In this document: piece after piece, positions 1 through 64,000 of the stretch
Layout: every line of letters starts with the position of its first letter
Numbering within the stretch: the first letter of the stretch is position 1
Source: Cryobacterium luteum
Lineage (GTDB): Bacteria > Actinomycetota > Actinomycetes > Actinomycetales > Microbacteriaceae
Direction of reading: 5' to 3'
Assembly: GCF_900110125.1 (NCBI RefSeq)
Contig: NZ_FOCN01000017.1
Location: 1 to 64,000 of the forward strand
Length of the DNA stretch: 64,000 nucleotides
The notes under the pieces: generated by a model
Told to the model about the DNA's origin: nothing
Databases searched by the model: none
What the model saw: only the letters and a program-made list of their open reading frames with translations
Program-made: the position numbers and the translations under genes

Positions 1-64
1 GACTTGCATGTGTTAAGCACGCCGCCAGCGTTCGTCCTGAGCCAGGATCAAACTCTCCGTAAAT
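1..64 (-). rRNA. rrs: 16S ribosomal RNA, 5' end only (gene runs off the left edge)
   Basis: Read on the minus strand, the segment contains the universal 16S start, AGAGTTTGATCCTGGCTCAG, followed by the conserved GACGAACGCTGGCGGCGTGC stretch and the ACACATGCAAGTC block. Only about the first 64 nucleotides of the mature RNA are present; the rest lies outside the window. The exact mature 5' end is estimated from the conserved GGAGAGTTTGATC context and could be off by a few bases. Confidence 0.97.
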
Positions 65-298
65 GTTTGAATAGCTACCCAGCAAGCTGAGCGCCCATCT
101 AGTGCACCCACCAACCGGAATAGGCTGGACAGATGCAAGTTTGAAACTGACAAGAACAAATCATTACTGACTTGCTTTGTTTAGTTGCCTAACCGAAGCT
201 AGGACTTGTTCAATATTATTTCCAAAGGAATCTCTTAGCTGCACCCCGCTAGAAACGGGCCACAACCACGAGGTTTTTGGCATTTGACATTGTGCACG

Positions 299-348
299 CT
301 GTTGAGTTCTCAAGGATCGGACACACCCAGCCGCCGGCCACGAAGGCC
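299..348 (-). promoter_or_regulatory. rrn antitermination signal (boxB-like hairpin and boxA)
   Basis: On the minus strand a short hairpin, GGCC-TTCGT-GGCC (336-348), is followed by CCTTGAGAACTCAACAG (299-315). The latter matches the TTTGAGAACTCAA boxA core found in leaders of actinobacterial rRNA operons. The boxB-then-boxA order is that expected for Nus-factor-dependent antitermination of rRNA transcription. Confidence 0.75.
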
Positions 349-529
349 ATTGCACTGGAGTACTTCTCTTATTTCTTGTCGCTCAGCCGAAAAACAGTTT
401 CTTGTTCTTCAGGTGAACTTCATCAAGTCACTGTCACGCGGAAGATTCCGGGATATTTTGACTTGGGATTGGTCCCGCTTGAGGCCGGAAGCACTTGGCT
501 TTTTCCGAACCTGTGGGGTGACTTAGATG

Positions 530-558
530 ACATTACGGTGAATCCTGATACCCCGCAA
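530..558 (-). promoter_or_regulatory. Candidate rrn promoter
   Basis: Minus strand -35 TTGCGG (553-558) and -10 TAATGT (530-535), separated by 17 bp, lie about 215 bp upstream of boxA. It fits a sigma-70-type promoter reading into the 16S gene, but rrn operons usually have several promoters and this one was chosen only by consensus match. Confidence 0.35.
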
Positions 559-622
559 CTCACGGTTACATCCCGGGCGTGTCGGGGGCGGACATCCGCT
601 CGAAACCTGCCGGAAACACCGA

Positions 623-1162
623 TCAAGCCTCGGGGGCGAACGCCACGAAGAGTTCGCTCACGGAGTTGTAGTACTGATCGGTTCGGCCCTGGTGCGTCAT
701 GCCGATGCGCAGACACACCCGTTGCGACGGTCGGTTGCTGGGGGTGGTGACGGCGACGACCCGGTCGAGTCCGGTCTTCCAGCCTTCGGCCAGCACGGCG
801 GCGGCCGCTTCGGTCGCGTAGCCCTGGTGCCACGCATTCGGGTGAAAGTGCCAGCCGATCTCGGTGTCCCCCGACGGCTCGAGCGGGGTGAGCGCACTCG
901 ACGCGGGGATCGACTTGAGCAGCAGGTTACCGAAGATCTCGCCAGTGTCGGCATCCGTCACCGCGCGGATGGCGTGAATGGGATGCTCCATTCCCTGCCA
1001 GCGCTTGATCACTGCAATCGCCTCGGCGCGGTCGGTCATGACCCGCGGGTGCAGCCCGATGTGCTGCTGCACGGACCACAGGGAGTACAGCCCGAAGACG
1101 AAGTCGGTGTCATCGAGGGTCCAGGGGCGAAGCAGCAGGCGTTCGGTTCGGAGAGTTTCCAC
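623..1162 (-). CDS. GNAT family N-acetyltransferase (RimJ/RimL type)
   Basis: Predicted acetyl-CoA-dependent N-acyltransferase of about 179 aa. It opens with LRTERLLLRPW, the standard first strand of RimJ/RimL-like enzymes. It then has a central strand ending in GEIFGNLLLK, the EIGWHFHPNAWHQGYATEA segment corresponding to the acetyl-CoA-binding motif A (Q/RxxGxA), and a late VCLRIGM segment. The substrate cannot be told from sequence: this class modifies ribosomal protein N termini, but also antibiotics and small amines. I chose the GTG at 1162, just before the conserved LRTERLLLRPW; the frame stays open to a TTG at 1201. It lies between tyrS and the rRNA operon on the same strand, separated from tyrS by about 250 bp of repeat-bearing DNA. 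Confidence 0.85.
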   Translation of the reverse strand: METLRTERLLLRPWTLDDTDFVFGLYSLWSVQQHIGLHPRVMTDRAEAIAVIKRWQGMEHPIHAIRAVTDADTGEIFGNLLLKSIPASSALTPLEPSGDTEIGWHFHPNAWHQGYATEAAAAVLAEGWKTGLDRVVAVTTPSNRPSQRVCLRIGMTHQGRTDQYYNSVSELFVAFAPEA

Positions 1163-1280
1163 GTCGACATCTTGCCACCCGCACCTGCCGACCCCCTGCA
1201 ACCACCCCGCCGATTCGATGACGCCTCACGAACACCCAGGCCCGTGGCGGCGGCAGGGTTATTCGCGGAGTTGCGAGTTT

Positions 1281-1333
1281 TGGGGGTTTGCCGGGGCGCC
1301 GCATGCCTTTCGCGGTGTCCCGGCAAATCCCCA
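1281..1333. repeat. 15-bp inverted repeat (possible terminator of tyrS)
   Basis: The arms TGGGGGTTTGCCGGG (1281-1295) and CCCGGCAAATCCCCA (1319-1333) pair over 15 positions with a single G/T wobble, around a 23-nt loop. It lies downstream of tyrS and upstream of the acetyltransferase on the minus strand, so it could end the tyrS transcript. No U-tract follows. Confidence 0.6.
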
Positions 1334-1352
1334 ATGTCTGAGCGGGGAGCGG

Positions 1353-1409
1353 ATGACCCTGTCGCCGACGCGCCGACCAAATGACTCTGTCGCCGACGCG
1401 CCCCAGCAA
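1353..1409. repeat. Tandem duplication of a 28-29-bp unit
   Basis: Two adjacent copies of ATGACYCTGTCGCCGACGCG followed by CC (1353-1380 and 1381-1409) differ at one position in the first 22 bases and in their last few bases. They sit directly after the tyrS stop codon. No coding sense was recognised; they may be a recent slippage duplication in the 3' untranslated region. Confidence 0.7.
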
Positions 1410-1410
1410 T

Positions 1411-2712
1411 CTATTCGACGAAGATACCCGCGAGCGTCTTCTTGCCACGGCGCAGCACCGCTACTCCCCCGGGCAGCACGGATCCTTCGATGGTCAGGTC
1501 GACACTCGTGACCTTCTCGTTGTTCAGGTAGACCCCACCCTGCTGCACGGCACGTCGGGCATCACCGAGACTCTTCGACAGTTCCGTGTCGACCAGCAAC
1601 TGCAGCACGGTCGCGTGCGGCGCCGTCGTGGTGTGGGGTAGTTCGCGCAACGCGGCCTCGAGGGTATCAGGGTCGAGTTCGGCGAGGTCGCCCTGCCCGA
1701 ACAGGGCCTCGGCGGCGTGGATGGCAGCATCCGTTGCCGCCTGCCCGTGCACGAGGCTGGTCACTTCGAGGGCGAGCCGGCGCTGTGCTTCGCGACGGAA
1801 GGGTTCGTTCTCGACCAGCTCGGCGAATGCGTCAATCTCAGCGCGGGTAAGAAACGTGAAGACCTTGAGCCGAAAGATCACATCGGCATCGTCGGTGTTG
1901 AGCCAGAACTGGTAGAAGGCATACGGACTCGTGAGGTTCGGGTCGAGCCACACCGCGTTGCCCTCGCTCTTGCCGAACTTGGTTCCGTCGCTGTTGGTGA
2001 TGAGCGGGGTGCCGATGGCATGCACCGTACCGCTCTCGGCGCGACGGATGAGATCGGTGCCGCTCGTGAGGTTGCCCCACTGGTCGCTGCCGCCGGTTTG
2101 CAGCACGCAGCCGTAGCTGCGGAACAACTCGAGGTAGTCCAGGCCCTGAAGAATCTGGTAACTGAATTCGGTGTAGCTGATGCCGGCGTCGGAATTCAGG
2201 CGGGCGCTGACGGCATCCTTTTTGAGCATGGTGCCCACGCGGTAGTACTTGCCGATTTCGCGCAGAAAGTCGATGGCGCTCAAGGGCGCCGTCCAGTCCA
2301 GGTTGTTTACGAGCGTGACGGCGTTGTCACCCTCGGAACTGAGAAAGCGCGAAACCTGGGCCTGCAGGTAGCCGACCCATTCCGCCACGGTGTCGGTGGG
2401 GGTCAGCGTGCGCTCGGCGGTTGGGCGCGGGTCGCCGATGAGTCCGGTGGAGCCGCCGACCAAGCCGAGCGGATGATGTCCAGCCAGTTGCAGGCGCCGC
2501 ATCAGCAGCAGCTGCACCAGGTTGCCGAGGTGCAGGCTCGGCGCTGTCGGGTCGAATCCGCAGTAGTAGGTGATCGGGTCACCATCGAGCAGCGCTTTGA
2601 GCTCGGTCTCGTCGGTGGAGACGTGCACGAGGCCGCGCCAGTTGATCTCCTCCCAGACGGAATCGAAGGAGGGATCATTGGTCTGCTGGGCGAGGATGGC
2701 GGGGTCTGACAC
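1411..2712 (-). CDS. tyrS: Tyrosine--tRNA ligase
   Basis: Charges tRNA-Tyr with tyrosine in the cytoplasm; class I aminoacyl-tRNA synthetase of 433 aa, normal length for the bacterial TyrS family. The HIGH-type motif is HLGN (residues 61-64) after CGFDPTAPSL. The KMSKS-type loop is KFGKS (245-249). The tyrosine-pocket segment YQILQGLDYLELF is present. The C-terminal ~70 residues form an S4 RNA-binding domain (KSLGDARRAVQQGGVYLNNE). It starts with GTG at 2712. In many actinobacteria tyrS follows argH and the 3-methyladenine glycosylase gene directly; here about 3 kb of accessory genes intervene. Confidence 0.97.
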   Translation of the reverse strand: MSDPAILAQQTNDPSFDSVWEEINWRGLVHVSTDETELKALLDGDPITYYCGFDPTAPSLHLGNLVQLLLMRRLQLAGHHPLGLVGGSTGLIGDPRPTAERTLTPTDTVAEWVGYLQAQVSRFLSSEGDNAVTLVNNLDWTAPLSAIDFLREIGKYYRVGTMLKKDAVSARLNSDAGISYTEFSYQILQGLDYLELFRSYGCVLQTGGSDQWGNLTSGTDLIRRAESGTVHAIGTPLITNSDGTKFGKSEGNAVWLDPNLTSPYAFYQFWLNTDDADVIFRLKVFTFLTRAEIDAFAELVENEPFRREAQRRLALEVTSLVHGQAATDAAIHAAEALFGQGDLAELDPDTLEAALRELPHTTTAPHATVLQLLVDTELSKSLGDARRAVQQGGVYLNNEKVTSVDLTIEGSVLPGGVAVLRRGKKTLAGIFVE

Positions 2713-2783
2713 GGGTTCAGATTACCAGCCGGGGGCGTCTCGCCGAATTGCCGGCGGCATCCGCTCGGCCACGTCCGTGATTC

Positions 2784-2833
2784 AGGCTAAAGACTCAATT
2801 TGTTTTGATTTAGGCTGTGGACTCAATTACACT
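2784..2833 (+). promoter_or_regulatory. Promoter of the SatD-like operon with direct-repeat operator
   Basis: A -35 TTGATT (2805-2810) and -10 TACACT (2828-2833) with 17-bp spacing lie about 20 bp upstream of the ribosome binding site. Two direct repeats, AGGCTaaaGACTCAATT (2784-2800) and AGGCTgtgGACTCAATT (2812-2828), start 28 bp apart. The second fills the -35/-10 spacer exactly, which is a classical repressor position. The downstream gene encodes a helix-turn-helix protein, so autorepression is an obvious hypothesis. Confidence 0.6.
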
Positions 2834-2857
2834 GAATGCAGGACGGAGCCTCAGATC

Positions 2858-3493
2858 ATGTTTGTCATCACCGCCGACCAGATCGACAGCCGCAATGATC
2901 GTGATCGTGCGCGCGAGATGATCGCTCACCTCGTGGCGCAGAGCCCGCGGGCGTTCAGCCTGCCGCCGGACCAGACCGCCGGCGATGAGATTCAGCTGCT
3001 GGTGTCGGCTGCCGGGCCTGCGCTGGAGGCGATTCTGGCCCTGCACCGTTCCGGCCACTGGAGCGTCGGGCTCGGCGTGGGGAGCGTGCGCACCCCCCTG
3101 CCGGCTTCGACCCGGCAAGCCACCGGCGACGCCTTCATCGCCGCACGCGACGCCGTGCTGCGGGCGAAAAAGACCGAGGCCCATTTTGCGCTCGAGCCGG
3201 GCCGAACGGATGCTGCCGCCCCCGGCATCGAGGCGCTCCTCACTATGCTCTTGCTGTTGCGTCAACGACGCACCCCCCAGGGCTGGCAGGCCGGCGACCT
3301 GTTGGAACGCGGACTGGCCCAGACTGACATCGCCGAACAGCTCGGCATCACCACCGGAGCGGTGAGCCAGCGGCTCAAGGCGGCGCAGTACCGCGTCGAG
3401 CAGGCGGCGCGGCCGGCGTTGGTTAGGCTGCTGGAGCAGCTCGATGTTGCCCCGAACGAAACGGCCGATAACGAAACGGACAGCACACTATGA
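2858..3493 (+). CDS. SatD-family protein with C-terminal helix-turn-helix
   Basis: A 211-aa protein whose N-terminal half matches the SatD family, named after the Streptococcus mutans sat operon and of unknown biochemical function. Visible landmarks are ITADQIDSR at residues 4-12 (family pattern GDxxDSR), AGDEIQLLV at 41-49 (family GDEFQ), VGLGVGSVRT at 70-79 and GDAFIAARDA at 90-99. The last ~60 residues contain a helix-turn-helix (LAQTDIAEQLGITTGAVSQR), so DNA binding is likely. I infer that the two acidic landmarks D7 and D43, plus the GLGVG strand, resemble the layout of a nucleotidyl-cyclase palm domain; this is untested. Start at ATG 2858 with GGACGGAG upstream; the longer frame upstream lacks family similarity. 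It overlaps the next gene by ATGA. Confidence 0.75.
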   Translation: MFVITADQIDSRNDRDRAREMIAHLVAQSPRAFSLPPDQTAGDEIQLLVSAAGPALEAILALHRSGHWSVGLGVGSVRTPLPASTRQATGDAFIAARDAVLRAKKTEAHFALEPGRTDAAAPGIEALLTMLLLLRQRRTPQGWQAGDLLERGLAQTDIAEQLGITTGAVSQRLKAAQYRVEQAARPALVRLLEQLDVAPNETADNETDSTL

Positions 3494-4089
3494 CCCTCAC
3501 CGTTCTCACGTTCCTGTACTGGGTCGCGCTGCTGCTGGTCACGCTCGCCTCGCTCACCTTCGCAGCGATCGCCTTCAAACTGCACCGCCAGCTTTACGCG
3601 ATCGCCGCCACGACAGGCCTGGCCGTTGCCCTCGTGCTCGCCGCCGTTCCGGTTGCGCCCGGTCCGAGCGCCTTCGGCATTGTGCTCGGCATGCTGGCCC
3701 TCGCTCTTGCTGTGATCGGCGGCGGCCCGGCAGCGGTGCTCGCCCTTGATCTCGCGACCAACAATTCGGTGCCACCTGGTCAGCACGGCGGAATCATGGT
3801 GCTCAACGCCGGAAAACCGGCCCCCTCCCCGGCCGGGGTCGGCCTCCCTGAAACTCACGAGGTGCTGCGCGGCGGGGTGACCATCGGTATCCTGGAACGT
3901 CTCGCCGTGGCCGGGGCCATCCTGGCCGGATTTCCCGAGGCCATCGCCGTGGTCGTCGCCATCAAGGGCGTTGGCCGGTTCACGGAGCTTGCCGCGGCCG
4001 AGTCCCGCGAACGGTTCATCATCGGCACGCTGTCGAGCCTTACCTGGGCGTGCGCCTGCGCTGCACTCGTGCCGATGGCCCTGGTCTAG
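3490..4089 (+). CDS. DUF3307-like integral membrane protein, partner of the SatD-like gene
   Basis: A 199-aa protein with about five hydrophobic segments (roughly residues 5-27, 35-55, 58-82, 135-158 and 175-198). The C-terminal half, GILERLAVAGAILAGFPEAI followed by KGVGRF and RERFIIGTLSS, has the pattern of DUF3307 proteins (GERLL...G...AI...AAKSILRF...YxxIGTLLS). DUF3307 genes commonly sit next to satD-like genes in diverse bacteria. Here the start codon overlaps the satD stop (ATGA), so the two are translationally coupled. It ends in a tail-to-tail overlap with the converging CPBP pseudogene. A membrane effector or sensor controlled by the SatD-like protein is plausible but inferred only from linkage. 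Confidence 0.65.
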   Translation: MTLTVLTFLYWVALLLVTLASLTFAAIAFKLHRQLYAIAATTGLAVALVLAAVPVAPGPSAFGIVLGMLALALAVIGGGPAAVLALDLATNNSVPPGQHGGIMVLNAGKPAPSPAGVGLPETHEVLRGGVTIGILERLAVAGAILAGFPEAIAVVVAIKGVGRFTELAAAESRERFIIGTLSSLTWACACAALVPMALV

Positions 4090-4821
4090 GCCCGTGATTT
4101 CAGCAGGCTCGGAATAACCAAGAGTCCGACGATCGTGATCCCCGCGCCCATCAGGGTGGGGATGAGTGTCGTCGTGGCGGGTGTGGTCGTCGCGATGTCA
4201 AAGACGGCGTGAAAGACCGCGACCACGATGAATCCGGCCGCGGGCATGGTCCGGTAAGTCGGGGTTATGCCGAACAGCGGCGGGTGCCATGCCGCCCGCG
4301 CTGCGGCGACCAGCACGGCTGCTCTCAGCGTCGAATGCCGGAATTGCAGGGTTGGTTGGGCGAAACCGCGCCAGCCGATCTCCTCACCGAAACCATAGAA
4401 GATCAGGTTGGCGGTCCAGAAAACGAGTACCGGCAAGAATGCGTACTCGACGCTCGCACCGAACCGCGAGGTGTCGGGCCATACCCCGTCGACGAGCCGG
4501 GCGACAAAGACCGCTATGGCGAACAGCACGAGCGGTCCGAGCGCGGCCAGGGCCCGCCAGCGCAGGCGACCACGCACCGCGACCATCCGCCGCAGCAGAT
4601 CGAGGATGCGCACGCGGCCGGCAATCAGAGCGGTCACGATCACCGCGGAGATGGCCGGGCCGAGTCCGCCGGCCAGGTGCAGGTACGGCGACGCCGTCCA
4701 GTCGACCCGGTCCTGCCGGCCAGCGAGCAGCGGCAGCGAGCAGCGGCAGCGGCAGCGGCAGCCAGATCGTCCAGGAGATCGCGTACGCGAGAACCACAAA
4801 CGTCATCACCGGATGACGCAC
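4086..4821 (-). pseudogene. CPBP-family intramembrane protease gene, frameshifted by a 13-bp duplication
   Basis: Two reading frames together encode one CPBP (Abi/CAAX-like) membrane metalloprotease. The N-terminal part starts at ATG 4821 (MRHPVMTFVVLAYAISW...). The rest, in another frame, starts near the repeat and runs LLAGRQDRVDW through a membrane-rich region with the catalytic motif FGEEIGWRG (family EExxxR), AAWHPP and FHAVFDIA, to the stop at 4086. The break falls in a 13-bp tandem repeat (4721-4746). Deleting one copy fuses the frames precisely as WLPLPLPLLAGRQDRVDW, giving a normal-length protein. It may be a recent null allele, a phase-variable gene or a sequencing error. Confidence 0.8.
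4721..4746. repeat. 13-bp tandem duplication causing a frameshift
   Basis: CAGCGAGCAGCGG occurs twice in direct succession (4721-4733, 4734-4746), followed by further CAGCGG units. Thirteen is not a multiple of three, so the extra copy shifts the reading frame of the minus-strand CPBP protease gene. Confidence 0.9.
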
Positions 4822-5011
4822 GACGACAATCGTGGTCAGAGCTTACGACGGGGTCCGCTCCACGACCCGGAAGGTGACTTTCGGCACTACACGGCGCAGC
4901 CCGATGCGACTTCAATGAGGGTGGCAGAAGAGTCCGGCCGCGCCGCTCGGCGTTCGAGGGCATCCGCTGTACCGCCAGTCGGCGGTACGCCACGAGACGA
5001 AAGCTGGCACC

Positions 5012-5782
5012 ATGCGCACGCTACAGGACACCAAACCGATCTGGCATGCTCTCATCTGGATTGCGGGGTACATCGCTATTGTCAACGTCGGCGATGCCGT
5101 CTCTGAAGCGATCGGCATCGCCAGCGCCGGCACCGCGCTGCTGCTCGTGGTCTATTCGCTCGCGCTGCTCGGGTATCTGCGGGGCGCCAATCGCATGCGC
5201 TTCTACGGACTGCGCCGGGCCGAGCCGGGAACGATGCGACTCACCGCGTTCTACCTGCCGCTGTTCGCGCTGACCCTCTTTCAATACGCCAAGGGCCTCA
5301 ATTCCGACCTCGACGCTCAGACGGTTGTGATCGCCTGCATCCTCATGATCGGTGTCGGATTCGTTGAAGAGTTAATCTTCCGCGGCTTTCTGTTCCGGGC
5401 GGTTCTAGCGAAGAAGACCGTTCTCCGGGCCATCTACCTCAGTGGTGTCGCGTTCGGCTTCGGCCACATCGTCAACCTGCTGCGCGGCTATACCGGCTCT
5501 GACCAGCTTATTCAGCTCGTCGCTGCCATCGTGATCGGGATCGCGCTCGGGTACGTGGTCGCCATCACTCAAAGCATCCTGCCCGGCGTGCTGTTTCACA
5601 TTCTCTTCAATATCAGCGGCGCGCTCACCACCCACGATGTGGTTTGGGACACGGTTCTCGTGGGCGCGATGGCCGTCGTGCTAGTGCCGTATATCGTGTA
5701 TCTGCATCGGGTGCTCACCCGATCGACCGGCCAGCCCGCTACTTGCGCCGACACAATCGCGCCCGCCGCAGCAACAAAGTAG
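5012..5782 (+). CDS. CPBP family intramembrane glutamic endopeptidase
   Basis: A 256-aa polytopic membrane protein with about seven or eight hydrophobic segments. The three CPBP (Rce1/Abi-type) motifs are visible: VEELIFRG (residues 118-125, catalytic EExxxR), the histidine motif FGFGHIVNL, and LFHILFN further on. Family members process prenylated or other membrane substrates or give bacteriocin self-immunity; the substrate here cannot be told. It faces the frameshifted CPBP gene across about 190 bp without other recognisable features, in divergent orientation. The two are only distantly alike, so this is not a local duplication. It ends 8 bp before the converging glycosylase gene. Confidence 0.85.
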   Translation: MRTLQDTKPIWHALIWIAGYIAIVNVGDAVSEAIGIASAGTALLLVVYSLALLGYLRGANRMRFYGLRRAEPGTMRLTAFYLPLFALTLFQYAKGLNSDLDAQTVVIACILMIGVGFVEELIFRGFLFRAVLAKKTVLRAIYLSGVAFGFGHIVNLLRGYTGSDQLIQLVAAIVIGIALGYVVAITQSILPGVLFHILFNISGALTTHDVVWDTVLVGAMAVVLVPYIVYLHRVLTRSTGQPATCADTIAPAAATK

Positions 5783-5790
5783 CCTCGGGT

Positions 5791-6386
5791 TCAGCCTGCG
5801 CGTTTGGCCACGTGTCGCCGATACGGCGAAACGGATGCCTCCCCCGGCACCCAGAACCGCCACGGGTAGTCGACTCCCCCGCCGAGACCGCTCACCCCGG
5901 TGCGCGGTCCGGTCGCCCAGGCGGCAAGGCGCGCCGGAAGCTCCAGGTCGAACGGGGCACGATTCAGATCGGCGCCGTCATCGCCGAGCTCGATACCGAG
6001 GGCTTTGGTCAGCCGCGCGGGGCCGCGCGCGAGGTCGGCATCCGTTTTCGACGTCAAGCGGCGGCTTCGCGCCTCATCGAGTCCCGCGACGATTTCACCG
6101 GCCCGCAACAGCACCGCCGAGGCCGTGCCTTCCGGTGAGCAGACGATGTTGGCGCAGACGTGCATGCCGTAGCTGAAATAGGCGTACAGGTGCCCGGGAG
6201 GCCCGTACATGGTCACGGTGCGCGGCGTGCGCCCACGGAAGGCGTGGGAGCCCGGGTCGGTTTCACCGAGGTAGGCCTCAACCTCGGTGATGCGCACCGA
6301 GATGACCCCGCGGGTGAGCACCGCGCCGAGCAGCAGTGGGGCGACCTCGAGTGCGGGTCGCTCCAGCACGCCCGGCGCGAACGGCA

Positions 6387-6387
<1 letters not shown>
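5791..6387 (-). CDS. DNA-3-methyladenine glycosylase (AAG/MPG type)
   Basis: Base-excision repair enzyme removing alkylated purines (3-methyladenine, hypoxanthine). Of its 198 aa, the hallmarks are VRITEVEAYLGETDPGSHAF with the general-base glutamate, MYGPPGHLYAYFSYGMHVC (DNA-intercalating and substrate pocket) and LARGPARLTKALGI near the C terminus. The GTG start at 6387 shares one base with the argH stop (TAGTG), so it is the last cistron of the arginine operon by position. The argH-glycosylase pair is conserved in many actinobacteria. Confidence 0.93.
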
Positions 6388-9030
<2,643 letters not shown>

Positions 9031-9112
9031 GGTTCTCCCTAAATCTTGATCTGTCTAAAGTTTACGTGTTGCGCCGCTGCTCCCCGGTCGCCCGCCGGTT
9101 CTCTCACCCTTT

Positions 9113-9128
9113 CCGGGCCCGGGCCCGG
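9113..9128. repeat. Perfect 16-bp GC palindrome between argF and argG
   Basis: CCGGGCCCGGGCCCGG is self-complementary throughout and followed on the plus strand by TCAGAAATA. It occupies the short argF-argG gap. It could form a small hairpin that pauses or partly terminates transcription, or be a protein-binding palindrome. Confidence 0.5.
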
Positions 9129-9163
9129 TCAGAAATATGAGAACGGATGGCCGCGCGGGGCGG

Positions 9164-10093
9164 TCAGGCCGCGTTCTGTGCGAGCAGCCAGACCAGCAGT
9201 GCCTTCTGGGCGTGCAGGCGGTTCTCTGCCTCGTCCCAGATGATGCTCTGCGGGCCGTCGATGACGTCGGCGGTCACCTCGTAGCCGCGGTCGGCGGGCA
9301 GGCAGTGCATGAAGTGCGCGCCCGGCTTGGCCAGCCCCATCAGCTCAGCGTCAACCCGGTACTGGCCGAGGTCGCCGAGCCGGGTGGCCTTCTCCTCTTC
9401 CTTGCCCATCGACACCCACGTGTCGGTGATGACCACGTCAACGCCGGTGACGGCCTCGCGGGGGTCGGTGAACAGCGCGACGGAGCCGCCGGTGCGCGCG
9501 GCGATAGCCGTCGCATCCGCTACCACCTGGTCGGTCGGCGTGTAACCGGCCGGGGACGCGATGCGCACGTGCATGCCGGCGGTGGCACCGGCGAGCAGGT
9601 AGGACTGACCCATGTTGCAGGCCCCGTCGCCGAGGAAGGCGAGGGTTTGGCCGGCAAGGTCGCCGCGGTGTTCGCGGATGGTGAGCAGGTCGGCGAGCAG
9701 CTGGCAGGGATGAAAGTCGTCGCTGAGTGCGTTGACGACGGGAACGGTCGTGCCCAGCGCCATTTCTTCGAGTCCGGCCTGGCCGTAGGTGCGCCAGACG
9801 ATCGCGGCGACCTGGCGTTCGAGCACACGCGCGGTGTCGGAGGCGGTTTCCTTGCCGCCGAGCTGGCTGTTCGCGGTGCTGATGATGAGCGGGCTGCCGC
9901 CGAGGTCGGCGATGCCGACCGCGAAGGACACGCGGGTGCGGGTCGAGGACTTGTCGAAAATAACCGCGACGGTCTGCGGGCCTGTGAGCGGACGCACCGC
10001 GAATCGGTCTCGCTTCAGCTCCAGGGCCAGATCGAGAATCTCGGCCTGTTCGGCCGGGGAGATGTCGTCGTCGCGCAGGAAATGGCGGGTCAC
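9164..10093 (-). CDS. argF: Ornithine carbamoyltransferase
   Basis: Makes citrulline from ornithine and carbamoyl phosphate. The protein of 309 aa has the carbamoyl-phosphate motif STRTR (residues 50-54), DFHPCQ (126-131) and the catalytic HCLP (263-266), all characteristic of OTCase. The start is GTG 10093 (VTRHFLRDDD); the frame remains open upstream to 10183 but without family similarity. It lies 107 bp downstream of argD. Confidence 0.96.
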   Translation of the reverse strand: MTRHFLRDDDISPAEQAEILDLALELKRDRFAVRPLTGPQTVAVIFDKSSTRTRVSFAVGIADLGGSPLIISTANSQLGGKETASDTARVLERQVAAIVWRTYGQAGLEEMALGTTVPVVNALSDDFHPCQLLADLLTIREHRGDLAGQTLAFLGDGACNMGQSYLLAGATAGMHVRIASPAGYTPTDQVVADATAIAARTGGSVALFTDPREAVTGVDVVITDTWVSMGKEEEKATRLGDLGQYRVDAELMGLAKPGAHFMHCLPADRGYEVTADVIDGPQSIIWDEAENRLHAQKALLVWLLAQNAA

Positions 10094-10200
10094 GGTGTCA
10101 CTTTCGGTTATCGATTTGTCAGCAGGCGAGCGGATGCCGCTCCCCCGGTTTAAGCGTGCAGCGCCGGTGGGGAACCCGCGCAAAGTGGGATTCGTCCAGC

Positions 10201-11382
10201 CTAGAGGCTGCCGAGGGCGCGCCCGAACCGCTCCGTAAAGTCGGCGAGTTCGGCATCTCCGACGATCAGCGGCGGCGCGATGCGAATGCTGGTCTCGTTC
10301 GCGGCGTTCACGATGAGGCCGTTGGCGAGGGCCGCAGCGCCGAGTTTCAGCGCGACCGGTTCGGTCAGGCCGACACCGAGCAACAAGCCGCGCCCGCGCA
10401 CCTCGTCGATCAGCGGCGAGTTGAAAGCGAGAATGATCTCCCGCAGCTGCTGGCCGCGGCGGGCGGCGTTGGCGGCAAGGTCGTCACGTTCGATCACGCC
10501 GAGGACGGCGTTCGCCGTCGCGGTCACGAGCGGGTTGCCGGCGAAGGTCGAGCCGTGCTGGCCGCGGCGGAACAGCTCAGAGGCCCAGCCGAAGGTGACG
10601 AGCGCACCGATGGGAACGCCGCCACCCATCCCCTTGGCGATGGTGACGGCATCCGGAAGAATGTCGGCGTGGTTGTAAGCGAACCAGGCGCCGGTGCGGG
10701 CGACGCCGGTCTGAATCTCATCGATGATCAGCAGTACGCCGTGCTCGGTGCACAGTTCGCGGGCACGCTTGAGAAAACCGGCTGGCAGGTCGATGACGCC
10801 AGCCTCGCCCTTGACCGGTTCGAGGACCAGGGCGGCCACGGTGTTGTCGATGGTCGCCTCGAGGGCTTTGATGGTGCTGTCGATGTGTTCGACCCCGCCA
10901 GGCACCGGTTCGAACGCCTCACGCATGTGCGGTTTGCCGGAGAGGGCGAGTGCGCCCATCGTGCGGCCATGAAAGGAATCGTGCAGCGAGATGATGCGGC
11001 TGCGGTGGCCCTTGTTGTTGAGCCTGGCCAGCTTGAACGCGGCCTCATTCGCCTCGGCGCCCGAGTTGCAGAAATACACGCGGCCTTCGTCGCCGGCGCC
11101 GGTGATGCGTTTGAGCCGTTCAGCCAGTTCGATTTGCGGCGGGGTGGCGAAATAGTTGGACACGTGGCTGAGCGTGCCGATCTGCTGCGTGACCGCCGCG
11201 ACGACCTCTGGATGGGCGTGTCCGAGTGAGTTCACGGCGATGCCGGCCAGAAAGTCGAGGTACTGCGTGCCCTGGTCATCCCACACGTAGCACCCCTCGC
11301 CGCGCACGAGCATGGCCAGCGGCGGGCTGAACGTGCGCATCATCGAATCGGCGAACCGGTTCTGCCAGGAAACGTCAGTCAT
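10201..11382 (-). CDS. argD: Acetylornithine aminotransferase
   Basis: Pyridoxal-phosphate enzyme converting N-acetylglutamate semialdehyde to N-acetylornithine; it can also act in lysine synthesis as succinyl-diaminopimelate aminotransferase. It is a class III aminotransferase of 393 aa. [11 protein letters not shown] (105-115) binds cofactor phosphate, the DEIQTG aspartate is at 221, and the Schiff-base lysine K250 lies in TIAKGMGGG. Its ATG overlaps the argB stop by four bases (ATGA), showing translational coupling. Confidence 0.95.
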
Positions 11383-12308
11383 GCGGGTATTACCTCCGTG
11401 CCAATGCCGCTTCCAGTGAAAATTTCGAGCAGGATCGAGTGCGGCACTCGCCCGTCGATGATCGCGGCCTTGGCTACGCCGCCGTCGACAGCGTCGAGGC
11501 AGGCCGTCATCTTGGGAATCATGCCCGATTCCAGCTCGGGCAGCAGGGCGCGCAACTCGAGCACGTCGATGATCGAGACGAGCGAATCCCGGTTCGGCCA
11601 GTCGCGATACAGACCGGCAACGTCGGTGAGAATCACGAGTTTGGCCGCGCCGAGCGCGATTGCGAGTGCGGCAGCAGCAGCGTCAGCGTTGACGTTGAGG
11701 GATTGGCCGGGGACATCCGTATCGGGGGCGATCGACGAGACCACCGGGATGCGGCCGGCTGCGAGCTGCGCGAGCACCGCTTCGGGGTCGACGCCGATGA
11801 CGTCGCCGACCAGGCCCAGGTCGACTTCTTCGCCGTCGATGACCACCCCACGGCGGCGCCCACGGAAAAGTCCGGCGTCCTCACCGCTGAGTCCGGCGGC
11901 GAGCGGTCCGTGCTGGTTGATGTGGCTGACCAGGTCGCGGTTGATCTGACCGGTCAGCACCATGCGCACCACGTCCATCGCTTCCGGCGTGGTCACCCGG
12001 TAGCCGCCACGAAACTCGCTCTCGATGCCGAGGCGTTTCAGCATGGCCGAGATCTGCGGGCCACCGCCGTGCACGACGACCGGGCGGATGCCGGCATAGC
12101 GCAGGTAGACCATGTCTTCGGCGAAGGCACGCTGCAGCTCTTCGCTGACCATGGCGTTGCCGCCGAACTTCACGACGATTATCTGGTCGTGAAAGCGTTT
12201 GAGCCACGGCAACGCTTCGATCAGTGTCGCCGCTTTAACGGATGCTTCGGCCTGGCTGGTCTCGTCGGTGGTGGACGAGTCGGCGTGGGTTCGCGGTGTT
12301 TCGGTCAT
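11379..12308 (-). CDS. argB: Acetylglutamate kinase
   Basis: Phosphorylates N-acetylglutamate, usually the arginine-feedback-controlled step. The 309-aa protein of the amino-acid kinase family has VVKFGGNAM (phosphate-binding lysine), [10 protein letters not shown] (glycine-rich substrate loop) and [11 protein letters not shown] near the nucleotide site. I start it at ATG 12308, two bases after the argJ stop. A ~45-residue polar N-terminal segment precedes the kinase core, as in arginine-sensitive forms. Confidence 0.95.
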
Positions 12309-12310
12309 GA

Positions 12311-13492
12311 TCAGCTCGAGTACGCGCTGTTCTCTTCGACGTAGTCGTGAGTGAGGTCGTTGGTCCACAGGGTGGCGGTTTCGCTGCCGGCATGCAGGTC
12401 GATGAGCACAGTCACGCCGCGGCCCGTGAGGTCGACGAGGTCGCGCGGCTGGTCCGGCTCACCCGCGGTGCACACCTGCACACCGTTGATGGCGACATCG
12501 ATGCCGTAGGGGTCGAAGGCAGCGTCCTTCACCGGTACGGTTCCGGCGGCGGCGAGCACACGGCCCCAGTTCGGGTCGTTGCCGAAGATGGCGGACTTGA
12601 ACAGGTTGCTGCGCGAGACCGCGCGGGCCACGGCGACGGCTTCATCGTCGGAGACCGCGTTGGTGACGGTGATCGCCACGTCGTGCGCGGCGCCCTCGGC
12701 GTCGCCCTGCAGTTGCAGCGTGAGGTCGCGGCAGATGTCGATGAGCGCCGCCGTGAACTCGGTCAGGTCGGCGGTCACACCGCTCGCGCCGGAGCAGAGC
12801 AGGCTCACGGTGTCGTTGGTCGACATGCAGCCGTCGGAGTCGAGGCGGTCGAAGGTTACCCGGGTGGCCGCGTGCAGGGCCGTGTCGAGCTCGGCCGACT
12901 CGAGCACGGCGTCGGTGGTGATGACGACGAGCATGGTGGCGAGCCCGGGCGCGAGCATGCCGGCGCCCTTGGCCATGGCGCCGATGCTCCAGCCGGCCGC
13001 CGACTCGTGCGCGGCCTGTTTCGGGCGGGTGTCGGTGGTCATGATGGCCTGCGCGGCCAGGAGGCCGGCTTCGGGCGTGGTGGCAGCATCCGTTTTAATG
13101 GCCGTGGTGGCGTCCAGGACGCCGGCGGTGACGAGGTCGAGGTTGAGCTGTTCCCCGATCAGGCCGGTGGAGCAGACCAGAACGTCGCCCGAGGAGATAT
13201 CGAGGCGGGCCGCGACGGCTTCGGCGGTGGCATGCGTGGTCTGAAAGCCGATGCTGCCGGTGTAGCAGTTGGCGCCGCCGGAGTTGAGCACAATGGCGCT
13301 GACCCGGCCGTCGCTCATGACCTGGGTACTCCAGATGACCGGGTTTGCCTGGCAGCGGTTGCTGGTGAACACGGTGGCGGCGTTTTGCAGCGGGCCGAGG
13401 TTCTGCACGAGGGCGAGGTCGAGCCCGCCGGACTTCTTCAAGCCGGCGGTGACCCCGGCAGCAGCAAAACCGGCAGGAAGGGTGACACTCAC
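12311..13492 (-). CDS. argJ: Bifunctional ornithine acetyltransferase / N-acetylglutamate synthase
   Basis: Recycles the acetyl group from N-acetylornithine to glutamate, allowing the cyclic arginine pathway. The 393-aa precursor contains the self-cleavage site [14 protein letters not shown]; cleavage between A185 and T186 makes the threonine the nucleophile of the beta chain. The GTG start overlaps the argC stop by four bases (GTGA). Whether it is bifunctional or only transfers acetyl groups cannot be told from sequence. Confidence 0.95.
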
Positions 13493-14535
13493 GGAGCAAC
13501 TCCATTCATGGTCAGACCGAGCGTTTCGGTCAGGCCGAGGGCGATATTGGCGGATTGGATGGCAGCGCCGGCGGTGCCCTTGACGAGATTATCGATGGCC
13601 GTGATCGTGACGACGCGGCCGGCCGCTTCATCGACGGCCAGTCCGATCAACGCGGTATTGGCACCGAGCACGTCGGCGGTGCGCGGAAAGTGCCCCTCGG
13701 GCAGCAGGTGCACGAAGGGCTCGTCGGCGTAGGCACTCTCCCACGCTTCTCGCACGGCGGCGGCGCTCGTTCCCGGCACGAGCCGGGCGGTGGCCGTGGC
13801 GAGGATGCCCCGCGACATCGGCACGATCACCGGGGTGAACGAAATGGTGGCGTCGGTGGTGCTGCCGGCCCAGCGCAGCGACTGCACAATTTCGGGGATG
13901 TGCCGGTGGGTGCCGCCGACAGCGTAGGGGTTGGCGGAGCCGAGGATCTCGGCGGCGAGGTTGGGCAGTTTGAGGCTCTTGCCGGCGCCGCTCGGGCCGA
14001 CGGCGAGCACGGCCACGAGGTCCTGCGCGTCGATCACGCCGGCGTGGATGCCGGGGGCCAGGGCGAGCGCGACGGTGCTGGCGTTGCAGCCGGGAGCGGC
14101 GATGCGCCGAGCGCCGACGAGACGTTTGCGCTGCTTGCCGTGCTGGGTGGGCAGTTCGGGCACCCCGTAGGTCCAGGCACCAAAGTAGTCGCCGCCGTAG
14201 AACGCGGCCCAATCGTCGGAATTCTCGAGGCGGTGGTCGGCGCCGCAGTCCACCACGAGGGTCTCGGCGGGCAGATGCGTGGTGAGCTCGCCGGATTTGC
14301 CGTGCGGCAGGGCCACGAAGACCACGTCATGGCCGCTGAGATTCTCCGGTGTCGTGTCGACCAGGGTCAGGTGAGCGAGGGAACGCAGCGATGGTTGCAC
14401 ATTGATCAGACGCTGCCCGGCGTTGCTGTGTGCGGTGACCGTGCGCACCTCGAATTCGGGGTGACCGGCGAGCAGCCGCAGCAGTTCGCCGCCCGCATAC
14501 CCGCTCGCGCCCGCCACTGCTACCGAAAACACCAT
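13489..14535 (-). CDS. argC: N-acetyl-gamma-glutamyl-phosphate reductase
   Basis: NADPH-dependent reduction of N-acetylglutamyl phosphate in arginine synthesis. The 348-aa protein has the NADP-binding [10 protein letters not shown] (residues 9-18) and the active-site cysteine C150 in AAPGCNAST. It is first in the argCJBDFGH operon. There is no Shine-Dalgarno sequence before ATG 14535; a TAAGGT -10 box seven bases upstream suggests a leaderless transcript. Confidence 0.95.
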
Positions 14536-14542
14536 GGGTTAA

Positions 14543-14548
14543 ACCTTA
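14543..14548 (-). promoter_or_regulatory. Candidate -10 box of the arg operon (leaderless transcript)
   Basis: Minus-strand TAAGGT is followed by exactly seven bases and then the argC ATG, which places the transcription start at or next to the A of ATG. No -35 consensus and no ribosome binding site were seen. TAnnnT-N7-ATG is the usual layout of leaderless genes in actinobacteria. Confidence 0.5.
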
Positions 14549-14594
14549 GCGCGGCCCCGGCGGCCGCGTTTCCGCGCCGGGGGGCGGCACCATG

Positions 14595-14637
14595 CGGATG
14601 CCGCGGCCGGCCCCACAGGGTCGGGCCGCGGCATCCG
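14595..14637 (-). terminator. GC-rich hairpin between pheT and argC
   Basis: A 14-bp perfect stem, CGGATGCCGCGGCC (14595-14608) with GGCCGCGGCATCCG (14624-14637), lies nine bases after the pheT stop and ahead of the argC promoter. It has no U-tract, as is common for actinobacterial terminators. Its arms contain the CGGATGC/GCATCCG word that is frequent throughout the window. Confidence 0.65.
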
Positions 14638-14646
14638 GTTCAGGTG

Positions 14647-17256
14647 CTACTCGCGCAGAGTCGCCCCGAAGCGCTCAGCGGCGACCGCGACGCCGGCCAG
14701 GCGGGCGGCGCTCGCCTCCGCGGCGGTCAACGTGCGCTCCTCGCCGCGAAAACGCAGCGCGAAGGTGAGTGACTTCTGGCCGGGTTCGACACCGGCACCG
14801 CGATAGTCATCGACCAGATCGATGTTCTCGAGCAGGTCGCCCGCGCCCTCGGCGACGGCCGCCAGCAGGGTTGCAGCCGGCACAGTCACGGCCACGACGA
14901 GCGAGAGGTCCTGGGTGGCGGCGGGCATCGTGCGAATCGGCGTCACCGTTCGCGTGCCGTCGGCCTGCGCGAAAACCAGCCCGAGGTTGATCTCGGCGAC
15001 GGCGACAACGGCGGGCAGGTCGTAATCATCGGCGACAGTGGGAAGCAGTTCGCCGGCGAATCCGACCGAAACCGTCGACGCGGCACTGGTCGCGGCCGGA
15101 ACCGTGACGAACAGCTCGGCGGTGCGGCCCGGGTGCAGCGCCGGGTGCCGGCCCTGGCGCACCTCGATGCGCACGCCGGTGGCCAGCGCCACCTGCTGCA
15201 CGGCAGCCAGCGCCGACTGCCAGCCGGCGGCGACTGCGGGCAGGCCGGGTTGGTGCCGCACGTCGTTGCCGACGAGAACGACACCCACCAGGAGCGGCTG
15301 GGGAACGATTCCGGCGATCAATGCCGCCTCGGCCTCGGCGCTCGGGCGCGCTCCTCCGGCGGGCAGCACGGCTGTACCGTAGGTCACTCCGGCTTCGGGA
15401 CGAAAGACCAGTCCCTGCTCGTAGATGGCGAGATCGACCAGTCCACGGGAGCGGTTGCGATGCGCGATCTGCAGCAGACCGGGCAGCATCGAGGTACGCA
15501 GGAACGGCGCCTCCCCGTCGAGCGGGTTGGCGACCTTCATCTGCGCAACCAAAACCGGGGCAGCGGATGCCGCGCCAGCGTCGGCCGCGCTCGCGCCGGC
15601 ATCCGTTTGAGCTGGTGAGACCGGCACACCGAACAGATTGTTCGCCCGCTCGGAGACGAAGGGGTAGGTCAGCACCTCGGTGTGACCGGTGGCGGCGAGG
15701 GTCTGCGCAACCGTGCGGCGCAGCGTCTGCGTGCGGGTCAGGCCACGACCGGGCGGTGCGACGGGCAACACCGAAGGGATGCGGTCGTAGCCGACGATGC
15801 GGGCGACTTCCTCGGCCAGGGTCCACTTGTCGGTGAGGTCAGGGCGCCAGGTGGGCGGCGTGACGTGCAGCACACCACCGACATCATGCAGGGATGCACC
15901 GACCTCCACGAGAGCGTCGCGCACCTCATCGCCGGTGTAGTTCAGGCCGATGAGACCCGACACGAATCCGGTCGGCAACACAATCGGCAGGGGCGCGGTC
16001 GTTGTGTCGTACACCGAGCCGAGGTCGTCGGCGACTCCCCCGGCGAGGTCCACGAGCAGCTGCACGACACGGGCGGCAGCCACAGCGGCAACGCGCGGGT
16101 CGACGCCGCGTTCAAACCGCTTGCTGGCCTCGCTCGGCAGCTTGTGGCGGCGAGCAGAACGGGCAATAGATACCGGGTCGAAGTTGGCGGCCTCGACGAG
16201 TACGTTGACCGTCTTCGAGTTGATCTCGGTGCTCGCGCCGCCCATCACGCCGGCCAGTCCGATCGGTCCGGATTCGTCGGTGATCAGCAGATCTTCGACA
16301 CTGAGCGTGCGGGTGACCGCGTCGAGCGTCGTGAATTTCTCGCCCTCGACGGCACGCCGCACGATGATGCCGCCGGTGAGTTTATCGAGGTCGTAGCCGT
16401 GCAACGGCTGGCCAAGCTCGAACATGACGTAGTTCGTGATGTCGACCACGAGGGAGATGGACCGCACGCCGACCAGCCCGAGGCGCGCGATCATCCAGGC
16501 CGGGGTCGGCCGCGTCGGGTCGACGCCGCGCACGACCCGGGTCACGAACACGCTCGACCCGGAGCGATCCCGAATCGGAGCCTGGTCGTCAATTGTGACC
16601 GGGAACCGGGTGACCGGGGCCACCACGGTGAGCGCGAGCGCGGGGTCGCGGAACGGCACACCGGTCGCGTGCGAGTATTCGCGGGCGACGCCGCGAATGG
16701 AGAAAGCGTAGCCGCGGTCGGGGGTGACGTTGATCTCAACGGCGCTGTCGTCCAGGCCGAGCAGGGCGATCGCATCCGTTCCGACCGGGGCGTCGATTCC
16801 AAGGTTTTTCAGCAGCAGAATGCCGTCGTGCTCGTCGCCGAGACCGAGCTCACGGGCCGAGGCAATCATGCCGTCGGAGACATGGCCATAGGTCTTGCGG
16901 GCCGCGATCGGAAACGGACCGGGCAGCGAAGCGCCGGGCAGGGTCACGACGACCTTGTCTCCGACGGCAAAGTTGTGCGCGCCGCAGATGATGCCGTGTA
17001 CGGCCGGGCCGCCGTCAGCGGCGAGTTCATCGCCCGGCGCAACCCGCACCTGGCACCAGTTGATGGTCTTGCCGTTGGTCTGCTCTTCGCCGACGAATTC
17101 GAGCACCTCGCCGACCACGATCGGGCCGGACACCTCGAACCGGTGGATGTCTTCTTCTTCGAGGCCGACGCTCACGAGCGCGGCGTGCACGTCTTCCGGC
17201 GTGGTGCCGGGCGCGAGGTCGACGTATTCGCCGAGCCAGCTCAGTGGAACCCGCAT
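14647..17256 (-). CDS. pheT: Phenylalanine--tRNA ligase, beta subunit
   Basis: Forms the alpha2-beta2 PheRS that charges tRNA-Phe. At 869 aa it is full length: N-terminal MRVPLSWLGEYVDL, a tRNA-binding (EMAP-like) domain at about 40-160, B3/B4 editing domain at about 220-400, B5 domain at about 420-490 (ending WRPDLTDKWTLAEEVARIVGYDRIPS), a catalytic-like core, and a C-terminal anticodon-binding FDX-ACB domain (last ~95 residues, including GQKSLTFALRFRGEERTLT). An alanine-rich linker near residue 555 is unremarkable. ATG shares its A with the pheS TGA stop. Confidence 0.97.
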   Translation of the reverse strand: MRVPLSWLGEYVDLAPGTTPEDVHAALVSVGLEEEDIHRFEVSGPIVVGEVLEFVGEEQTNGKTINWCQVRVAPGDELAADGGPAVHGIICGAHNFAVGDKVVVTLPGASLPGPFPIAARKTYGHVSDGMIASARELGLGDEHDGILLLKNLGIDAPVGTDAIALLGLDDSAVEINVTPDRGYAFSIRGVAREYSHATGVPFRDPALALTVVAPVTRFPVTIDDQAPIRDRSGSSVFVTRVVRGVDPTRPTPAWMIARLGLVGVRSISLVVDITNYVMFELGQPLHGYDLDKLTGGIIVRRAVEGEKFTTLDAVTRTLSVEDLLITDESGPIGLAGVMGGASTEINSKTVNVLVEAANFDPVSIARSARRHKLPSEASKRFERGVDPRVAAVAAARVVQLLVDLAGGVADDLGSVYDTTTAPLPIVLPTGFVSGLIGLNYTGDEVRDALVEVGASLHDVGGVLHVTPPTWRPDLTDKWTLAEEVARIVGYDRIPSVLPVAPPGRGLTRTQTLRRTVAQTLAATGHTEVLTYPFVSERANNLFGVPVSPAQTDAGASAADAGAASAAPVLVAQMKVANPLDGEAPFLRTSMLPGLLQIAHRNRSRGLVDLAIYEQGLVFRPEAGVTYGTAVLPAGGARPSAEAEAALIAGIVPQPLLVGVVLVGNDVRHQPGLPAVAAGWQSALAAVQQVALATGVRIEVRQGRHPALHPGRTAELFVTVPAATSAASTVSVGFAGELLPTVADDYDLPAVVAVAEINLGLVFAQADGTRTVTPIRTMPAATQDLSLVVAVTVPAATLLAAVAEGAGDLLENIDLVDDYRGAGVEPGQKSLTFALRFRGEERTLTAAEASAARLAGVAVAAERFGATLRE

Positions 17257-18359
17257 CAGACCGTCATCCCATACTGCTGGCTGAACCGAATATCGCCCTC
17301 GACCATGTCGTGCATGTCCTTTACGTCATTTCTAAACATCACTGCTCGTTCCACACCCACTCCGAACGCAAACCCGGAGTACACGTCGGGGTCGATTCCG
17401 GCCGACCGCAGCACATTGGCATGCACCATGCCGCAGCCGCCCCACTCGATCCAGCGGGCGCCGTCCTTGAAGGTCGGGTGCCACACATCGAGCTCGGCGC
17501 TGGGCTCGGTGAACGGAAAGTAGTTGGGGCGCAGGCGCACCTTGGCCTCGGGGCCGAACAGTGCTTGCACGAAATGGTCGAGCGTGCCGCGCAGGTTCGC
17601 CATGGTGAGGCCTTTGTCGATGGCGATGCCCTCGATCTGGTGGAACACCGGGGTGTGGGTGGCGTCGAGTTCGTCGGTGCGAAAGACCCGCCCCGGCGCG
17701 ACGACGTAGACCGGCAGCTCGCGGCTGAGCAACGCGCGCAGCTGCACGGGCGACGTCTGCGTGCGCAAAACGAGGTGGGCATCCGTCGGTTCGACGAAGA
17801 AGGTGTCCTGCATGGCGCGGGCCGGGTGGTCTTCGTCGAAGTTGAGGCCGTCGAAGTTGAACCATTCGCTCTCGAGTTCAGGTCCTTCGGCAACTTCCCA
17901 GCCCATCGCGACGAACACGTCGGCGGCTCGTTCGCTGAGCAGCGAGATCGGATGCCGCGCCCCGGCCTTCCAAGCGGATGCTGCGGCGGTCACGTCCACC
18001 GTCTCGGCGAGCAGACGGGCTGCCGCTTCAGCGGTGCCGATCTCGTCTTCGCGGGCGGTCAGCGCTTTGGTGACGGTGCCGCGGGCCTGGCCCACGAGCT
18101 TGCCGGCGGCAGCCTTCTCTTTGCCGGGAACGCTGCGCATGAGCGCGTTGAGCTTGGACAGCGGCGACGACTCCCCCGCATGCTCGCTGCGCACGAGTTT
18201 GAGCGCTACGGTCGTGCCGGCGGCGGCGATAGCGGCCAGCGCGGCGACGACGGCAGCATTTACGGCCGACTCCGAGATCAACGGCTCTGCAGCGGATGCG
18301 CCGGCAGCAACCGGATCGGATGGTGTGGTGGGCTCTGGGGGAAGGCTGGGAACAGACAC
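17256..18359 (-). CDS. pheS: Phenylalanine--tRNA ligase, alpha subunit
   Basis: Catalytic subunit of PheRS, 367 aa. It has an N-terminal coiled-coil (about residues 20-90), class II motif 2 in FRTDELDATHTPVFHQIEG, and motif 3 in GFAFGVGVERAVMFR near the C terminus. I chose GTG 18359; a TTG at 18368 is also in frame. Only about 20 bp separate it from the gluD stop on the same strand, so it may be partly cotranscribed with the transporter operon or have its promoter inside gluD. Confidence 0.95.
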   Translation of the reverse strand: MSVPSLPPEPTTPSDPVAAGASAAEPLISESAVNAAVVAALAAIAAAGTTVALKLVRSEHAGESSPLSKLNALMRSVPGKEKAAAGKLVGQARGTVTKALTAREDEIGTAEAAARLLAETVDVTAAASAWKAGARHPISLLSERAADVFVAMGWEVAEGPELESEWFNFDGLNFDEDHPARAMQDTFFVEPTDAHLVLRTQTSPVQLRALLSRELPVYVVAPGRVFRTDELDATHTPVFHQIEGIAIDKGLTMANLRGTLDHFVQALFGPEAKVRLRPNYFPFTEPSAELDVWHPTFKDGARWIEWGGCGMVHANVLRSAGIDPDVYSGFAFGVGVERAVMFRNDVKDMHDMVEGDIRFSQQYGMTV

Positions 18360-18379
18360 AAGGCCCAAGTTTAGTGCGC

Positions 18380-19303
18380 TTAGTACTGGCCTTTACTCTG
18401 AGCCCCCAGGGCGTTGGAGTAGACGAGATTCGGGTCGACAGGATTAGCAGGCCCCTTGGTGGCATCCGTTGGCGTGACCCCACCGCTCTGTGAGCCGGTG
18501 CGACGGGCAATGATGCGGGCAAGCCACGACAGGGACAGGTTCATGGCGAGATAGATAACCAGCACGACGAAGAAGAACGAGAACTGGTACCGGTTGCCGA
18601 AGAACTGGGAGAGGTTGTAGTTGCCGCTGCGCAGCAACTCGTTGTACCCGACCACGAAGGCCAGCGAGGTGTCCTTGAGCAGTACAACCAGTTGGGCGAT
18701 GATGATCGGAAGCATCTGGCGGAAAGCCTGCGGAAATTCGATCCGAAAGCGAGTGGCGACCGGGGTGAGGCCGATGGCCAGGCCAGCTTCGCGTTGCCCG
18801 CTCGGGAGTGCTTTGATTCCGGCCCGGAGCGCTTCACCGATGATCGCACCGTTGTAGACCGCGAGCGCGCTGACACCGGCCCAAAACGATCCGGTAGAGA
18901 ACACCAGCAGAATGAACAGCATCATGAGCAGCACGGGCATGCCACGGAAGAATTCGAGCACGACCGTCGTCGGGATGCGTACCCAGGCGCTGTCGGCGGC
19001 TCGGCCAAACGAAAAAAGAACTCCGACGATAAGGGCCAACACGGCGGCGACGGCTGCCATCCGCAGGGTGTTCAAGGCACCGATACCGAGAGTGCGCCAG
19101 ACCTGGACATCGTTGAAGACGTCCCACCGGGAGGCGTCCCACAGGCCAGGCTGCACGGCACCGTTGGCGCTCGCCTTGGGTAGGCCGAGCACCACGACCA
19201 GGGCAACAAGACCGCCGACGATGAGCACGATCCCCAAAACGGAGATGACTCGTGATCGTGCGCGGGCCTTGGGCCCGGGAACGTCGTAGAGTACGGAAGT
19301 CAT
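18380..19303 (-). CDS. gluD: Amino-acid ABC transporter permease (GluD-like)
   Basis: Inner-membrane permease of a polar amino-acid uptake system of the His/Glu/Gln family, 307 aa with an N-terminal cytoplasmic tail and about five to six membrane segments. The EAA-loop is seen as REAGLAIGLTPVATRFRIEF, contacting the ATPase. The C-terminal ~45 residues are hydrophilic. Order A-B-C-D and lengths match the Corynebacterium gluABCD glutamate importer, but the substrate here is inferred from that likeness only. ATG overlaps the gluC stop (ATGA). Confidence 0.88.
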   Translation of the reverse strand: MTSVLYDVPGPKARARSRVISVLGIVLIVGGLVALVVVLGLPKASANGAVQPGLWDASRWDVFNDVQVWRTLGIGALNTLRMAAVAAVLALIVGVLFSFGRAADSAWVRIPTTVVLEFFRGMPVLLMMLFILLVFSTGSFWAGVSALAVYNGAIIGEALRAGIKALPSGQREAGLAIGLTPVATRFRIEFPQAFRQMLPIIIAQLVVLLKDTSLAFVVGYNELLRSGNYNLSQFFGNRYQFSFFFVVLVIYLAMNLSLSWLARIIARRTGSQSGGVTPTDATKGPANPVDPNLVYSNALGAQSKGQY

Positions 19304-19947
19304 CGGAGTACCGCCACCTTCTTTTCGATCCGGCCGGCGACCAGGCCGAGCGGAATGGTGATGATGAGGTAGAACACGGCCACGGCGAGCAAAATGGCGA
19401 TGACCGCGTCACCGCGATCATTGGTGATCTGGCGGGCTGCGCCGAAGAGTTCGAACACGAAAAATGCTCCGGCGACCGAAGTGTTCTTGGCGAGGGCGAT
19501 GAACACATTAATCAGCGGGGGAATAACCATGCGCACTGCCTGCGGCATCACGATGAAGGACAGGGTCTGCCCGAAGGTCAGGCCGATGCTGCGGGCGGCT
19601 TCAGCCTGACCGACATGCACCCCGTTGACACCGGAGCGCAGCGCCTCGGCGACGAATGGCGAGGTGTAGACCGTCAGCCCGATAGCGGCCAGCTGAAAGT
19701 AGCCGGGAGAGAACTGCAGGTACGGCAGCAGATAGGCGCAGAAGAACAGCACGAGGGTGAGCGGTGTGTTCCGCACGATTTCGGTGTAAACGGTCGCGAA
19801 GGCACGGAACGATCCCACGGGTGAGATCCGCATCGCGGCGACGACGATGCCGAGAATGAAAGCGCCGATGCCGGCGAGGGCGAGGAGGCCCAGGGTGTTC
19901 CGGAAGCCTTCCAGGAACGTTGGCAGGTTGTCGATGACTGCGTCCAC
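19300..19947 (-). CDS. gluC: Amino-acid ABC transporter permease (GluC-like)
   Basis: Second permease subunit, 215 aa with about five membrane segments and the EAA-loop QAEAARSIGLTFGQTL. It pairs with GluD to form the channel. It follows the binding-protein gene after a 125-bp gap that holds a strong hairpin, an arrangement that usually lowers permease expression relative to the binding protein. Confidence 0.88.
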   Translation of the reverse strand: MDAVIDNLPTFLEGFRNTLGLLALAGIGAFILGIVVAAMRISPVGSFRAFATVYTEIVRNTPLTLVLFFCAYLLPYLQFSPGYFQLAAIGLTVYTSPFVAEALRSGVNGVHVGQAEAARSIGLTFGQTLSFIVMPQAVRMVIPPLINVFIALAKNTSVAGAFFVFELFGAARQITNDRGDAVIAILLAVAVFYLIITIPLGLVAGRIEKKVAVLR

Positions 19948-20002
19948 AACTCACCTCCTCTTCTGATGTCCGTGGTGGAGCGTTGGGTTTGGCGGGAAGA
20001 CT

Positions 20003-20040
20003 CACGGATGGCCCGTCCGACTACGAACGGGCCATCCGTG
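20003..20040 (-). terminator. 14-bp perfect hairpin between gluB and gluC
   Basis: The arms CACGGATGGCCCGT (20003-20016) and ACGGGCCATCCGTG (20027-20040) are fully complementary around a 10-nt loop. It follows the binding-protein gene inside the operon, so it may act as a partial terminator or stabilise the 3' end of the upstream message. Confidence 0.65.
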
Positions 20041-20072
20041 CTGACTACGGGTAGTACAGGGGTGCTGTTGGC

Positions 20073-20939
20073 CTAGTAGCGGTCAACGGCCGGCGGCTCT
20101 GGGGTGTCAAGAACCTTTCCGGCGGTGGACTCCCAGGCGTCAACCCAGGTGCCGTCGTCATATGCTTCTTCGAGCACATCGTTGATGAAGTTACGGAACT
20201 CGGTGTCGTCCAGTGCCAGGCCGATGCCGTAGGGCTCTTCCGTGAACGGGTTGTTGACAACCTCGAACTCGCCCTCGTTCTGATCGGCGATGCCGGCCAG
20301 AATAACGTTGTCCGTGGTGACGGCGACAACTTCACCGCTACGCAGCGGGCCGAGGCAGTTGGAGTACGTGTCCGTGGCGATGATGTTCGTGGTGAATTCC
20401 GCGATGTTCTTCTCCGACGTGGAGCCGCTCACCGTGCAGACGGGCTGGTCGGTGAGGTCTTCGGGGCCGGCGATGTCGGTGTTACCGGCAAGAACGAGCA
20501 GGTCCTGACCAGCGGAGTAGTAAGGCCCGGCGAAGGACACGACCTCTTTGCGGGTGTCGTTGATCGTGTAGGTGGCGACGACCAGATCAACCTGGCCATT
20601 CTGGATGAAGGGTTCGCGGTTGGCCGAGACGGTCTCTGTCCACTTGATTTTGTCCGGGGCGATGCCGAGCTTGGCTGCGATCAGCTTGCCGATCTCGACG
20701 TCGAAGCCGACCGGGTCACCATCCGCGCCACGAAGGCCGAAGAGCGGCTGGTCGAACTTCGTGCCGATCGTGATCTCTCCGGCTTCGGCGAGGGCCGCCA
20801 TGGTGGTGCCTGCTTCGAATTCAGGGGCTTCTTCGACGGGCACGGCGTCATTGGATGCACCAGAATCGGTGCAGCCACTAAGCACGAGGGCTCCTGCGAG
20901 GGCGAGGGCCGAAATGGCTAGGCCTTTTTTGAGTCTCAT
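20073..20939 (-). CDS. gluB: Glutamate/polar amino-acid ABC transporter substrate-binding lipoprotein (GluB-like)
   Basis: Extracytoplasmic receptor of the importer, 288 aa. It has a lipoprotein signal peptide (residues 1-23) with lipobox LSGC and then a family 3 solute-binding domain: GEITIGTKFDQPLFG, DPVGFDVEIGKLIAAKLGI, and a late YGIGLALDD segment. It is predicted to be lipid-anchored on the outer face of the membrane. The order ATPase, binding protein, permease, permease matches gluABCD. Confidence 0.9.
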   Translation of the reverse strand: MRLKKGLAISALALAGALVLSGCTDSGASNDAVPVEEAPEFEAGTTMAALAEAGEITIGTKFDQPLFGLRGADGDPVGFDVEIGKLIAAKLGIAPDKIKWTETVSANREPFIQNGQVDLVVATYTINDTRKEVVSFAGPYYSAGQDLLVLAGNTDIAGPEDLTDQPVCTVSGSTSEKNIAEFTTNIIATDTYSNCLGPLRSGEVVAVTTDNVILAGIADQNEGEFEVVNNPFTEEPYGIGLALDDTEFRNFINDVLEEAYDDGTWVDAWESTAGKVLDTPEPPAVDRY

Positions 20940-20977
20940 TTGTCTACTCCTGGGTGCTGTGTGGTGGTAGGGACGGT

Positions 20978-21766
20978 TTAGTGGTCGAGGATTTTGGAGA
21001 GGAAGTCCTGCGCACGGGTGCTCTGCGGGTTGGTGAAGAATTCCTCCGGGGAGGTTTCCTCCACGATCTCACCCTCAGCCATGAAGATGACGCGGTCCGC
21101 AGCTTTGCGGGCGAAGCCCATCTCGTGGGTGACGACGATCATGGTCATGCCTTCGTTGGCGAGGTCAACCATGACCTCAAGAACCTCGTTGATCATTTCA
21201 GGGTCGAGCGCGCTGGTCGGCTCGTCAAGCAGAATGAGCTTGGGCTCCATGGCCAGGGCACGAGCGATAGCGACCCGCTGTTGCTGACCGCCGGAGAGCT
21301 GCGCCGGCATCTTCTTTGCCTGGTTGGCCACACCAACTCGCTCAAGCAAGGCCATGGCCTTTTTCTCAGCTTCGGCCTTGGAGAGCCCTCGCACCTTCAT
21401 CGGGCCGAGAGTCACGTTTTCTAAGACGGTCTTGTGCGCAAAGAGGTTGAACGCCTGAAAAACCATGCCGACATCTGCGCGCAGGTGCGCCAGCGCCTTT
21501 CCCTCAGCCGGCAGCTTCACACCGTCAATGGTGATCACACCGTCGTCGATGGTCTCAAGGCGGTTGATCGCCCGACAGAGAGTGGATTTTCCCGACCCAC
21601 TCGGTCCGATGACTACGACCACCTCGCCGCGGTTGACCACGGCATTGATGTTCTTGAGAACGTGCAGTTCCCCGTAGTGCTTGTTGATGTCCTTGACGAC
21701 GACTAGCGGTTCCCCCCGACGAACGGTGATGTTCGACGTAGCCGGGGACGAATCTGTTGGCTCCAT
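20978..21766 (-). CDS. gluA: Amino-acid ABC transporter ATP-binding protein (GluA-like)
   Basis: ATPase subunit, 262 aa. Walker A is GPSGSGKS (residues 54-61), the ABC signature is LSGGQQQR, Walker B is LILLDEPTSALDPE and the H-loop is VVTHEMGFA. I start at ATG 21766, preceded by GGGGGAT; the open frame continues upstream through the terminator hairpin of the next gene and is not credible there. It is the first gene of the gluABCD-like operon. Confidence 0.92.
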   Translation of the reverse strand: MEPTDSSPATSNITVRRGEPLVVVKDINKHYGELHVLKNINAVVNRGEVVVVIGPSGSGKSTLCRAINRLETIDDGVITIDGVKLPAEGKALAHLRADVGMVFQAFNLFAHKTVLENVTLGPMKVRGLSKAEAEKKAMALLERVGVANQAKKMPAQLSGGQQQRVAIARALAMEPKLILLDEPTSALDPEMINEVLEVMVDLANEGMTMIVVTHEMGFARKAADRVIFMAEGEIVEETSPEEFFTNPQSTRAQDFLSKILDH

Positions 21767-21807
21767 ATCCCCCAACTTAGGACAGAACTGAGGTCTGGGC
21801 ATGCCAA

Positions 21808-21845
21808 ATGCCCGGACAGTAACGCATTTGTAACAGTCCGGGCAT
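21808..21845 (-). terminator. Hairpin terminator downstream of the TrmH-type methyltransferase
   Basis: The arms ATGCCCGGAC (21808-21817) and GTCCGGGCAT (21836-21845) form a 10-bp perfect stem with an 18-nt loop. It lies about 25 bp after the methyltransferase stop and before the gluA start, separating two same-strand units. Confidence 0.6.
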
Positions 21846-21869
21846 CGAGTGTTTGTGCTATGAGGCGGG

Positions 21870-22670
21870 TCAGGCGCGCTGGGCAAACGCACTCTCATAC
21901 AAGCAAACGGACGCCGCGGTAGCCAGGTTCATCGACTCGGCCTCGCCGTAGATCGGAACGCTGACGCTGCGGTCCACCCGGGCGAGGTCTTCGTCGGTGA
22001 GGCCACGAGCTTCGTTCCCGAACAGCCACACGGTCGGAGCGGCAAGCAGCCCCTCGTTGCGGGCGGTCAGCAGGTCGGAACCCTTGATGTCGGCCGCGAA
22101 CAGCTGCAGGCCGGCAGAGCGGGCACGGTCGAGTACGTCGGACAGGTCAGCCGCGATCGCGACGGGCAGGTGAAAGATGGAACCGGTCGAGGAGCGGATG
22201 ACCTTGGGGTTGTACAGATCGACGCTGCGACCGGTGAGGATGACGGCGTCGGCGCCGGCGGCATCCGCTGCCCGGATTATGGTGCCGGCGTTCCCCGGGT
22301 CACGCACCTCTTCGAGGATGGCGACGAGCTTGGGCTCGGCGTTGAAGATCTTCTTCACCGAGGTGGGGAACTGGTGGCAGACAGCCACGAAGCCCTGCGG
22401 GGTGACCGTGTCGGCCATGGCCTCGAGCACCTCTTCGGAAACGAATTCCACCTCAACCTGGGCGTCGACGGCTTTCTGGGCCAGATCGGCGTAGCGGTCG
22501 AGCGCTGTGGGCGTGGCAAAGAGTTCCACGACAAGCTCAGGGCGAAAGGTGAGGGCTTCGGAAACGGCCTGCGGGCCTTCGAGCAGAAAGAGACCGGACT
22601 CGAGGCGCGCGTCGCGCTTGGCAAGTTTTGCGACGGCACGGACGCGCGGTGAACGTGGATTATCAAGCAT
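21870..22670 (-). CDS. TrmH/SpoU-family RNA 2'-O-methyltransferase
   Basis: Transfers methyl from S-adenosylmethionine to a 2'-hydroxyl in rRNA or tRNA. The protein of 266 aa has an N-terminal SpoU substrate-binding domain (about residues 10-90) and the knotted SPOUT domain with its three motifs: EEVRDPGNAGTIIRAADAAG, VWLFGNEARGL and VSVPIYGEAESMNLATAA. The exact site (RlmB, TsnR or other) is not identifiable. Start at ATG 22670; upstream in-frame sequence runs into the rplT terminator region. Its place after rplT is conserved in actinobacteria. Confidence 0.9.
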   Translation of the reverse strand: MLDNPRSPRVRAVAKLAKRDARLESGLFLLEGPQAVSEALTFRPELVVELFATPTALDRYADLAQKAVDAQVEVEFVSEEVLEAMADTVTPQGFVAVCHQFPTSVKKIFNAEPKLVAILEEVRDPGNAGTIIRAADAAGADAVILTGRSVDLYNPKVIRSSTGSIFHLPVAIAADLSDVLDRARSAGLQLFAADIKGSDLLTARNEGLLAAPTVWLFGNEARGLTDEDLARVDRSVSVPIYGEAESMNLATAASVCLYESAFAQRA

Positions 22671-22720
22671 GACGTTAATTCTAGGTGCGCAGAGTTTAGC
22701 TCCACGACGCATGGGTACAG

Positions 22721-22751
22721 AAAAGGAGCGGGCGACCAGGTCGCCCGCTCC
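22721..22751 (-). terminator. Rho-independent terminator of the infC-rpmI-rplT operon
   Basis: A 13-bp perfect stem, GGAGCGGGCGACC / GGTCGCCCGCTCC (22725-22751) with a one-base centre, is followed on the minus strand by TTTT. It lies 75 bp downstream of the rplT stop. This is the clearest intrinsic terminator in the window. Confidence 0.85.
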
Positions 22752-22825
22752 TCATTTGTGAACTTTGATCCGCTTACCACATTCACGCCCAGGAGGCAGC
22801 CGGTGGTGAACCGATCGGTGAACCC

Positions 22826-23218
22826 TTACGCCGTGACGGCGACCTTCGGTGCCGAGGTGTCGGAGGGAAGGGCTGCCTTGGCGCTCTCGACGAGGGCGGC
22901 GAACGTCGCTGCCTCGTTGACGGCGAGGTCGGCGAGGATACGACGGTCAACCTCGATGCCGGCCAGGCCGAGGCCCTGGATCAGACGGTTGTAGGTGAGA
23001 CCGTTCGCGCGCGACGCAGCGTTAATCCGCTGGATCCACAGGCGACGGAAGTCACCCTTGCGTGCACGACGGTCACGGTAGCTGTAGGTGAAGGAGTGAG
23101 TGAGCTGCTCCTTGGCCTTGGTGACCAGGCGTGAACGCTGACCGCGGTAGCCCTTGGCGCGTTCGAGAATAACGCGGCGACTCTTGTGGGCGTTTACGGC
23201 CCTCTTTACTCTTGCCAT
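22826..23218 (-). CDS. rplT: 50S ribosomal protein L20
   Basis: Early assembly protein of the large subunit, binding 23S rRNA. The 130 aa begin [15 protein letters not shown] and contain the conserved [19 protein letters not shown]. Third gene of the infC-rpmI-rplT operon. There is a 10-residue hydrophobic/charged tail beyond the usual ~118-120 residues, common in actinobacteria. Confidence 0.98.
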
Positions 23219-23268
23219 TTTTTACAAATCCTTATTCGTTGACGAGGCCTGGTTTATGGGCCAAAAAA

Positions 23269-23455
23269 TTACAGACCGAGAAGCTTCTTGATGGTCTTCT
23301 GATCCGACTTGGCCAGCACCTGGTCCTGGTTCAAACGGGACTTGCGCTGCGTGCTCTTGACTTCGAGGTTGTGTCGAAGTCCGGCCTGCTGCTTCATGAT
23401 CTTTCCGCTGCCGGTGACCTTGAAACGCTTCTTGGTTCCGGAGTGGGTCTTCATC

Positions 23456-23463
<8 letters not shown>
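23269..23463 (-). CDS. rpmI: 50S ribosomal protein L35
   Basis: Large-subunit protein of 64 aa with the hallmark [14 protein letters not shown] and C-terminal [11 protein letters not shown]. Start ATG 23463; its first codons overlap the end of infC by eight bases, so translation is probably coupled. An upstream in-frame extension exists but is not part of L35. Confidence 0.97.
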
Positions 23464-24082
<619 letters not shown>

Positions 24083-24371
24083 GCGTCTCTCCTCTTGGTT
24101 AACTTCGTGGTCACAACCAGCCAGCGGATGCCGACGGGGGACGAAGAGAGGAAAATCACGCGTTTTCCAGACCGATTCTGTCATCGGACTGCATCACACG
24201 ACACCCTGTCTACCCTCGCCCTGTCACCGTCCCGAAGGAGGTGATAACGCGACGGCGGAGTGCAATCTACCCGGTAACCTTGATGAAGCGGTATGCGCGG
24301 GTGGGAGATTCTCCACTTTCGTACCGAGACTATTGTCCCGGAACCAAAGACGATCCTAGCAGAGGAATGCA
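24083..24371 (-). promoter_or_regulatory. infC leader region with anti-Shine-Dalgarno copy
   Basis: The 289 bases between infC and the divergent DUF1844 gene hold a long infC leader on the minus strand. A -10-like TAGGAT is at 24353-24358 (with a weak TTGCTC 15 bases upstream), implying a leader of about 260 nt. The leader RNA contains ATCACCTCCTT (24235-24245), identical to the anti-Shine-Dalgarno end of 16S rRNA. The infC ribosome site AAGAGGAG lies about 140 nt downstream. Structured autoregulatory leaders are known for infC operons; the mechanism here is inference. Confidence 0.45.
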
Positions 24372-24737
24372 GTGAGCAATACTTTTGAGCAAGATGAGAG
24401 TTTCGAGCAGGATGCGGCACAGGCAACGCGCGACATCGCCGATGTGGCCGCTGTGGAGATCATCACCACGGCCGCGGTGCACCTGATGAGTGCCGCCGCC
24501 GTGAAGTGTGGACTCGCCGAAGATCCTGACGCCCAGATTGACCTCGACGAAGCGCGCAAGCTCATCACCGCCCTCGCCGGCCTGGTGACAGCCGCCGCTC
24601 CCGACATTGCCGACATGCACGCGCGCAGCTTGCGTGACGGCCTGCGTTCCCTGCAGCTCGCGTTCCGCGAGGCATCTTTCGTGCAGGACCCGATCGGCGA
24701 GGGCCCCGGCGAGAAGTACACCGGCCCGGTCAACTAA
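24372..24737 (+). CDS. DUF1844 domain-containing protein
   Basis: A 121-aa acidic helical protein of unknown function. The core DUF1844 region is at residues 24-90, with VEIITTAAVHLMSAAAVKCG, then DEARKLITALAGLV and RSLRDGLRSLQLAFREAS. The GTG start at 24372 is the first plausible start after AGAGGAATGCA. Its location divergent from or next to infC is conserved in actinobacteria, but no role is known. Confidence 0.88.
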   Translation: MSNTFEQDESFEQDAAQATRDIADVAAVEIITTAAVHLMSAAAVKCGLAEDPDAQIDLDEARKLITALAGLVTAAAPDIADMHARSLRDGLRSLQLAFREASFVQDPIGEGPGEKYTGPVN

Positions 24738-24814
24738 CCCACTTTGCTGCGAGCGGATGCCGCCGGTCACCCGACCGACGGCATCCGTTTTGCGTTCCCC
24801 GGCAGCAATTCGAG

Positions 24815-25603
24815 TCAGGTCTGGCAGCGCGGGCACCAGAAGGTGTTGCGCTGCTCCACGTCGCTGCGGCCCAGGGTGCCACGAAGAATGGGGGTGCCGC
24901 AGCGCCGGCACGGCTGGCCGCCTCTTCCGTAAACCCACACCTGCGCTCCGCGGCGCAGGTTACCGGTGGTCGTGCGTTCGTCGCGGTCTTTGTTGGCCAG
25001 GAGCAGCCGCCGGGCCAGGCTGACGAGTCCTGGCACGTCAGGGACCTCGACCATGGGCCGGGTCGGTAACAGACCGCGCAGAAAGCACAGCTCGTTGACG
25101 TAGACATTGCCGAGGCCGGCCAGGTTTTGCTGGTCGGCGAGGGCCAGAATGACCGGTTGTTCAGCCCGGGCAGCGAGGCGCTGAGCGGCCTCAGCACTGT
25201 CGGCGGTGTTCCAGGCTGGGTCGAGCAGATCGGGCCCGAGATAGCCGACCACCTCGGCCTCCGCCCGGGTCGGTACCAGCTCAAGCACCCCGAGTTCGAA
25301 CCCGACGGCGACCCAGTCAGCCGTCTGCAGCACGATCCGTGCCTGAAAGGCGGGCCGCTGCCACCGGGTGCCCGGCCGGTAGAGGTGCCAGGCTCCCTCC
25401 ATCTTGAGGTGGGAGTGGATGCTCGTCTCGCCGACCCGGTGCAGCAGGTGCTTGCCGCGACTGAAGACCTCGTGCACGGTCTGACCGGTCAGGTCGACGG
25501 TCGCGAAAGCGGGTACCCGGATGTCGCAGCCGGTCAGGATGCTGCCGTGCAGCGCCTGGTCGAGGGTACGCGCGGTGCGGTAGACGGTATCGCCCTCAGG
25601 CAC
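24815..25603 (-). CDS. Fpg/Nei-family DNA glycosylase (Nei2-like endonuclease VIII)
   Basis: Bifunctional base-excision repair glycosylase/AP lyase for oxidised bases, 262 aa. After initiator Met removal the catalytic proline is in MPEGDTVYR, a Nei-type rather than Fpg-type N terminus. The H2TH region includes NLAGLGNVYVNELCF. The C-terminal zinc finger has the four cysteines of CRRCGTPI and FWCPRC. The start overlaps the end of the Lhr gene by eight bases; nei-type genes next to lhr are common in actinobacteria. Confidence 0.92.
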   Translation of the reverse strand: MPEGDTVYRTARTLDQALHGSILTGCDIRVPAFATVDLTGQTVHEVFSRGKHLLHRVGETSIHSHLKMEGAWHLYRPGTRWQRPAFQARIVLQTADWVAVGFELGVLELVPTRAEAEVVGYLGPDLLDPAWNTADSAEAAQRLAARAEQPVILALADQQNLAGLGNVYVNELCFLRGLLPTRPMVEVPDVPGLVSLARRLLLANKDRDERTTTGNLRRGAQVWVYGRGGQPCRRCGTPILRGTLGRSDVEQRNTFWCPRCQT

Positions 25604-28600
25604 GCAGTCTCAGTCCCTTCGGAGTTTCGGTGAAGCCGGCGGCGCGCAGGGCCGCTCCCACGTCGCTGCCGATCACGAACACACCATTGGCCGTTTCCAC
25701 CGCGATCTTCTGCACGCGACCGGTGGTGACAAGGGCGGCCAGGCTCACGGTGGCCGCGGCGAGCACTGCCTCATCCGTTTCGAAGGCGACGACGGTTTTT
25801 CCGCCGCGCTCGACGTACAGCACGAGGGCTCCGTCGACGAGCACGACGAGGGCGCCCGATTTGCGGCCAGGGCGATGGGTGGTGTCGCCGGGCAGTGTCG
25901 GCCACGGCAGCGCGGCACCGTAGGGGTTTGCCGGGTCGGTTGCGGCGAGGGAGATCGCGGCCAGCGCGGCCTTCCGATCTGCACCAGACGGGACCGTTGA
26001 CCCGACAGCGAAGGTGCGCAGCCGGTCGATGGTGCCGCCGGTGGCGAACTGGGCCGCGCCGAGCCCCTCAATGAAATATCCGCGTCGACACCGTGCCATT
26101 TCTTCGAACCCGGTGAGCGTTCGATAGACGAGCGAGAATCCGCCAATGACGCTCTCAGCCATCACCGCCCCCCGGGTGACCACGCCGTAGCGTTCCAGCA
26201 GGGTCTCCCCCAGCGCATGCGCGCGACGGGTCGGTGACTCGTCGGCCACCGGCAGGATCGACCAGCGACCCGACACGGTGGGCGGACCGCTGCGGCTCGG
26301 CAAACTTGGCCGCGGCATCGACCGCCCACGATGCAGGCGGGCGCGGGGTGCGGCTCGGCTCTGCCGGTGGGCGGTATGGCCGCCGGCCAGAAGCGATCGC
26401 ACCGGGGCGAAGGTGTCGTTGTTGACCAGACCGGCCCAGACCAGGTCCCAGAGCGCCTGCACCAGTGCGGCATCGTCCTGACTGCCGACGGCATCGGCCA
26501 GCTGCCGAAAGAAGTAGGCACCGCCACTGCCCAGGGTCGCAAGGATTTCCTGTTGCAGGGGCGTCGTCGGGGCATCGATGGGCAGTGGCAGGGTGAGCTG
26601 GGCGGTTTCGGCGAGGTGCAGGCTGACCCAGCCGTCGTTGCCGGCGAGGGTGCCCGCGCCGGCCCAGAGCACCTCCCCGGCGTTGGTGAGTTCGTCGAGC
26701 ATGCCCGGCTGGTAGTCACTCACCCGGGCGGGCAGAATGAGCGTCTCCCAGGCGGACGCCGGAATGCGCGCACCCTCCAGCTGCTCCACAACGGATGCGA
26801 CACCGTCGATTCCGCGCAGCTTGCCGCCCACGTGTTGCCACGCCGGCAGGAACCGGCCGATGGCCTGCTGATCAACGGGTTCGACCTCGTGGCGCAGCGC
26901 CGCGAGGGAACGACGGCGGAGACGCCGCAACACCTCGGCGTCGCACCATTCCAGACCGGTGCCGTTCGGTCGGAATTCACCGGCTAGGATACGTCGGGCG
27001 TCGGCGAGGCGGCCGAGGGCGATCTGCACGACGGCGGTGCCGAGGCCGAACCGGTCGGCTACGGCGCCGGTCGTGAACGGTCCGTGCGAACGCGCGTAGC
27101 GGCTCACCAGGTCGCCGAGCGGGTCGGCCACGGATTCGGTGAACGCGGCGGACACCCCGATCGGCAGCGGAACGCCGAGAGCGTCGCGCAACCGGCTGGC
27201 GTCTTCGACCGCCGCCCAGCGCTCCTCGCCGCCGATGCTCGCACGCATGACGCGGCGCGCGGCGACCAGGCCGAGCAGAGCCTCCTCGGCGAGCACGAAA
27301 CCTGACGGGTCGGGCGCCGGCAGCGACCCGAACACCGGCGGCGGAGCGTCGGGCGCAGACGGTGATTCGGGGGCGGGCAGGAGCATCCGCTCGGCGACCT
27401 CGCCGGTGCTGAGCGGGCCGAGCGTTCGTAGAAGGTCGGCGACGCCTTCCCTGCCCTTGGCCAGGTAGTCGGGCGCGAGCCGTTGCAGCTCCCGGTCGGT
27501 CTGGTCGATGACGGCGGGGTCGAGCAGCTCCCGCAGTTCGACCCGCCCGAGTAGTTCGGCCAGCAGGCTCGAGTCGATCGCGAGGGCTGTGGCGCGCCGC
27601 TCGGCTAGCGGGGTATCGCCCTCATACATGAAGGCGGCGACGTAACCGAACAGCAGGGTGCTCGCGAAGGGGCTGGCGGTGTCGGTCGTGACCTCCACCA
27701 GGCGCAGTTCCCGCGAGGCGATCCGCCTGGCCAGCGCACCGAGCGCCGGCAGGTCGTAAACATCTTGCAGGCATTCCCGCAGGGTTTCGAGAATGATCGG
27801 AAAGGTGGGGAAGGTGCGGGCAACGTCGAGCAGCTGCGCGGCCTTCTGCCGTTGCTGCCAGAGCGGCGAGCGCGAACCGGGCTTGTACCGGGGCAGGAGC
27901 AGGGCCCGGGCGGCACACTCCCGAAACCGGGAGGCGAACAGCGCGGAGCCGCCGACCTCGTCGGTGACCAGCTGCTCGAGTTCGTCGGGGTCGAAGACGA
28001 ATAGTTCAGCGCCGGGCGGTTCGGTTTCGGTATCGGGGATGCGCACGACGATGCCGTCGTCGCTCGCAACACAGGAACCGTCGATTCCGTAGCGTTCCCG
28101 CACCCGGGCACCGACGGCCAGCGCCCACGGTGCGTGTACCGGGGTGCCGAACGGGGAGTGCAAGACGACCCGCCAGTCCCCGAGTTCGTCGTGGAACCGT
28201 TCGACCACGAGGGTACGGTCGGTCGGCAGCTGGCCGGTCACGGCGCGCTGCTCGTCGAGGAAGGCCAGCAGGTTACTGATCGCGCGTTCGTCGAGGCCGC
28301 CCCCAGCGCAGCGCATTCGGGCGTCGCCGGGTGGCAAGCTCCCGACCTCCCGCACGAAGGCTCCAATGGCCTGGCCCAGTTCGGCCGGGCGGCCGAGGCC
28401 GTCACCCTTCCAGAACGGCAGCCGCCCTGGCTGTCCGAATGCCGGCACGACGAGTACCCGGTCATGGGTGATTTCTTGGATGCGCCAGCTCGTGGTGCCG
28501 AGCGCGAACACATCGTTCACGCGTGACTCGTAGACCATCTCTTCGTCGAGTTCGCCGACGCGTTTGCCGGTGACCTGGTCGCCACCCACCATGAAGACAC

Positions 28601-30443
28601 CGAACAAACCACGATCGGGAATGGTGCCGCCGCTCGTGACGGCGAGCCGTTGCGCCCCTGGGCGGCCGGTAAGGGTGCCGGCGTCGCGATCCCAGACGAT
28701 GCGTGGACGTAACTCGGCGAACTGGTCAGAGGGGTACCGACCGGCGAGCAGGTCGAGGGTGGCCTCATAGGCGGAGCGGGGCAGGGTCGCGAACGGCGCG
28801 CTGCGCCGCAGGGTGTCAAACCAGGCCTCGAGGTCGATCGGTTCCAGCGCGCAGGCCGCCACGGTCTGCTGGGCCAGGATGTCGAGCGGGTTGGTGGGCA
28901 CCCGCAGCGATTCGATCGCACCGGCCACCATGCGCTCGGCGGCGACGGCAGCATGGATGAGGTCGGCCCGATGCTTGGGGTAGATCACCCCGCGCGAGAT
29001 CTCACCGACCTGGTGTCCGGCCCGACCGAGCCGCTGCAGCCCGCTCGACACCGACGGCGGTGATTCCACCTGCACGACCAGGTCGACGGCACCCATGTCG
29101 ATGCCGAGCTCGAGGCTGGACGTGGCGACAACACAGCGCAGCCGTCCCGATTTTAAATCGTCTTCGATAAGAGAGCGTTGTTCCTTGCTGACCGAGCCGT
29201 GGTGCGCGCGAGCGAGCAGCGGTTCACTGCCCGCGCTCTGACCGCTCGCGCCCATCAGCTCAGCCGGTGGACGGACCGTTGGCGTGACCCCCACCGTGCC
29301 GAGCCCTCCCGGCAGATCAGCCACCAGGACAGGCGCCCCCACCAGAGCGGATGCCTCCGCCCCGGCCAGCCGTTCAGCATAAATTTCGTTGAAGCGTGCC
29401 GTGAGTCGTTCGGTGAGCCGCCGGGAATTCGCGAAGACGATGCTCGAGGAATGCGCGAGCACCTCATCGACGATGGCTTCCTCGACGTGCGGCCAGATCG
29501 ACCCGGTCTGGGGAGCCGCAGCCGAGGTGACGCCCTCGCGTTGCGGGACCGGCCCGAGATCACTCATATCGTCGACCGGAACCACCACCCGCAGGTCGAA
29601 CCGCTTCAACGCGGGCGGTGCCACGATCTGCACGGGGGCTGCTCCACCGAGAAACCGAGCCACCTCGCTCTGCGGCCGTACGGTGGCCGACAACCCGATG
29701 CGCTGGGCCGGGTGGCTGAGCAGGGCGTCGAGTCGTTCCAGCGAGACGGCAAGGTGGGCGCCGCGCTTGCTCGCCGCCACCGCGTGCACCTCATCGATGA
29801 TGACGGTCTGTACCCCGCGCAGCGAATCGCGGGCCGCCGAGGTCAGCATGAGAAACAGGGACTCCGGAGTGGTGATGAGGATATCCGGCGGCGACGTGAT
29901 CAGCTTGCGCCGGTCGGCAGCGGGAGTGTCTCCTGAGCGCACGCCGACGGAGACGTGCGGCGGCTCCAGGCCCAGGCGTTGGGCAGAGCGGCTGATGCCC
30001 ACCAGGGGCGCGGTGAGGTTGCGTTCAACATCAACGCCGAGCGCCTTGAGCGGGGAGATATACAGCACGCGAGTGATGGGCGAATGAGCACCGGGCACGC
30101 GAGTGATGGGCGAATGAGCACCGGGCACGCGAGTGATGGGCGAATGAGCACCGGGCACGCGAGTGATGGGCGAATAAGCACCGGGCACGCGAGTGATGGG
30201 CGAATAAGCACCGGGCACGCGAGTGCCGGCTATGGCGGCGGGCTCGGCCTCGGTGTACAGCCGGTCAATCGCCCACAGAAACGCAGCGAGGGTTTTGCCT
30301 GATCCGGTCGGTGCCACGACGAGGGCGTGCGAGCCCTGCGAAATGGCGTTCCACGCGCCTAGTTGCGCGGCGGTCGGCGCGGCGAACGCCTCGGTGAACC
30401 AGGCCCGAGTGGCCGGGGAGAAGCGATCGAGAACGTCGGTCAT
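25596..30443 (-). CDS. lhr: Lhr family ATP-dependent helicase
   Basis: Large superfamily 2 DNA helicase/translocase, 1615 aa, linked to DNA damage tolerance in mycobacteria. RecA-like domain 1 has APTGSGKT (residues 44-51) and DEVH (217-220); domain 2 carries SSLELGIDMG and LQRLGRAGHQVG (motif VI). A winged-helix domain and Lhr-core region follow, then the long actinobacterial C-terminal half with further winged-helix modules. I start at ATG 30443 (MTDVLDRFSP). Five tandem decapeptides TRVPGA(Y/H)SPI occupy residues 74-123, between the Walker A helix and the TRVLYISPLKAL motif Ia, where family members have a short loop. The gene overlaps the Nei-type gene. Confidence 0.93.
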   Translation of the reverse strand: MTDVLDRFSPATRAWFTEAFAAPTAAQLGAWNAISQGSHALVVAPTGSGKTLAAFLWAIDRLYTEAEPAAIAGTRVPGAYSPITRVPGAYSPITRVPGAHSPITRVPGAHSPITRVPGAHSPITRVLYISPLKALGVDVERNLTAPLVGISRSAQRLGLEPPHVSVGVRSGDTPAADRRKLITSPPDILITTPESLFLMLTSAARDSLRGVQTVIIDEVHAVAASKRGAHLAVSLERLDALLSHPAQRIGLSATVRPQSEVARFLGGAAPVQIVAPPALKRFDLRVVVPVDDMSDLGPVPQREGVTSAAAPQTGSIWPHVEEAIVDEVLAHSSSIVFANSRRLTERLTARFNEIYAERLAGAEASALVGAPVLVADLPGGLGTVGVTPTVRPPAELMGASGQSAGSEPLLARAHHGSVSKEQRSLIEDDLKSGRLRCVVATSSLELGIDMGAVDLVVQVESPPSVSSGLQRLGRAGHQVGEISRGVIYPKHRADLIHAAVAAERMVAGAIESLRVPTNPLDILAQQTVAACALEPIDLEAWFDTLRRSAPFATLPRSAYEATLDLLAGRYPSDQFAELRPRIVWDRDAGTLTGRPGAQRLAVTSGGTIPDRGLFGVFMVGGDQVTGKRVGELDEEMVYESRVNDVFALGTTSWRIQEITHDRVLVVPAFGQPGRLPFWKGDGLGRPAELGQAIGAFVREVGSLPPGDARMRCAGGGLDERAISNLLAFLDEQRAVTGQLPTDRTLVVERFHDELGDWRVVLHSPFGTPVHAPWALAVGARVRERYGIDGSCVASDDGIVVRIPDTETEPPGAELFVFDPDELEQLVTDEVGGSALFASRFRECAARALLLPRYKPGSRSPLWQQRQKAAQLLDVARTFPTFPIILETLRECLQDVYDLPALGALARRIASRELRLVEVTTDTASPFASTLLFGYVAAFMYEGDTPLAERRATALAIDSSLLAELLGRVELRELLDPAVIDQTDRELQRLAPDYLAKGREGVADLLRTLGPLSTGEVAERMLLPAPESPSAPDAPPPVFGSLPAPDPSGFVLAEEALLGLVAARRVMRASIGGEERWAAVEDASRLRDALGVPLPIGVSAAFTESVADPLGDLVSRYARSHGPFTTGAVADRFGLGTAVVQIALGRLADARRILAGEFRPNGTGLEWCDAEVLRRLRRRSLAALRHEVEPVDQQAIGRFLPAWQHVGGKLRGIDGVASVVEQLEGARIPASAWETLILPARVSDYQPGMLDELTNAGEVLWAGAGTLAGNDGWVSLHLAETAQLTLPLPIDAPTTPLQQEILATLGSGGAYFFRQLADAVGSQDDAALVQALWDLVWAGLVNNDTFAPVRSLLAGGHTAHRQSRAAPRARLHRGRSMPRPSLPSRSGPPTVSGRWSILPVADESPTRRAHALGETLLERYGVVTRGAVMAESVIGGFSLVYRTLTGFEEMARCRRGYFIEGLGAAQFATGGTIDRLRTFAVGSTVPSGADRKAALAAISLAATDPANPYGAALPWPTLPGDTTHRPGRKSGALVVLVDGALVLYVERGGKTVVAFETDEAVLAAATVSLAALVTTGRVQKIAVETANGVFVIGSDVGAALRAAGFTETPKGLRLRA
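30066..30225. repeat. In-frame 30-bp minisatellite within lhr, five copies plus a partial
   Basis: Five 30-bp units, beginning CACGCGAGTGATGGGCGAAT and ending GAGCACCGGG or AAGCACCGGG, run from 30066 to 30215, then ten more bases of the unit. The two rightmost copies carry AATAAG instead of AATGAG, changing His to Tyr in the minus-strand protein. All units are multiples of three and keep the frame. Confidence 0.95.
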
Positions 30444-30498
30444 ACCGTCATTCTCACCCGAACCACCGACAGAGAGCTCAACACGGCAGAATCTCGAG

Positions 30499-31359
30499 TC
30501 ACGCCGACGCGACGAGCTTGACGCGCAGCGAGTCGACACCGGTCGTGATGGTCTCGTTCTCCGACCAGCGCATGCCGAGCCGACTCAGAATCGCGTCGAG
30601 ATCGGCTTGGGTAAGGCCGTCGACCAGCTCGAGCTGCACGACGAGTTCGGGGCCGTCGAGCCGTGCCAGTGGATCACCGGCCGAGAGTGCGACGGTCAGC
30701 ACCGACAGTTCCGTCGCGATCGATGTTCTGAACGCGTCGGCGACGTGGCGGCTGGCGTAACTCGGTGTCCAGGGCAAGGATTGCGCGATCGCCCACAGGG
30801 CCGGGCGCCGAATGACGAATTCACTGGGCGAGGTGGGATCGAGCACCACGAGGTCGGTGTTTTCCTGCGCGGCCGCCAGGGCGACACGCACGGCATCCGC
30901 GGGAACAGGCCGGGCAAGGGGGTTCCACGCCGTCATGGCGGCGGTGGAGGAGAAGGCGGGCAGCACGGTGCGGCCGTCGGGACCGGCCACGGTGATGATC
31001 GACAGTTCCTGCGTCTTGTCGATCGTCTGGCCGCGCGCGTTCAGCGCCGCCTCCCCGAGCTTGGTGACCAGCGGAATCAGCAGGCGGGAACCGCGGATGG
31101 CGTCGATGACGCTTTCTTCGCCGACCTCACGGGCGTGAAAGCGGGCGAGGGCCGCTGCGAGGGCCGCTGGAGCGGACCCGTCATCGCCGGCGTCCAGGTT
31201 CGCCTCGAATTCTCGGCCGGTCCAGGGCTGCCCGGCCGAATCGGCTAACACGTTCGGCTCACCGGGCTGTCCCGGCGAGCTCAGAGAACCGGGCTGTCCC
31301 AAAGAAGCGGGCCGACCAGAAGGATCGCCCGTGGAGCCGAGGTTACGCGCCTTGCCCAT
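30499..31359 (-). CDS. SseB family protein
   Basis: A 286-aa protein with an SseB-type N-terminal domain at about residues 65-180 (LAAALARFHAREVGEESVIDA, then SRLLIPLVTK, DGRTVLPAFSSTAAMTAW and DLVVLDPTSPSEFVIRR). The first 50 residues are Gly/Pro/Ser-rich with GQPG repeats. Function is unknown; the family is placed next to priA in many actinobacteria. The ATG shares one base with the priA stop (TAATG), so it is coupled to the histidine genes without an obvious biosynthetic role. Confidence 0.85.
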   Translation of the reverse strand: MGKARNLGSTGDPSGRPASLGQPGSLSSPGQPGEPNVLADSAGQPWTGREFEANLDAGDDGSAPAALAAALARFHAREVGEESVIDAIRGSRLLIPLVTKLGEAALNARGQTIDKTQELSIITVAGPDGRTVLPAFSSTAAMTAWNPLARPVPADAVRVALAAAQENTDLVVLDPTSPSEFVIRRPALWAIAQSLPWTPSYASRHVADAFRTSIATELSVLTVALSAGDPLARLDGPELVVQLELVDGLTQADLDAILSRLGMRWSENETITTGVDSLRVKLVASA

Positions 31360-32105
31360 TACGATCCCGAGACGTCCAGGGCCTCGGCCAGGGTGAACGC
31401 GCCCGCGTAGAGCGCTTTGCCAACGATGGCGCCTTCGAGGCCCAGCGGCACGAGTTTGCGCAACTCTTCGATGTCGTCGAGGCTGGAAATTCCGCCGGAG
31501 GCGATGACCGGCTTGCGCGTGCGGTCCAATACCTGACGCAACAGCTCGATGTTCGGTCCCTGCAGGGTGCCGTCCTTGGTGACGTCGGTCACCACGTAGC
31601 GGGCACAGCCAGCCGCTTCGAGGCGTTCGAGCACCTGCCACAGGTCGCCACCGTCCTTGGTCCAGCCTCGCGCAGCGAGCGTCGTGCCGCGCACGTCGAG
31701 GCCGACCGCAACGGCTTCGCCGTATTGCGCGATCACGCTGGCTGCCCATTCCGGGTTTTCGAGTGCCGCCGTACCGAGGTTGATGCGTTTCACGCCCGTG
31801 GTCAGTGCCGCTTCGAGTGATGCGTCATCGCGAATGCCGCCGGAGAGCTCGATGTTGACACCCTTGACCTGACGAATGACCTTTTTGATCACGCCGGTGT
31901 TGGTGCCTCGACCAAAGGCGGCGTCGAGGTCAACGAGGTGGATCCATTCGGCGCCCTGCCGGGCCCAGTCGGCCGCAGCGTCGACCGGGTCTCCGTAGTT
32001 CGTTTCCGTGCCGGCCTCGCCCTGCGTCAGGCGAACAGCCTTGCCGCCGGCCACATCGACGGCGGGCAGGAGGACGAGCCTCGGTGTTTTGTTGAACTCG
32101 CTCAT
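31359..32105 (-). CDS. priA: Bifunctional ProFAR isomerase / phosphoribosylanthranilate isomerase PriA
   Basis: Beta/alpha-barrel isomerase, 248 aa, catalysing the HisA step of histidine synthesis and, in actinobacteria without trpF, also the TrpF step. [16 protein letters not shown] gives the catalytic aspartate near the N terminus; [22 protein letters not shown] and [13 protein letters not shown] (second catalytic aspartate) follow, then [10 protein letters not shown]. Bifunctionality is inferred from family membership; the gene could also be called hisA. Confidence 0.93.
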
Positions 32106-32199
32106 TGGTGTCCTTGATTGGTGCGGCCGCGTGCTGCGGCCAATTTCATGGCAGGTGCCGGTGCGGATGATGCGGGTTGTGAAGTCTAGGCGCGCCGGG

Positions 32200-32832
32200 C
32201 TATTGGCGCAGCGTTCCGATCCAGTTCTTCAGCAAGCGGATGCCCGCCTCCCCCGATTTTTCCGGGTGGAACTGGGTGGCGCACAACGGTCCGTTTTCGA
32301 TCGCGGCCAGGAACGGCGCGCCGTGCTCTGCCCAGGTCAGCCGGGGTTCGGGAAACGGCGGCATGACCTCGAGCGCCCAGGACTGGGCGGCGTAGGAGTG
32401 CACGAAATAGAAGCGTTCCTCTTCGATTCCGCGAAAGAGCTCAGAACCCGCCGCGCTTGTGACCGTGTTCCAGCCCATGTGCGGCAGGATCGTCGCCGGA
32501 AGCTCGGTGACCGTTCCGGGCCATTCGCCGAGTCCCTCGGTGTCGACGCCACGCTCAACACCGTGTTCAAACATCACCTGCATCCCCACGCAGATGCCCA
32601 GCACCGGGCGGTCACCGGCCAGGCGCCGATCGACGATCTCGTCACCCCGCACCGCTGTGAGGGCCTGCATCACGGCGCTGAAGGCACCGACACCGGGTAC
32701 GACGAGGCCGTCGGCTTCCAGGGCGATGGTGCGGTCGCTCGTCAGGGTCACGTCAGCGCCGGCCAGTTCGAGTGCCTTCACCGCGGAGTGCACATTGCCG
32801 GTTCCGTAGTCGAAGACGACGACCCTGGTCAC
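32200..32832 (-). CDS. hisH: Imidazole glycerol phosphate synthase, glutaminase subunit HisH
   Basis: Class I glutamine amidotransferase that feeds ammonia to HisF. Of its 210 aa, VPGVGAF and the nucleophile elbow GICVGMQ (C81) are clear, with the catalytic His/Glu pair in [12 protein letters not shown] start overlaps the hisB stop by four bases (GTGA). The partner hisF is not in this window. Confidence 0.95.
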
Positions 32833-33452
32833 AGGGCACCCTTGGTTGACGGGATGCCCTGCACGAGCGGGTCGAGGGCCTTCGCGAGGCGGAACGCACG
32901 GGCGAAGGCTTTGAACTCGGCTTCAGCGATGTGGTGCGGGTCGCGGCCGCCCAGCAGGGTGACGTGCACGGTCAATCCGGCGTGAAAGGTGATGGCTTCG
33001 AAGACGTGACGAACCATGGAGCCGGTGAAGTGTCCGCCGATGAGGTGGAATTCGAAGCCGGCCGGCTCGCCCGTGTGCACGAGATACGGTCGGCCGGAGA
33101 TATCAACGACGGCCTGCGCGAGAGCTTCGTCGAGCGGAACGAGGGCGTCACCGTAGCGGGAGATGCCCGACTTGTCGCCAAGGGCCTGGCGGATAGCCTG
33201 GCCGAGCACGATTCCCACATCTTCGACCGTGTGGTGGACGTCGATCTCGATGTCACCGGAAGCGCGCACGGTGAGGTCGGTCAGCGAGTGTTTGGCAAAA
33301 GCCGTCAGCAGGTGGTCGTAGAACGGCACCGAGGTGTGGATATCGCTGACGCCGGTGCCATCCAGGTTCAACGAGAGGTCAATGCTGGATTCACTCGTCT
33401 CCCGTTGCAGGTGTGCGACGCGGGGCGCGGAGATACCGTCAGTTGAACTCAT
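32829..33452 (-). CDS. hisB: Imidazoleglycerol-phosphate dehydratase
   Basis: Manganese enzyme of histidine synthesis, 207 aa; monofunctional, without the phosphatase domain found in enterobacteria. The metal-binding histidines lie in [10 protein letters not shown] (HH at 73-74) and [19 protein letters not shown] near the C terminus. It follows hisC by nine bases and overlaps hisH. Confidence 0.96.
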
Positions 33453-33461
33453 ACCGCTAGC

Positions 33462-34586
33462 TTATTCGGCTCGGGCCGTCTCGGTTTGACCGGAACGATC
33501 CGGGCGTCCCAGGCGAGCCAGGGCGTCCAGGAACAGGGAGGTCTCCTTCTCGGTGCCGGCCGTCACCCGCAAGTGGCCGGGAATGCCGACGTCGCGAATG
33601 AGGATTCCCTCGGCGAGCAGAGCAGTGAACGTCTCCTGGGGGTCGGCGACTCCTCCGAACAAGACGAAGTTGCTCCAGCTTTGGTGTGGGGCGTAGCCCA
33701 ACCGGGCCAGTTCAACCACCAGTCGGTCGCGTTGGGCACGAATGTCGTCGACCATCGCCAGCATCTCGGCGCTGTGCGCGAGGGCTGCGTTGGCCGCGGC
33801 CTGGGTCAGGGCGGAGAGGTGGTAGGGCAGACGCACCAGTCGCAGGGCATCCGTCACCGCCGGGTCGGCCGCCAGATAACCCACGCGGGCACCGGCGAAG
33901 GCGAAGGCCTTACTCATCGTGCGCGAAACGAGCAGGCGTTCCCGACCCGGCAGCAGGGTGAGTGCACTGGGCGTGCCGACGGGTGCGAATTCGGCGTAGG
34001 CCTCGTCGACGACGACGATGCCATCGGTTGCGTCGTAGACGGCGGCGATGGTCTCGAGCGAGAGCGGGGTGCCGGTGGGGTTGTTCGGGGAGCACAGAAA
34101 AACGATGTCGGGGCTGGTGCGGGCGATTTCACGCACGGCGGTGGCGGGCGACAGCTCGTAGTCAGCATCACGGGCACCCGGAATCCAGGTGGTGTCGGTT
34201 CCCGACGCGAGGATGGAATACATCGAATAGGTGGGTGCGAAGCCGAGCAGGCTCCGTCCGGGGCCGCCGAAAGCCTGGAGTACCTGCTGGAGCACTTCAT
34301 TGGAGCCGTTGGCGGCCCAGATGTTCTCCGCCGCCAGTCCGTGGCCAAGATACTGGGCGAGCGCCTCGCGCAGGGCGGTGAACTCGCGGTCGGGGTACCG
34401 GTTCACCGAGCGGATGGCGTCGGCCAGGCCGGCGAGGATATCGCGGACGACCGCGTCTGGAATAGCGTGCGTGTTCTCGTTGACGTTCAGAGCCACCGGC
34501 ACGTGTAGCTGCGGAGCACCGTACGGGGTCAGGCCTTGCAGGTTGGTGCGGAGCGGAAGATCATCGAGGCTGGTCACACCCTCCAT
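33462..34586 (-). CDS. hisC: Histidinol-phosphate aminotransferase
   Basis: Pyridoxal-phosphate class I/II aminotransferase of 374 aa, making histidinol phosphate. AANGSNEVLQ (91-100) and CSPNNPTGTPLS (165-176) are cofactor and substrate segments; the Schiff-base lysine is K226 in SRTMSKAFAF. Start is ambiguous: ATG 34586 or GTG 34577. A TAGCAT box lies exactly seven bases before the GTG, so a leaderless message from GTG is possible. First gene of the his cluster here; hisD, often just upstream, is absent. Confidence 0.94.
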   Translation of the reverse strand: MEGVTSLDDLPLRTNLQGLTPYGAPQLHVPVALNVNENTHAIPDAVVRDILAGLADAIRSVNRYPDREFTALREALAQYLGHGLAAENIWAANGSNEVLQQVLQAFGGPGRSLLGFAPTYSMYSILASGTDTTWIPGARDADYELSPATAVREIARTSPDIVFLCSPNNPTGTPLSLETIAAVYDATDGIVVVDEAYAEFAPVGTPSALTLLPGRERLLVSRTMSKAFAFAGARVGYLAADPAVTDALRLVRLPYHLSALTQAAANAALAHSAEMLAMVDDIRAQRDRLVVELARLGYAPHQSWSNFVLFGGVADPQETFTALLAEGILIRDVGIPGHLRVTAGTEKETSLFLDALARLGRPDRSGQTETARAE

Positions 34587-34629
34587 GCTACGACCCTGTG
34601 TTGCTGCCCAGCGCTCCTCTGTTCCTGGC

Positions 34630-34694
34630 AGCTCAAGTACTGTTCAGCTCACGTACTGGACTACTCAAGTACTGGACTGCTCAAGTACTGATCG
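34630..34694. repeat. Four tandem 16-17-bp repeats upstream of hisC
   Basis: Four adjacent imperfect copies of GCTCAAGTACTGGACT run at 34630-34645, 34646-34662, 34663-34678 and 34679-34694. Each has the palindromic AGTACT or CGTACT core. The array starts about 44 bp upstream of the hisC start and ends at the stop codon of the LysM gene. It may be a binding-site array for a his-operon regulator or a slippage product. Confidence 0.85.
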
Positions 34695-34696
34695 AT

Positions 34697-35116
34697 TCAG
34701 GAGTCGGCGGGGATCTCCAGGCGCTGGCCGGGCTGCAGGGTTTCCACGGAGAGGGCGTTCAGACGTTTGATATCGGCGACCACGTCGCGCGGGTCCTCCG
34801 ACGGTGAGATCTCTTCGGCGAGGTCCCACAGGGTCTGGCCGGGATCGACCGTGATGAATCGGGCGGAACCGACGTCGGTCGGCGAATAGGCCAGGGTGGC
34901 AACGATTCCCGAGTCGGTCGTGTACGACATGACGTCGATACCCGTGGCCGAGTCCGATGCGCCGGCCGCTCCCCCATTGACGGCGAAGGCGAGGGCACCG
35001 AGCACGAGCGGGACGGCAGCGAGGGTCGTGAGCACCGCTCGCCCACGACGAGTGAGGCGAAGTCGGGTGACGGGGGCGTCGTCGGATGATACTGCGGGTA
35101 CACATGCTGTGGTCAT
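34697..35116 (-). CDS. LysM-domain membrane protein, candidate SOS cell-division inhibitor
   Basis: A 139-aa protein with a short cytoplasmic tail, one membrane segment (about 27-47), and an extracellular LysM peptidoglycan-binding domain at 88-136 (VDPGQTLWDLAEEIS ... LNALSVETLQPGQRLEIP). LysM proteins divergent from lexA are SOS-induced division inhibitors or wall hydrolases in other Gram-positives (YneA in Bacillus, DivS and ChiZ in actinobacteria). The same placement, size and a LexA-box-bearing promoter suggest this role. Start ATG 35116 follows GGAGG seven bases upstream. Confidence 0.82.
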   Translation of the reverse strand: MTTACVPAVSSDDAPVTRLRLTRRGRAVLTTLAAVPLVLGALAFAVNGGAAGASDSATGIDVMSYTTDSGIVATLAYSPTDVGSARFITVDPGQTLWDLAEEISPSEDPRDVVADIKRLNALSVETLQPGQRLEIPADS

Positions 35117-35181
35117 GTCAAACCTCCGGGGTTGGCGGGCTGCGAGTCTCGTATCCGGCCCTCGGCCGGGAGGACCGGATA

Positions 35182-35225
35182 CGAAACTATGTTCCGAATA
35201 TAACTTCGAACAATCGAACATGCAA
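35182..35225 (-). promoter_or_regulatory. Promoter of the LysM gene with LexA-like boxes
   Basis: Minus-strand -35 TTGCAT (35220-35225), a 17-bp spacer and -10 TATATT (35197-35202) make a very good promoter. CGAAACTATGTTCCG (35182-35196) just after the -10 resembles the actinobacterial LexA box (CGAAC-N4-GTTCG) with one or two changes, and the spacer holds TTCGAACAATCGAA-type half-sites. Confidence 0.6.
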
Positions 35226-35264
35226 GCTTTTTCTGGTCTTCGCCCGAAATTTCACACAACACAC

Positions 35265-35305
35265 TCGAATAAGTGTTTGTTTCAGGGCGAAGAACTGGAT
35301 AAACT
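35265..35305 (+). promoter_or_regulatory. lexA promoter with candidate LexA box
   Basis: The -35 TTGTTT (35277-35282) and -10 TAAACT (35300-35305) are 17 bp apart. TCGAATAAGTGTTTGT (35265-35280), close to the TCGAAC-N4-GTTCGA consensus, overlaps the -35, fitting autorepression. The transcript would have a leader of about 95 nt. Confidence 0.55.
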
Positions 35306-35407
35306 TTCGATAGAACAATTGCTTGATTTACACTCAACCAGACACCACCGACATTCCCGTGAAGCACGACTTCAGGCCAGGCGGGACCGACTCCAGAAGG
35401 GCAGATC

Positions 35408-36112
35408 GTGACACAAAACACCGGCGCTACCCGCGACAAGGGCGGCACAAGGCGCCGCAAGAGTTTGAGCCAACGCCAGCTCGCTATCCTCGACGTAATT
35501 CAGCGTTCGGTGAGCTCGCGCGGCTACCCGCCGAGCATGCGAGAGATCGGCGATGCGGTCGGACTCGCTTCGCTGTCGAGCGTGACCCACCAACTCAATC
35601 AGCTCGAGCTCAGCGGTTATCTGCGCCGCGACCCGAATCGCCCGCGGGCACTTGAAGTGCTCATCGAGATCCAGCGCGCCCCCGAAGACGCCGGCACCGG
35701 CGACCAGGACAGCTTTCACCCGGGCGTGCAGGTCGGCGATGCGGCGATGGTCCCCCTGGTCGGCCGCATCGCTGCCGGCATCCCGATCACGGCCGACCAG
35801 CAAATCGACGAGATCTTTCCGCTGCCCCGCCAGCTTGTGGGCCAGGGCGAGCTGTTCATGCTCAAGGTCGTCGGGGAGTCCATGATCGACGCTGCGATTT
35901 GTGACGGTGACTGGGTCGTCGTGCGGCAACAGAAGACCGCGGAAAACGGCGAGATCGTTGCGGCCATGCTCGACAACGAGGCCACCGTCAAGGTCTTGCG
36001 CAAGCGCGACGGCCACACCTGGCTCCTTCCGCGCAACAGCAACTTCGAACCGATTGTCGGCGACTTTGCCGACATCCTCGGCAAAGTCGTCGCGGTGTTG
36101 CGCTCGGTGTAA
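35408..36112 (+). CDS. lexA: SOS transcriptional repressor LexA
   Basis: Repressor of the DNA-damage regulon that self-cleaves when RecA filaments form. The 234-aa protein has an N-terminal winged helix ([21 protein letters not shown]... [15 protein letters not shown], about residues 21-85) and a C-terminal S24 peptidase domain. The cleavage bond is A123-G124 in RIAAGIPI; the catalytic serine is S158 in GESMIDAAI and the lysine is K195 in EATVKVL. GTG start at 35408 after AGAAGGGCAG. The recA and LysM genes in the window carry matching boxes. Confidence 0.97.
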
Positions 36113-36137
36113 TCCTGATTGCACGCCCCGGTGTCGT

Positions 36138-36181
36138 ACGACAGAGGCTCGATCGCCAACGGGTGATCGGGCCTCTGTCGT
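36138..36181. terminator. Bidirectional hairpin terminator between lexA and metE
   Basis: The arms ACGACAGAGGC (36138-36148) and GCCTCTGTCGT (36171-36181) pair perfectly over 11 bp, with an inner CGATC/GATCG pairing. It lies between the convergent lexA and metE stop codons and can serve both. Confidence 0.75.
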
Positions 36182-36207
36182 CCCTGCGACCGCGTCAGGC
36201 GCTGGCG

Positions 36208-38547
36208 CTAGGCATTGACCCTGATACCGCGGCGTTCGCGCACCCGCCGCGTCGCCGCGAGCATGTTATGCAGCGACTGCACGGTCTCGTCGTAGCCGCG
36301 CGTCTTCAGCCCGCAGTCCGGGTTTACCCAGACCTGGCGCTCAGGAATGGATTTCAAGGCGGTGTCGAGCAGCGTCGTCAGCTCGTCGATGCTCGGCACC
36401 CGGGGCGAGTGGATGTCATAGATGCCGGCGCCGATACCGTGGTCGAACCTACCGGCCTCGATCTCCTGCACCACCTCCATCCGTGACCGGGCCGCTTCGA
36501 TGCTCGTCACGTCGGCGTCGAGGTTGCGAATGGCTTCGATGACGACGCCGAATTCGGAATAGCAGAGGTGCGTGTGAATTTGGGTCGCATCCGCTACCCC
36601 GGCCGTGGCGAGCCGAAAAGCACCGACCGACCAGTCCAGATAACCGGCGTGGTCTTTCTGCTTGAGGGGCAGCAGCTCGCGCAGAGCTGGCTCGTCGACC
36701 TGAACGATTTGGATGCCGGCGGCCTCGAGGTCGCCGATCTCATCCCGCAGGGCGAGGGCCACCTGGCGGGCGGTTTCGCCGAGCGGTTGGTCGTCGCGCA
36801 CGAAGGACCAGGCCAGGATGGTCACCGGCCCGGTGAGCATGCCCTTGACCGGCTTCGCGGTGAGGCTTTGCGTGTACACGGACCAGTCCACCGTGATCGG
36901 CGCCGGTCGCGACACATCACCCCACAGAATGGATGGCCGAGTACAGCGACTGCCGTAGGACTGAACCCAGCCATTTTCGGTCACGGCGAACCCGTCAAGG
37001 TTTTCCGCGAAGTACTGCACCATGTCGTTGCGTTCCGGTTCGCCGTGCACGAACACGTCGAGTCCGATCTCTTCCTGCAGTGCAACGACACGGCCAATCT
37101 CGGCGCGCATCAGATCGCGGTAGTCGCCGGCGCTCAGCGCGCCCGTGAGATACCGGGCGCGTGCGCGGCGAATGTCGGCGGTCTGCGGGAACGATCCGAT
37201 CGTCGTCGTCGGTAGCGACGGCAGCTGCAACGCCGCCTCCTGCGCCTCCAGGCGATCGGCGTAGGCGCCACGGGTGAAGTCAACGTCGGTCAGGGCTGCG
37301 GCACGGGTGCGCACAGCGCCGTCGCGTACGCCCGGAGCGCTGCGTCGCGCCGACAGGGCGGCCTCGGTCTCGGCCAGCGGCACCGCAATGGCGTCACGCC
37401 CGGCAGTGAGACCGAACGCGAGGGCGGCGACCTGGCCCACTTTCTGGTCGGCGAAGGCCAGCCAGCTGGTCAGCTCGCCCGGTAGCGAGGTCTCATCGAA
37501 GACGTCGTGCGGCACGTGCAGCAGCGAGGTGGAGGTGGAGACGGTGACCGAGTCTGACAACGCGCGTACGCTCTCGGCGGTCTCGAAAGCAGCGGCGAGG
37601 TCGCCGCGCCACACGTTATGGCCGTCGATCACGCCGGCGACGAGGGTCTTGCCGGCCAGTCCGGGTACTGCCGGAGGCAGGGTGCCCCGCACCAGGTCGA
37701 GGCCGATCGCTTCGACTGCGGTCGCGGCGAGAACCGGCAGCGCGTCGTCGAGGCTGCCGTACGGCGCCGCGACGAACAGAGCCGGTCGTTCGGTGAGCTG
37801 GCCGAGCACCCCATAAGCGGATGCGACGGCCGCCAGCGTGTCAGCGCGCCCCACATCGATGGACTCGCTGACCAGGCCGGGTTCGTCGAGTTGCACCCAC
37901 TCGGCACCGGCATCCGCTAGCCGCGTCAGCAACGCCGCGTAGACGGGAAGGAGATCGTCGAGTCGGGAGAGCGGTGAGAACCCGGCCGGTGCGTCGTCGC
38001 TCGCCTTGCTGAGCAGCAGGAAGGTGACGGGGCCCACGAGCACCGGGCGGGTGAGGAACCCGGCCGCTTTCGCCTCGATGAACTCGCGCACGATGCGGTC
38101 GCCGGCGAGCGAGAACACCGTCTCCGGACCGATCTCCGGCACAAGGTAGTGGTAATTGGAGTCGAACCACTTGGTCATTTCCAGCGGCAGGTTCTCGCCC
38201 GCGCCGCGGGCCAGGGTGAAGTATCCGGCAAGGTCGAGGGTTCCATCGGCCGCGATGAGAGCAGCGAACCGGGCTGGAATCGCCCCGACCGCGACGATGA
38301 TGTCGAGCATCTGGTCGTAGTACGAGAACGACTCGGGAATCGACGAGTCGGTGCGCCCCAGACCGAGTTCAACGAGCCGATCACGAGTTCCGGCGCGAAG
38401 CTCCGCGGCGACCCGTTCGAGTTCGGCGGCGTCGATCGTGCCCGACCAGAAGGCCTCAACCGCCTTCTTCAGTTCCCGCCGTCGCCCGATCCGTGGGTAA
38501 CCGAGGATGGTGCCGGTGGGAAAGGTGGGAGATGCAGAAATGGGCAT
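36208..38547 (-). CDS. metE: 5-methyltetrahydropteroyltriglutamate--homocysteine methyltransferase (cobalamin-independent)
   Basis: Final step of methionine synthesis without vitamin B12, 779 aa, normal two-barrel MetE length. N terminus has TILGYPRIGRRRELKKAVE. The C-terminal catalytic domain shows TTTIGSFPQTADIR, the zinc ligands of HTHLCYSEF and the cysteine of NPDCGLKTRG. I start at ATG 38547, preceded by AAGGAA; the frame stays open upstream. metF lies just ahead in the same orientation, with a 92-bp gap, supplying 5-methyl-THF. I saw no cobalamin riboswitch upstream. Confidence 0.96.
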   Translation of the reverse strand: MPISASPTFPTGTILGYPRIGRRRELKKAVEAFWSGTIDAAELERVAAELRAGTRDRLVELGLGRTDSSIPESFSYYDQMLDIIVAVGAIPARFAALIAADGTLDLAGYFTLARGAGENLPLEMTKWFDSNYHYLVPEIGPETVFSLAGDRIVREFIEAKAAGFLTRPVLVGPVTFLLLSKASDDAPAGFSPLSRLDDLLPVYAALLTRLADAGAEWVQLDEPGLVSESIDVGRADTLAAVASAYGVLGQLTERPALFVAAPYGSLDDALPVLAATAVEAIGLDLVRGTLPPAVPGLAGKTLVAGVIDGHNVWRGDLAAAFETAESVRALSDSVTVSTSTSLLHVPHDVFDETSLPGELTSWLAFADQKVGQVAALAFGLTAGRDAIAVPLAETEAALSARRSAPGVRDGAVRTRAAALTDVDFTRGAYADRLEAQEAALQLPSLPTTTIGSFPQTADIRRARARYLTGALSAGDYRDLMRAEIGRVVALQEEIGLDVFVHGEPERNDMVQYFAENLDGFAVTENGWVQSYGSRCTRPSILWGDVSRPAPITVDWSVYTQSLTAKPVKGMLTGPVTILAWSFVRDDQPLGETARQVALALRDEIGDLEAAGIQIVQVDEPALRELLPLKQKDHAGYLDWSVGAFRLATAGVADATQIHTHLCYSEFGVVIEAIRNLDADVTSIEAARSRMEVVQEIEAGRFDHGIGAGIYDIHSPRVPSIDELTTLLDTALKSIPERQVWVNPDCGLKTRGYDETVQSLHNMLAATRRVRERRGIRVNA

Positions 38548-38639
38548 GGTGATTCCTTCACTGGAGCAATAGTGGCTTGAACGGTCGGAGAAGACGAACG
38601 TGATGAGGGTGGGCCTGCGCGGTGGAGCGCGCGCGAGGC

Positions 38640-39605
38640 CTAGGGCATGGTTGCGGGCACCGGAAGCGCCCCACACCCCTCAAGAACCGACAGCACGGTC
38701 TCGTGCTGGTTGAAGGCGTAGAGGTGCAGGCCGGGGGCGCCGCCGGCAAGAACGTCCTGGCCGAGGCGCACGGCGTAGTCGATGCCGATCTGCCGCTGGC
38801 CTTCCTCGGTCGGTTCGACCTCGAGCGCGATGGACAGTGCGGCCGGCAGTTTCTCCCCGGAAAGCTGCAGAATGCGTCGCAAACGGTTCGGACTGGTGAC
38901 CGGCATGATGCCGGGAAGAATGGGAAAGAGCACTCCCGCGGAGCGGGCCTTCTGGATGAAGCTCAGGTAGTCGTCGGCGTGGAAGAACAGCTGGGTGATC
39001 GCAAGGTTGGCGCCCGCGGCCTGCTTGGCGAGCAGGGTGTCGATGTCCTGCGCGACCGACCTGGAGTTGGGGTGGCCGTTTGGAAACGCCGCGACACCGA
39101 TGCGCACCCGGCTTCGTTCCGTTTTCAACCCGCGGGCGGCGGGGAGGCCGGGGATCACGGTCTCGATGTAGGGCACCCGTTCGGCCTGCACCCGGTGGAT
39201 GAGCTGCACCAGCTCCCCGGCGCTGTGCAGGTCACCGAGGAAGGTGGTGTCCCCTTCGGCCGCGCCCTGCGGTGCGTCGCCGCGAATCGCGAGAAAGCTG
39301 CGGATACCGGCGTCGAGGAACTCCCGAATTAGCCGGCTGGCCTCAGCATGCGAGGAGCCGACACAGGTGAGGTGCGCCATCGCATCCGCTGTGGTGTGGT
39401 CCTTGATGTACCGCAGCACGTCGAGTGAGGAGGTGCGCGACGAGCCGTTGGCACCGTAGGTGACGGAAATGAACTCGGGACCGGCTGCGGCCAGATGATC
39501 GATGGTGCGCGTCAGAGCGGATGCTGCCGCCACCGATTTCGGCGGATACACCTCAAATGAGAATGCCGGGCGGTCGTTACACGCGGAAATCCCTGTCGCG
39601 GTCAT
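38640..39605 (-). CDS. metF: Methylenetetrahydrofolate reductase
   Basis: FAD-dependent reduction of 5,10-methylene-THF to 5-methyl-THF, the methyl donor of MetE. The 321-aa protein has FSFEVYPPKS (catalytic Glu region), FISVTYGANGS, AHLTCVGSS and FLAIRGDAPQ, typical of MetF. ATG 39605 is preceded by AATGAGGAACC. It is coupled by position with metE. Confidence 0.95.
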   Translation of the reverse strand: MTATGISACNDRPAFSFEVYPPKSVAAASALTRTIDHLAAAGPEFISVTYGANGSSRTSSLDVLRYIKDHTTADAMAHLTCVGSSHAEASRLIREFLDAGIRSFLAIRGDAPQGAAEGDTTFLGDLHSAGELVQLIHRVQAERVPYIETVIPGLPAARGLKTERSRVRIGVAAFPNGHPNSRSVAQDIDTLLAKQAAGANLAITQLFFHADDYLSFIQKARSAGVLFPILPGIMPVTSPNRLRRILQLSGEKLPAALSIALEVEPTEEGQRQIGIDYAVRLGQDVLAGGAPGLHLYAFNQHETVLSVLEGCGALPVPATMP

Positions 39606-39828
39606 GGTTCCTCATTCGGCAGAAGCGGTACAACGGTGGTGGCCAGGCGGCCGCGGACACCACCAGCAGGCTGATGGGTTTTCGCGGGCGGATGCCGGGC
39701 TCGGCTGTCGCTCCATGCCGGGGAATGAATTCCGTCGGCAACGATTGATTAGACACTAACAACACCGACGCCGTGGCGCACGAATGTGACACTTCATGTC
39801 ATCCGGGCGGGCACCAGTGCCTGAGCCC
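39606..39828 (-). promoter_or_regulatory. metF leader: hairpin, palindrome and possible upstream ORF
   Basis: The gap between metF and hflX holds several suggestive elements on the minus strand. A GGAATGAATTCC palindrome is at 39722-39733. A stem GGTGGTG/CACCACC is at 39635-39664. A 34-codon ATG frame (39612-39716) encodes Cys-Trp-Trp-Cys right over one arm of that stem and ends 6 bases before the metF ATG. There is no good ribosome site for this frame. No SAM or cobalamin riboswitch consensus was recognised. Confidence 0.3.
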
Positions 39829-41421
39829 CTAGGCGGAGGCCGCGGGGAGGATGACGAACGGGGCGAACTGGGGCTCGATCTCGGGAGTGACAAACGCGGT
39901 CACGCGCGTGCCGGCTTCCTCGTAGTCGGTGGCTTCGATGCGACCCTGATCGTGCAGCACCGCGATGAGGTCACCGCGGTCGTAGGGAATGAGCAGATCG
40001 AGTTCGATCTGCGGCGTCGGCAGCAGCAACGCCACCGCGGCCAGCACGGTCTCGATGCCTTCACCGCTGCGGGCCGACACGAACGTCGCTTTCGGTTCGA
40101 GGCCGCGAAGCACGAGCCGGTCGTCGTCGCTGATCAGATCACTCTTGTTGAAGACGACCAGTTCGGGAATGTCGCGGGCGCCGACCTCGGAGATGACGTC
40201 GCGCACGGTGGCGAGTTGGGCGACCGGGTCGGGGTGGGAGCCGTCGACGACGTGAATGATGACGTCGGCGTCGGCCACTTCTTCGAGGGTCGAGCGAAAA
40301 GCTTCGACCAGCTGGTGCGGCAGGTTGCGTACGAACCCGACCGTGTCGGTGAGGGTGTACAGGCGCCCGTCGGCGGTCGTGGATTTGCGCACGGTGGCGT
40401 CGAGGGTCGCGAACAGGGAGTTCTCGACGAGCACTCCGGCCTTGGTGATGCGGTTGAGCAAGCTGGACTTGCCGGCGTTGGTGTACCCGACGATGGCCAC
40501 GGACGGCACGGCGTTGCGTTTGCGGTTGGCGCGTTTCGCCTCGCGGGCCGGCTTCATCTCAACCATCTGCTTGCGCAGTTTGGACATGCGGGTGTGGATG
40601 CGACGACGGTCGAGTTCGATTTTGGTTTCGCCGGGGCCGCGGGAGCCCATTCCGGCTCCGGTGCCACCGACCTGGCCACCGGCCTGTCGGGACATCGAGT
40701 CGCCCCAGCCGCGCAGGCGGGGAAGCATGTAGGCCATCTGGGCGAGTTCGACCTGCGCCTTGCCCTCTCGGCTCTTGGCATGCTGGCTGAAGATGTCGAG
40801 GATCACGGCGGTACGGTCGATGACCTTGACCTTGACCACGTCTTCGAGGGCCCGCCGCTGGCTGGGCGCCAGTTCGGTGTCGGCAATGACCGTGTCGGCG
40901 CCGAGGGCCTTCACGATGTCGGCGACTTCCTGGGCTTTGCCCTTGCCCAGGTAGGTGCTCGGGTCGGGGGTGGCCCGACGCTGCAGCAACCCGTCGAGCA
41001 CGGTGGCCCCTGCGGTTTCGGCGAGGGCGGCCAGTTCGCGCATGGAGTTCTCGGCGTCATCGACCGTGCCGTGCGTGTAGACGCCCACCAGCACGACGTT
41101 TTCCAGACGCAGCTGGCGATATTCGACCTCGGTGACATCTTCAAGTTCGGTGGACAGCCCGCCAACTCGGCGCAGGGCGTTGCGGTCGGCACGCTCGGAC
41201 TGGTCGCCGTCGTGCTCGCTGCCGTCATACCCGCCGGAGGCCTGAGCCTGCAGGGCCTGAGCCGTGCCGCTGCGAAAGAGGGAGTAACCGGCAGCCTTAC
41301 TGTCGGCGCTGGCCAGCACTCGCGCGACGACATCGTCTGCGTCGAAGGCTTCCACGTGTGTAATTTCTACCGCGTCGTTTTGTGCCGCGTCGTTGCCCGA
41401 GGGCGCCGTTGGATCATTCAT
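39829..41421 (-). CDS. hflX: GTPase HflX
   Basis: Ribosome-splitting GTPase that rescues stalled or heat-damaged 50S/70S particles. At 530 aa it has a ~90-residue variable N terminus, the HflX N-domain (about 100-300; YLGKGKAQEV and GPGETKIE near 262-269) and a G domain with G1 GYTNAGKSS (312-320), DTVGFVRNLP (G3) and VFNKSDL (G4). The conserved neighbourhood hflX-dapF-miaA-miaB-recX-recA is intact apart from the inserted methyltransferase. It is divergent from the methyltransferase across only 40 bp. Confidence 0.95.
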   Translation of the reverse strand: MNDPTAPSGNDAAQNDAVEITHVEAFDADDVVARVLASADSKAAGYSLFRSGTAQALQAQASGGYDGSEHDGDQSERADRNALRRVGGLSTELEDVTEVEYRQLRLENVVLVGVYTHGTVDDAENSMRELAALAETAGATVLDGLLQRRATPDPSTYLGKGKAQEVADIVKALGADTVIADTELAPSQRRALEDVVKVKVIDRTAVILDIFSQHAKSREGKAQVELAQMAYMLPRLRGWGDSMSRQAGGQVGGTGAGMGSRGPGETKIELDRRRIHTRMSKLRKQMVEMKPAREAKRANRKRNAVPSVAIVGYTNAGKSSLLNRITKAGVLVENSLFATLDATVRKSTTADGRLYTLTDTVGFVRNLPHQLVEAFRSTLEEVADADVIIHVVDGSHPDPVAQLATVRDVISEVGARDIPELVVFNKSDLISDDDRLVLRGLEPKATFVSARSGEGIETVLAAVALLLPTPQIELDLLIPYDRGDLIAVLHDQGRIEATDYEEAGTRVTAFVTPEIEPQFAPFVILPAASA

Positions 41422-41461
41422 CCCGTTAACCTTAGTTCATCGAAGTTGAAAGGTTCCTCTT

Positions 41462-42070
41462 ATGTCGTCCGACCACTATTTTTCTCCGGCGCCCGGCACC
41501 GTACTGAAAACGCGCCAGATCACGGTGCAGCTGCACGGGCAGGATCATGAGCTCACGACCGCAAATTCGGTGTTCAGCCCCGCTCACATTGACGGTGGCA
41601 CGGAGGTTCTGCTCAAGTACGCCCCCGAACCGCCCTTGAGCGGCCATTTTCTCGATCTCGGCTGCGGCTGGGGCCCGATCGCGCTGCACCTCGCCCTGGC
41701 CTCACCTGAAGCCACCATCTGGGCCGTCGACGTCAATGAGCGGGCGCTCGACCTCGTGCGCACCAACGCTGCCACCCTCGGTGTGACCAACATCAAGGCG
41801 GTACTCGCCGCCGACGTGCCCGCTGACATCTTGTTCCGCACCATCTGGTCGAACCCGCCGATTCGCGTGGGCAAAGACGAGTTGCACGGCCTCATGCAGA
41901 CCTGGCTCCCCCGCCTCGAACCCGAAGCGGATGCCTGGCTCGTCGTGCAGCGCAACCTCGGCTCTGACTCACTCCAGCGTTGGCTCGCCGCCGAACTCCC
42001 GGCCAACTTCGAAACCACCCGCGAGGCCATCAGCAAGGGCTTCCGGGTGCTGGCCGTGCATCGTAACTAA
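41462..42070 (+). CDS. Class I SAM-dependent methyltransferase (RsmC-like)
   Basis: A 202-aa protein of the small MTS/RsmC-like family, probably methylating rRNA guanine N2, though the substrate is unproven. Motif I is [29 protein letters not shown] binds the ribose end of SAM; the catalytic SNPPIRVGK motif (NPPF/I) is typical of N-methyltransferases acting on exocyclic amines. Its stop overlaps the converging dapF stop (CTAA shared). Confidence 0.87.
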
Positions 42071-42948
42071 CCCAGGTTCAAAACACCGTCGAAGACCAGC
42101 TCGGCCGGCCCCGACAGTGACACGTGCTCGCCGTCCTCGGCCGGGAACATCCGCACCCCGAGTACACCGCCGGGAAGCTCCACCCGCCACTGGTGCGGCG
42201 CCGATTTTCCGGCCCAGTGCCGGGTGGCCAGGGCCGCTGCCGCAGCACCGGTGCCGCACGACAGGGTTTCTCCGCTGCCGCGTTCGTGCACCCGCATGCG
42301 GAACCGGCCGACGCCGTTGACGACGAGCGGTTCGTTCGGCACGACGAATTCAATGTTCACGCCGTCGGCCGGTTCGGGGTCGAGCTGCGGAATGAATGTC
42401 AGGTCGGCGGCGTCGAGTTCGTCATCGTCGGCGAGGGCCACGACGGTGTGCGGGTTGCCCACGTTGATGCCGAGGCCGGGACGCGCTACGGGCAGGTTCC
42501 TGGTGCGCACGAGCGGTTCGATGCCGTCGAGCTTCCACCGGCCGAGGTCAACCTGAAAGCCCGAGGCGTTGCGCTGCACGTCGCGCACGCCGCCGCGGGT
42601 GCCGATGGTGAGGGTGTCGCCGGGCAGCAGTTCGGCGAGGTCGTTCTCAATAAGAAATTTGGCATAGACCCGGATGCCGTTCCCGCACATTTCCGAGACG
42701 GTTCCGTCCGCGTTCCAGTAGTCCATGAACCACTCGGCCGCGTCGTCTTCGGCGAGGGCCGCCGCGCCGTCCGGCAGTTTCTTGCTGCGCACCGCGCGGA
42801 TGATGCCGTCGGCTCCGACGCCGAATCTGCGGTCGCAGACGGCGCGAATCTGCGCCGGGGTGAGCTCTATCGTCCCGTCCGGATCAGCGAACAGCACGAA
42901 GTCGTTGCCGGTGCCGTGGCCCTTGGTGAAGTTCAAAGTGATGCCCAT
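42067..42948 (-). CDS. dapF: Diaminopimelate epimerase
   Basis: Cofactor-free racemisation of LL- to meso-diaminopimelate for lysine and peptidoglycan. The 293-aa protein has the two catalytic cysteines C88 (EMCGNGIRV) and C231 (LSCGTGA) and the N-terminal [14 protein letters not shown]. Nine bases separate its start from the miaA stop. dapA and dapB occur later in the window. Confidence 0.95.
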
Positions 42949-42957
42949 GTGGCCAGT

Positions 42958-43953
42958 TTACGGGGCTGCCACCGGCGGGTTTTGCGGCGCGAAGTCGGGC
43001 GCACCACCCCGGTCCACCTGCGCGAGGGCATCCTCGCCGCGGTCCGGTGCCTCCGATTCGATCCAGTGTGTGTGGGCGTAGCGTTTGAACCAGCTCACCT
43101 GCCGGCGAGCATAGCGGCGGGTGAGCTGCTGGGTTGCTTCGATAGCCTCCGCCTGACTGAGCGTGCCGTGCACCTGCCCGAGCGCCTGGGCGTAGCCGAT
43201 CGCGCGGCACGCGGTCACACCATTCTCGATACCCGCCTCGAGCAGGTCCCGGGCTTCATGAACGATGCCGGCCGCCCACATCCGTTCGACGCGCGCGTCG
43301 AGCCGGGGGGTGAGCCGCTCGCGCGGGGTGCGGAGGCCGAGGAGCACGCTGGGTTGCCAGTACACCGGTTCGTCGGGAAGGGCGGCGAGGTGCGGGGCGC
43401 CGGTGAGCTCGACGATCTCCAGTGCCCGAACAAGGCGGCGCCCGTTGCTCGGGCCGATCCGCAGCGCGGCCTGGGGGTCGACGGCCTGCAGCCGGGAATA
43501 CATCAGGCCCGGTCCGATGTGCAGGAGTTCGGCTTCGAGCCTGGCCCGCAACTGTGGATCGGTGCCCGGAAACTGAAAGTCGAAGACGACCGACGACACG
43601 TAGAGACCGGAGCCGCCGACCAGGATGGGGACGGCCCCGCGCGCGCGGATCTCGGTGATCGCCGTGCGGGCATCCGTTTGATACTTGCTGACGGTGGCCT
43701 CGTCGGTCACGTCAATCACGTCGAGCAGGTGGTGCGGAATGCCGCGGCGTTCACGCATGGTGAGCTTGGCCGTGCCGATGTCCATGCCGCGGTACTGCTG
43801 CATGGCGTCGGCGTTGACGATCTCGGCCGGCTGTCCACGCGCGATGAGCCGTTCGGCCAGGTCGAGGGACAGTTCGGACTTGCCGGTGCCGGTCGACCCG
43901 ACAATGACGATCAGCACCGCCGCGCCAGGCGCTACCGCTGTTTCAGACGACAA
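42958..43953 (-). CDS. miaA: tRNA dimethylallyltransferase
   Basis: Adds the prenyl group to A37 of tRNAs reading UNN codons. The 331-aa protein has the P-loop GSTGTGKS (19-26), the DMAPP-site [27 protein letters not shown] and [12 protein letters not shown]. The TTG start at 43953 lies four bases after the miaB stop; the exact start is uncertain. The product is the substrate of MiaB, encoded just upstream. Confidence 0.95.
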
Positions 43954-43957
43954 GCTC

Positions 43958-45562
43958 CTAGCGCTCGTCGTCGTTCACGTTGTAGATGGGAATGGTGGTC
44001 GCGCCACTCTCGAGCCGCAGGCCGATCGTCGGCAGCCCGAGTGAAACGGGGCCGGGACCGCTTGTGGCGCCGCCGTGTGCCGGAACTCCACAGGATTCAG
44101 CTTCCATGCGATCCCAGGCGTCGCCGGCCCGGGTTGAGCGGATGCGCAGGGGCGCGTCGGTGGTCGAGTCCGCGATGAGGTGGAACGGTGCCGCCTGAGT
44201 GACGACGACGGTGACCATATCGCCGGGCCGGGGGCGAGGCGAACCGGCCGGAACATCGAAGTGCACGAGTCGGCTGTCGGGGGCCCGCCCACTGAGGCGG
44301 TGGGTGTCGTTGTCTTTACGGCCGCCGTTGGCGACGAGCAGTTCGACCTCACGGCCGATCATCGCCTGGTTCTCCTCGAGGGAGATGCGCTCCTGCAGAG
44401 CGGCAAGACGCTCGTAGCGGTCCTGCACGACGGCCTTGGGAACCTGGTCGGGCATCGTCGCGGCCGGGGTACCCGGGCGAATGGAGTATTGGAAGGTGAA
44501 CGCGGTCGCGAACCGGGCCTGTTCGACGACCCGCAGGGTCTCCTGAAAGTCTTCCTCGGTTTCGCCGGGGAAGCCCACGATAATGTCGGTGCTGATGGCA
44601 GCGTTCGGCATCTGAGCACGCACGCGGTCGAGAATGCCGAGGAACTTCGCGCCGCGGTAGGACCGGCGCATCGCCTTGAGCACGCGGTCGGACCCGGACT
44701 GCAGCGGCATGTGCAGCTGCGGCATGACGGCGGGGGTTTCGGCCATAGCGTCGATGACGTCGTCGGTGAACGCGGCGGGGTGCGGGCTGGTGAAGCGGAT
44801 ACGCTCCAGCCCGTCGATCTTTCCGGCCGCGCGCAGCAGTTTGCCGAAGGCGAGGCGGTCGCCGAACTCGACCCCGTAGGAGTTGACGTTCTGGCCGAGC
44901 AGGGTGACCTCGATGGCGCCGTCGTCGACGAGCGCCTGGATCTCGGCGAGGATCTCCCCGGGGCGGCGATCCTTCTCCTTGCCCCGCAGCGCTGGCACGA
45001 TACAGAAGGTGCAGGTGTTGTTGCAGCCGACCGAGATGGAGACCCAGCCGCTGTAGCTGGAATCGCGCTTGGTGGGCAAGGTGGACGGGAATGTCTCGAG
45101 GGATTCGAGAATCTCGAGCTGGGCCTCACCGTTATGCCTGGCCCGTTCGAGCAGACTGGGCAGGGAACCCATGTTGTGGGTGCCGAAGACCACGTCGACC
45201 CACGGCGCCTTCTCGAGGATGGTGGTCTTGTCTTTCTGGGCGAGGCAGCCGCCGACGGCGATCTGCATACCGGCATGCTTGCGCTTGACCGAGGCGAGGT
45301 AGCCGAGGTTGCCGTAGAGCTTGTTGTCGGCGTTCTCCCGCACCGCGCAGGTGTTGATCACGACGATGTCGGCCTCGTCACCGTTGGCCGAGACATAGCC
45401 AGCTGCTTCGAGTGAACCGCTCAGGCGTTCGGAGTCGTGCACGTTCATCTGGCAGCCGAAGGTGCGCACCTCATAGGTGCGGGCTCGCCCCGACTCGTCG
45501 ATCGCGGCTACCGAGGGGGTGATCACGGTTCGGCGGGCTTGTTCGGGGGCGACGATACTCAT
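43958..45562 (-). CDS. miaB: tRNA-2-methylthio-N6-dimethylallyladenosine synthase
   Basis: Radical-SAM methylthiotransferase that completes ms2i6A37 in tRNA. The N-terminal UPF0004 domain has cluster cysteines C37, C72 and C106; the radical SAM motif is GCNNTCTFC with C180, C184 and C187; a TRAM-like RNA-binding region is at about 400-465. The C-terminal ~70 residues extend beyond the usual end and lack similarity I can name. It starts at ATG 45562. Confidence 0.95.
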
Positions 45563-45626
45563 AGTGACTGTAGTTTACGCGAGCAATTCGGTGTGCGGGC
45601 CGTGTGCCCTGGCCCACTCGCACGCA

Positions 45627-46376
45627 TCAACGGAATCGAACGCGGGAGGTAGCACCGCCACCGCGGCTGTCCATGGCCGCCTTGACAGCCACTCGTACAG
45701 CTGCCGAGCTATAACCCTTGCGCATGAGAAAGCCGGTGAGACGACGGTCGATGGTCTGGTCGTCGAAGCGTTCCATCTGCCCGATCCGTTTGGTGGCCAG
45801 GTCGATGGCGCGTTCCGCCTCATCGTCGGGAAGTTCCTCGAGCTTGTCGAGCATGACGCTCGGGTCGAGCCTGCGTCGACGCATTTCAGCTTCGACGCCG
45901 GTGCGGCCGAGACCCTTGCGCACGTTGTGGCTGTGGATGATCTGATCGGCGAGCTTGCCCTCATCGAGATACTCCAGCTCGATGAACTTCTCGATGATCT
46001 CACTCGCTTCGCCCGAGTCGACACCGGTGGCATTCAGCACCAACAGGGCCTCGACCGTGGAGAGGGAGCGGCCGCGCAGCCGGTGCAGCAGCACCTTCTC
46101 CGCCCGCTCCCGCTGATCGAGCGCATCGGCCGCGGCGTCAGCCTCATCGCTGCCTTCCTGCTGCATCTCGGCCTCGTTAGCAGCGGCAGCAGCCGCAGAA
46201 AACCGGTCGACCTGGGCCGGAGGGGCTTCGGCTTTGATCGCGGCAGCGTCGGGCGCGGCGGCTTCAAGCGGCGAGCGACGTTTCATCCCCGGTGTCGCAC
46301 CGTGCAGGTAGGTCACGGGAGCCAAATCGGCGTCTGCTGGTGTAGTTGCATCATCCTGGGGTGTGAAGTGAACCAT
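45627..46376 (-). CDS. recX: Regulatory protein RecX
   Basis: Modulates RecA filament activity. Of its 249 aa, the RecX repeats occupy about residues 90-245 (KVLLHRLRGRSLSTVE, IEKFIELEYLDEGKLADQI, GRTGVEAEMRRRRLD, RRLTGFLMRKGYSSAAVRVAV). The first ~85 residues are an Ala/Glu-rich, probably disordered extension, not usually conserved. It follows recA by 74 bp on the same strand, probably cotranscribed. Confidence 0.93.
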   Translation of the reverse strand: MVHFTPQDDATTPADADLAPVTYLHGATPGMKRRSPLEAAAPDAAAIKAEAPPAQVDRFSAAAAAANEAEMQQEGSDEADAAADALDQRERAEKVLLHRLRGRSLSTVEALLVLNATGVDSGEASEIIEKFIELEYLDEGKLADQIIHSHNVRKGLGRTGVEAEMRRRRLDPSVMLDKLEELPDDEAERAIDLATKRIGQMERFDDQTIDRRLTGFLMRKGYSSAAVRVAVKAAMDSRGGGATSRVRFR

Positions 46377-46450
46377 TCCCGTGACCTGCCTTTCAGTGCG
46401 TTTCTGGCTGAACTGTGCGATGCGGGGCTGAACGGAGCTGCGTGTCCCGG

Positions 46451-47596
46451 TTAGGCGGTCTTGCGGGCGGCCTGACCCTTGATACCCACCGGGCCGCCGG
46501 CGAGAAGAGCGGCGGCATCCGCTTCGGCCTTGGCCTTCGTTTCGGCCTCCAACGCGACAGCGGCGGCGGCCTTTTCGGCAGCCTTGGCCGCGATGCCTTC
46601 GGGGCCGACGCCGAGCTTGATCAAGATTTTGCGTTCGATCTCGTTGGCCATGTCGGGGTTCTTCATGAGGAAGTTGCGCGAGTTCTCTTTGCCCTGGCCG
46701 AGCTGGTCGCCGTCGTAGGTGTACCAGGCACCCGACTTCTTGACAATGCCCTGATCGACACCGAAGTCGATCAGACTGCCCTCGCGGGAGATACCGATGC
46801 CATACATGATGTCGAACTCGGCCTGCTTGAAGGGCGGTGCCATCTTATTCTTGACGACCTTGACCCGCGTGCGGTTACCGATGGCATCCGTGCCGTCTTT
46901 CAGGGTTTCGATGCGGCGGATGTCGAGGCGCACCGAGGCGTAGAATTTGAGGGCCTTACCGCCGGAGGTGGTTTCGGGGCTACCGAAGAACACACCGATC
47001 TTCTCGCGCAGCTGGTTGATGAAGATCATGGTCGTGTTGGTCTGGCTCAGGCCACCGGTGAGCTTGCGCAGGGCCTGGGACATGAGGCGCGCCTGCAGGC
47101 CGACGTGGGAGTCACCCATCTCGCCTTCGATCTCGGCGCGGGGCACGAGTGCGGCCACAGAGTCGACAACGATGAGGTCGATGGACCCGCTTCGCACGAG
47201 CATGTCGGCGATTTCGAGGGCCTGTTCACCCGTATCGGGCTGGGAAACGAGGAGAGCATCGATGTCGACGCCGAGCTTCTTGGCGTATTCCGGGTCGAGG
47301 GCATGCTCGGCGTCAATGAAGGCGGCAATGCCGCCGTTCTTCTGCGCGTTGGCGATGGCGTGCAGGGTGAGGGTGGTCTTTCCCGAGGATTCCGGACCGT
47401 AGATCTCCACGATGCGGCCACGCGGCAACCCGCCTATGCCGAGAGCGACGTCGAGCGCGACCGAGCCGGTTGAGATGGTCTCAACGGGGGCGCGTTCGTC
47501 GCTGCCGAGGCGCATGACCGATCCCTTGCCGAACTGACGGTCGATTTGCGCGAGGGCGGTTTCGAGGGCTTTCTCGCGGTTCGCTTGTGATGCCAT
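46451..47596 (-). CDS. recA: Recombinase RecA
   Basis: ATP-dependent strand exchange and LexA coprotease. The 381-aa protein carries Walker A GPESSGKT (67-74), [12 protein letters not shown] (Walker B), the L2 loop [17 protein letters not shown], and a C-terminal Ala/Lys tail. Nothing points to an intein. A LexA-like box lies about 230 bp upstream of the start. Confidence 0.98.
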
Positions 47597-47812
47597 GGTC
47601 GTGATCTCCTAGGTTCTGCACGGTCGGTATAGCGAGGTGTGCATGGTGGCGCCTATAGGCTGTCGGCCCAGCAATCGGGAAGACCCCGATACCTGTTTCG
47701 ACAAGGCAATTGCTGACTTTCTCTGATAACTGCGACTGTACGCCGCACCTCCGACACTGATCGGGGGCACGATCGAGCGGTGCGCAGTCTGTCAGATTGT
47801 CTGCTGTGGAGG

Positions 47813-47841
47813 AGCCTATCAAGACCGAACAGGTATTCGAG
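47813..47841 (-). promoter_or_regulatory. recA promoter with candidate LexA box; rest of 47597-47903 non-coding
   Basis: CCGAACAGGTATTCGA (47825-47840) matches the LexA consensus TCGAAC-N4-GTTCGA except for two outer positions. It occupies the spacer between a weak -35 CTCGAA (47836-47841) and -10 TAGGCT (47813-47818) on the minus strand. If used, recA has a leader of about 210 nt. I see no gene in the remainder of this 307-base gap. Confidence 0.65.
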
Positions 47842-47903
47842 CATTATCGGGATAATCCTGCGGCGTGTCGAAATATCAGCCGAACCCGTCGGGGTCAGTC
47901 TTA

Positions 47904-48128
47904 TTACAGGCGAGGAGCGGGAATGCCGGCGCCGTACCAGCGGCTGCGCGGAACGTCGACCTCGGCGCAGAGGGCCAGCCACACATCACGGGCGGGAGTA
48001 CCGGCGGCGAGGGCCTGATCGGCGGTTCGACCATCGAGCGGCGTGAGCACGAGGTCACGGGTGAGCACTCGTCCGTAGGCCTCGCCGAACTCGTCCCTCA
48101 TCGCGGTGCGAAATTCACTCAGGCGCAC
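47904..48128 (-). CDS. DUF3046 domain-containing protein
   Basis: A 74-aa small protein of unknown function: MRLSEFRTAMRDEFGEAYG, then RTADQALAAGTPARDVWLAL and a C-terminal VPRSRWYGAG. These match the actinobacterial DUF3046 family. GTG start at 48128 is eight bases after AAGGAGT. The gene lies upstream of recA in many actinobacteria; its role is unknown. Confidence 0.88.
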   Translation of the reverse strand: MRLSEFRTAMRDEFGEAYGRVLTRDLVLTPLDGRTADQALAAGTPARDVWLALCAEVDVPRSRWYGAGIPAPRL

Positions 48129-48173
48129 AACACTCCTTCAAATTTTGTGTGGCGAATCGTCACTCCCGAAAGA

Positions 48174-48208
48174 CAACCACCGCCGACACTCAGTGTCGAC
48201 GGTGGTTG
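48174..48208 (-). terminator. Near-perfect palindromic hairpin downstream of clgR
   Basis: CAACCACCG-(C)-CGACACT pairs with AGTGTCG-(A)-CGGTGGTTG around a single C (48174-48208), a 17-bp stem with one mismatch. It is placed between clgR and DUF3046 on the minus strand and most likely ends the clgR transcript. Confidence 0.75.
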
Positions 48209-48245
48209 ATAATGATATAAATCCTGAGGATGCTGCCGAGGGTGG

Positions 48246-48554
48246 CTAACGCACCATGAAGTCGGCATCGAAGGTGGTGACGAAGTCGTCCGGTACCGTG
48301 TCGGGAAACTGATCGATTCCCTCTATAACGGCGAGACGGTCACCAACTTCACGCATGATGACCGAAATCGGGGTATCCAGTGCGTCGGCGACCGAGGCGA
48401 GGATCTCTGAGGACGCCTCTTTCTGGCCCCGTTCTACCTCGCTGAGATAGCCGAGCGCGACACTTGCCTTGCTTGCGACCTGACGCAGGGTACGCCCCTT
48501 TTGCAGGCGGAAGTCCCTGAGCACATCGCCGATTTCCTGACGAACAAGAATCAT
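48246..48554 (-). CDS. clgR: ClgR-like XRE-family transcriptional regulator
   Basis: A 102-aa DNA-binding protein: VRQEIGDVLRDFRLQKGRTL then the helix-turn-helix LRQVASKASVALGYLSEVERGQKEASSE (about residues 23-50). This is the conserved ClgR core, an activator of clp protease and repair genes in actinobacteria. I start it at ATG 48554, which has GAAGGAGG six bases upstream; the frame is open farther upstream. Gene order clgR-cinA-pgsA-ftsK is conserved. Confidence 0.9.
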   Translation of the reverse strand: MILVRQEIGDVLRDFRLQKGRTLRQVASKASVALGYLSEVERGQKEASSEILASVADALDTPISVIMREVGDRLAVIEGIDQFPDTVPDDFVTTFDADFMVR

Positions 48555-48710
48555 CGGAACCTCCTTCTTATGGCTGATAATCAAGCCTGTGACTACCGGT
48601 GTGCGGTGCTGGATGCTTACAATACTGCATTCATCTGACACTTTGACACTACCGAGATTCATTGGGCTTTTCTTGTGAATGTCTTCGATGTAACCAGCCC
48701 GTAACAGGAA

Positions 48711-49235
48711 CTATTCCGCGTCACCCTGGGCTATCAGCGCACGCACAGCATCGATCGCACGGCGCACCGATTCGGCGCGAATCTCGGCCCGGTCGCCACT
48801 GAGCTGAAGCGACACGGCCCAGGAACCGCTGCCCTTGGACAGGCCGATGAACACGGTTCCCGCCGGGTGCCCCCCCTCCGGTCCAGGCCCGGCCACTCCC
48901 GTGGTCGACACCCCAATATCGGCGCGCACATCATTCACCGCGAGCAGGGTGCGTACGCCGCCCGCCATCTGCTTGGCGACATCGGCGTGTACGGGCCCGT
49001 GCACGTTGAGCACACTGCTGTCCACGTGGAGCAGGCTGCGCTTGAGGGCGGTGTCATAGGCGACCACTCCCCCGCGAACGACAGCGGATGCGCCGGGGAT
49101 GCGCACGAGTTCAGCCACCAGCAGCCCGCCGGTCAGCGACTCGGCGACGGCGATGGTGAGGTGGCGAATGGTGAGTTCCGCGATGAGTTCGGCCGTCGCA
49201 TCCGCTGCGGGTGTCGGTATCGTGCTTGCCGACAC
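48711..49235 (-). CDS. cinA: CinA family protein (nicotinamide-nucleotide amidase domain)
   Basis: Stand-alone C-terminal CinA domain of about 174 aa, related to PncC deamidases of NMN. Visible motifs are TIAVAESLTGGLLVAEL, GGVVAYDTALKRSLL and TTGVAGPGPEGGHPAGTVFIGL. The N-terminal MoCF-like domain of long CinA is absent, as usual next to pgsA in actinobacteria. I chose GTG 49235, four bases after the pgsA stop; an in-frame start at 49289 would overlap pgsA by 50 bp. Confidence 0.88.
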   Translation of the reverse strand: MSASTIPTPAADATAELIAELTIRHLTIAVAESLTGGLLVAELVRIPGASAVVRGGVVAYDTALKRSLLHVDSSVLNVHGPVHADVAKQMAGGVRTLLAVNDVRADIGVSTTGVAGPGPEGGHPAGTVFIGLSKGSGSWAVSLQLSGDRAEIRAESVRRAIDAVRALIAQGDAE

Positions 49236-49239
49236 CGGG

Positions 49240-49833
49240 TCAGGCAACGTCGGGCTTTCGGAGGCGCCAAGCCGAAACCAGATAGTCAAGGCCGGAAACC
49301 ACGGTCAGTACGAGGGTAATGGTCATGGTGGCGGTATTGACCCAGTGCACCCACTCGCCGAAGACCAGCCAGAACGGGAGCAGGGCGAGCGAGATCGACA
49401 CGGACTGGGACACGGTCTTAAGCTTGCCGCCGCGGCTGGCTGGAATCACTCGATCACGCAGCATGACGAACCGGAACACGGTGATGCCGATCTCGCGCAC
49501 GAGGATAACGATGGTAACCCACCACGGCAGTTCCCCCAGGATGGACAGACAAACCAGGGCGCCGCCGGTGAGGATCTTGTCGGCGATCGGGTCGAGAATC
49601 TTGCCGAGATCGGTCACGAGGTTGTGGCGGCGGGCAATCATGCCGTCGATGCCGTCGGTGGCGATCGCGATAATGAACAGCACCGCCGCAGCCCAGCGCA
49701 GGGCCTCATGGGCACCATTGTCGGCGAGCAGCATCCAGATGAACACGGGAGCGAGCAGAATGCGCACGACCGTGATCAGGTTGGGCACGTTCCAGTTGCT
49801 GGGGCGGGTGACGGATGCTTGCGGTGTTGCCAT
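49240..49833 (-). CDS. pgsA: CDP-diacylglycerol--glycerol-3-phosphate 3-phosphatidyltransferase
   Basis: Membrane enzyme making phosphatidylglycerol phosphate, 197 aa with about four to five membrane segments. The CDP-alcohol phosphotransferase motif DG-x2-AR-x8-G-x3-D-x3-D is seen as DGMIAR, then LGKILDPIAD. ATG 49833 lies three bases after the ftsK stop. Other CDP-alcohol transferases share the motif; the position by cinA and ftsK supports PgsA. Confidence 0.92.
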   Translation of the reverse strand: MATPQASVTRPSNWNVPNLITVVRILLAPVFIWMLLADNGAHEALRWAAAVLFIIAIATDGIDGMIARRHNLVTDLGKILDPIADKILTGGALVCLSILGELPWWVTIVILVREIGITVFRFVMLRDRVIPASRGGKLKTVSQSVSISLALLPFWLVFGEWVHWVNTATMTITLVLTVVSGLDYLVSAWRLRKPDVA

Positions 49834-49836
49834 GGT

Positions 49837-52746
49837 TCAGTCCCTGCCGGTTAGTTTCCAGGCATCCTCGTCGTCTTCGGTGCCGTCCACCTCAGGATAC
49901 CCCTGCGACATTTTCTCAACCGGGTCGTCGGCGTAGCGCGGGTCGGGCGCAGACTCGGCCCGCGAGGAATCGGACTGGGCCTTCAGCGCATGCTGCTCGT
50001 CGTCGGAGCCGCGCAGGCGGGCGAGCACGCTCGGCAGCTGCTCGGCGTTGACGAGCACATCGCGCGCCTTGGAACCTTCAGACGGGCCGACGATCTCCCG
50101 GGATTCGAGCAGGTCCATCAGGCGGCCGGCCTTGGCGAAACCGACGCGCAGCTTGCGCTGCAGCATCGACGTCGACCCGAACTGGGTCGACACGACGAGT
50201 TCGGCGGCGGCGAGCAAAACCTCGAGGTCGTCACCGATGTCAGAGTCGATCTCCTTGCGCGGGGCGACCATGGAGACGTCGGGCCGATAGTCGGGCCTGG
50301 CCTGCATGGTGACGTGCTTGACGACCTTCTCGATCTCGTCTTCGGTGACCCAGGCGCCCTGCACGCGCACGGCCTTGGAGGCTCCCATCGGCAGGAACAG
50401 GGCATCGCCCTGTCCGATGAGCTTGTCAGCGCCTGGCTGGTCGAGAATGACCCGGGAGTCGGTGACGCTCGTGACGGCGAAGGCGAGCCGCGAGGGCACG
50501 TTGGCCTTGATCAGCCCGGTGACGACGTCAACGCTCGGCCGCTGGGTGGCCAGAACGAGGTGAATTCCGGAGGCACGAGCGAGCTGGGTGATGCGCACGA
50601 TGGAGTCTTCAACGTCGCGCGGGGCGACCATCATAAGGTCGGCCAGCTCGTCGACGACGACCAACAGGTACGGGTAGGGCTTGAGTTTGCGTTCGCTGCC
50701 GGCGGGCAGCACGATTTCGCCGTTGACAACGGCCTTGTTGAAGTCGTCGATGTGGCGAAAGCCGAAGCTCGCGAGGTCGTCGTAGCGCATGTCCATCTCT
50801 TTCACGACCCACTGCAGCGCTTCGGCCGCTTTCTTCGGGTTCGTGATGATGGGAGTGATCAGGTGCGGAACGCCGGCGTAGGCGGCGAGCTCGACCCGTT
50901 TCGGGTCGATCAGCACCATGCGCACGTCGCTCGGCTTGGCGCGCATGAGCAGGCTCGTGATCATGGAGTTGACGAAGCTTGACTTGCCGGAACCGGTGGA
51001 GCCGGCCACGAGCAAGTGGGGCATTTTCGCGAGGTTGGCGATGACGAAGCCGCCGCCAACGTCTTTGCCGACACCGATGGTCATCGGGTGGGTGGCGTTG
51101 GTGGCGGTGCTCGAGCGCAGCACGTCACCGAGAGTGACGATTTCGCGGTCGGTGTTGGGAATCTCGATGCCGATGGCGCTCTTTCCAGGGATGGGCGAGA
51201 GGATGCGCACCTCGTTTGAGGCGACCGCGTACGAGAGGTTCTTGCTGAGCGCTGTGACCCGCTCGACCTTGACGCCGGGGCCGAGTTCGATTTCGTACTG
51301 GGTGACCGTCGGGCCACGGGAGAATCCGGTGACCTTCGCATCGACCTGGAACTGGCGCAGCACCTCGGTGATGGACTTGACGACGTCATCGTTCGCGGCT
51401 GAGCGGGCCTTGGCCGGCGGTCCGGCGGTGAGAGTGGATGCCGCGGGCACGAGATAAGGAATGGCCGGGTGCGGGTCTGTGGAGGCGAGCGGCGGCAGGG
51501 CTGCGCCGTCGGCATCCACTGCCTGGCTCAATTCGGGGAAGACGTCGTCGAAGCCGGGCAGTACCTCGGTGTGGCCGGCCGGGTCGTCGGAGTGCAGGCC
51601 GGTGGACGCGGCGCTGGATGGGCCGCGCCCGAGGTCGACCTCGCCGGTGAAGCGTTTGACGGCGAGTTCGGCCTTGCGCAGGTCTTCGAGCACTTCAGTG
51701 CCGTAGTGGTCTTGTTCGGGCGGTGCGGTGTGGTCGGTGACCTCGGATTCGATGGCGCTGTCGAAACCGCCGCGGGACTGGCTGCCACCGAGCAGCACGC
51801 TGAGCGGGTCGGGGGCCACATCAGCCGGGCCAGCCTTGGACTCGGTCGACAGGGCGCTACCGAAGTCGGGGTCTTCCTCACGCTTGCTGTTGTTGCGGCG
51901 CCACCAGGGCAGCGCCCCCTCTGGCTCATCGTCGTCGACGCCGTCGAGCTCGACCTGCGCGGTCTTGCCCGGCTTGGAGTTCTTGGCTTCTTTCGCCGAC
52001 GCGCGTTCTTCAGCGTCGGTGAGTTGCGCGCCAAACAGCCACTCATAGAGCTCACGGGAGCGCTGCCCGATGCGGTTCGGCGGTGTCTTGGTGATGATGA
52101 ACAGGCTGAGCAGGAGCAACAGAATGACTAGGATCGTGGCACCGATCGACGTGGTGAGCAGGATCAGCGGGGCGGCGATCATCCACCCGATCACTCCGCC
52201 GGCCAGCGCGAGGGCCGGCATACCGTCTTGCGGCTGCGGCTGCACGCCGAAAATGTGGCAAAGCCCGGAAATTGTCACGAGCAGCAGGCTGAGCCCGATG
52301 CCGATGCGGCCATTGTCGTGCACGGAACTGGGCTGACGAAACAGCCAGACGGAGAACAGCAGCAGAATGACGGGCAGGGCGAAGGCTACCCGTCCGAACA
52401 GGCCGCCAAAGGTGTAAGCGTCGAGCTGCTGGGCGACAGCGTTGTTGATCAGGAACCATTCGACGATGGCGCCCGAGACAGCGAGCAGTACGAGAAAGAA
52501 GGGCAGGCCGTCGCGGCGTTCGTCTTTGGAGAGTTTTTCGGGGCCCAGGGCGCGGGCGGCACCGCCCGCGAGGTGGGCGAGGCCCATCCAGGCGCGGGCT
52601 CCGACGCTCGGCTTCACGTCGACGGCGGTGAATTTGACGGTCTTCTGCGCGGCGGTGCCGCCGCCGCGGGTTGCCGGTTTGCGCGCCGGAGCGCCCTTCG
52701 GTGCCGGAGTGCGGGCACGCCCGGTCGACTTAGTGCTCGTAGCCAT
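49837..52746 (-). CDS. ftsK: DNA translocase FtsK
   Basis: Septum-anchored motor that pumps chromosome dimers to the dif site. The 969-aa protein has a basic N terminus, four to five membrane helices (about 70-230), an acidic/proline-containing linker (about 240-470), the RecA-like motor with Walker [10 protein letters not shown] (about 580-588), [13 protein letters not shown] and [12 protein letters not shown], and a C-terminal gamma winged helix (about 880-935; [20 protein letters not shown]). Confidence 0.96.
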
Positions 52747-52859
52747 GAAATAACGCTACCAAGCGCCGGTGACATTCCCCCGCCCCCACGCCCAATGCCT
52801 GCCCGAGCGGCCGGCGAATGCCGCGGTGTGCATCCGCTGGTCTTCGCTTGTCGTGTCAC

Positions 52860-54089
52860 CTAATAGCGGATGGCGTCGATCACCTTCACCCGCACCGCGA
52901 CCAGTGCCGGGATGAGCCCGGCCAGGGCACCGACAACGGTCGCACAGATCAGGCCGAGTACGGCCGCTTCGACCGGGAACGGCGGAAAGTCGGTGACCTG
53001 ACCCTGGCTGATGAAGTCCTCAACGATGGGGCTCTTCACGATGAGTACGGCGGCAATCACGCCGACGATGCCGGCGACGACGGTTGCGACGACGCTTTCC
53101 ATCATGACGGCGAAGAACACCCGGGCGGCGGTCGCCCCGAAGCTGCGGCGGATGCCGATCTCCCGAATGCGCTGCTTGAGGGTGACTAGGGCGATGTTCA
53201 CCAGGCCGAGCGCTCCAAGCAACAGCACCAGGCCGGCGATGGCACCGACCGTGAGCTTGAGGGAGAGGTAGGGGTCACCGTCCTGAAATGCCGCGTAGTC
53301 CTGCCGGTTCACCTGAACGACGGCGTCGCTGCCCAGCGCACCCTGCACGTCGCGTTGCAGCGCGGGCACGAGCTGCTCGGATAGCTCGACCGGCACCCAC
53401 AGTTCGTACGAGGGAGGTCCGAATTGCTGCAGGTTCGGGTCGGTGACGACCGGGGTGATGGCGGTCAGAGCATCGGCGAGCATGTACATCGCCGGTTCGG
53501 TCTCGTAGGACAGCGCCGGGTAGACACCGGTGACAACGGCCGTCGTACTGCGTTCGCCCACCAGGGTGGTCGTCGGATGCGTGCGCAGGTCCGGGCGGCC
53601 GAGGCGGTCCCAGAAGATGGAGTTGATGAGCACGGCGGGGGCCAGCCGGGCCTGGTCCGCGTCGGTGAACCAGGTTCCTTCCTCGAGGGTGATGCGGTGC
53701 ATCGTTCCATACGGCGGGTCGACGCCGATGGTCTGCACCGGCACGGCGCCGTCGGCGAATTGCACGGTCTGGCTGGTGTTGATGACCCGGCTGGCGTAGT
53801 CGACCTGGTATCGCTCGAGTGCCGTGCGCCAGATTTCGGGCATTGCGGTCGGGTTGGAGCCGTCGTTCATCGTCGCCGACAGGTAGAGGCTCGCGGCGCG
53901 TCCTCCCGATCGTTCGTTCTGCTCGATGGTGGCTTGCTGGGCCACCCCGCCGAGCCCGACCACGGTCGTGATCGCGCAGACGGCCACGGCCACACCGATC
54001 AGCGACAGCATGACGCGGGTCTTGTGGATGCGCACTTCCTGCCACGCCTCGATGACCGCGCCCACGAGGTTGCTAACGACACGTTTCAT
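52860..54089 (-). CDS. MacB-like ABC transporter permease (FtsX family)
   Basis: A 409-aa protein with one N-terminal membrane helix (about 22-45), a ~220-residue extracellular MacB periplasmic-core-like domain, and three C-terminal helices ending in LIPALVAVRVKVIDAIRY. The conserved LKQRIREIGIRRSFGATAARVF is the FtsX coupling segment. It forms a three-gene operon with an ATPase and an adaptor (each overlapping by four bases), as in MacAB-type efflux or export. The substrate is unknown. Confidence 0.87.
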   Translation of the reverse strand: MKRVVSNLVGAVIEAWQEVRIHKTRVMLSLIGVAVAVCAITTVVGLGGVAQQATIEQNERSGGRAASLYLSATMNDGSNPTAMPEIWRTALERYQVDYASRVINTSQTVQFADGAVPVQTIGVDPPYGTMHRITLEEGTWFTDADQARLAPAVLINSIFWDRLGRPDLRTHPTTTLVGERSTTAVVTGVYPALSYETEPAMYMLADALTAITPVVTDPNLQQFGPPSYELWVPVELSEQLVPALQRDVQGALGSDAVVQVNRQDYAAFQDGDPYLSLKLTVGAIAGLVLLLGALGLVNIALVTLKQRIREIGIRRSFGATAARVFFAVMMESVVATVVAGIVGVIAAVLIVKSPIVEDFISQGQVTDFPPFPVEAAVLGLICATVVGALAGLIPALVAVRVKVIDAIRY

Positions 54090-54781
54090 GCCGGCACCGC
54101 GCTGGCGACCTGGAGAACGCCGTGATCGAGCCGCAGGTGCCGGGTGGCGCGGGCGGCGATCGCCGGATCGTGGGTGATAGTGACGAGGGCTGCTCCCGAT
54201 TCGGTGGCGACCTCGTCGATGAGGTCCATCACCGTCTCGCCGGTCTCAAGGTCCAGGGCGCCCGTGGGTTCGTCAGCGAGGATCAGTCGCGGGCCGCGCA
54301 CCAGCGAGCGGGCGATCGCCACGCGCTGCTGCTCACCACCGCTCAACCGGTCGGGCAGCGAGCTGAGACGGTCGCCGAGGCCGACCCGTTCCAGCATCTC
54401 GGTCGCGATGCGGGCCCGCTGCCAGAACTGACGGCCCTCGGCATAGAGCAGCGGCGTCATCACGTTTTCGAGGGCGGTGCGACCCTGCAGCAGGTTGAAC
54501 TGCTGAAAGATGAACCCGACCTCGCGGCCGCGGAGCCGGTCCCGAGCGCCGGACGACAACGACCGCACCGGGCGGTCCTCGAACAGCATCGTGCCGCTCG
54601 TCGGGTTGTCGAGCAGCCCGAGCAGGTTCAGCAGGGTGGTTTTGCCCGAACCCGACCGGCCGACGATCGACACCCGGTCGCCGACGTCGACGTCGAGGTC
54701 GACGCCGGAGAGAATCGTCAGCGGCGGTGCATCGATGAGCTGCACAGTGCGGGTCACGCCCTCCAGATGCAGGAGGGTCAT
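54086..54781 (-). CDS. MacB/LolD-type ABC transporter ATP-binding protein
   Basis: A 231-aa ATPase with Walker A GRSGSGKTT, Q-loop FIFQQFNLLQG, signature LSGGEQQRV, Walker B LILADEPTGALD and the H-loop TITHDPAI. The QQFNLL stretch is characteristic of the MacB/LolD/FtsE subgroup. ATGA overlaps on both sides couple it to its adaptor and permease. Confidence 0.92.
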   Translation of the reverse strand: MTLLHLEGVTRTVQLIDAPPLTILSGVDLDVDVGDRVSIVGRSGSGKTTLLNLLGLLDNPTSGTMLFEDRPVRSLSSGARDRLRGREVGFIFQQFNLLQGRTALENVMTPLLYAEGRQFWQRARIATEMLERVGLGDRLSSLPDRLSGGEQQRVAIARSLVRGPRLILADEPTGALDLETGETVMDLIDEVATESGAALVTITHDPAIAARATRHLRLDHGVLQVASAVPA

Positions 54782-55845
54782 CCGGAGATCCCGGTGCTCG
54801 AGATGCTGGGGCCGAAGCAGACTTCGCTGCCGTCGGGCTGAAGTTCGCAGCCCGGCCCGCCGCCGGCGACGGCGCCCGGCACGAATTGGTTGATCAGGTC
54901 GCCCTCCACGAGGCCGTCGACGACCTGCACGTTGACGCCGTCGGTCATGCCGAGCGTGACCGGGCGCTCTTCGGTGCTCCCATCGGGCAGCACAAACCAG
55001 ACGACCCCGGTTTCGGCGGAACCCTCGACCGCGGTGGTGGGCACAACGAGCACGTTCTCGGCAAGCCCGGCCGCGATGGTGATCTGCGCGGCCAAGCCGG
55101 AGAAGACGGTCACCTCGGCCGGAATCGCGCAGGTCACGGTGGTGCCGCTCGTACCGGTCGCGTCTCCGGCGCCGTCACCGCCGGCCGGGGCACCAGCCAG
55201 CGGGGTGGTGATGGTCAGGCCGGTGCAGGTGAACGGCGCCGGCCCGTTCGTGATCGCAACGGATGCCTCGGTCGGCCGAGTCAGCAGCCGGTACTGCTGC
55301 TCGGGGCTGAGCGCTCCGCTCACCGAAAAGCTCGGTGGGGCCACCTGGCCCGTCGCATCCCCAACGGCCACGCTCTGGCCGTGGATCACCGGGAGCGAAC
55401 TGAGGATTCCGGTGATCGGGGCGAGCACCTTGACGAAGGTGACCACCGGTTTCGGTTGGGTGACGGAGACGTTGCCATCGGCATCCGTTGTTTCGACCGG
55501 GTCCTTGATCGTTTCGACTCGGATGTCGTAGATCTTGTCGTCTTTGTTCACGGCCTGGCCGGCCGCCACGAAAATCTCGTCGACCGTGCCGATGGCGGTC
55601 GCCTTGACGGCGACGGCCGGGTCGGCGCTAACGGTGCCCGGCAGGGTCACGTCATTGCTGATGGTGCCGAGGGCCACCGGAATCTGGGGTTCGACGATGA
55701 CACCGGTCGGTTCGGCTGGATTGCTGTCGGCGGTTGCGTTTGGGTAGAACGCGAGTTTCACCAGGGCTACCGCGATGGCCGCAATCACGATGAGTCGAAG
55801 GATGGGAAAGACCCATTTGCGTGCAACGTTCACGAGACTCCCCAC
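54778..55845 (-). CDS. HlyD/MacA-like efflux adaptor protein
   Basis: A 355-aa protein with one N-terminal membrane helix (about 12-30) and an extracytoplasmic membrane-fusion-type core: GTVSADPAVAVKATAIGTVDEIFVAAGQAV as the first half of a lipoyl-like barrel, then PITGILSSLPVIHGQSVAVGD, and a C-terminal TEERPVTLGMTDGVNVQVVDGL beta-barrel. The C terminus has the tail GPSISSTGISG. GTG start at 55845 or 55833. First gene of the trio. Confidence 0.85.
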   Translation of the reverse strand: MGSLVNVARKWVFPILRLIVIAAIAVALVKLAFYPNATADSNPAEPTGVIVEPQIPVALGTISNDVTLPGTVSADPAVAVKATAIGTVDEIFVAAGQAVNKDDKIYDIRVETIKDPVETTDADGNVSVTQPKPVVTFVKVLAPITGILSSLPVIHGQSVAVGDATGQVAPPSFSVSGALSPEQQYRLLTRPTEASVAITNGPAPFTCTGLTITTPLAGAPAGGDGAGDATGTSGTTVTCAIPAEVTVFSGLAAQITIAAGLAENVLVVPTTAVEGSAETGVVWFVLPDGSTEERPVTLGMTDGVNVQVVDGLVEGDLINQFVPGAVAGGGPGCELQPDGSEVCFGPSISSTGISG

Positions 55846-56019
55846 CCGGCTGACCGGACCTGGTCAAGCTCGATGGGCTGATCCTAGCGTTAGGCGGGCC
55901 TGCCTGTCGCTGTCCGCCCGCCGGCTCGCGGCACCTGCTGCATCTCGTGGCGCCCCTCGAAACGAGTGCCGCGAACGCCCAGGAGTGCCGTGAGCACCGA
56001 GCCGGCCGGCACGAGTGCC

Positions 56020-56997
56020 TTAGCGGGTGGTACCGGCGACCTTGGGCAGCGAACCGCCGGCGGCCGCATTGCGGTCCGGGCGGAAGTTGGAGAAATCCAC
56101 ACCGGGGATGTCTCTGACCAGCGACAATTCGTCTTCGATCTGGGCTGCTTCGGAGTCCTCGGGGCCGACCAGCGGCAGACGAACGCGCGGGCTGCCGATG
56201 CGACCGAGGCCGTGCAAAATATACTTCACGGCGACGGTGCCGGGAACGTGGGTCATCACGGCACGCACGAGCGGCTCGAGCTGCTGGTGCGCGGCGGTGG
56301 CGACCTTGAGGTCGCCACGGTTGACCGCGTCGACCATGTGTCGGTACGGGGTGGCCGTGATGTTTCCGGTGACGCCGATCAGGCCGGTCGCACCGATGGA
56401 CAGGTGGGCCAGCACATTGGGGTCGTCGCCGGAGAAGTACATGAGGTCGGTTTGGTTGAGCACCCGGCTGACCTGGGCGAAGTCGCCCTTGGCGTCTTTG
56501 ATGGCGAGGATGTTGGGGTGCTTGGCCGCGCGCAGGATGGTCTCGTAGGCGATCGCGACGCCAGTGCGACCGGGGATGTCGTAGAGGATGACGGGGAGGT
56601 CAGTGGCATCCGCGATCATACGGAAGTGCGTGAGTATTCCGGCTTGGGTCGGCTTGTTGTAGTACGGAGTGACGATCATATTGCCGTCGGCGCCGGCCTT
56701 TTCGCTCTGGCGGGCGAGCTGCATGGCGTGGGCGGTCTCGTTCGAGCCGCCGCCGGTGATGATCTTGGCCCGGCCGTTCGCGACCGACTTGCCAACCTCA
56801 ACCAGACGGATCTTCTCCGGGTCGGTCAGGGTGCTCGTCTCCCCGGTCGTGCCCGTGACGACGATGCCATCGGCACCGGCGTTGATGACGTCGTCGATGT
56901 GCTTCTCCACCCCGGCCCAGTCCACTTCGCCATCAAAAGTAAACGGGGTGACCAGCGCGACCAGCACCTGGCCAAAGGGATTCGTAGAGGTAGACAC
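56020..56997 (-). CDS. dapA: 4-hydroxy-tetrahydrodipicolinate synthase
   Basis: First committed enzyme of lysine/diaminopimelate synthesis, condensing pyruvate with aspartate semialdehyde. The 325-aa TIM barrel has VTGTTGETSTL (47-57), catalytic Tyr139 in ILYDIPGRTG, and Schiff-base Lys167 in AIKDAKGD. I start at GTG 56997 (VSTSTNPFGQ); upstream in-frame sequence reaches into the opposite-strand thioredoxin gene. RNase J, often next to dapA, is missing here. Confidence 0.95.
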   Translation of the reverse strand: MSTSTNPFGQVLVALVTPFTFDGEVDWAGVEKHIDDVINAGADGIVVTGTTGETSTLTDPEKIRLVEVGKSVANGRAKIITGGGSNETAHAMQLARQSEKAGADGNMIVTPYYNKPTQAGILTHFRMIADATDLPVILYDIPGRTGVAIAYETILRAAKHPNILAIKDAKGDFAQVSRVLNQTDLMYFSGDDPNVLAHLSIGATGLIGVTGNITATPYRHMVDAVNRGDLKVATAAHQQLEPLVRAVMTHVPGTVAVKYILHGLGRIGSPRVRLPLVGPEDSEAAQIEDELSLVRDIPGVDFSNFRPDRNAAAGGSLPKVAGTTR

Positions 56998-57148
56998 GAA
57001 GTACAGGCTATCGCTTCCCCGTCCCGCGCCCCGCATAACCGGTGACGGTGCGACTCGGCCGTTCACGTTGAACTCGGCGGGGGTGCGCGCCACGTCATCT
57101 CTCGTCATACTCCCCCGACCGGGTGCGCGCCCCCGTAACGTCGACACC

Positions 57149-57607
57149 ATGAACCCACTCGAAGCGATCGGACTGTTGCTCGCCCTGTTGGCGGCCACGA
57201 CCGTTCTGGGCCTGATCTGGCGGGCGCGCCAGGGTCTGGTGGCCTCGGGGAGCGGCGACGTCATCATGCCAGCGGATGTCGCCTCGTCGATCGCGTTCGG
57301 CCCTGCCGCGACCCTGGTGCAATTCTCGACCGAATTGTGCGCCCGCTGCCCGGGCACCCGCCGTCTGCTGATTGCCGTGGCCGAGCAGCGGCCCGGGGTG
57401 GTGCACGTGGACGTGGATCTCACCCACCGCGCCGACCTCGCCAACCGCTACTCCGTACTGCAAACACCGACGACCCTGATCCTGGACGGGTCGGGGCGGG
57501 TTCGGGCTCGCGTGGGCGGAGCACCGAATCGGGCCGACATCAGTGCGACGCTCGATGCCATCGCCCAGAACACGTCTCGCCCACTCACCACGACTCCCGG
57601 GAGCTGA
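57149..57607 (+). CDS. Membrane-anchored thioredoxin-like protein
   Basis: A 152-aa protein with one N-terminal membrane helix (about 5-25) and a thioredoxin fold. The redox motif is CARC (C64, C67) after TLVQFSTEL, with the cis-proline loop LQTPTTLILDG. The domain probably faces outside or the membrane surface, depending on topology. It sits in a plus-strand cluster with DUF4395 (one-base gap) and an OsmC protein, suggesting thiol or sulfur stress chemistry. Confidence 0.83.
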   Translation: MNPLEAIGLLLALLAATTVLGLIWRARQGLVASGSGDVIMPADVASSIAFGPAATLVQFSTELCARCPGTRRLLIAVAEQRPGVVHVDVDLTHRADLANRYSVLQTPTTLILDGSGRVRARVGGAPNRADISATLDAIAQNTSRPLTTTPGS

Positions 57608-57608
57608 C

Positions 57609-58088
57609 ATGGCTACGACGCCTCGCCCACGACTCGATCCGCGCGGCCCCCGCTTCGGAGCCGCCATCACTGCCAGTGTTTTGCTCACGGTGGTGTTTTT
57701 GTCGCTCATCGGCGCATCCGTTGCCGCCGTGGTGCTGCTGGCAGCACTCACCGCACTGTTCGCGTGGGGCGCGCTGGCCGGCGCCGGTCGGCATCCGTAC
57801 AGCGTGCTGTTCAAAAAATTCGTGCGTCCGCGCCTCGCGCCACCGACGGAGCTCGAAGATGCGGCCCCGCCCACCTTCGCACAGGGTGTCGGTCTGGCCG
57901 TGACCCTGGTCGGCTTGATTCTGGGTCTGGCCGGTGTACCCGACGCTGTCGGAATCGCTGCGGCGGCGGCGTTCGTCGCTGCTTTTTTGAACGCGGTCTT
58001 CGACTACTGCCTGGGCTGCCAGATCTACCTGCTCCTCGTGCGATTCGGTGTGCTCAACCGGGGCGGCAGAACCCTCGAGAACGTCTAA
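57609..58088 (+). CDS. DUF4395 domain-containing membrane protein
   Basis: A 159-aa protein with about four hydrophobic segments and the family signature FDYCLGCQIYLLLVR near the C terminus, which contains a CxxC pair. The ATG comes one base after the thioredoxin stop. DUF4395 proteins are often encoded with thioredoxins and sulfurtransferases; function unknown. A role in moving or oxidising sulfur is an inference from linkage and the CxxC. Confidence 0.87.
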   Translation: MATTPRPRLDPRGPRFGAAITASVLLTVVFLSLIGASVAAVVLLAALTALFAWGALAGAGRHPYSVLFKKFVRPRLAPPTELEDAAPPTFAQGVGLAVTLVGLILGLAGVPDAVGIAAAAAFVAAFLNAVFDYCLGCQIYLLLVRFGVLNRGGRTLENV

Positions 58089-58245
58089 GCCGTTCCCGAA
58101 GCCCGGCCGGGGCACGCCCGACCCATCCGGGGTGGGGGCGGCCGCCCGGGCATGTCGGCTGGGTCTCAGGCAATTCCCAGACGGGACTCGTTCGTGGGGC
58201 AGGTGGGACAGTTAGGGTGGAATTCAATCACCTGGAGGTAACACC

Positions 58246-58677
58246 ATGCCCACGACGCTCACCAGTGAAGCAACCACCGTCTGGACCGGCGATCTTCCGA
58301 CCGGTTCCGGTACCGTCACCCTCGATTCTTCCCACGCCGCCGAGTTCGCGGTGAACTGGAAAGCCCGAGCTGAGGGGGTCTCCAACACCACCAACCCCGA
58401 GGAACTCCTCGGCGCTGCGCACGCGGCCTGCTTCTCGATGGCCCTCGCGAACGCTCTCGGCTCGGCCGGGCACACCCCGGAAAGCATCCAGACCACTGCG
58501 GCTGTCACATTCGCGGCCGGCACCGGCGTGATCGGCAGTCACCTGCTGGTCAGTGCGAAGATTCCCGGCCTCACCGAGGCCGAGTTCGAGGCCTTCGCCC
58601 AGGATGCCAAGGAAAACTGCCCGATCTCGAAAGCACTCGCGGGCATTCCCATCACCATTGAAGCCGAACTGGCCTAG
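58246..58677 (+). CDS. OsmC family peroxiredoxin
   Basis: A 143-aa OsmC/Ohr-type thiol peroxidase for organic hydroperoxides or reactive sulfur. The peroxidatic cysteine C62 is in AHAACFSMALA and the resolving cysteine C125 is in ENCPISKAL. ATG 58246 follows a strong GGAGG site. It is 157 bp downstream of the DUF4395 gene and ten bases from the next gene. Confidence 0.93.
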   Translation: MPTTLTSEATTVWTGDLPTGSGTVTLDSSHAAEFAVNWKARAEGVSNTTNPEELLGAAHAACFSMALANALGSAGHTPESIQTTAAVTFAAGTGVIGSHLLVSAKIPGLTEAEFEAFAQDAKENCPISKALAGIPITIEAELA

Positions 58678-58686
58678 GCCACAGGC

Positions 58687-59577
58687 GTGCGCGTTCTCAT
58701 CGCGGGAGCCTCCGGCCTGATCGGTCGGGAATTGAGCCGCCAGCTGGCCGCTGCGGGGCACACCCCCGTGCGTCTGGTGCGCCGGGAAGCCTTGGGCAAA
58801 AACGAGGTGCGGTGGGACCCGGCAGCTCACGCTCTCGACGCGAACGTGCTCGACACCGTTGACGCGGTCGTCAACCTGTCGGGGGCCTCCCTGGCGCGGC
58901 TCCCGTGGACGGCGGGGTATCGCCAGGAAATCCTGACTTCCCGCCTGTCAGCTACCCGCACGATCACTGATGCTCTGGCCCGGGCGGCCACACCACCGAC
59001 CGTACTGCTCAACGGTTCTGCCGTAGGGGTCTACGGTGATCGTCCCGGGGAGATTCTGACCGAGACATCCGCTGCGGGAACCGACTTTCTCGCCGACGTC
59101 GTCACCCAGTGGGAAGCGGCGGCTGTGCTCGCGCCGGAACCGACACGGGTCGTCCTGCTGCGCACCGGCCTCGTCCTGGCTAAGGGCGGCGCGCTGAAAC
59201 CGGTACTGCCCCTGGCAAAACTCGGTCTCGCCGGACCGCTCGGCGGCGGCAACCAACATTGGGCCTGGGTGAGCCTGCACGACGAGGCCGCAGCCATCGT
59301 GCACCTGCTGACCTCGGCGCTCTCTGGCCCGGTGAACCTGGTCGGGCCGACCCCCGCAACATCCAACGACATCATTCACGGGCTCGCGACCGCACTGCAC
59401 CGGCCCTTCGTGCTGCCGGTACCGAAGCAGATTCTGACGCTTCTGTTGCAGGATGCTGCGCGCCAGTTGCTGCTCGCCGACCAGCGAGTCAGCGCTCGGA
59501 AGCTGCTCGACGACGGGTTCGAATTTTTTCATCGCACGCCGGCCACCGCGATCGCCTGGATGCTGCGCCAACCCTAG
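58687..59577 (+). CDS. TIGR01777 family NAD-dependent epimerase/dehydratase-like protein
   Basis: A 296-aa short-chain dehydrogenase-like protein. It begins with the nucleotide-binding VLIAGASGLIGREL, then VNLSGASLARLPWT, VGVYGDRPGEILTE, LRTGLVLAKGGALK and HWAWVSLHDEAAAIVHL, and ends with a DUF1731-like tail (LLADQRVSARKLLDDGFEF). These define the TIGR01777 (YfcH-like) family, whose biological role is poorly known. GTG start. Confidence 0.87.
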   Translation: MRVLIAGASGLIGRELSRQLAAAGHTPVRLVRREALGKNEVRWDPAAHALDANVLDTVDAVVNLSGASLARLPWTAGYRQEILTSRLSATRTITDALARAATPPTVLLNGSAVGVYGDRPGEILTETSAAGTDFLADVVTQWEAAAVLAPEPTRVVLLRTGLVLAKGGALKPVLPLAKLGLAGPLGGGNQHWAWVSLHDEAAAIVHLLTSALSGPVNLVGPTPATSNDIIHGLATALHRPFVLPVPKQILTLLLQDAARQLLLADQRVSARKLLDDGFEFFHRTPATAIAWMLRQP

Positions 59578-59592
59578 TCGGCCGGTCAGAGC

Positions 59593-60036
59593 CTATTTCG
59601 GCGTGCGTTCGAGCGCGATCGCGGTACGGATGGCGCCGCGGGCGCGCTTGCGATCGCCGGAGGCGTCGTAGGCGAGGCCGAGCCGCAGCCAGGCGTGCCA
59701 GCTGTCGGGTTGGGCTTCCACCTCGGCCTGCGCGGCCGGAAACTGCTCGTCGGCGGCGTCTCGGTAGGGGCGGCCGCTCGGGCGCACCGGGAGTTCGGCG
59801 GAGGGAAGCCCCCCAAGGTCGTCGAGCTGACGCACGAGCCGTTCCGAACGGATACCGAACGCAACCTCACGCGCGAGCGCCCAGAAGCCGATCAACGGCA
59901 GGATGAGCAGCGCGAGCCCGATGGCAATGCCGATCGACTCGCCGCTCTGAATGAAGAGCACGGCGCGAACTCCGACCAGCACGAGGTAGAACACGAGCAG
60001 TATCGCCATGACGACGACCGCGATCTTGCCCTTCAT
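59593..60036 (-). CDS. Membrane protein with TPR-like C-terminal segment
   Basis: A 147-aa protein of no firmly identified family. There are two membrane helices (about 5-27 and 37-57), a ~50-residue linker and a C-terminal DSWHAWLRLGLAYDASGDRK segment that looks like a single tetratricopeptide repeat. Its ATG overlaps the dapB stop by four bases, so it is translated with dapB. A similar small membrane protein follows dapB in other actinobacteria. No function is assigned. Confidence 0.8.
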   Translation of the reverse strand: MKGKIAVVVMAILLVFYLVLVGVRAVLFIQSGESIGIAIGLALLILPLIGFWALAREVAFGIRSERLVRQLDDLGGLPSAELPVRPSGRPYRDAADEQFPAAQAEVEAQPDSWHAWLRLGLAYDASGDRKRARGAIRTAIALERTPK

Positions 60037-60800
60037 TTGACGCCACCTTCGCTGATGGCGGGCGCTGCGAATCCGAGATCCACGAGTTGGTCGAGGCCGA
60101 CCGTTACCCCTGTGGCCGTTCGCGCTGCGGTGAGGGCCAGCAGAATACCGCTCTCATAGGCGCTCGGGGACAGCGTGTTGTGGCTGATCGTCAGGGTTTC
60201 CCCGGTACCGCCCAGAAAGACGTCCTGCCGGGCCAGCAGGCCGGACAGGCGCAGGCTGTGCACGGGAACGCTCGCGACCTGTTGGCCGCGAGCGCGCTGA
60301 TCGGTGTGTGGTGCTGAGACGGGGCCGAGTTCGGCGCGAGCCTGGCCGATCAGTTCGGCGGTGCGCACGGCGGTGCCCGACGGCGAGTCGACTTTGGCCG
60401 GCTGGTGCGCTTCGACGATTTCAATCGAGTCGTAGAACCGGGCGGCGAGGGCGGCGAACGCGGTTGCGAGTACAGACCCGATGGAAAAGTTCGGAATGAT
60501 TATGACGCCGGTGTCGTCGCGGTCGGCAAGGCGGCGGCTGAGAGTGTCGATGCCCTCCTGGCTCCAGCCGGACGTGCCGACGAGCACCCGCATGCCATGC
60601 TCGGTCGCGAAGTCGACGACGTCACGGCTCACGTCGGGACGGGTCAGGTCCACGGCGATGTCAGCCCCGAGCATCTCGCTCAGCGCACTGTGCGAGTCGA
60701 GGCGGGCGACAACCTTGAAGCCCTCGGTTCGATCGATCAGGTCGGAGACCAGACGGCCCATCTTGCCCGTTGCGCCAATGATGGCCACCGTCGTTGTCAT
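60033..60800 (-). CDS. dapB: 4-hydroxy-tetrahydrodipicolinate reductase
   Basis: NAD(P)H-dependent second step from DapA in lysine/diaminopimelate synthesis. The 255-aa protein has the nucleotide-binding IIGATGKMGRLV (7-18), LVGTSGWSQ and the substrate-site EAHQPAKVDSPSGTA, where most family members have HHxxKxDAPSGTA. Glutamine replaces the second histidine, which may alter the catalytic histidine pair. Start ATG 60800. Confidence 0.94.
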   Translation of the reverse strand: MTTTVAIIGATGKMGRLVSDLIDRTEGFKVVARLDSHSALSEMLGADIAVDLTRPDVSRDVVDFATEHGMRVLVGTSGWSQEGIDTLSRRLADRDDTGVIIIPNFSIGSVLATAFAALAARFYDSIEIVEAHQPAKVDSPSGTAVRTAELIGQARAELGPVSAPHTDQRARGQQVASVPVHSLRLSGLLARQDVFLGGTGETLTISHNTLSPSAYESGILLALTAARTATGVTVGLDQLVDLGFAAPAISEGGVK

Positions 60801-60865
60801 GAAACCAATCTACCAATTGATCGGCCGGTCACGTGCCCGCGCCCGACCGCTGAGAACCTGGACGT

Positions 60866-61471
60866 CTAGAACATCAGGGGTTCAGGCAGCCCGGTGCGCA
60901 ACTCGACCGGCAGGTGACCGAGGTCGTTATGGGTGACGAGCGTCCAGGGTCGCCCCGGCTTCTGCTGCAGCACGGTCAGGCCGCAATTTGCCTGATTGAT
61001 GCCGACCCAACGCCAGTCGGGGGCTCCGAGCACCTCACGCACAAACCAGGCGATCACAAAATTGTGGGTGATCAGCAGGTCGTGCCGCTGGCTGCGCCGT
61101 GGCTGCAAGAATTCGGCGACGGCGTCTTCCATCTGCGCACGGCCGGCGGCGATCTCGTCGTCGGTGACCGAGCCGAAGAACGGGTCGTAGGCCGAGGGCG
61201 TTTCGGCGGCCCGACCGGAGGGGATGCAGTCGAAGAGCAATGCCGACGGCTCGCTGTGCAGGGCCGGCAGCCGTTCAGCCATGATCTGGGCGGTCTCTGC
61301 GGCACGCTGCAGCGGCGAATGCCACGCACCGGTGAACGGAACCCCGCTGAGGCGATCGGCGACGAGAAGAGCCTGTCGCTTGCCTCGGGGCGAGAGCGGG
61401 CCGTCGTGCAGGCCGTGCTCAGCATCCTGCTGCTCGCCGTGGCGTACCAGGTAGATGTACTGGGGCATCAT
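60866..61471 (-). CDS. Histidine phosphatase family protein
   Basis: A ~201-aa phosphoglycerate-mutase-like phosphatase. The phospho-acceptor motif is YLVRHGEQQD near the N terminus; WHSPLQRAAETAQIMAERL carries the conserved arginine, and a second catalytic histidine is in LITHNFVIAWFV. The substrate is not identifiable. Starts at 61468, 61471 and GTG 61483 are all possible. It lies between the M16 peptidase and dapB, a neighbourhood shared with other actinobacteria. Confidence 0.87.
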   Translation of the reverse strand: MMPQYIYLVRHGEQQDAEHGLHDGPLSPRGKRQALLVADRLSGVPFTGAWHSPLQRAAETAQIMAERLPALHSEPSALLFDCIPSGRAAETPSAYDPFFGSVTDDEIAAGRAQMEDAVAEFLQPRRSQRHDLLITHNFVIAWFVREVLGAPDWRWVGINQANCGLTVLQQKPGRPWTLVTHNDLGHLPVELRTGLPEPLMF

Positions 61472-61531
61472 TGTCCATTTCACAGTTCGAGACCGGCCGG
61501 GCCGGATGGTGCACGAGCGGGTGGCGACCGG

Positions 61532-62875
61532 TCAGCCCGGGAGAATAGCCGCGAACGCGTCGTCTTCGAGGGCTCCGACGGCTGAAATCGACACCGGACC
61601 GCTCGCCAACTCCGCGGCAAGTTGCTGCACGTCGGTCGCGGTGACCAGGGCGAGGCGGCGCAGTGCTTCGTCGAGGTCGGCGAACTCGCCGAGGGTGATC
61701 TCGGACCGACCTAAGCGGGACATGCGGGTGTCCGAGTCCTCCAACGCGAGAGCGGATGCCCCACTCAGCTGGCCGGATGCCCGCTTCATCTCGTCGGCGG
61801 TAACGCCGTCGGCGGCCAGGCGGTGCAATTCCCTGAGCATGAGCTGGGCCACCTGGCCGGCCTTGGCCGGTGTGCACCCGGCGTACATGCCGAACAGGCC
61901 GGCGTCGGAGTAGCCGGGCGCGAATGAGTAGACCGAGTAGGCCAGGCCGCGCTTCTCCCGCACTTCCTGGAACAATCGGCTCGACATGCCCCCGCCGAAA
62001 ATCGAGGTGAGTACGCTCATGGTCACCCTCCGGTCGTCGGTTGCCAGCAGGCCGGGCATTCCCAACAGCAGGTTGGCCTGTTCGAGCGGGCGTTTAACGA
62101 TGGTCAGGGCCTGTCCCTGGTGGATGTCGGCTGGCAGACCGCCCCGCCGCCTGACCGGGGTCTGCACAATGCTGAGGTCCCAGCCGGCCCGTTCGAGGGT
62201 GCGGGTGACGGCAGCGACAAGTTCGTCGTGGTCGACAGCACCGGCAACCGTGACGACGAGGTCCTGCGGGCGATAGTTGGCCTGGTAATGCTCCCACACG
62301 GCGGTGCGGGTGGCACCCCGAATGTCGTCGGCGCTGCCGCCGATCGGGCGGCCGAGCGGATGCTTACCCAGCACGGCTTCGAAGAATCGCTCGTTGGCGA
62401 CGTCGGCCGGGTCGTCGTCGGCCATGGCGAGTTCCTCGAGGATGACGCCACGCTCGGTTTCGAATTCATCGGAATCCAGCTTCGAGGAGGTCAGCATGTC
62501 GGTGAGCACGTCGATGGCCATACCGAGGTCGCGGTCCTGCACCTTGGCGTAGTAGCAGGTGTATTCCTTGGCGGTCATGGCGTTGTGTTCGCCGCCGACC
62601 GCGTCGAAGGAGATCGCTATGTCCAGGGCAGAACGCGTCGGTGTGCCCTTGAACAGCAGGTGCTCAAGAAAATGGGTGGAGCCGAAATGGCCCGGCTGTT
62701 CGTCGCGCGATCCGACGGCCACCCAGTAGCCGATGGTGAGGCTGCGGGCACCAGGTACCTGCTCGCTGAGGATGCGCACCCCGCTCGGCAGTACCGTGCG
62801 ACGGACGAGGGCATCGCCGGCGGCCCGAAACGAGAGTTCGGCCTGGTCTAGGGGAAAGTCGACTGCACCGTTCAT
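61532..62875 (-). CDS. M16 family metallopeptidase (PepR/mitochondrial-processing-peptidase-like)
   Basis: Zinc protease of 447 aa. The inverted zinc motif HFLEH (H68, E71, H72) is intact, with GGEHNAMTAKEYTCYYAKV, and the downstream glutamate is in TERGVILEELAM. The second half is the degenerate M16 domain (QALTIVKRPLEQANLLLGMPG). It starts at ATG 62875. In many actinobacteria it follows pnp and precedes dapB; pnp is not in this window. Confidence 0.92.
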   Translation of the reverse strand: MNGAVDFPLDQAELSFRAAGDALVRRTVLPSGVRILSEQVPGARSLTIGYWVAVGSRDEQPGHFGSTHFLEHLLFKGTPTRSALDIAISFDAVGGEHNAMTAKEYTCYYAKVQDRDLGMAIDVLTDMLTSSKLDSDEFETERGVILEELAMADDDPADVANERFFEAVLGKHPLGRPIGGSADDIRGATRTAVWEHYQANYRPQDLVVTVAGAVDHDELVAAVTRTLERAGWDLSIVQTPVRRRGGLPADIHQGQALTIVKRPLEQANLLLGMPGLLATDDRRVTMSVLTSIFGGGMSSRLFQEVREKRGLAYSVYSFAPGYSDAGLFGMYAGCTPAKAGQVAQLMLRELHRLAADGVTADEMKRASGQLSGASALALEDSDTRMSRLGRSEITLGEFADLDEALRRLALVTATDVQQLAAELASGPVSISAVGALEDDAFAAILPG

Positions 62876-62978
62876 ATCATCCACCACCTTACAAGACCCG
62901 ATCGGGACGACCGGTGCGGGCACGGCAACCCGCCGAGCCACCCCCAGTTTGGCCGGAATGGCCCCTGCAGCCGGTTAC

Positions 62979-62994
62979 GACAGACTGGTCTGTC
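62979..62994. promoter_or_regulatory. Palindromic operator for the TetR regulator
   Basis: GACAGAC-TG-GTCTGTC is a perfect 7-bp dyad with two centre bases, about 95 bp upstream of the TetR start. TetR-family regulators of this kind usually bind TAGACxxnnGTCTA-like dyads in their own promoter. A -10-like TACAGT is 10 bp downstream. Confidence 0.7.
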
Positions 62995-63088
62995 TAGGGT
63001 GTGTTACAGTCTGGATGCCGACCGGGGAAACCCCCCGGATCTGCGCTCATCCGGGGCTGTTTTCTGCCCCTCGACCAAGGAGTCTCGC

Positions 63089-63679
63089 ATGACCACGCTG
63101 ATAGCTGAGGTCGTTCGGCCGGCGACCCACGCCAAGGTGCGTATCCTCGCCACCGCCGACCGCCTGTTCTATACCGAGGGTGTTCACACCGTGGGTGTGG
63201 ATCGCATCATCAGCGAGTCCAAGGTCACCAAAGCCACGTTTTATAAGTACTACCGCTCGAAGGACGCCCTGATCGTGGTGTATCTGCAGGGCAGAGACCG
63301 CCTCGCCCGCGATTTTCTCGCGAGCCTCGACACCCGCTTCGACACTCCCGAACAGCGTCTGCGTGGCGTCGTCACCGAGATCTCGGCCCAGGTCATTCGC
63401 GAAGGCTTTCACGGCTGCCCGTTCATCAACGCGGCCGCCCAGTTCACCGACCCGGCCCATCCGGTGCGGCAGGCGGTAGCGGCCCACCGTGACTGGTACG
63501 GTCGGTCCATCGAGGACATGTTCCGGGGCATGGGTCACGCCCGGCCCGGCGATGCCGCAGACGACTTCTTTCTCGCCAGGGACGGTGCCTTCGCCGGCGC
63601 CAACCTCGGCGACCCGATCGGTGCCCACACCGCCCTGCTGCGCGCTATCCAGCGCGTGCTGGACGAGTCGGGCGACTAG
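63089..63679 (+). CDS. TetR/AcrR family transcriptional regulator
   Basis: A 196-aa repressor with an N-terminal helix-turn-helix (VRILATADRLFYTEGVHTVG, then SKVTKATFYKYYRSKDAL, about residues 14-61) and a C-terminal ligand-binding helical domain (EGFHGCPFINAAAQF). ATG 63089 follows CAAGGAG. The palindrome upstream suggests self-regulation. The divergent or nearby genes it controls cannot be told. Confidence 0.92.
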   Translation: MTTLIAEVVRPATHAKVRILATADRLFYTEGVHTVGVDRIISESKVTKATFYKYYRSKDALIVVYLQGRDRLARDFLASLDTRFDTPEQRLRGVVTEISAQVIREGFHGCPFINAAAQFTDPAHPVRQAVAAHRDWYGRSIEDMFRGMGHARPGDAADDFFLARDGAFAGANLGDPIGAHTALLRAIQRVLDESGD

Positions 63680-63700
63680 GCCTCTCGCCGCACCCCTGGA

Positions 63701-64000
63701 TTAGAAGGCGGATACCCGGTCGAGGTCGAGCAGGTCGTTACGGCCGAGCAGGATGCCCGCCGCCGCGACCAGGGACGGCACCTGGTCGGCCCGGCCGGCG
63801 CCGGCCACCGGAGCAACGACGTCGGGCCGGGCGAGCAACCAGGCAAGGGCAATCGACGCCGGCGCTGCCTGTTGCGCCGCCGCAATGCGGTCGACCACGG
63901 CGAGCACGCGCAGGGAACGACGATTGAGGTAGACCGCGGCGAGCTGCCCGCGGGCGGTGCCGGCGGCATCCGCTTTGGTGCGGAACGCGCCCGCCAGAAA
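63701..64000 (-). CDS. Aldo/keto reductase, C-terminal part (truncated by the window edge)
   Basis: The last 99 residues of an aldo/keto reductase. The visible part runs FLAGAFRTKADAAGTARGQL, then IAAAQQAAPASIALAWLLAR, PVAGAGRADQVPSLVAAAG and ends DLDRVSAF. The ALAWLL...P.aGA.....l segment is the NADP-binding region typical of the AKR superfamily. The N terminus with the catalytic tetrad lies beyond the window. It converges on the TetR gene, so TetR control of this reductase is not implied by orientation. Confidence 0.85.
   Translation of the reverse strand, partial: FLAGAFRTKADAAGTARGQLAAVYLNRRSLRVLAVVDRIAAAQQAAPASIALAWLLARPDVVAPVAGAGRADQVPSLVAAAGILLGRNDLLDLDRVSAF

Follow-up and report, generated by a model that had tools for sequence, protein, structure and literature searches.

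A SatD-like protein and its membrane partner in Cryobacterium luteum: a candidate autoregulated nucleotide-signalling module

Results

A satD-like gene overlaps a membrane protein gene

We analyzed a 64,000-nucleotide stretch of DNA from Cryobacterium luteum (contig NZ_FOCN01000017.1), referred to here as the window. It contains a gene for a SatD-like protein and a gene for a membrane partner, which share an ATGA overlap at 3490-3493 and are preceded by two palindromes. The features of the locus are as follows.

2780..2799, + strand: putative operator 1, palindrome ATTCAGGCTAAAGACTCAAT (PWM score 17.2; 78 nt 5' of the start codon; pattern match 2781-2798)
2808..2827, + strand: putative operator 2, palindrome ATTTAGGCTGTGGACTCAAT (PWM score 15.4; 28 bp after operator 1; pattern match 2809-2826)
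2858..3493, + strand: SatD-like protein, 211 aa, with a predicted palm domain (1-115) and a predicted helix-turn-helix (about 140-176)
2876..2878, + strand: codon of D7, by analogy the first metal aspartate of the palm fold, aligned to the Asp of the Rv1900c motif FTDIVGS
2981..2989, + strand: codons of G42-D43-E44, by analogy the second metal site on the beta2-beta3 hairpin, aligned to the GD of Rv1900c
3353..3382, + strand: codons of the predicted recognition helix 166-175 (a DSSP helix), whose residues 167 and 171 vary together with positions 2 and 5 of the operator
3490..4089, + strand: membrane partner, 199 aa, which by profile comparison corresponds to the C-terminal domain of DUF3307 proteins and lacks DUF3307 itself

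The SatD-like protein carries D7, G42-D43-E44, VGLGVGSV (70-77) and GDAFIAARDA (90-99). An earlier note, written from the sequence, had listed the 211-aa reading frame, these four landmarks and the ATGA coupling, all of which are present. It had also counted five helices in the partner, for which the structure model has six of at least 12 residues.

The gene pair is part of a conserved chromosomal locus

A close SatD orthologue (E < 1e-30) was found in 79 of 150 genomes of the window's family, the Microbacteriaceae, and the membrane gene lies directly 3' of satD in all 79. The partner starts -32 to +86 nt from the satD stop, with a 4-base overlap at 54 of the 79 loci. A further close orthologue, in genome G363 of another family, is without the partner. 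In the reverse search, a close partner (E < 1e-15) was found in 80 family genomes, namely the same 79 and G100. The match in G100 is a short partner fragment (C1:501524-501793; 139-aa frame) with no SatD match, perhaps a decaying locus. Such near-strict co-occurrence would suit an antidote-like pair, in which SatD would restrain a toxic membrane protein by repression and direct contact and the palm domain would serve as a scaffold.

Gene order was compared at 80 named loci, those that rank best among at least 539 relatives, with neighbor families verified by Pfam. The gene tyrS is divergent and upstream of satD in all 80; the partner is 3' of satD in 79, the exception (L191) stopping at a contig edge; and a methylpurine glycosylase gene and argH lie near satD in 69 and 76, respectively. 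Among these 80, the C. ruanii protein is 91% identical to the window SatD. Because the neighbors are syntenic (tyrS, the partner, the glycosylase gene and argH), we conclude that the window satD locus is a vertically kept core locus. A core, syntenic locus speaks against the antidote-like pair, which we consider improbable. Two genes for Rce1-like membrane proteins (CAAX protease family) also lie between the partner and the methylpurine glycosylase gene of the window, at 4089-4799 (- strand) and 5012-5779 (+ strand), and were matched in 2 and 3 of the 80 named loci.

By homology, the window SatD is a divergent subfamily of SatD (PF16264). Homology to SatD spans the palm domain and the helix-turn-helix, with the D, GDE, GxGxG and AR motifs, and 28 of the 33 N-domains in alignment A5 match PF16264 (E up to 1), the best at 1.7e-18. 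This much of the SatD-like identity given in the earlier note stands; the Pfam cut-off is not reached, since the window SatD scores 15.9 bits against a cut-off of 29, and the orthologue in G079 passes solely with neighboring pieces added. A broad SatD profile (A2, 1e-6) matched 117 of 394 genomes of the class, a few of them over the helix-turn-helix alone, and PF16264 at 1e-3 matched 17 of 296 genomes of the phylum. In the helix-turn-helix region, the SatD model has helices at 140-150, 155-162, 166-175 and 178-200. Pfam matches there are weak (Sigma70_r4, E 2.8e-4, under its cut-off), and together with the model they back the fused helix-turn-helix described earlier. PucR and CdaR domains were absent among the 17 Pfam families matched by the window proteins at E up to 1.

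SatD has a predicted palm domain with a putative metal site

The SatD structure model (pLDDT 95) has a palm domain followed by a helix-turn-helix. In a VIA structural comparison, 49 of the 50 matches listed were to GTP cyclohydrolase III (GCH III), class III cyclase, GGDEF or mCpol, grouped by entry title. These matches align to the SatD palm domain, from model residue 1 to about 115-134. The model supports the view that residues 1-115 form a palm domain like those of GCH III, class III cyclases, GGDEF proteins and Panoptes OptS. Foldseek with the SatD model gave no PDB match with E < 1e-3, and the window SatD sequence alone had a best E of 1.2 against PDB sequences. With a whole-protein SatD profile, helix-turn-helix matches dominated and Rv1900c came at 0.11. 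With an N-domain profile, for which 33 of 96 rows were chosen, IMP dehydrogenase (E 0.026) scored almost level with the cyclase. A further cyclase alignment covers 47 columns around the GDE, with D7 outside it. The palm fold serves very different enzymes, and GCH III is among the matches to SatD; SatD could be a metabolic enzyme of that type, with a product that feeds back on its own operon and a partner that handles the metabolite, an idea to which we give very little credence.

In 30 orthologues, D7, G42, D43, E44, G71, G73, G75, G90, A96, R97 and K104 are invariant. Across 96 SatD sequences, down to 22% identity, G42-D43-E44 is invariant and D7 is kept in at least 90%. The two metal aspartates, D7 and D43, are present as in class III cyclases, and the metal site is apparently intact. 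R97 is nearly invariant in SatDs and may be likened by motif to the class III transition-state Arg, the cyclase alignments ending before R97. Located by motif as well, the class III Lys position, four before D43, is Q or R in the orthologues, and the Asn position, four before R97, is F, Y or L, with W in many distant SatDs. In the comparison alignment, K occupies the first position in 10 of 12 class III rows and N the second in all 9 rows that reach that far. Because the positions of the adenine-specifying Lys and the transition-state Asn are changed, we conclude, as far as sequence can tell, that SatD is not a canonical adenylyl cyclase.

The earlier note had drawn a likeness to class III cyclases, of which the palm fold and the two aspartates hold and the Lys and Asn positions do not. 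It would have given up the idea had no palm fold been predicted or had D7 and D43 been conserved at random. A palm fold is present in the structure model, and conservation of the two residues is non-random: they are invariant in the 30 orthologues and kept together with the partner (see below). The loss of the cyclase Lys and Asn would favor a SatD that only senses. Here a metal-nucleotide pocket (for GTP or ATP, for example) would set DNA binding with no synthesis, and the level of the partner, a transporter or envelope protein, would be tuned. Rv2242 and BAD_0249 (9f80, 3onq), which we take to be PucR-type regulators with a palm-like domain and a helix-turn-helix, are among the top Foldseek matches and point the same way. 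We regard pure sensing as possible, if doubtful.

In the source genome, PF00211 (class III cyclase) had no match and GGDEF had six; PF00211 was matched in 2 of 19 genomes of the same genus.

The partner corresponds to the C-terminal domain of DUF3307 proteins

The partner model (pLDDT 93.3) has helices at 2-31, 34-52, 60-90, 129-145, 151-162 and 170-198, and a structural search with it found no clear solved relative. The partner had no match in NCBIfam and no Pfam family below E 0.2, and the Pfam domain DUF3307 (PF11750), described as of unknown function, gave no match to it at E up to 1. Comparison by hhalign of a window-type partner with a haloarchaeal DUF3307 protein gave 98.5% and E 2.8e-15, with the common part at 149-248 of the latter. 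In the L059 partner, the DUF3307 domain itself spans residues 8-117, and in the haloarchaeal one it spans 15-115. Among eight non-orthologous actinobacterial partners scanned, only that of L059 carries Pfam DUF3307. The motif of the C-terminal domain, RGG..IG..ER ... K..RF.E ... E.F..G...S, is present in the window partner. From these comparisons, we conclude that the window partner lacks DUF3307 and is instead the C-terminal domain, itself unnamed, of the proteins that carry it; this is new here. The partner had previously been called DUF3307-like; it shares the C-terminal domain and has no DUF3307 domain.

Two SatD queries led to five plasmid records, from three haloarchaea, Sphingomonas and Arthrobacter. 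A match to the partner profile (8.3e-11 or better, ten-protein search) comes right after SatD in all five, and two of the five partners are only 138 and 149 aa. The C-terminal domain is thus what all forms of the module share, with DUF3307 as an extra that only some have. On two haloarchaeal plasmids, an annotated DUF3307 gene overlaps satD. The linkage of satD to DUF3307 asserted in the earlier note is real and extends to haloarchaeal plasmids.

Several further loci were noted. The partners at L331 (4105-4554), L332 (5151-5567) and L055 (3216-3629) are 138-149 aa long and consist of the C-terminal domain only, the smallest form of the module observed. The SatD-DUF3307 pairs of L330 and L334, on plasmids of two haloarchaeal genera, are nearly identical by eye, which suggests recent transfer. 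At L318 (63-3502), a window-type partner and a canonical SatD are convergent, side by side in one genome. A phage collection searched with one DUF3307 protein gave no match; the DUF3307 part of a haloarchaeal partner does resemble PHROG 2470, a phage membrane protein.

Across 90 relatives of the partner, G129, G133, E136, R137, K159, R163, E174, G179 and S183 are invariant. By the positive-inside rule (KLHR at 30-33), the invariant charged residues would face the cytosol, which suits the need for a nucleotide-receiving site.

Putative tandem operators precede satD and covary at two positions with the recognition helix

Tandem 20-bp palindromes with the consensus ATYAAGNCTNNAGNCTTRAT precede satD. 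A motif trained on the full set of 144 distinct upstream regions found a site in 137 and two or more in 118, against shuffled means of 4.8 and 0.3. The spacing was 28 or 29 bp in 174 of the 184 neighboring site pairs in these 144 regions. We then held regions out, training the motif on 42 Cryobacterium regions and applying it to 102 others; two named loci outside the training group (L184 and L191, among the 80) are also named Cryobacterium. At a threshold of 6, a site was found in 91 of the 102 regions and a 28/29 pair in 62. The controls at this threshold contained no 28/29 pair; sites occurred in 2 of 102 coding starts of satD, in none of 102 stretches some 700 nt upstream (tyrS for the most part) and in 5 of 102 shuffled regions. 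Raising the threshold to 8 left 81 of 102 regions versus 0, 0 and 3 in the controls.

The genome of the source strain (3.83 Mb) was scanned at up to one mismatch with a pattern written from the two window sites, which weaker sites would escape. Its matches were the two window sites, one of which was matched on the minus strand as well, and a single further place (C37:424-441); the control gave one match. A wide SatD regulon was considered and rejected, as the pattern is nearly confined to the satD promoter. Such confinement is also a point in favor of SatD as a sensor that sets its own operon.

We asked which SatD residue best predicts each operator position across 135 loci, ranking all variable columns. 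Operator position 2 is best predicted by residue 167 (excess MI 0.62; next, residues 166 and 101, 0.42): Gln occurs with C in 55 of 57 cases, and Ala, Gly, Pro or Ser with T in 61 of 78. Position 5 is best predicted by residue 171 (excess MI 0.33; next 0.15), Lys occurring with C in 11 of 14. Both residues lie within the predicted recognition helix, 166-175. At 7 of the 9 variable operator positions, the top-coupled residue lies outside it. Ranking against the other variable columns is the sole control on shared ancestry, and a cherry test of the coupling had too few changes to weigh.

We conclude that SatD very probably binds the tandem operators. Because these lie 5' of satD and covary at two positions with the recognition helix, SatD most likely regulates its own operon, and their position, no more than 80 bp from the start codon, makes repression the likely form of control. 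A relay to its own promoter had been suggested in the earlier note, and control of that promoter is backed by the operators and their covariation. Upstream of distant SatDs, a free palindrome search gave half-site agreement of 6-8 of 9 versus shuffled means of 6.3-7.9. The search is weak, the window's own site giving 7 versus 6.65, and the operator claim is therefore limited to the window-type group. A consensus promoter scan gave no match.

PycTM lies beside SatD, without the usual partner, in four species of one genus

In four genomes of one genus (G363, G478, G497 and G812), a canonical SatD, PycTM and a window-type SatD are clustered and the usual partner is absent. By its Pfam title, PycTM is the Pycsar membrane effector. 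Its identity comes from PF18967 for G363 (6.7e-17) and two others (3.3e-17 and 2.6e-17), from PADLOC for G363 and from a purpose-built profile for G812. PycTM points away from the window-type SatD and is outside the operon of SatD. Operators are found in the stretch before SatD, two lying 28 bp apart in three genomes and 56 bp apart in the fourth; in G363, operators lie upstream of the listed PycTM start as well. The usual partner accompanies a canonical SatD in other species of the genus (L242, L243, L311, L314, L323 and L324). In 61 genomes of that family, PycTM gave seven matches in six genomes, three of the seven at SatD. We conclude that the association with PycTM is one evolutionary event.

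The lack of the usual partner beside PycTM in this genus suggests that one effector can stand in for another and that effectors work at the membrane. The PycTM case also links SatD to cyclic-nucleotide effectors independently of the fold. The canonical SatD, PycTM and window-type SatD genes are packed together at L244 (6019-7993), L224, L225 and L301, with operators between PycTM and SatD; a cluster of the L244 type is possibly a SatD-driven Pycsar-like locus.

The metal site is retained together with the membrane partner

We compared 266 distinct SatD domain sequences from loci, a sample in which near-identical genomes from two collections are possibly counted twice. The sequences comprise 244 partnered copies, 9 beside PycTM, 2 at contig edges and 11 with neither. 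L319 was counted as partnered, the partner being present at the locus; D7 could not be assessed in L116, leaving 243 partnered copies; and the 9 PycTM rows are 8 genes, L046 being a cut copy of another. All 243 assessable partnered SatDs have both D7 and D43, as do all PycTM-adjacent SatDs. Among the 11 partnerless copies, D7 is lost in five (L308, L310, L312, L329 and L328). In L328, the alignment has a gap at D7 and the sequence differs by eye; it is also the only partnerless copy without D43. G42 is changed in L308, L310 and L329. The other six (L048, L049, L051, L050, L241 and L318) keep both aspartates, with Ser at R97 in the first three. No operator was found near four of the five copies that lost D7, and one was found at L312.

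The D7 losses are not independent: L308, L310, L312 and L329 belong to one family and L328 to another, and losses confined to two families therefore represent few events. L308, L310 and L312 are second copies beside an intact pair. Because D7 and D43 are kept in partnered copies and D7 is lost in several partnerless ones, conservation ties the presumed chemistry of the palm domain to the membrane protein. This tie argues against pure sensing, as do the PycTM lineage and the retention, across such divergence, of both metal aspartates, which a pure sensor need not keep. A palm domain serving as a scaffold in an antidote-like pair would likewise leave the invariant metal residues unexplained.

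Discussion

We propose that SatD and its membrane partner form an autoregulated nucleotide-signalling module laid out like Panoptes or Pycsar, a reading of sequence and structure model that we hold to be marginally probable. In this model, SatD would have a palm domain of the class III cyclase / GGDEF / mCpol superfamily fused to a helix-turn-helix, and would sit on the tandem operators 5' of its own gene, most likely repressing the operon. Judging from the fold and the conserved metal site, the palm domain would bind, and probably convert, a nucleotide. The nucleotide state would be passed to the membrane partner, the putative effector of the module, whose invariant charged residues would face the cytosol if the positive-inside topology is right, and might also set operator occupancy. 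Several findings weigh against this reading. Foldseek gave no PDB match with E < 1e-3, the palm fold is shared by very different enzymes, with IMP dehydrogenase scoring almost level with the cyclase and one cyclase alignment leaving out D7, and the class III Lys and Asn are absent. In addition, 6 of 11 partnerless SatDs have an intact metal site, most variable operator positions couple best to residues outside the recognition helix, the PycTM case is a single event outside the SatD operon in a genus whose other species have the usual pair, the conserved chromosomal setting is unlike that of defense islands, and the promoter scan gave no match.

A more ambitious version is that SatD is both a second-messenger synthase and its own transcription factor, acting with a DUF3307-type effector. 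It would represent a further, ancient layout beside Panoptes and Pycsar that bacteria share with haloarchaea, in many cases as a core pathway and not as mobile defense. We put this forward tentatively and think it unlikely to hold in full. By analogy with Panoptes, what SatD makes may keep a harmful membrane effector from acting. A Streptococcus pyogenes gene annotated satD is reported (PMC11323703) to be present in 178 of 249 genomes and essential in transposon screens. Restraint of the effector by the SatD product would explain why an accessory satD is essential, and the essentiality would fit with SatD holding its partner back. An accessory yet essential gene is also what would be expected of an antidote, as in the antidote-like pair; against this, the gene in S. 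pyogenes owes its name to eggNOG.

Should the signalling module be real, two uncharacterized genes would turn out to form a nucleotide-signalling system, with an enzyme site that can be tested directly, a defined operator and a membrane effector. It would offer a candidate explanation for the puzzling essentiality of the streptococcal satD, and the design would be an unusual one, in which the maker of the signal sets its own expression. New here are the tandem operators with their covariation, the partner as a C-terminal domain and a PycTM gene sharing the operator region. A small DNA-binding protein that resembles the makers of cyclic-nucleotide alarm signals, shares an operon with a membrane protein and appears to control that operon would point to a signalling system that has been overlooked, in bacteria as in archaea. 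The SatD literature, in the part accessible, consists of annotation, acid tolerance and the essentiality report. For SatD and DUF3307, that accessible part contained no mechanism and no link to cyclases.

Comparison with known systems

The closest known relative is the uncharacterized pair of SatD (PF16264) and DUF3307 (PF11750). The window SatD likewise joins a palm domain to a helix-turn-helix and has the GDE motif, but it falls below the Pfam cut-off and its partner keeps only the C-terminal domain. Over the whole SatD model, Rv2242 and BAD_0249 are among the top Foldseek matches, with alignments of 221-235 columns; in regulators of their type, the metal residues are presumably degenerate. 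The DUF2652 cyclase-like proteins, which occur in bacteria including Actinobacteria, likewise mostly keep the Asp pair and lack the Asn, and have been assigned to the class III cyclases (PMC4886424). However, they are a separate family, single-domain with one exception, and that paper does not mention SatD.

Pycsar (the cyclase PycC with PycTM) likewise places a cyclase-like protein near a membrane effector, and PycTM adjoins SatD in four species. In contrast, PycC models gave no match to the SatDs scanned, nor did PycTM models to the window partner, and PycTM is not the usual partner. Panoptes (the mCpol protein OptS with OptE) likewise consists of two genes, for a small palm-domain protein and a membrane protein. 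The structural alignment starts with model residue 1 at OptS residue 0 and would place D7 at the catalytic Asp6 (PMC12657218). According to the same paper, the OptS signal restrains OptE; its accessible part describes no DNA-binding domain for OptS, whereas SatD has a predicted helix-turn-helix. OptE (S-2TM-beta type) belongs to a membrane family other than that of the window partner, and the window locus differs in being core and syntenic. PADLOC, in a 2023 library that may lack OptE, matched neither window protein. Taken together, we rate the module as one of a known kind, a nucleotide enzyme with a membrane effector, with the twist that the putative enzyme would carry the DNA-binding domain for its own operon.
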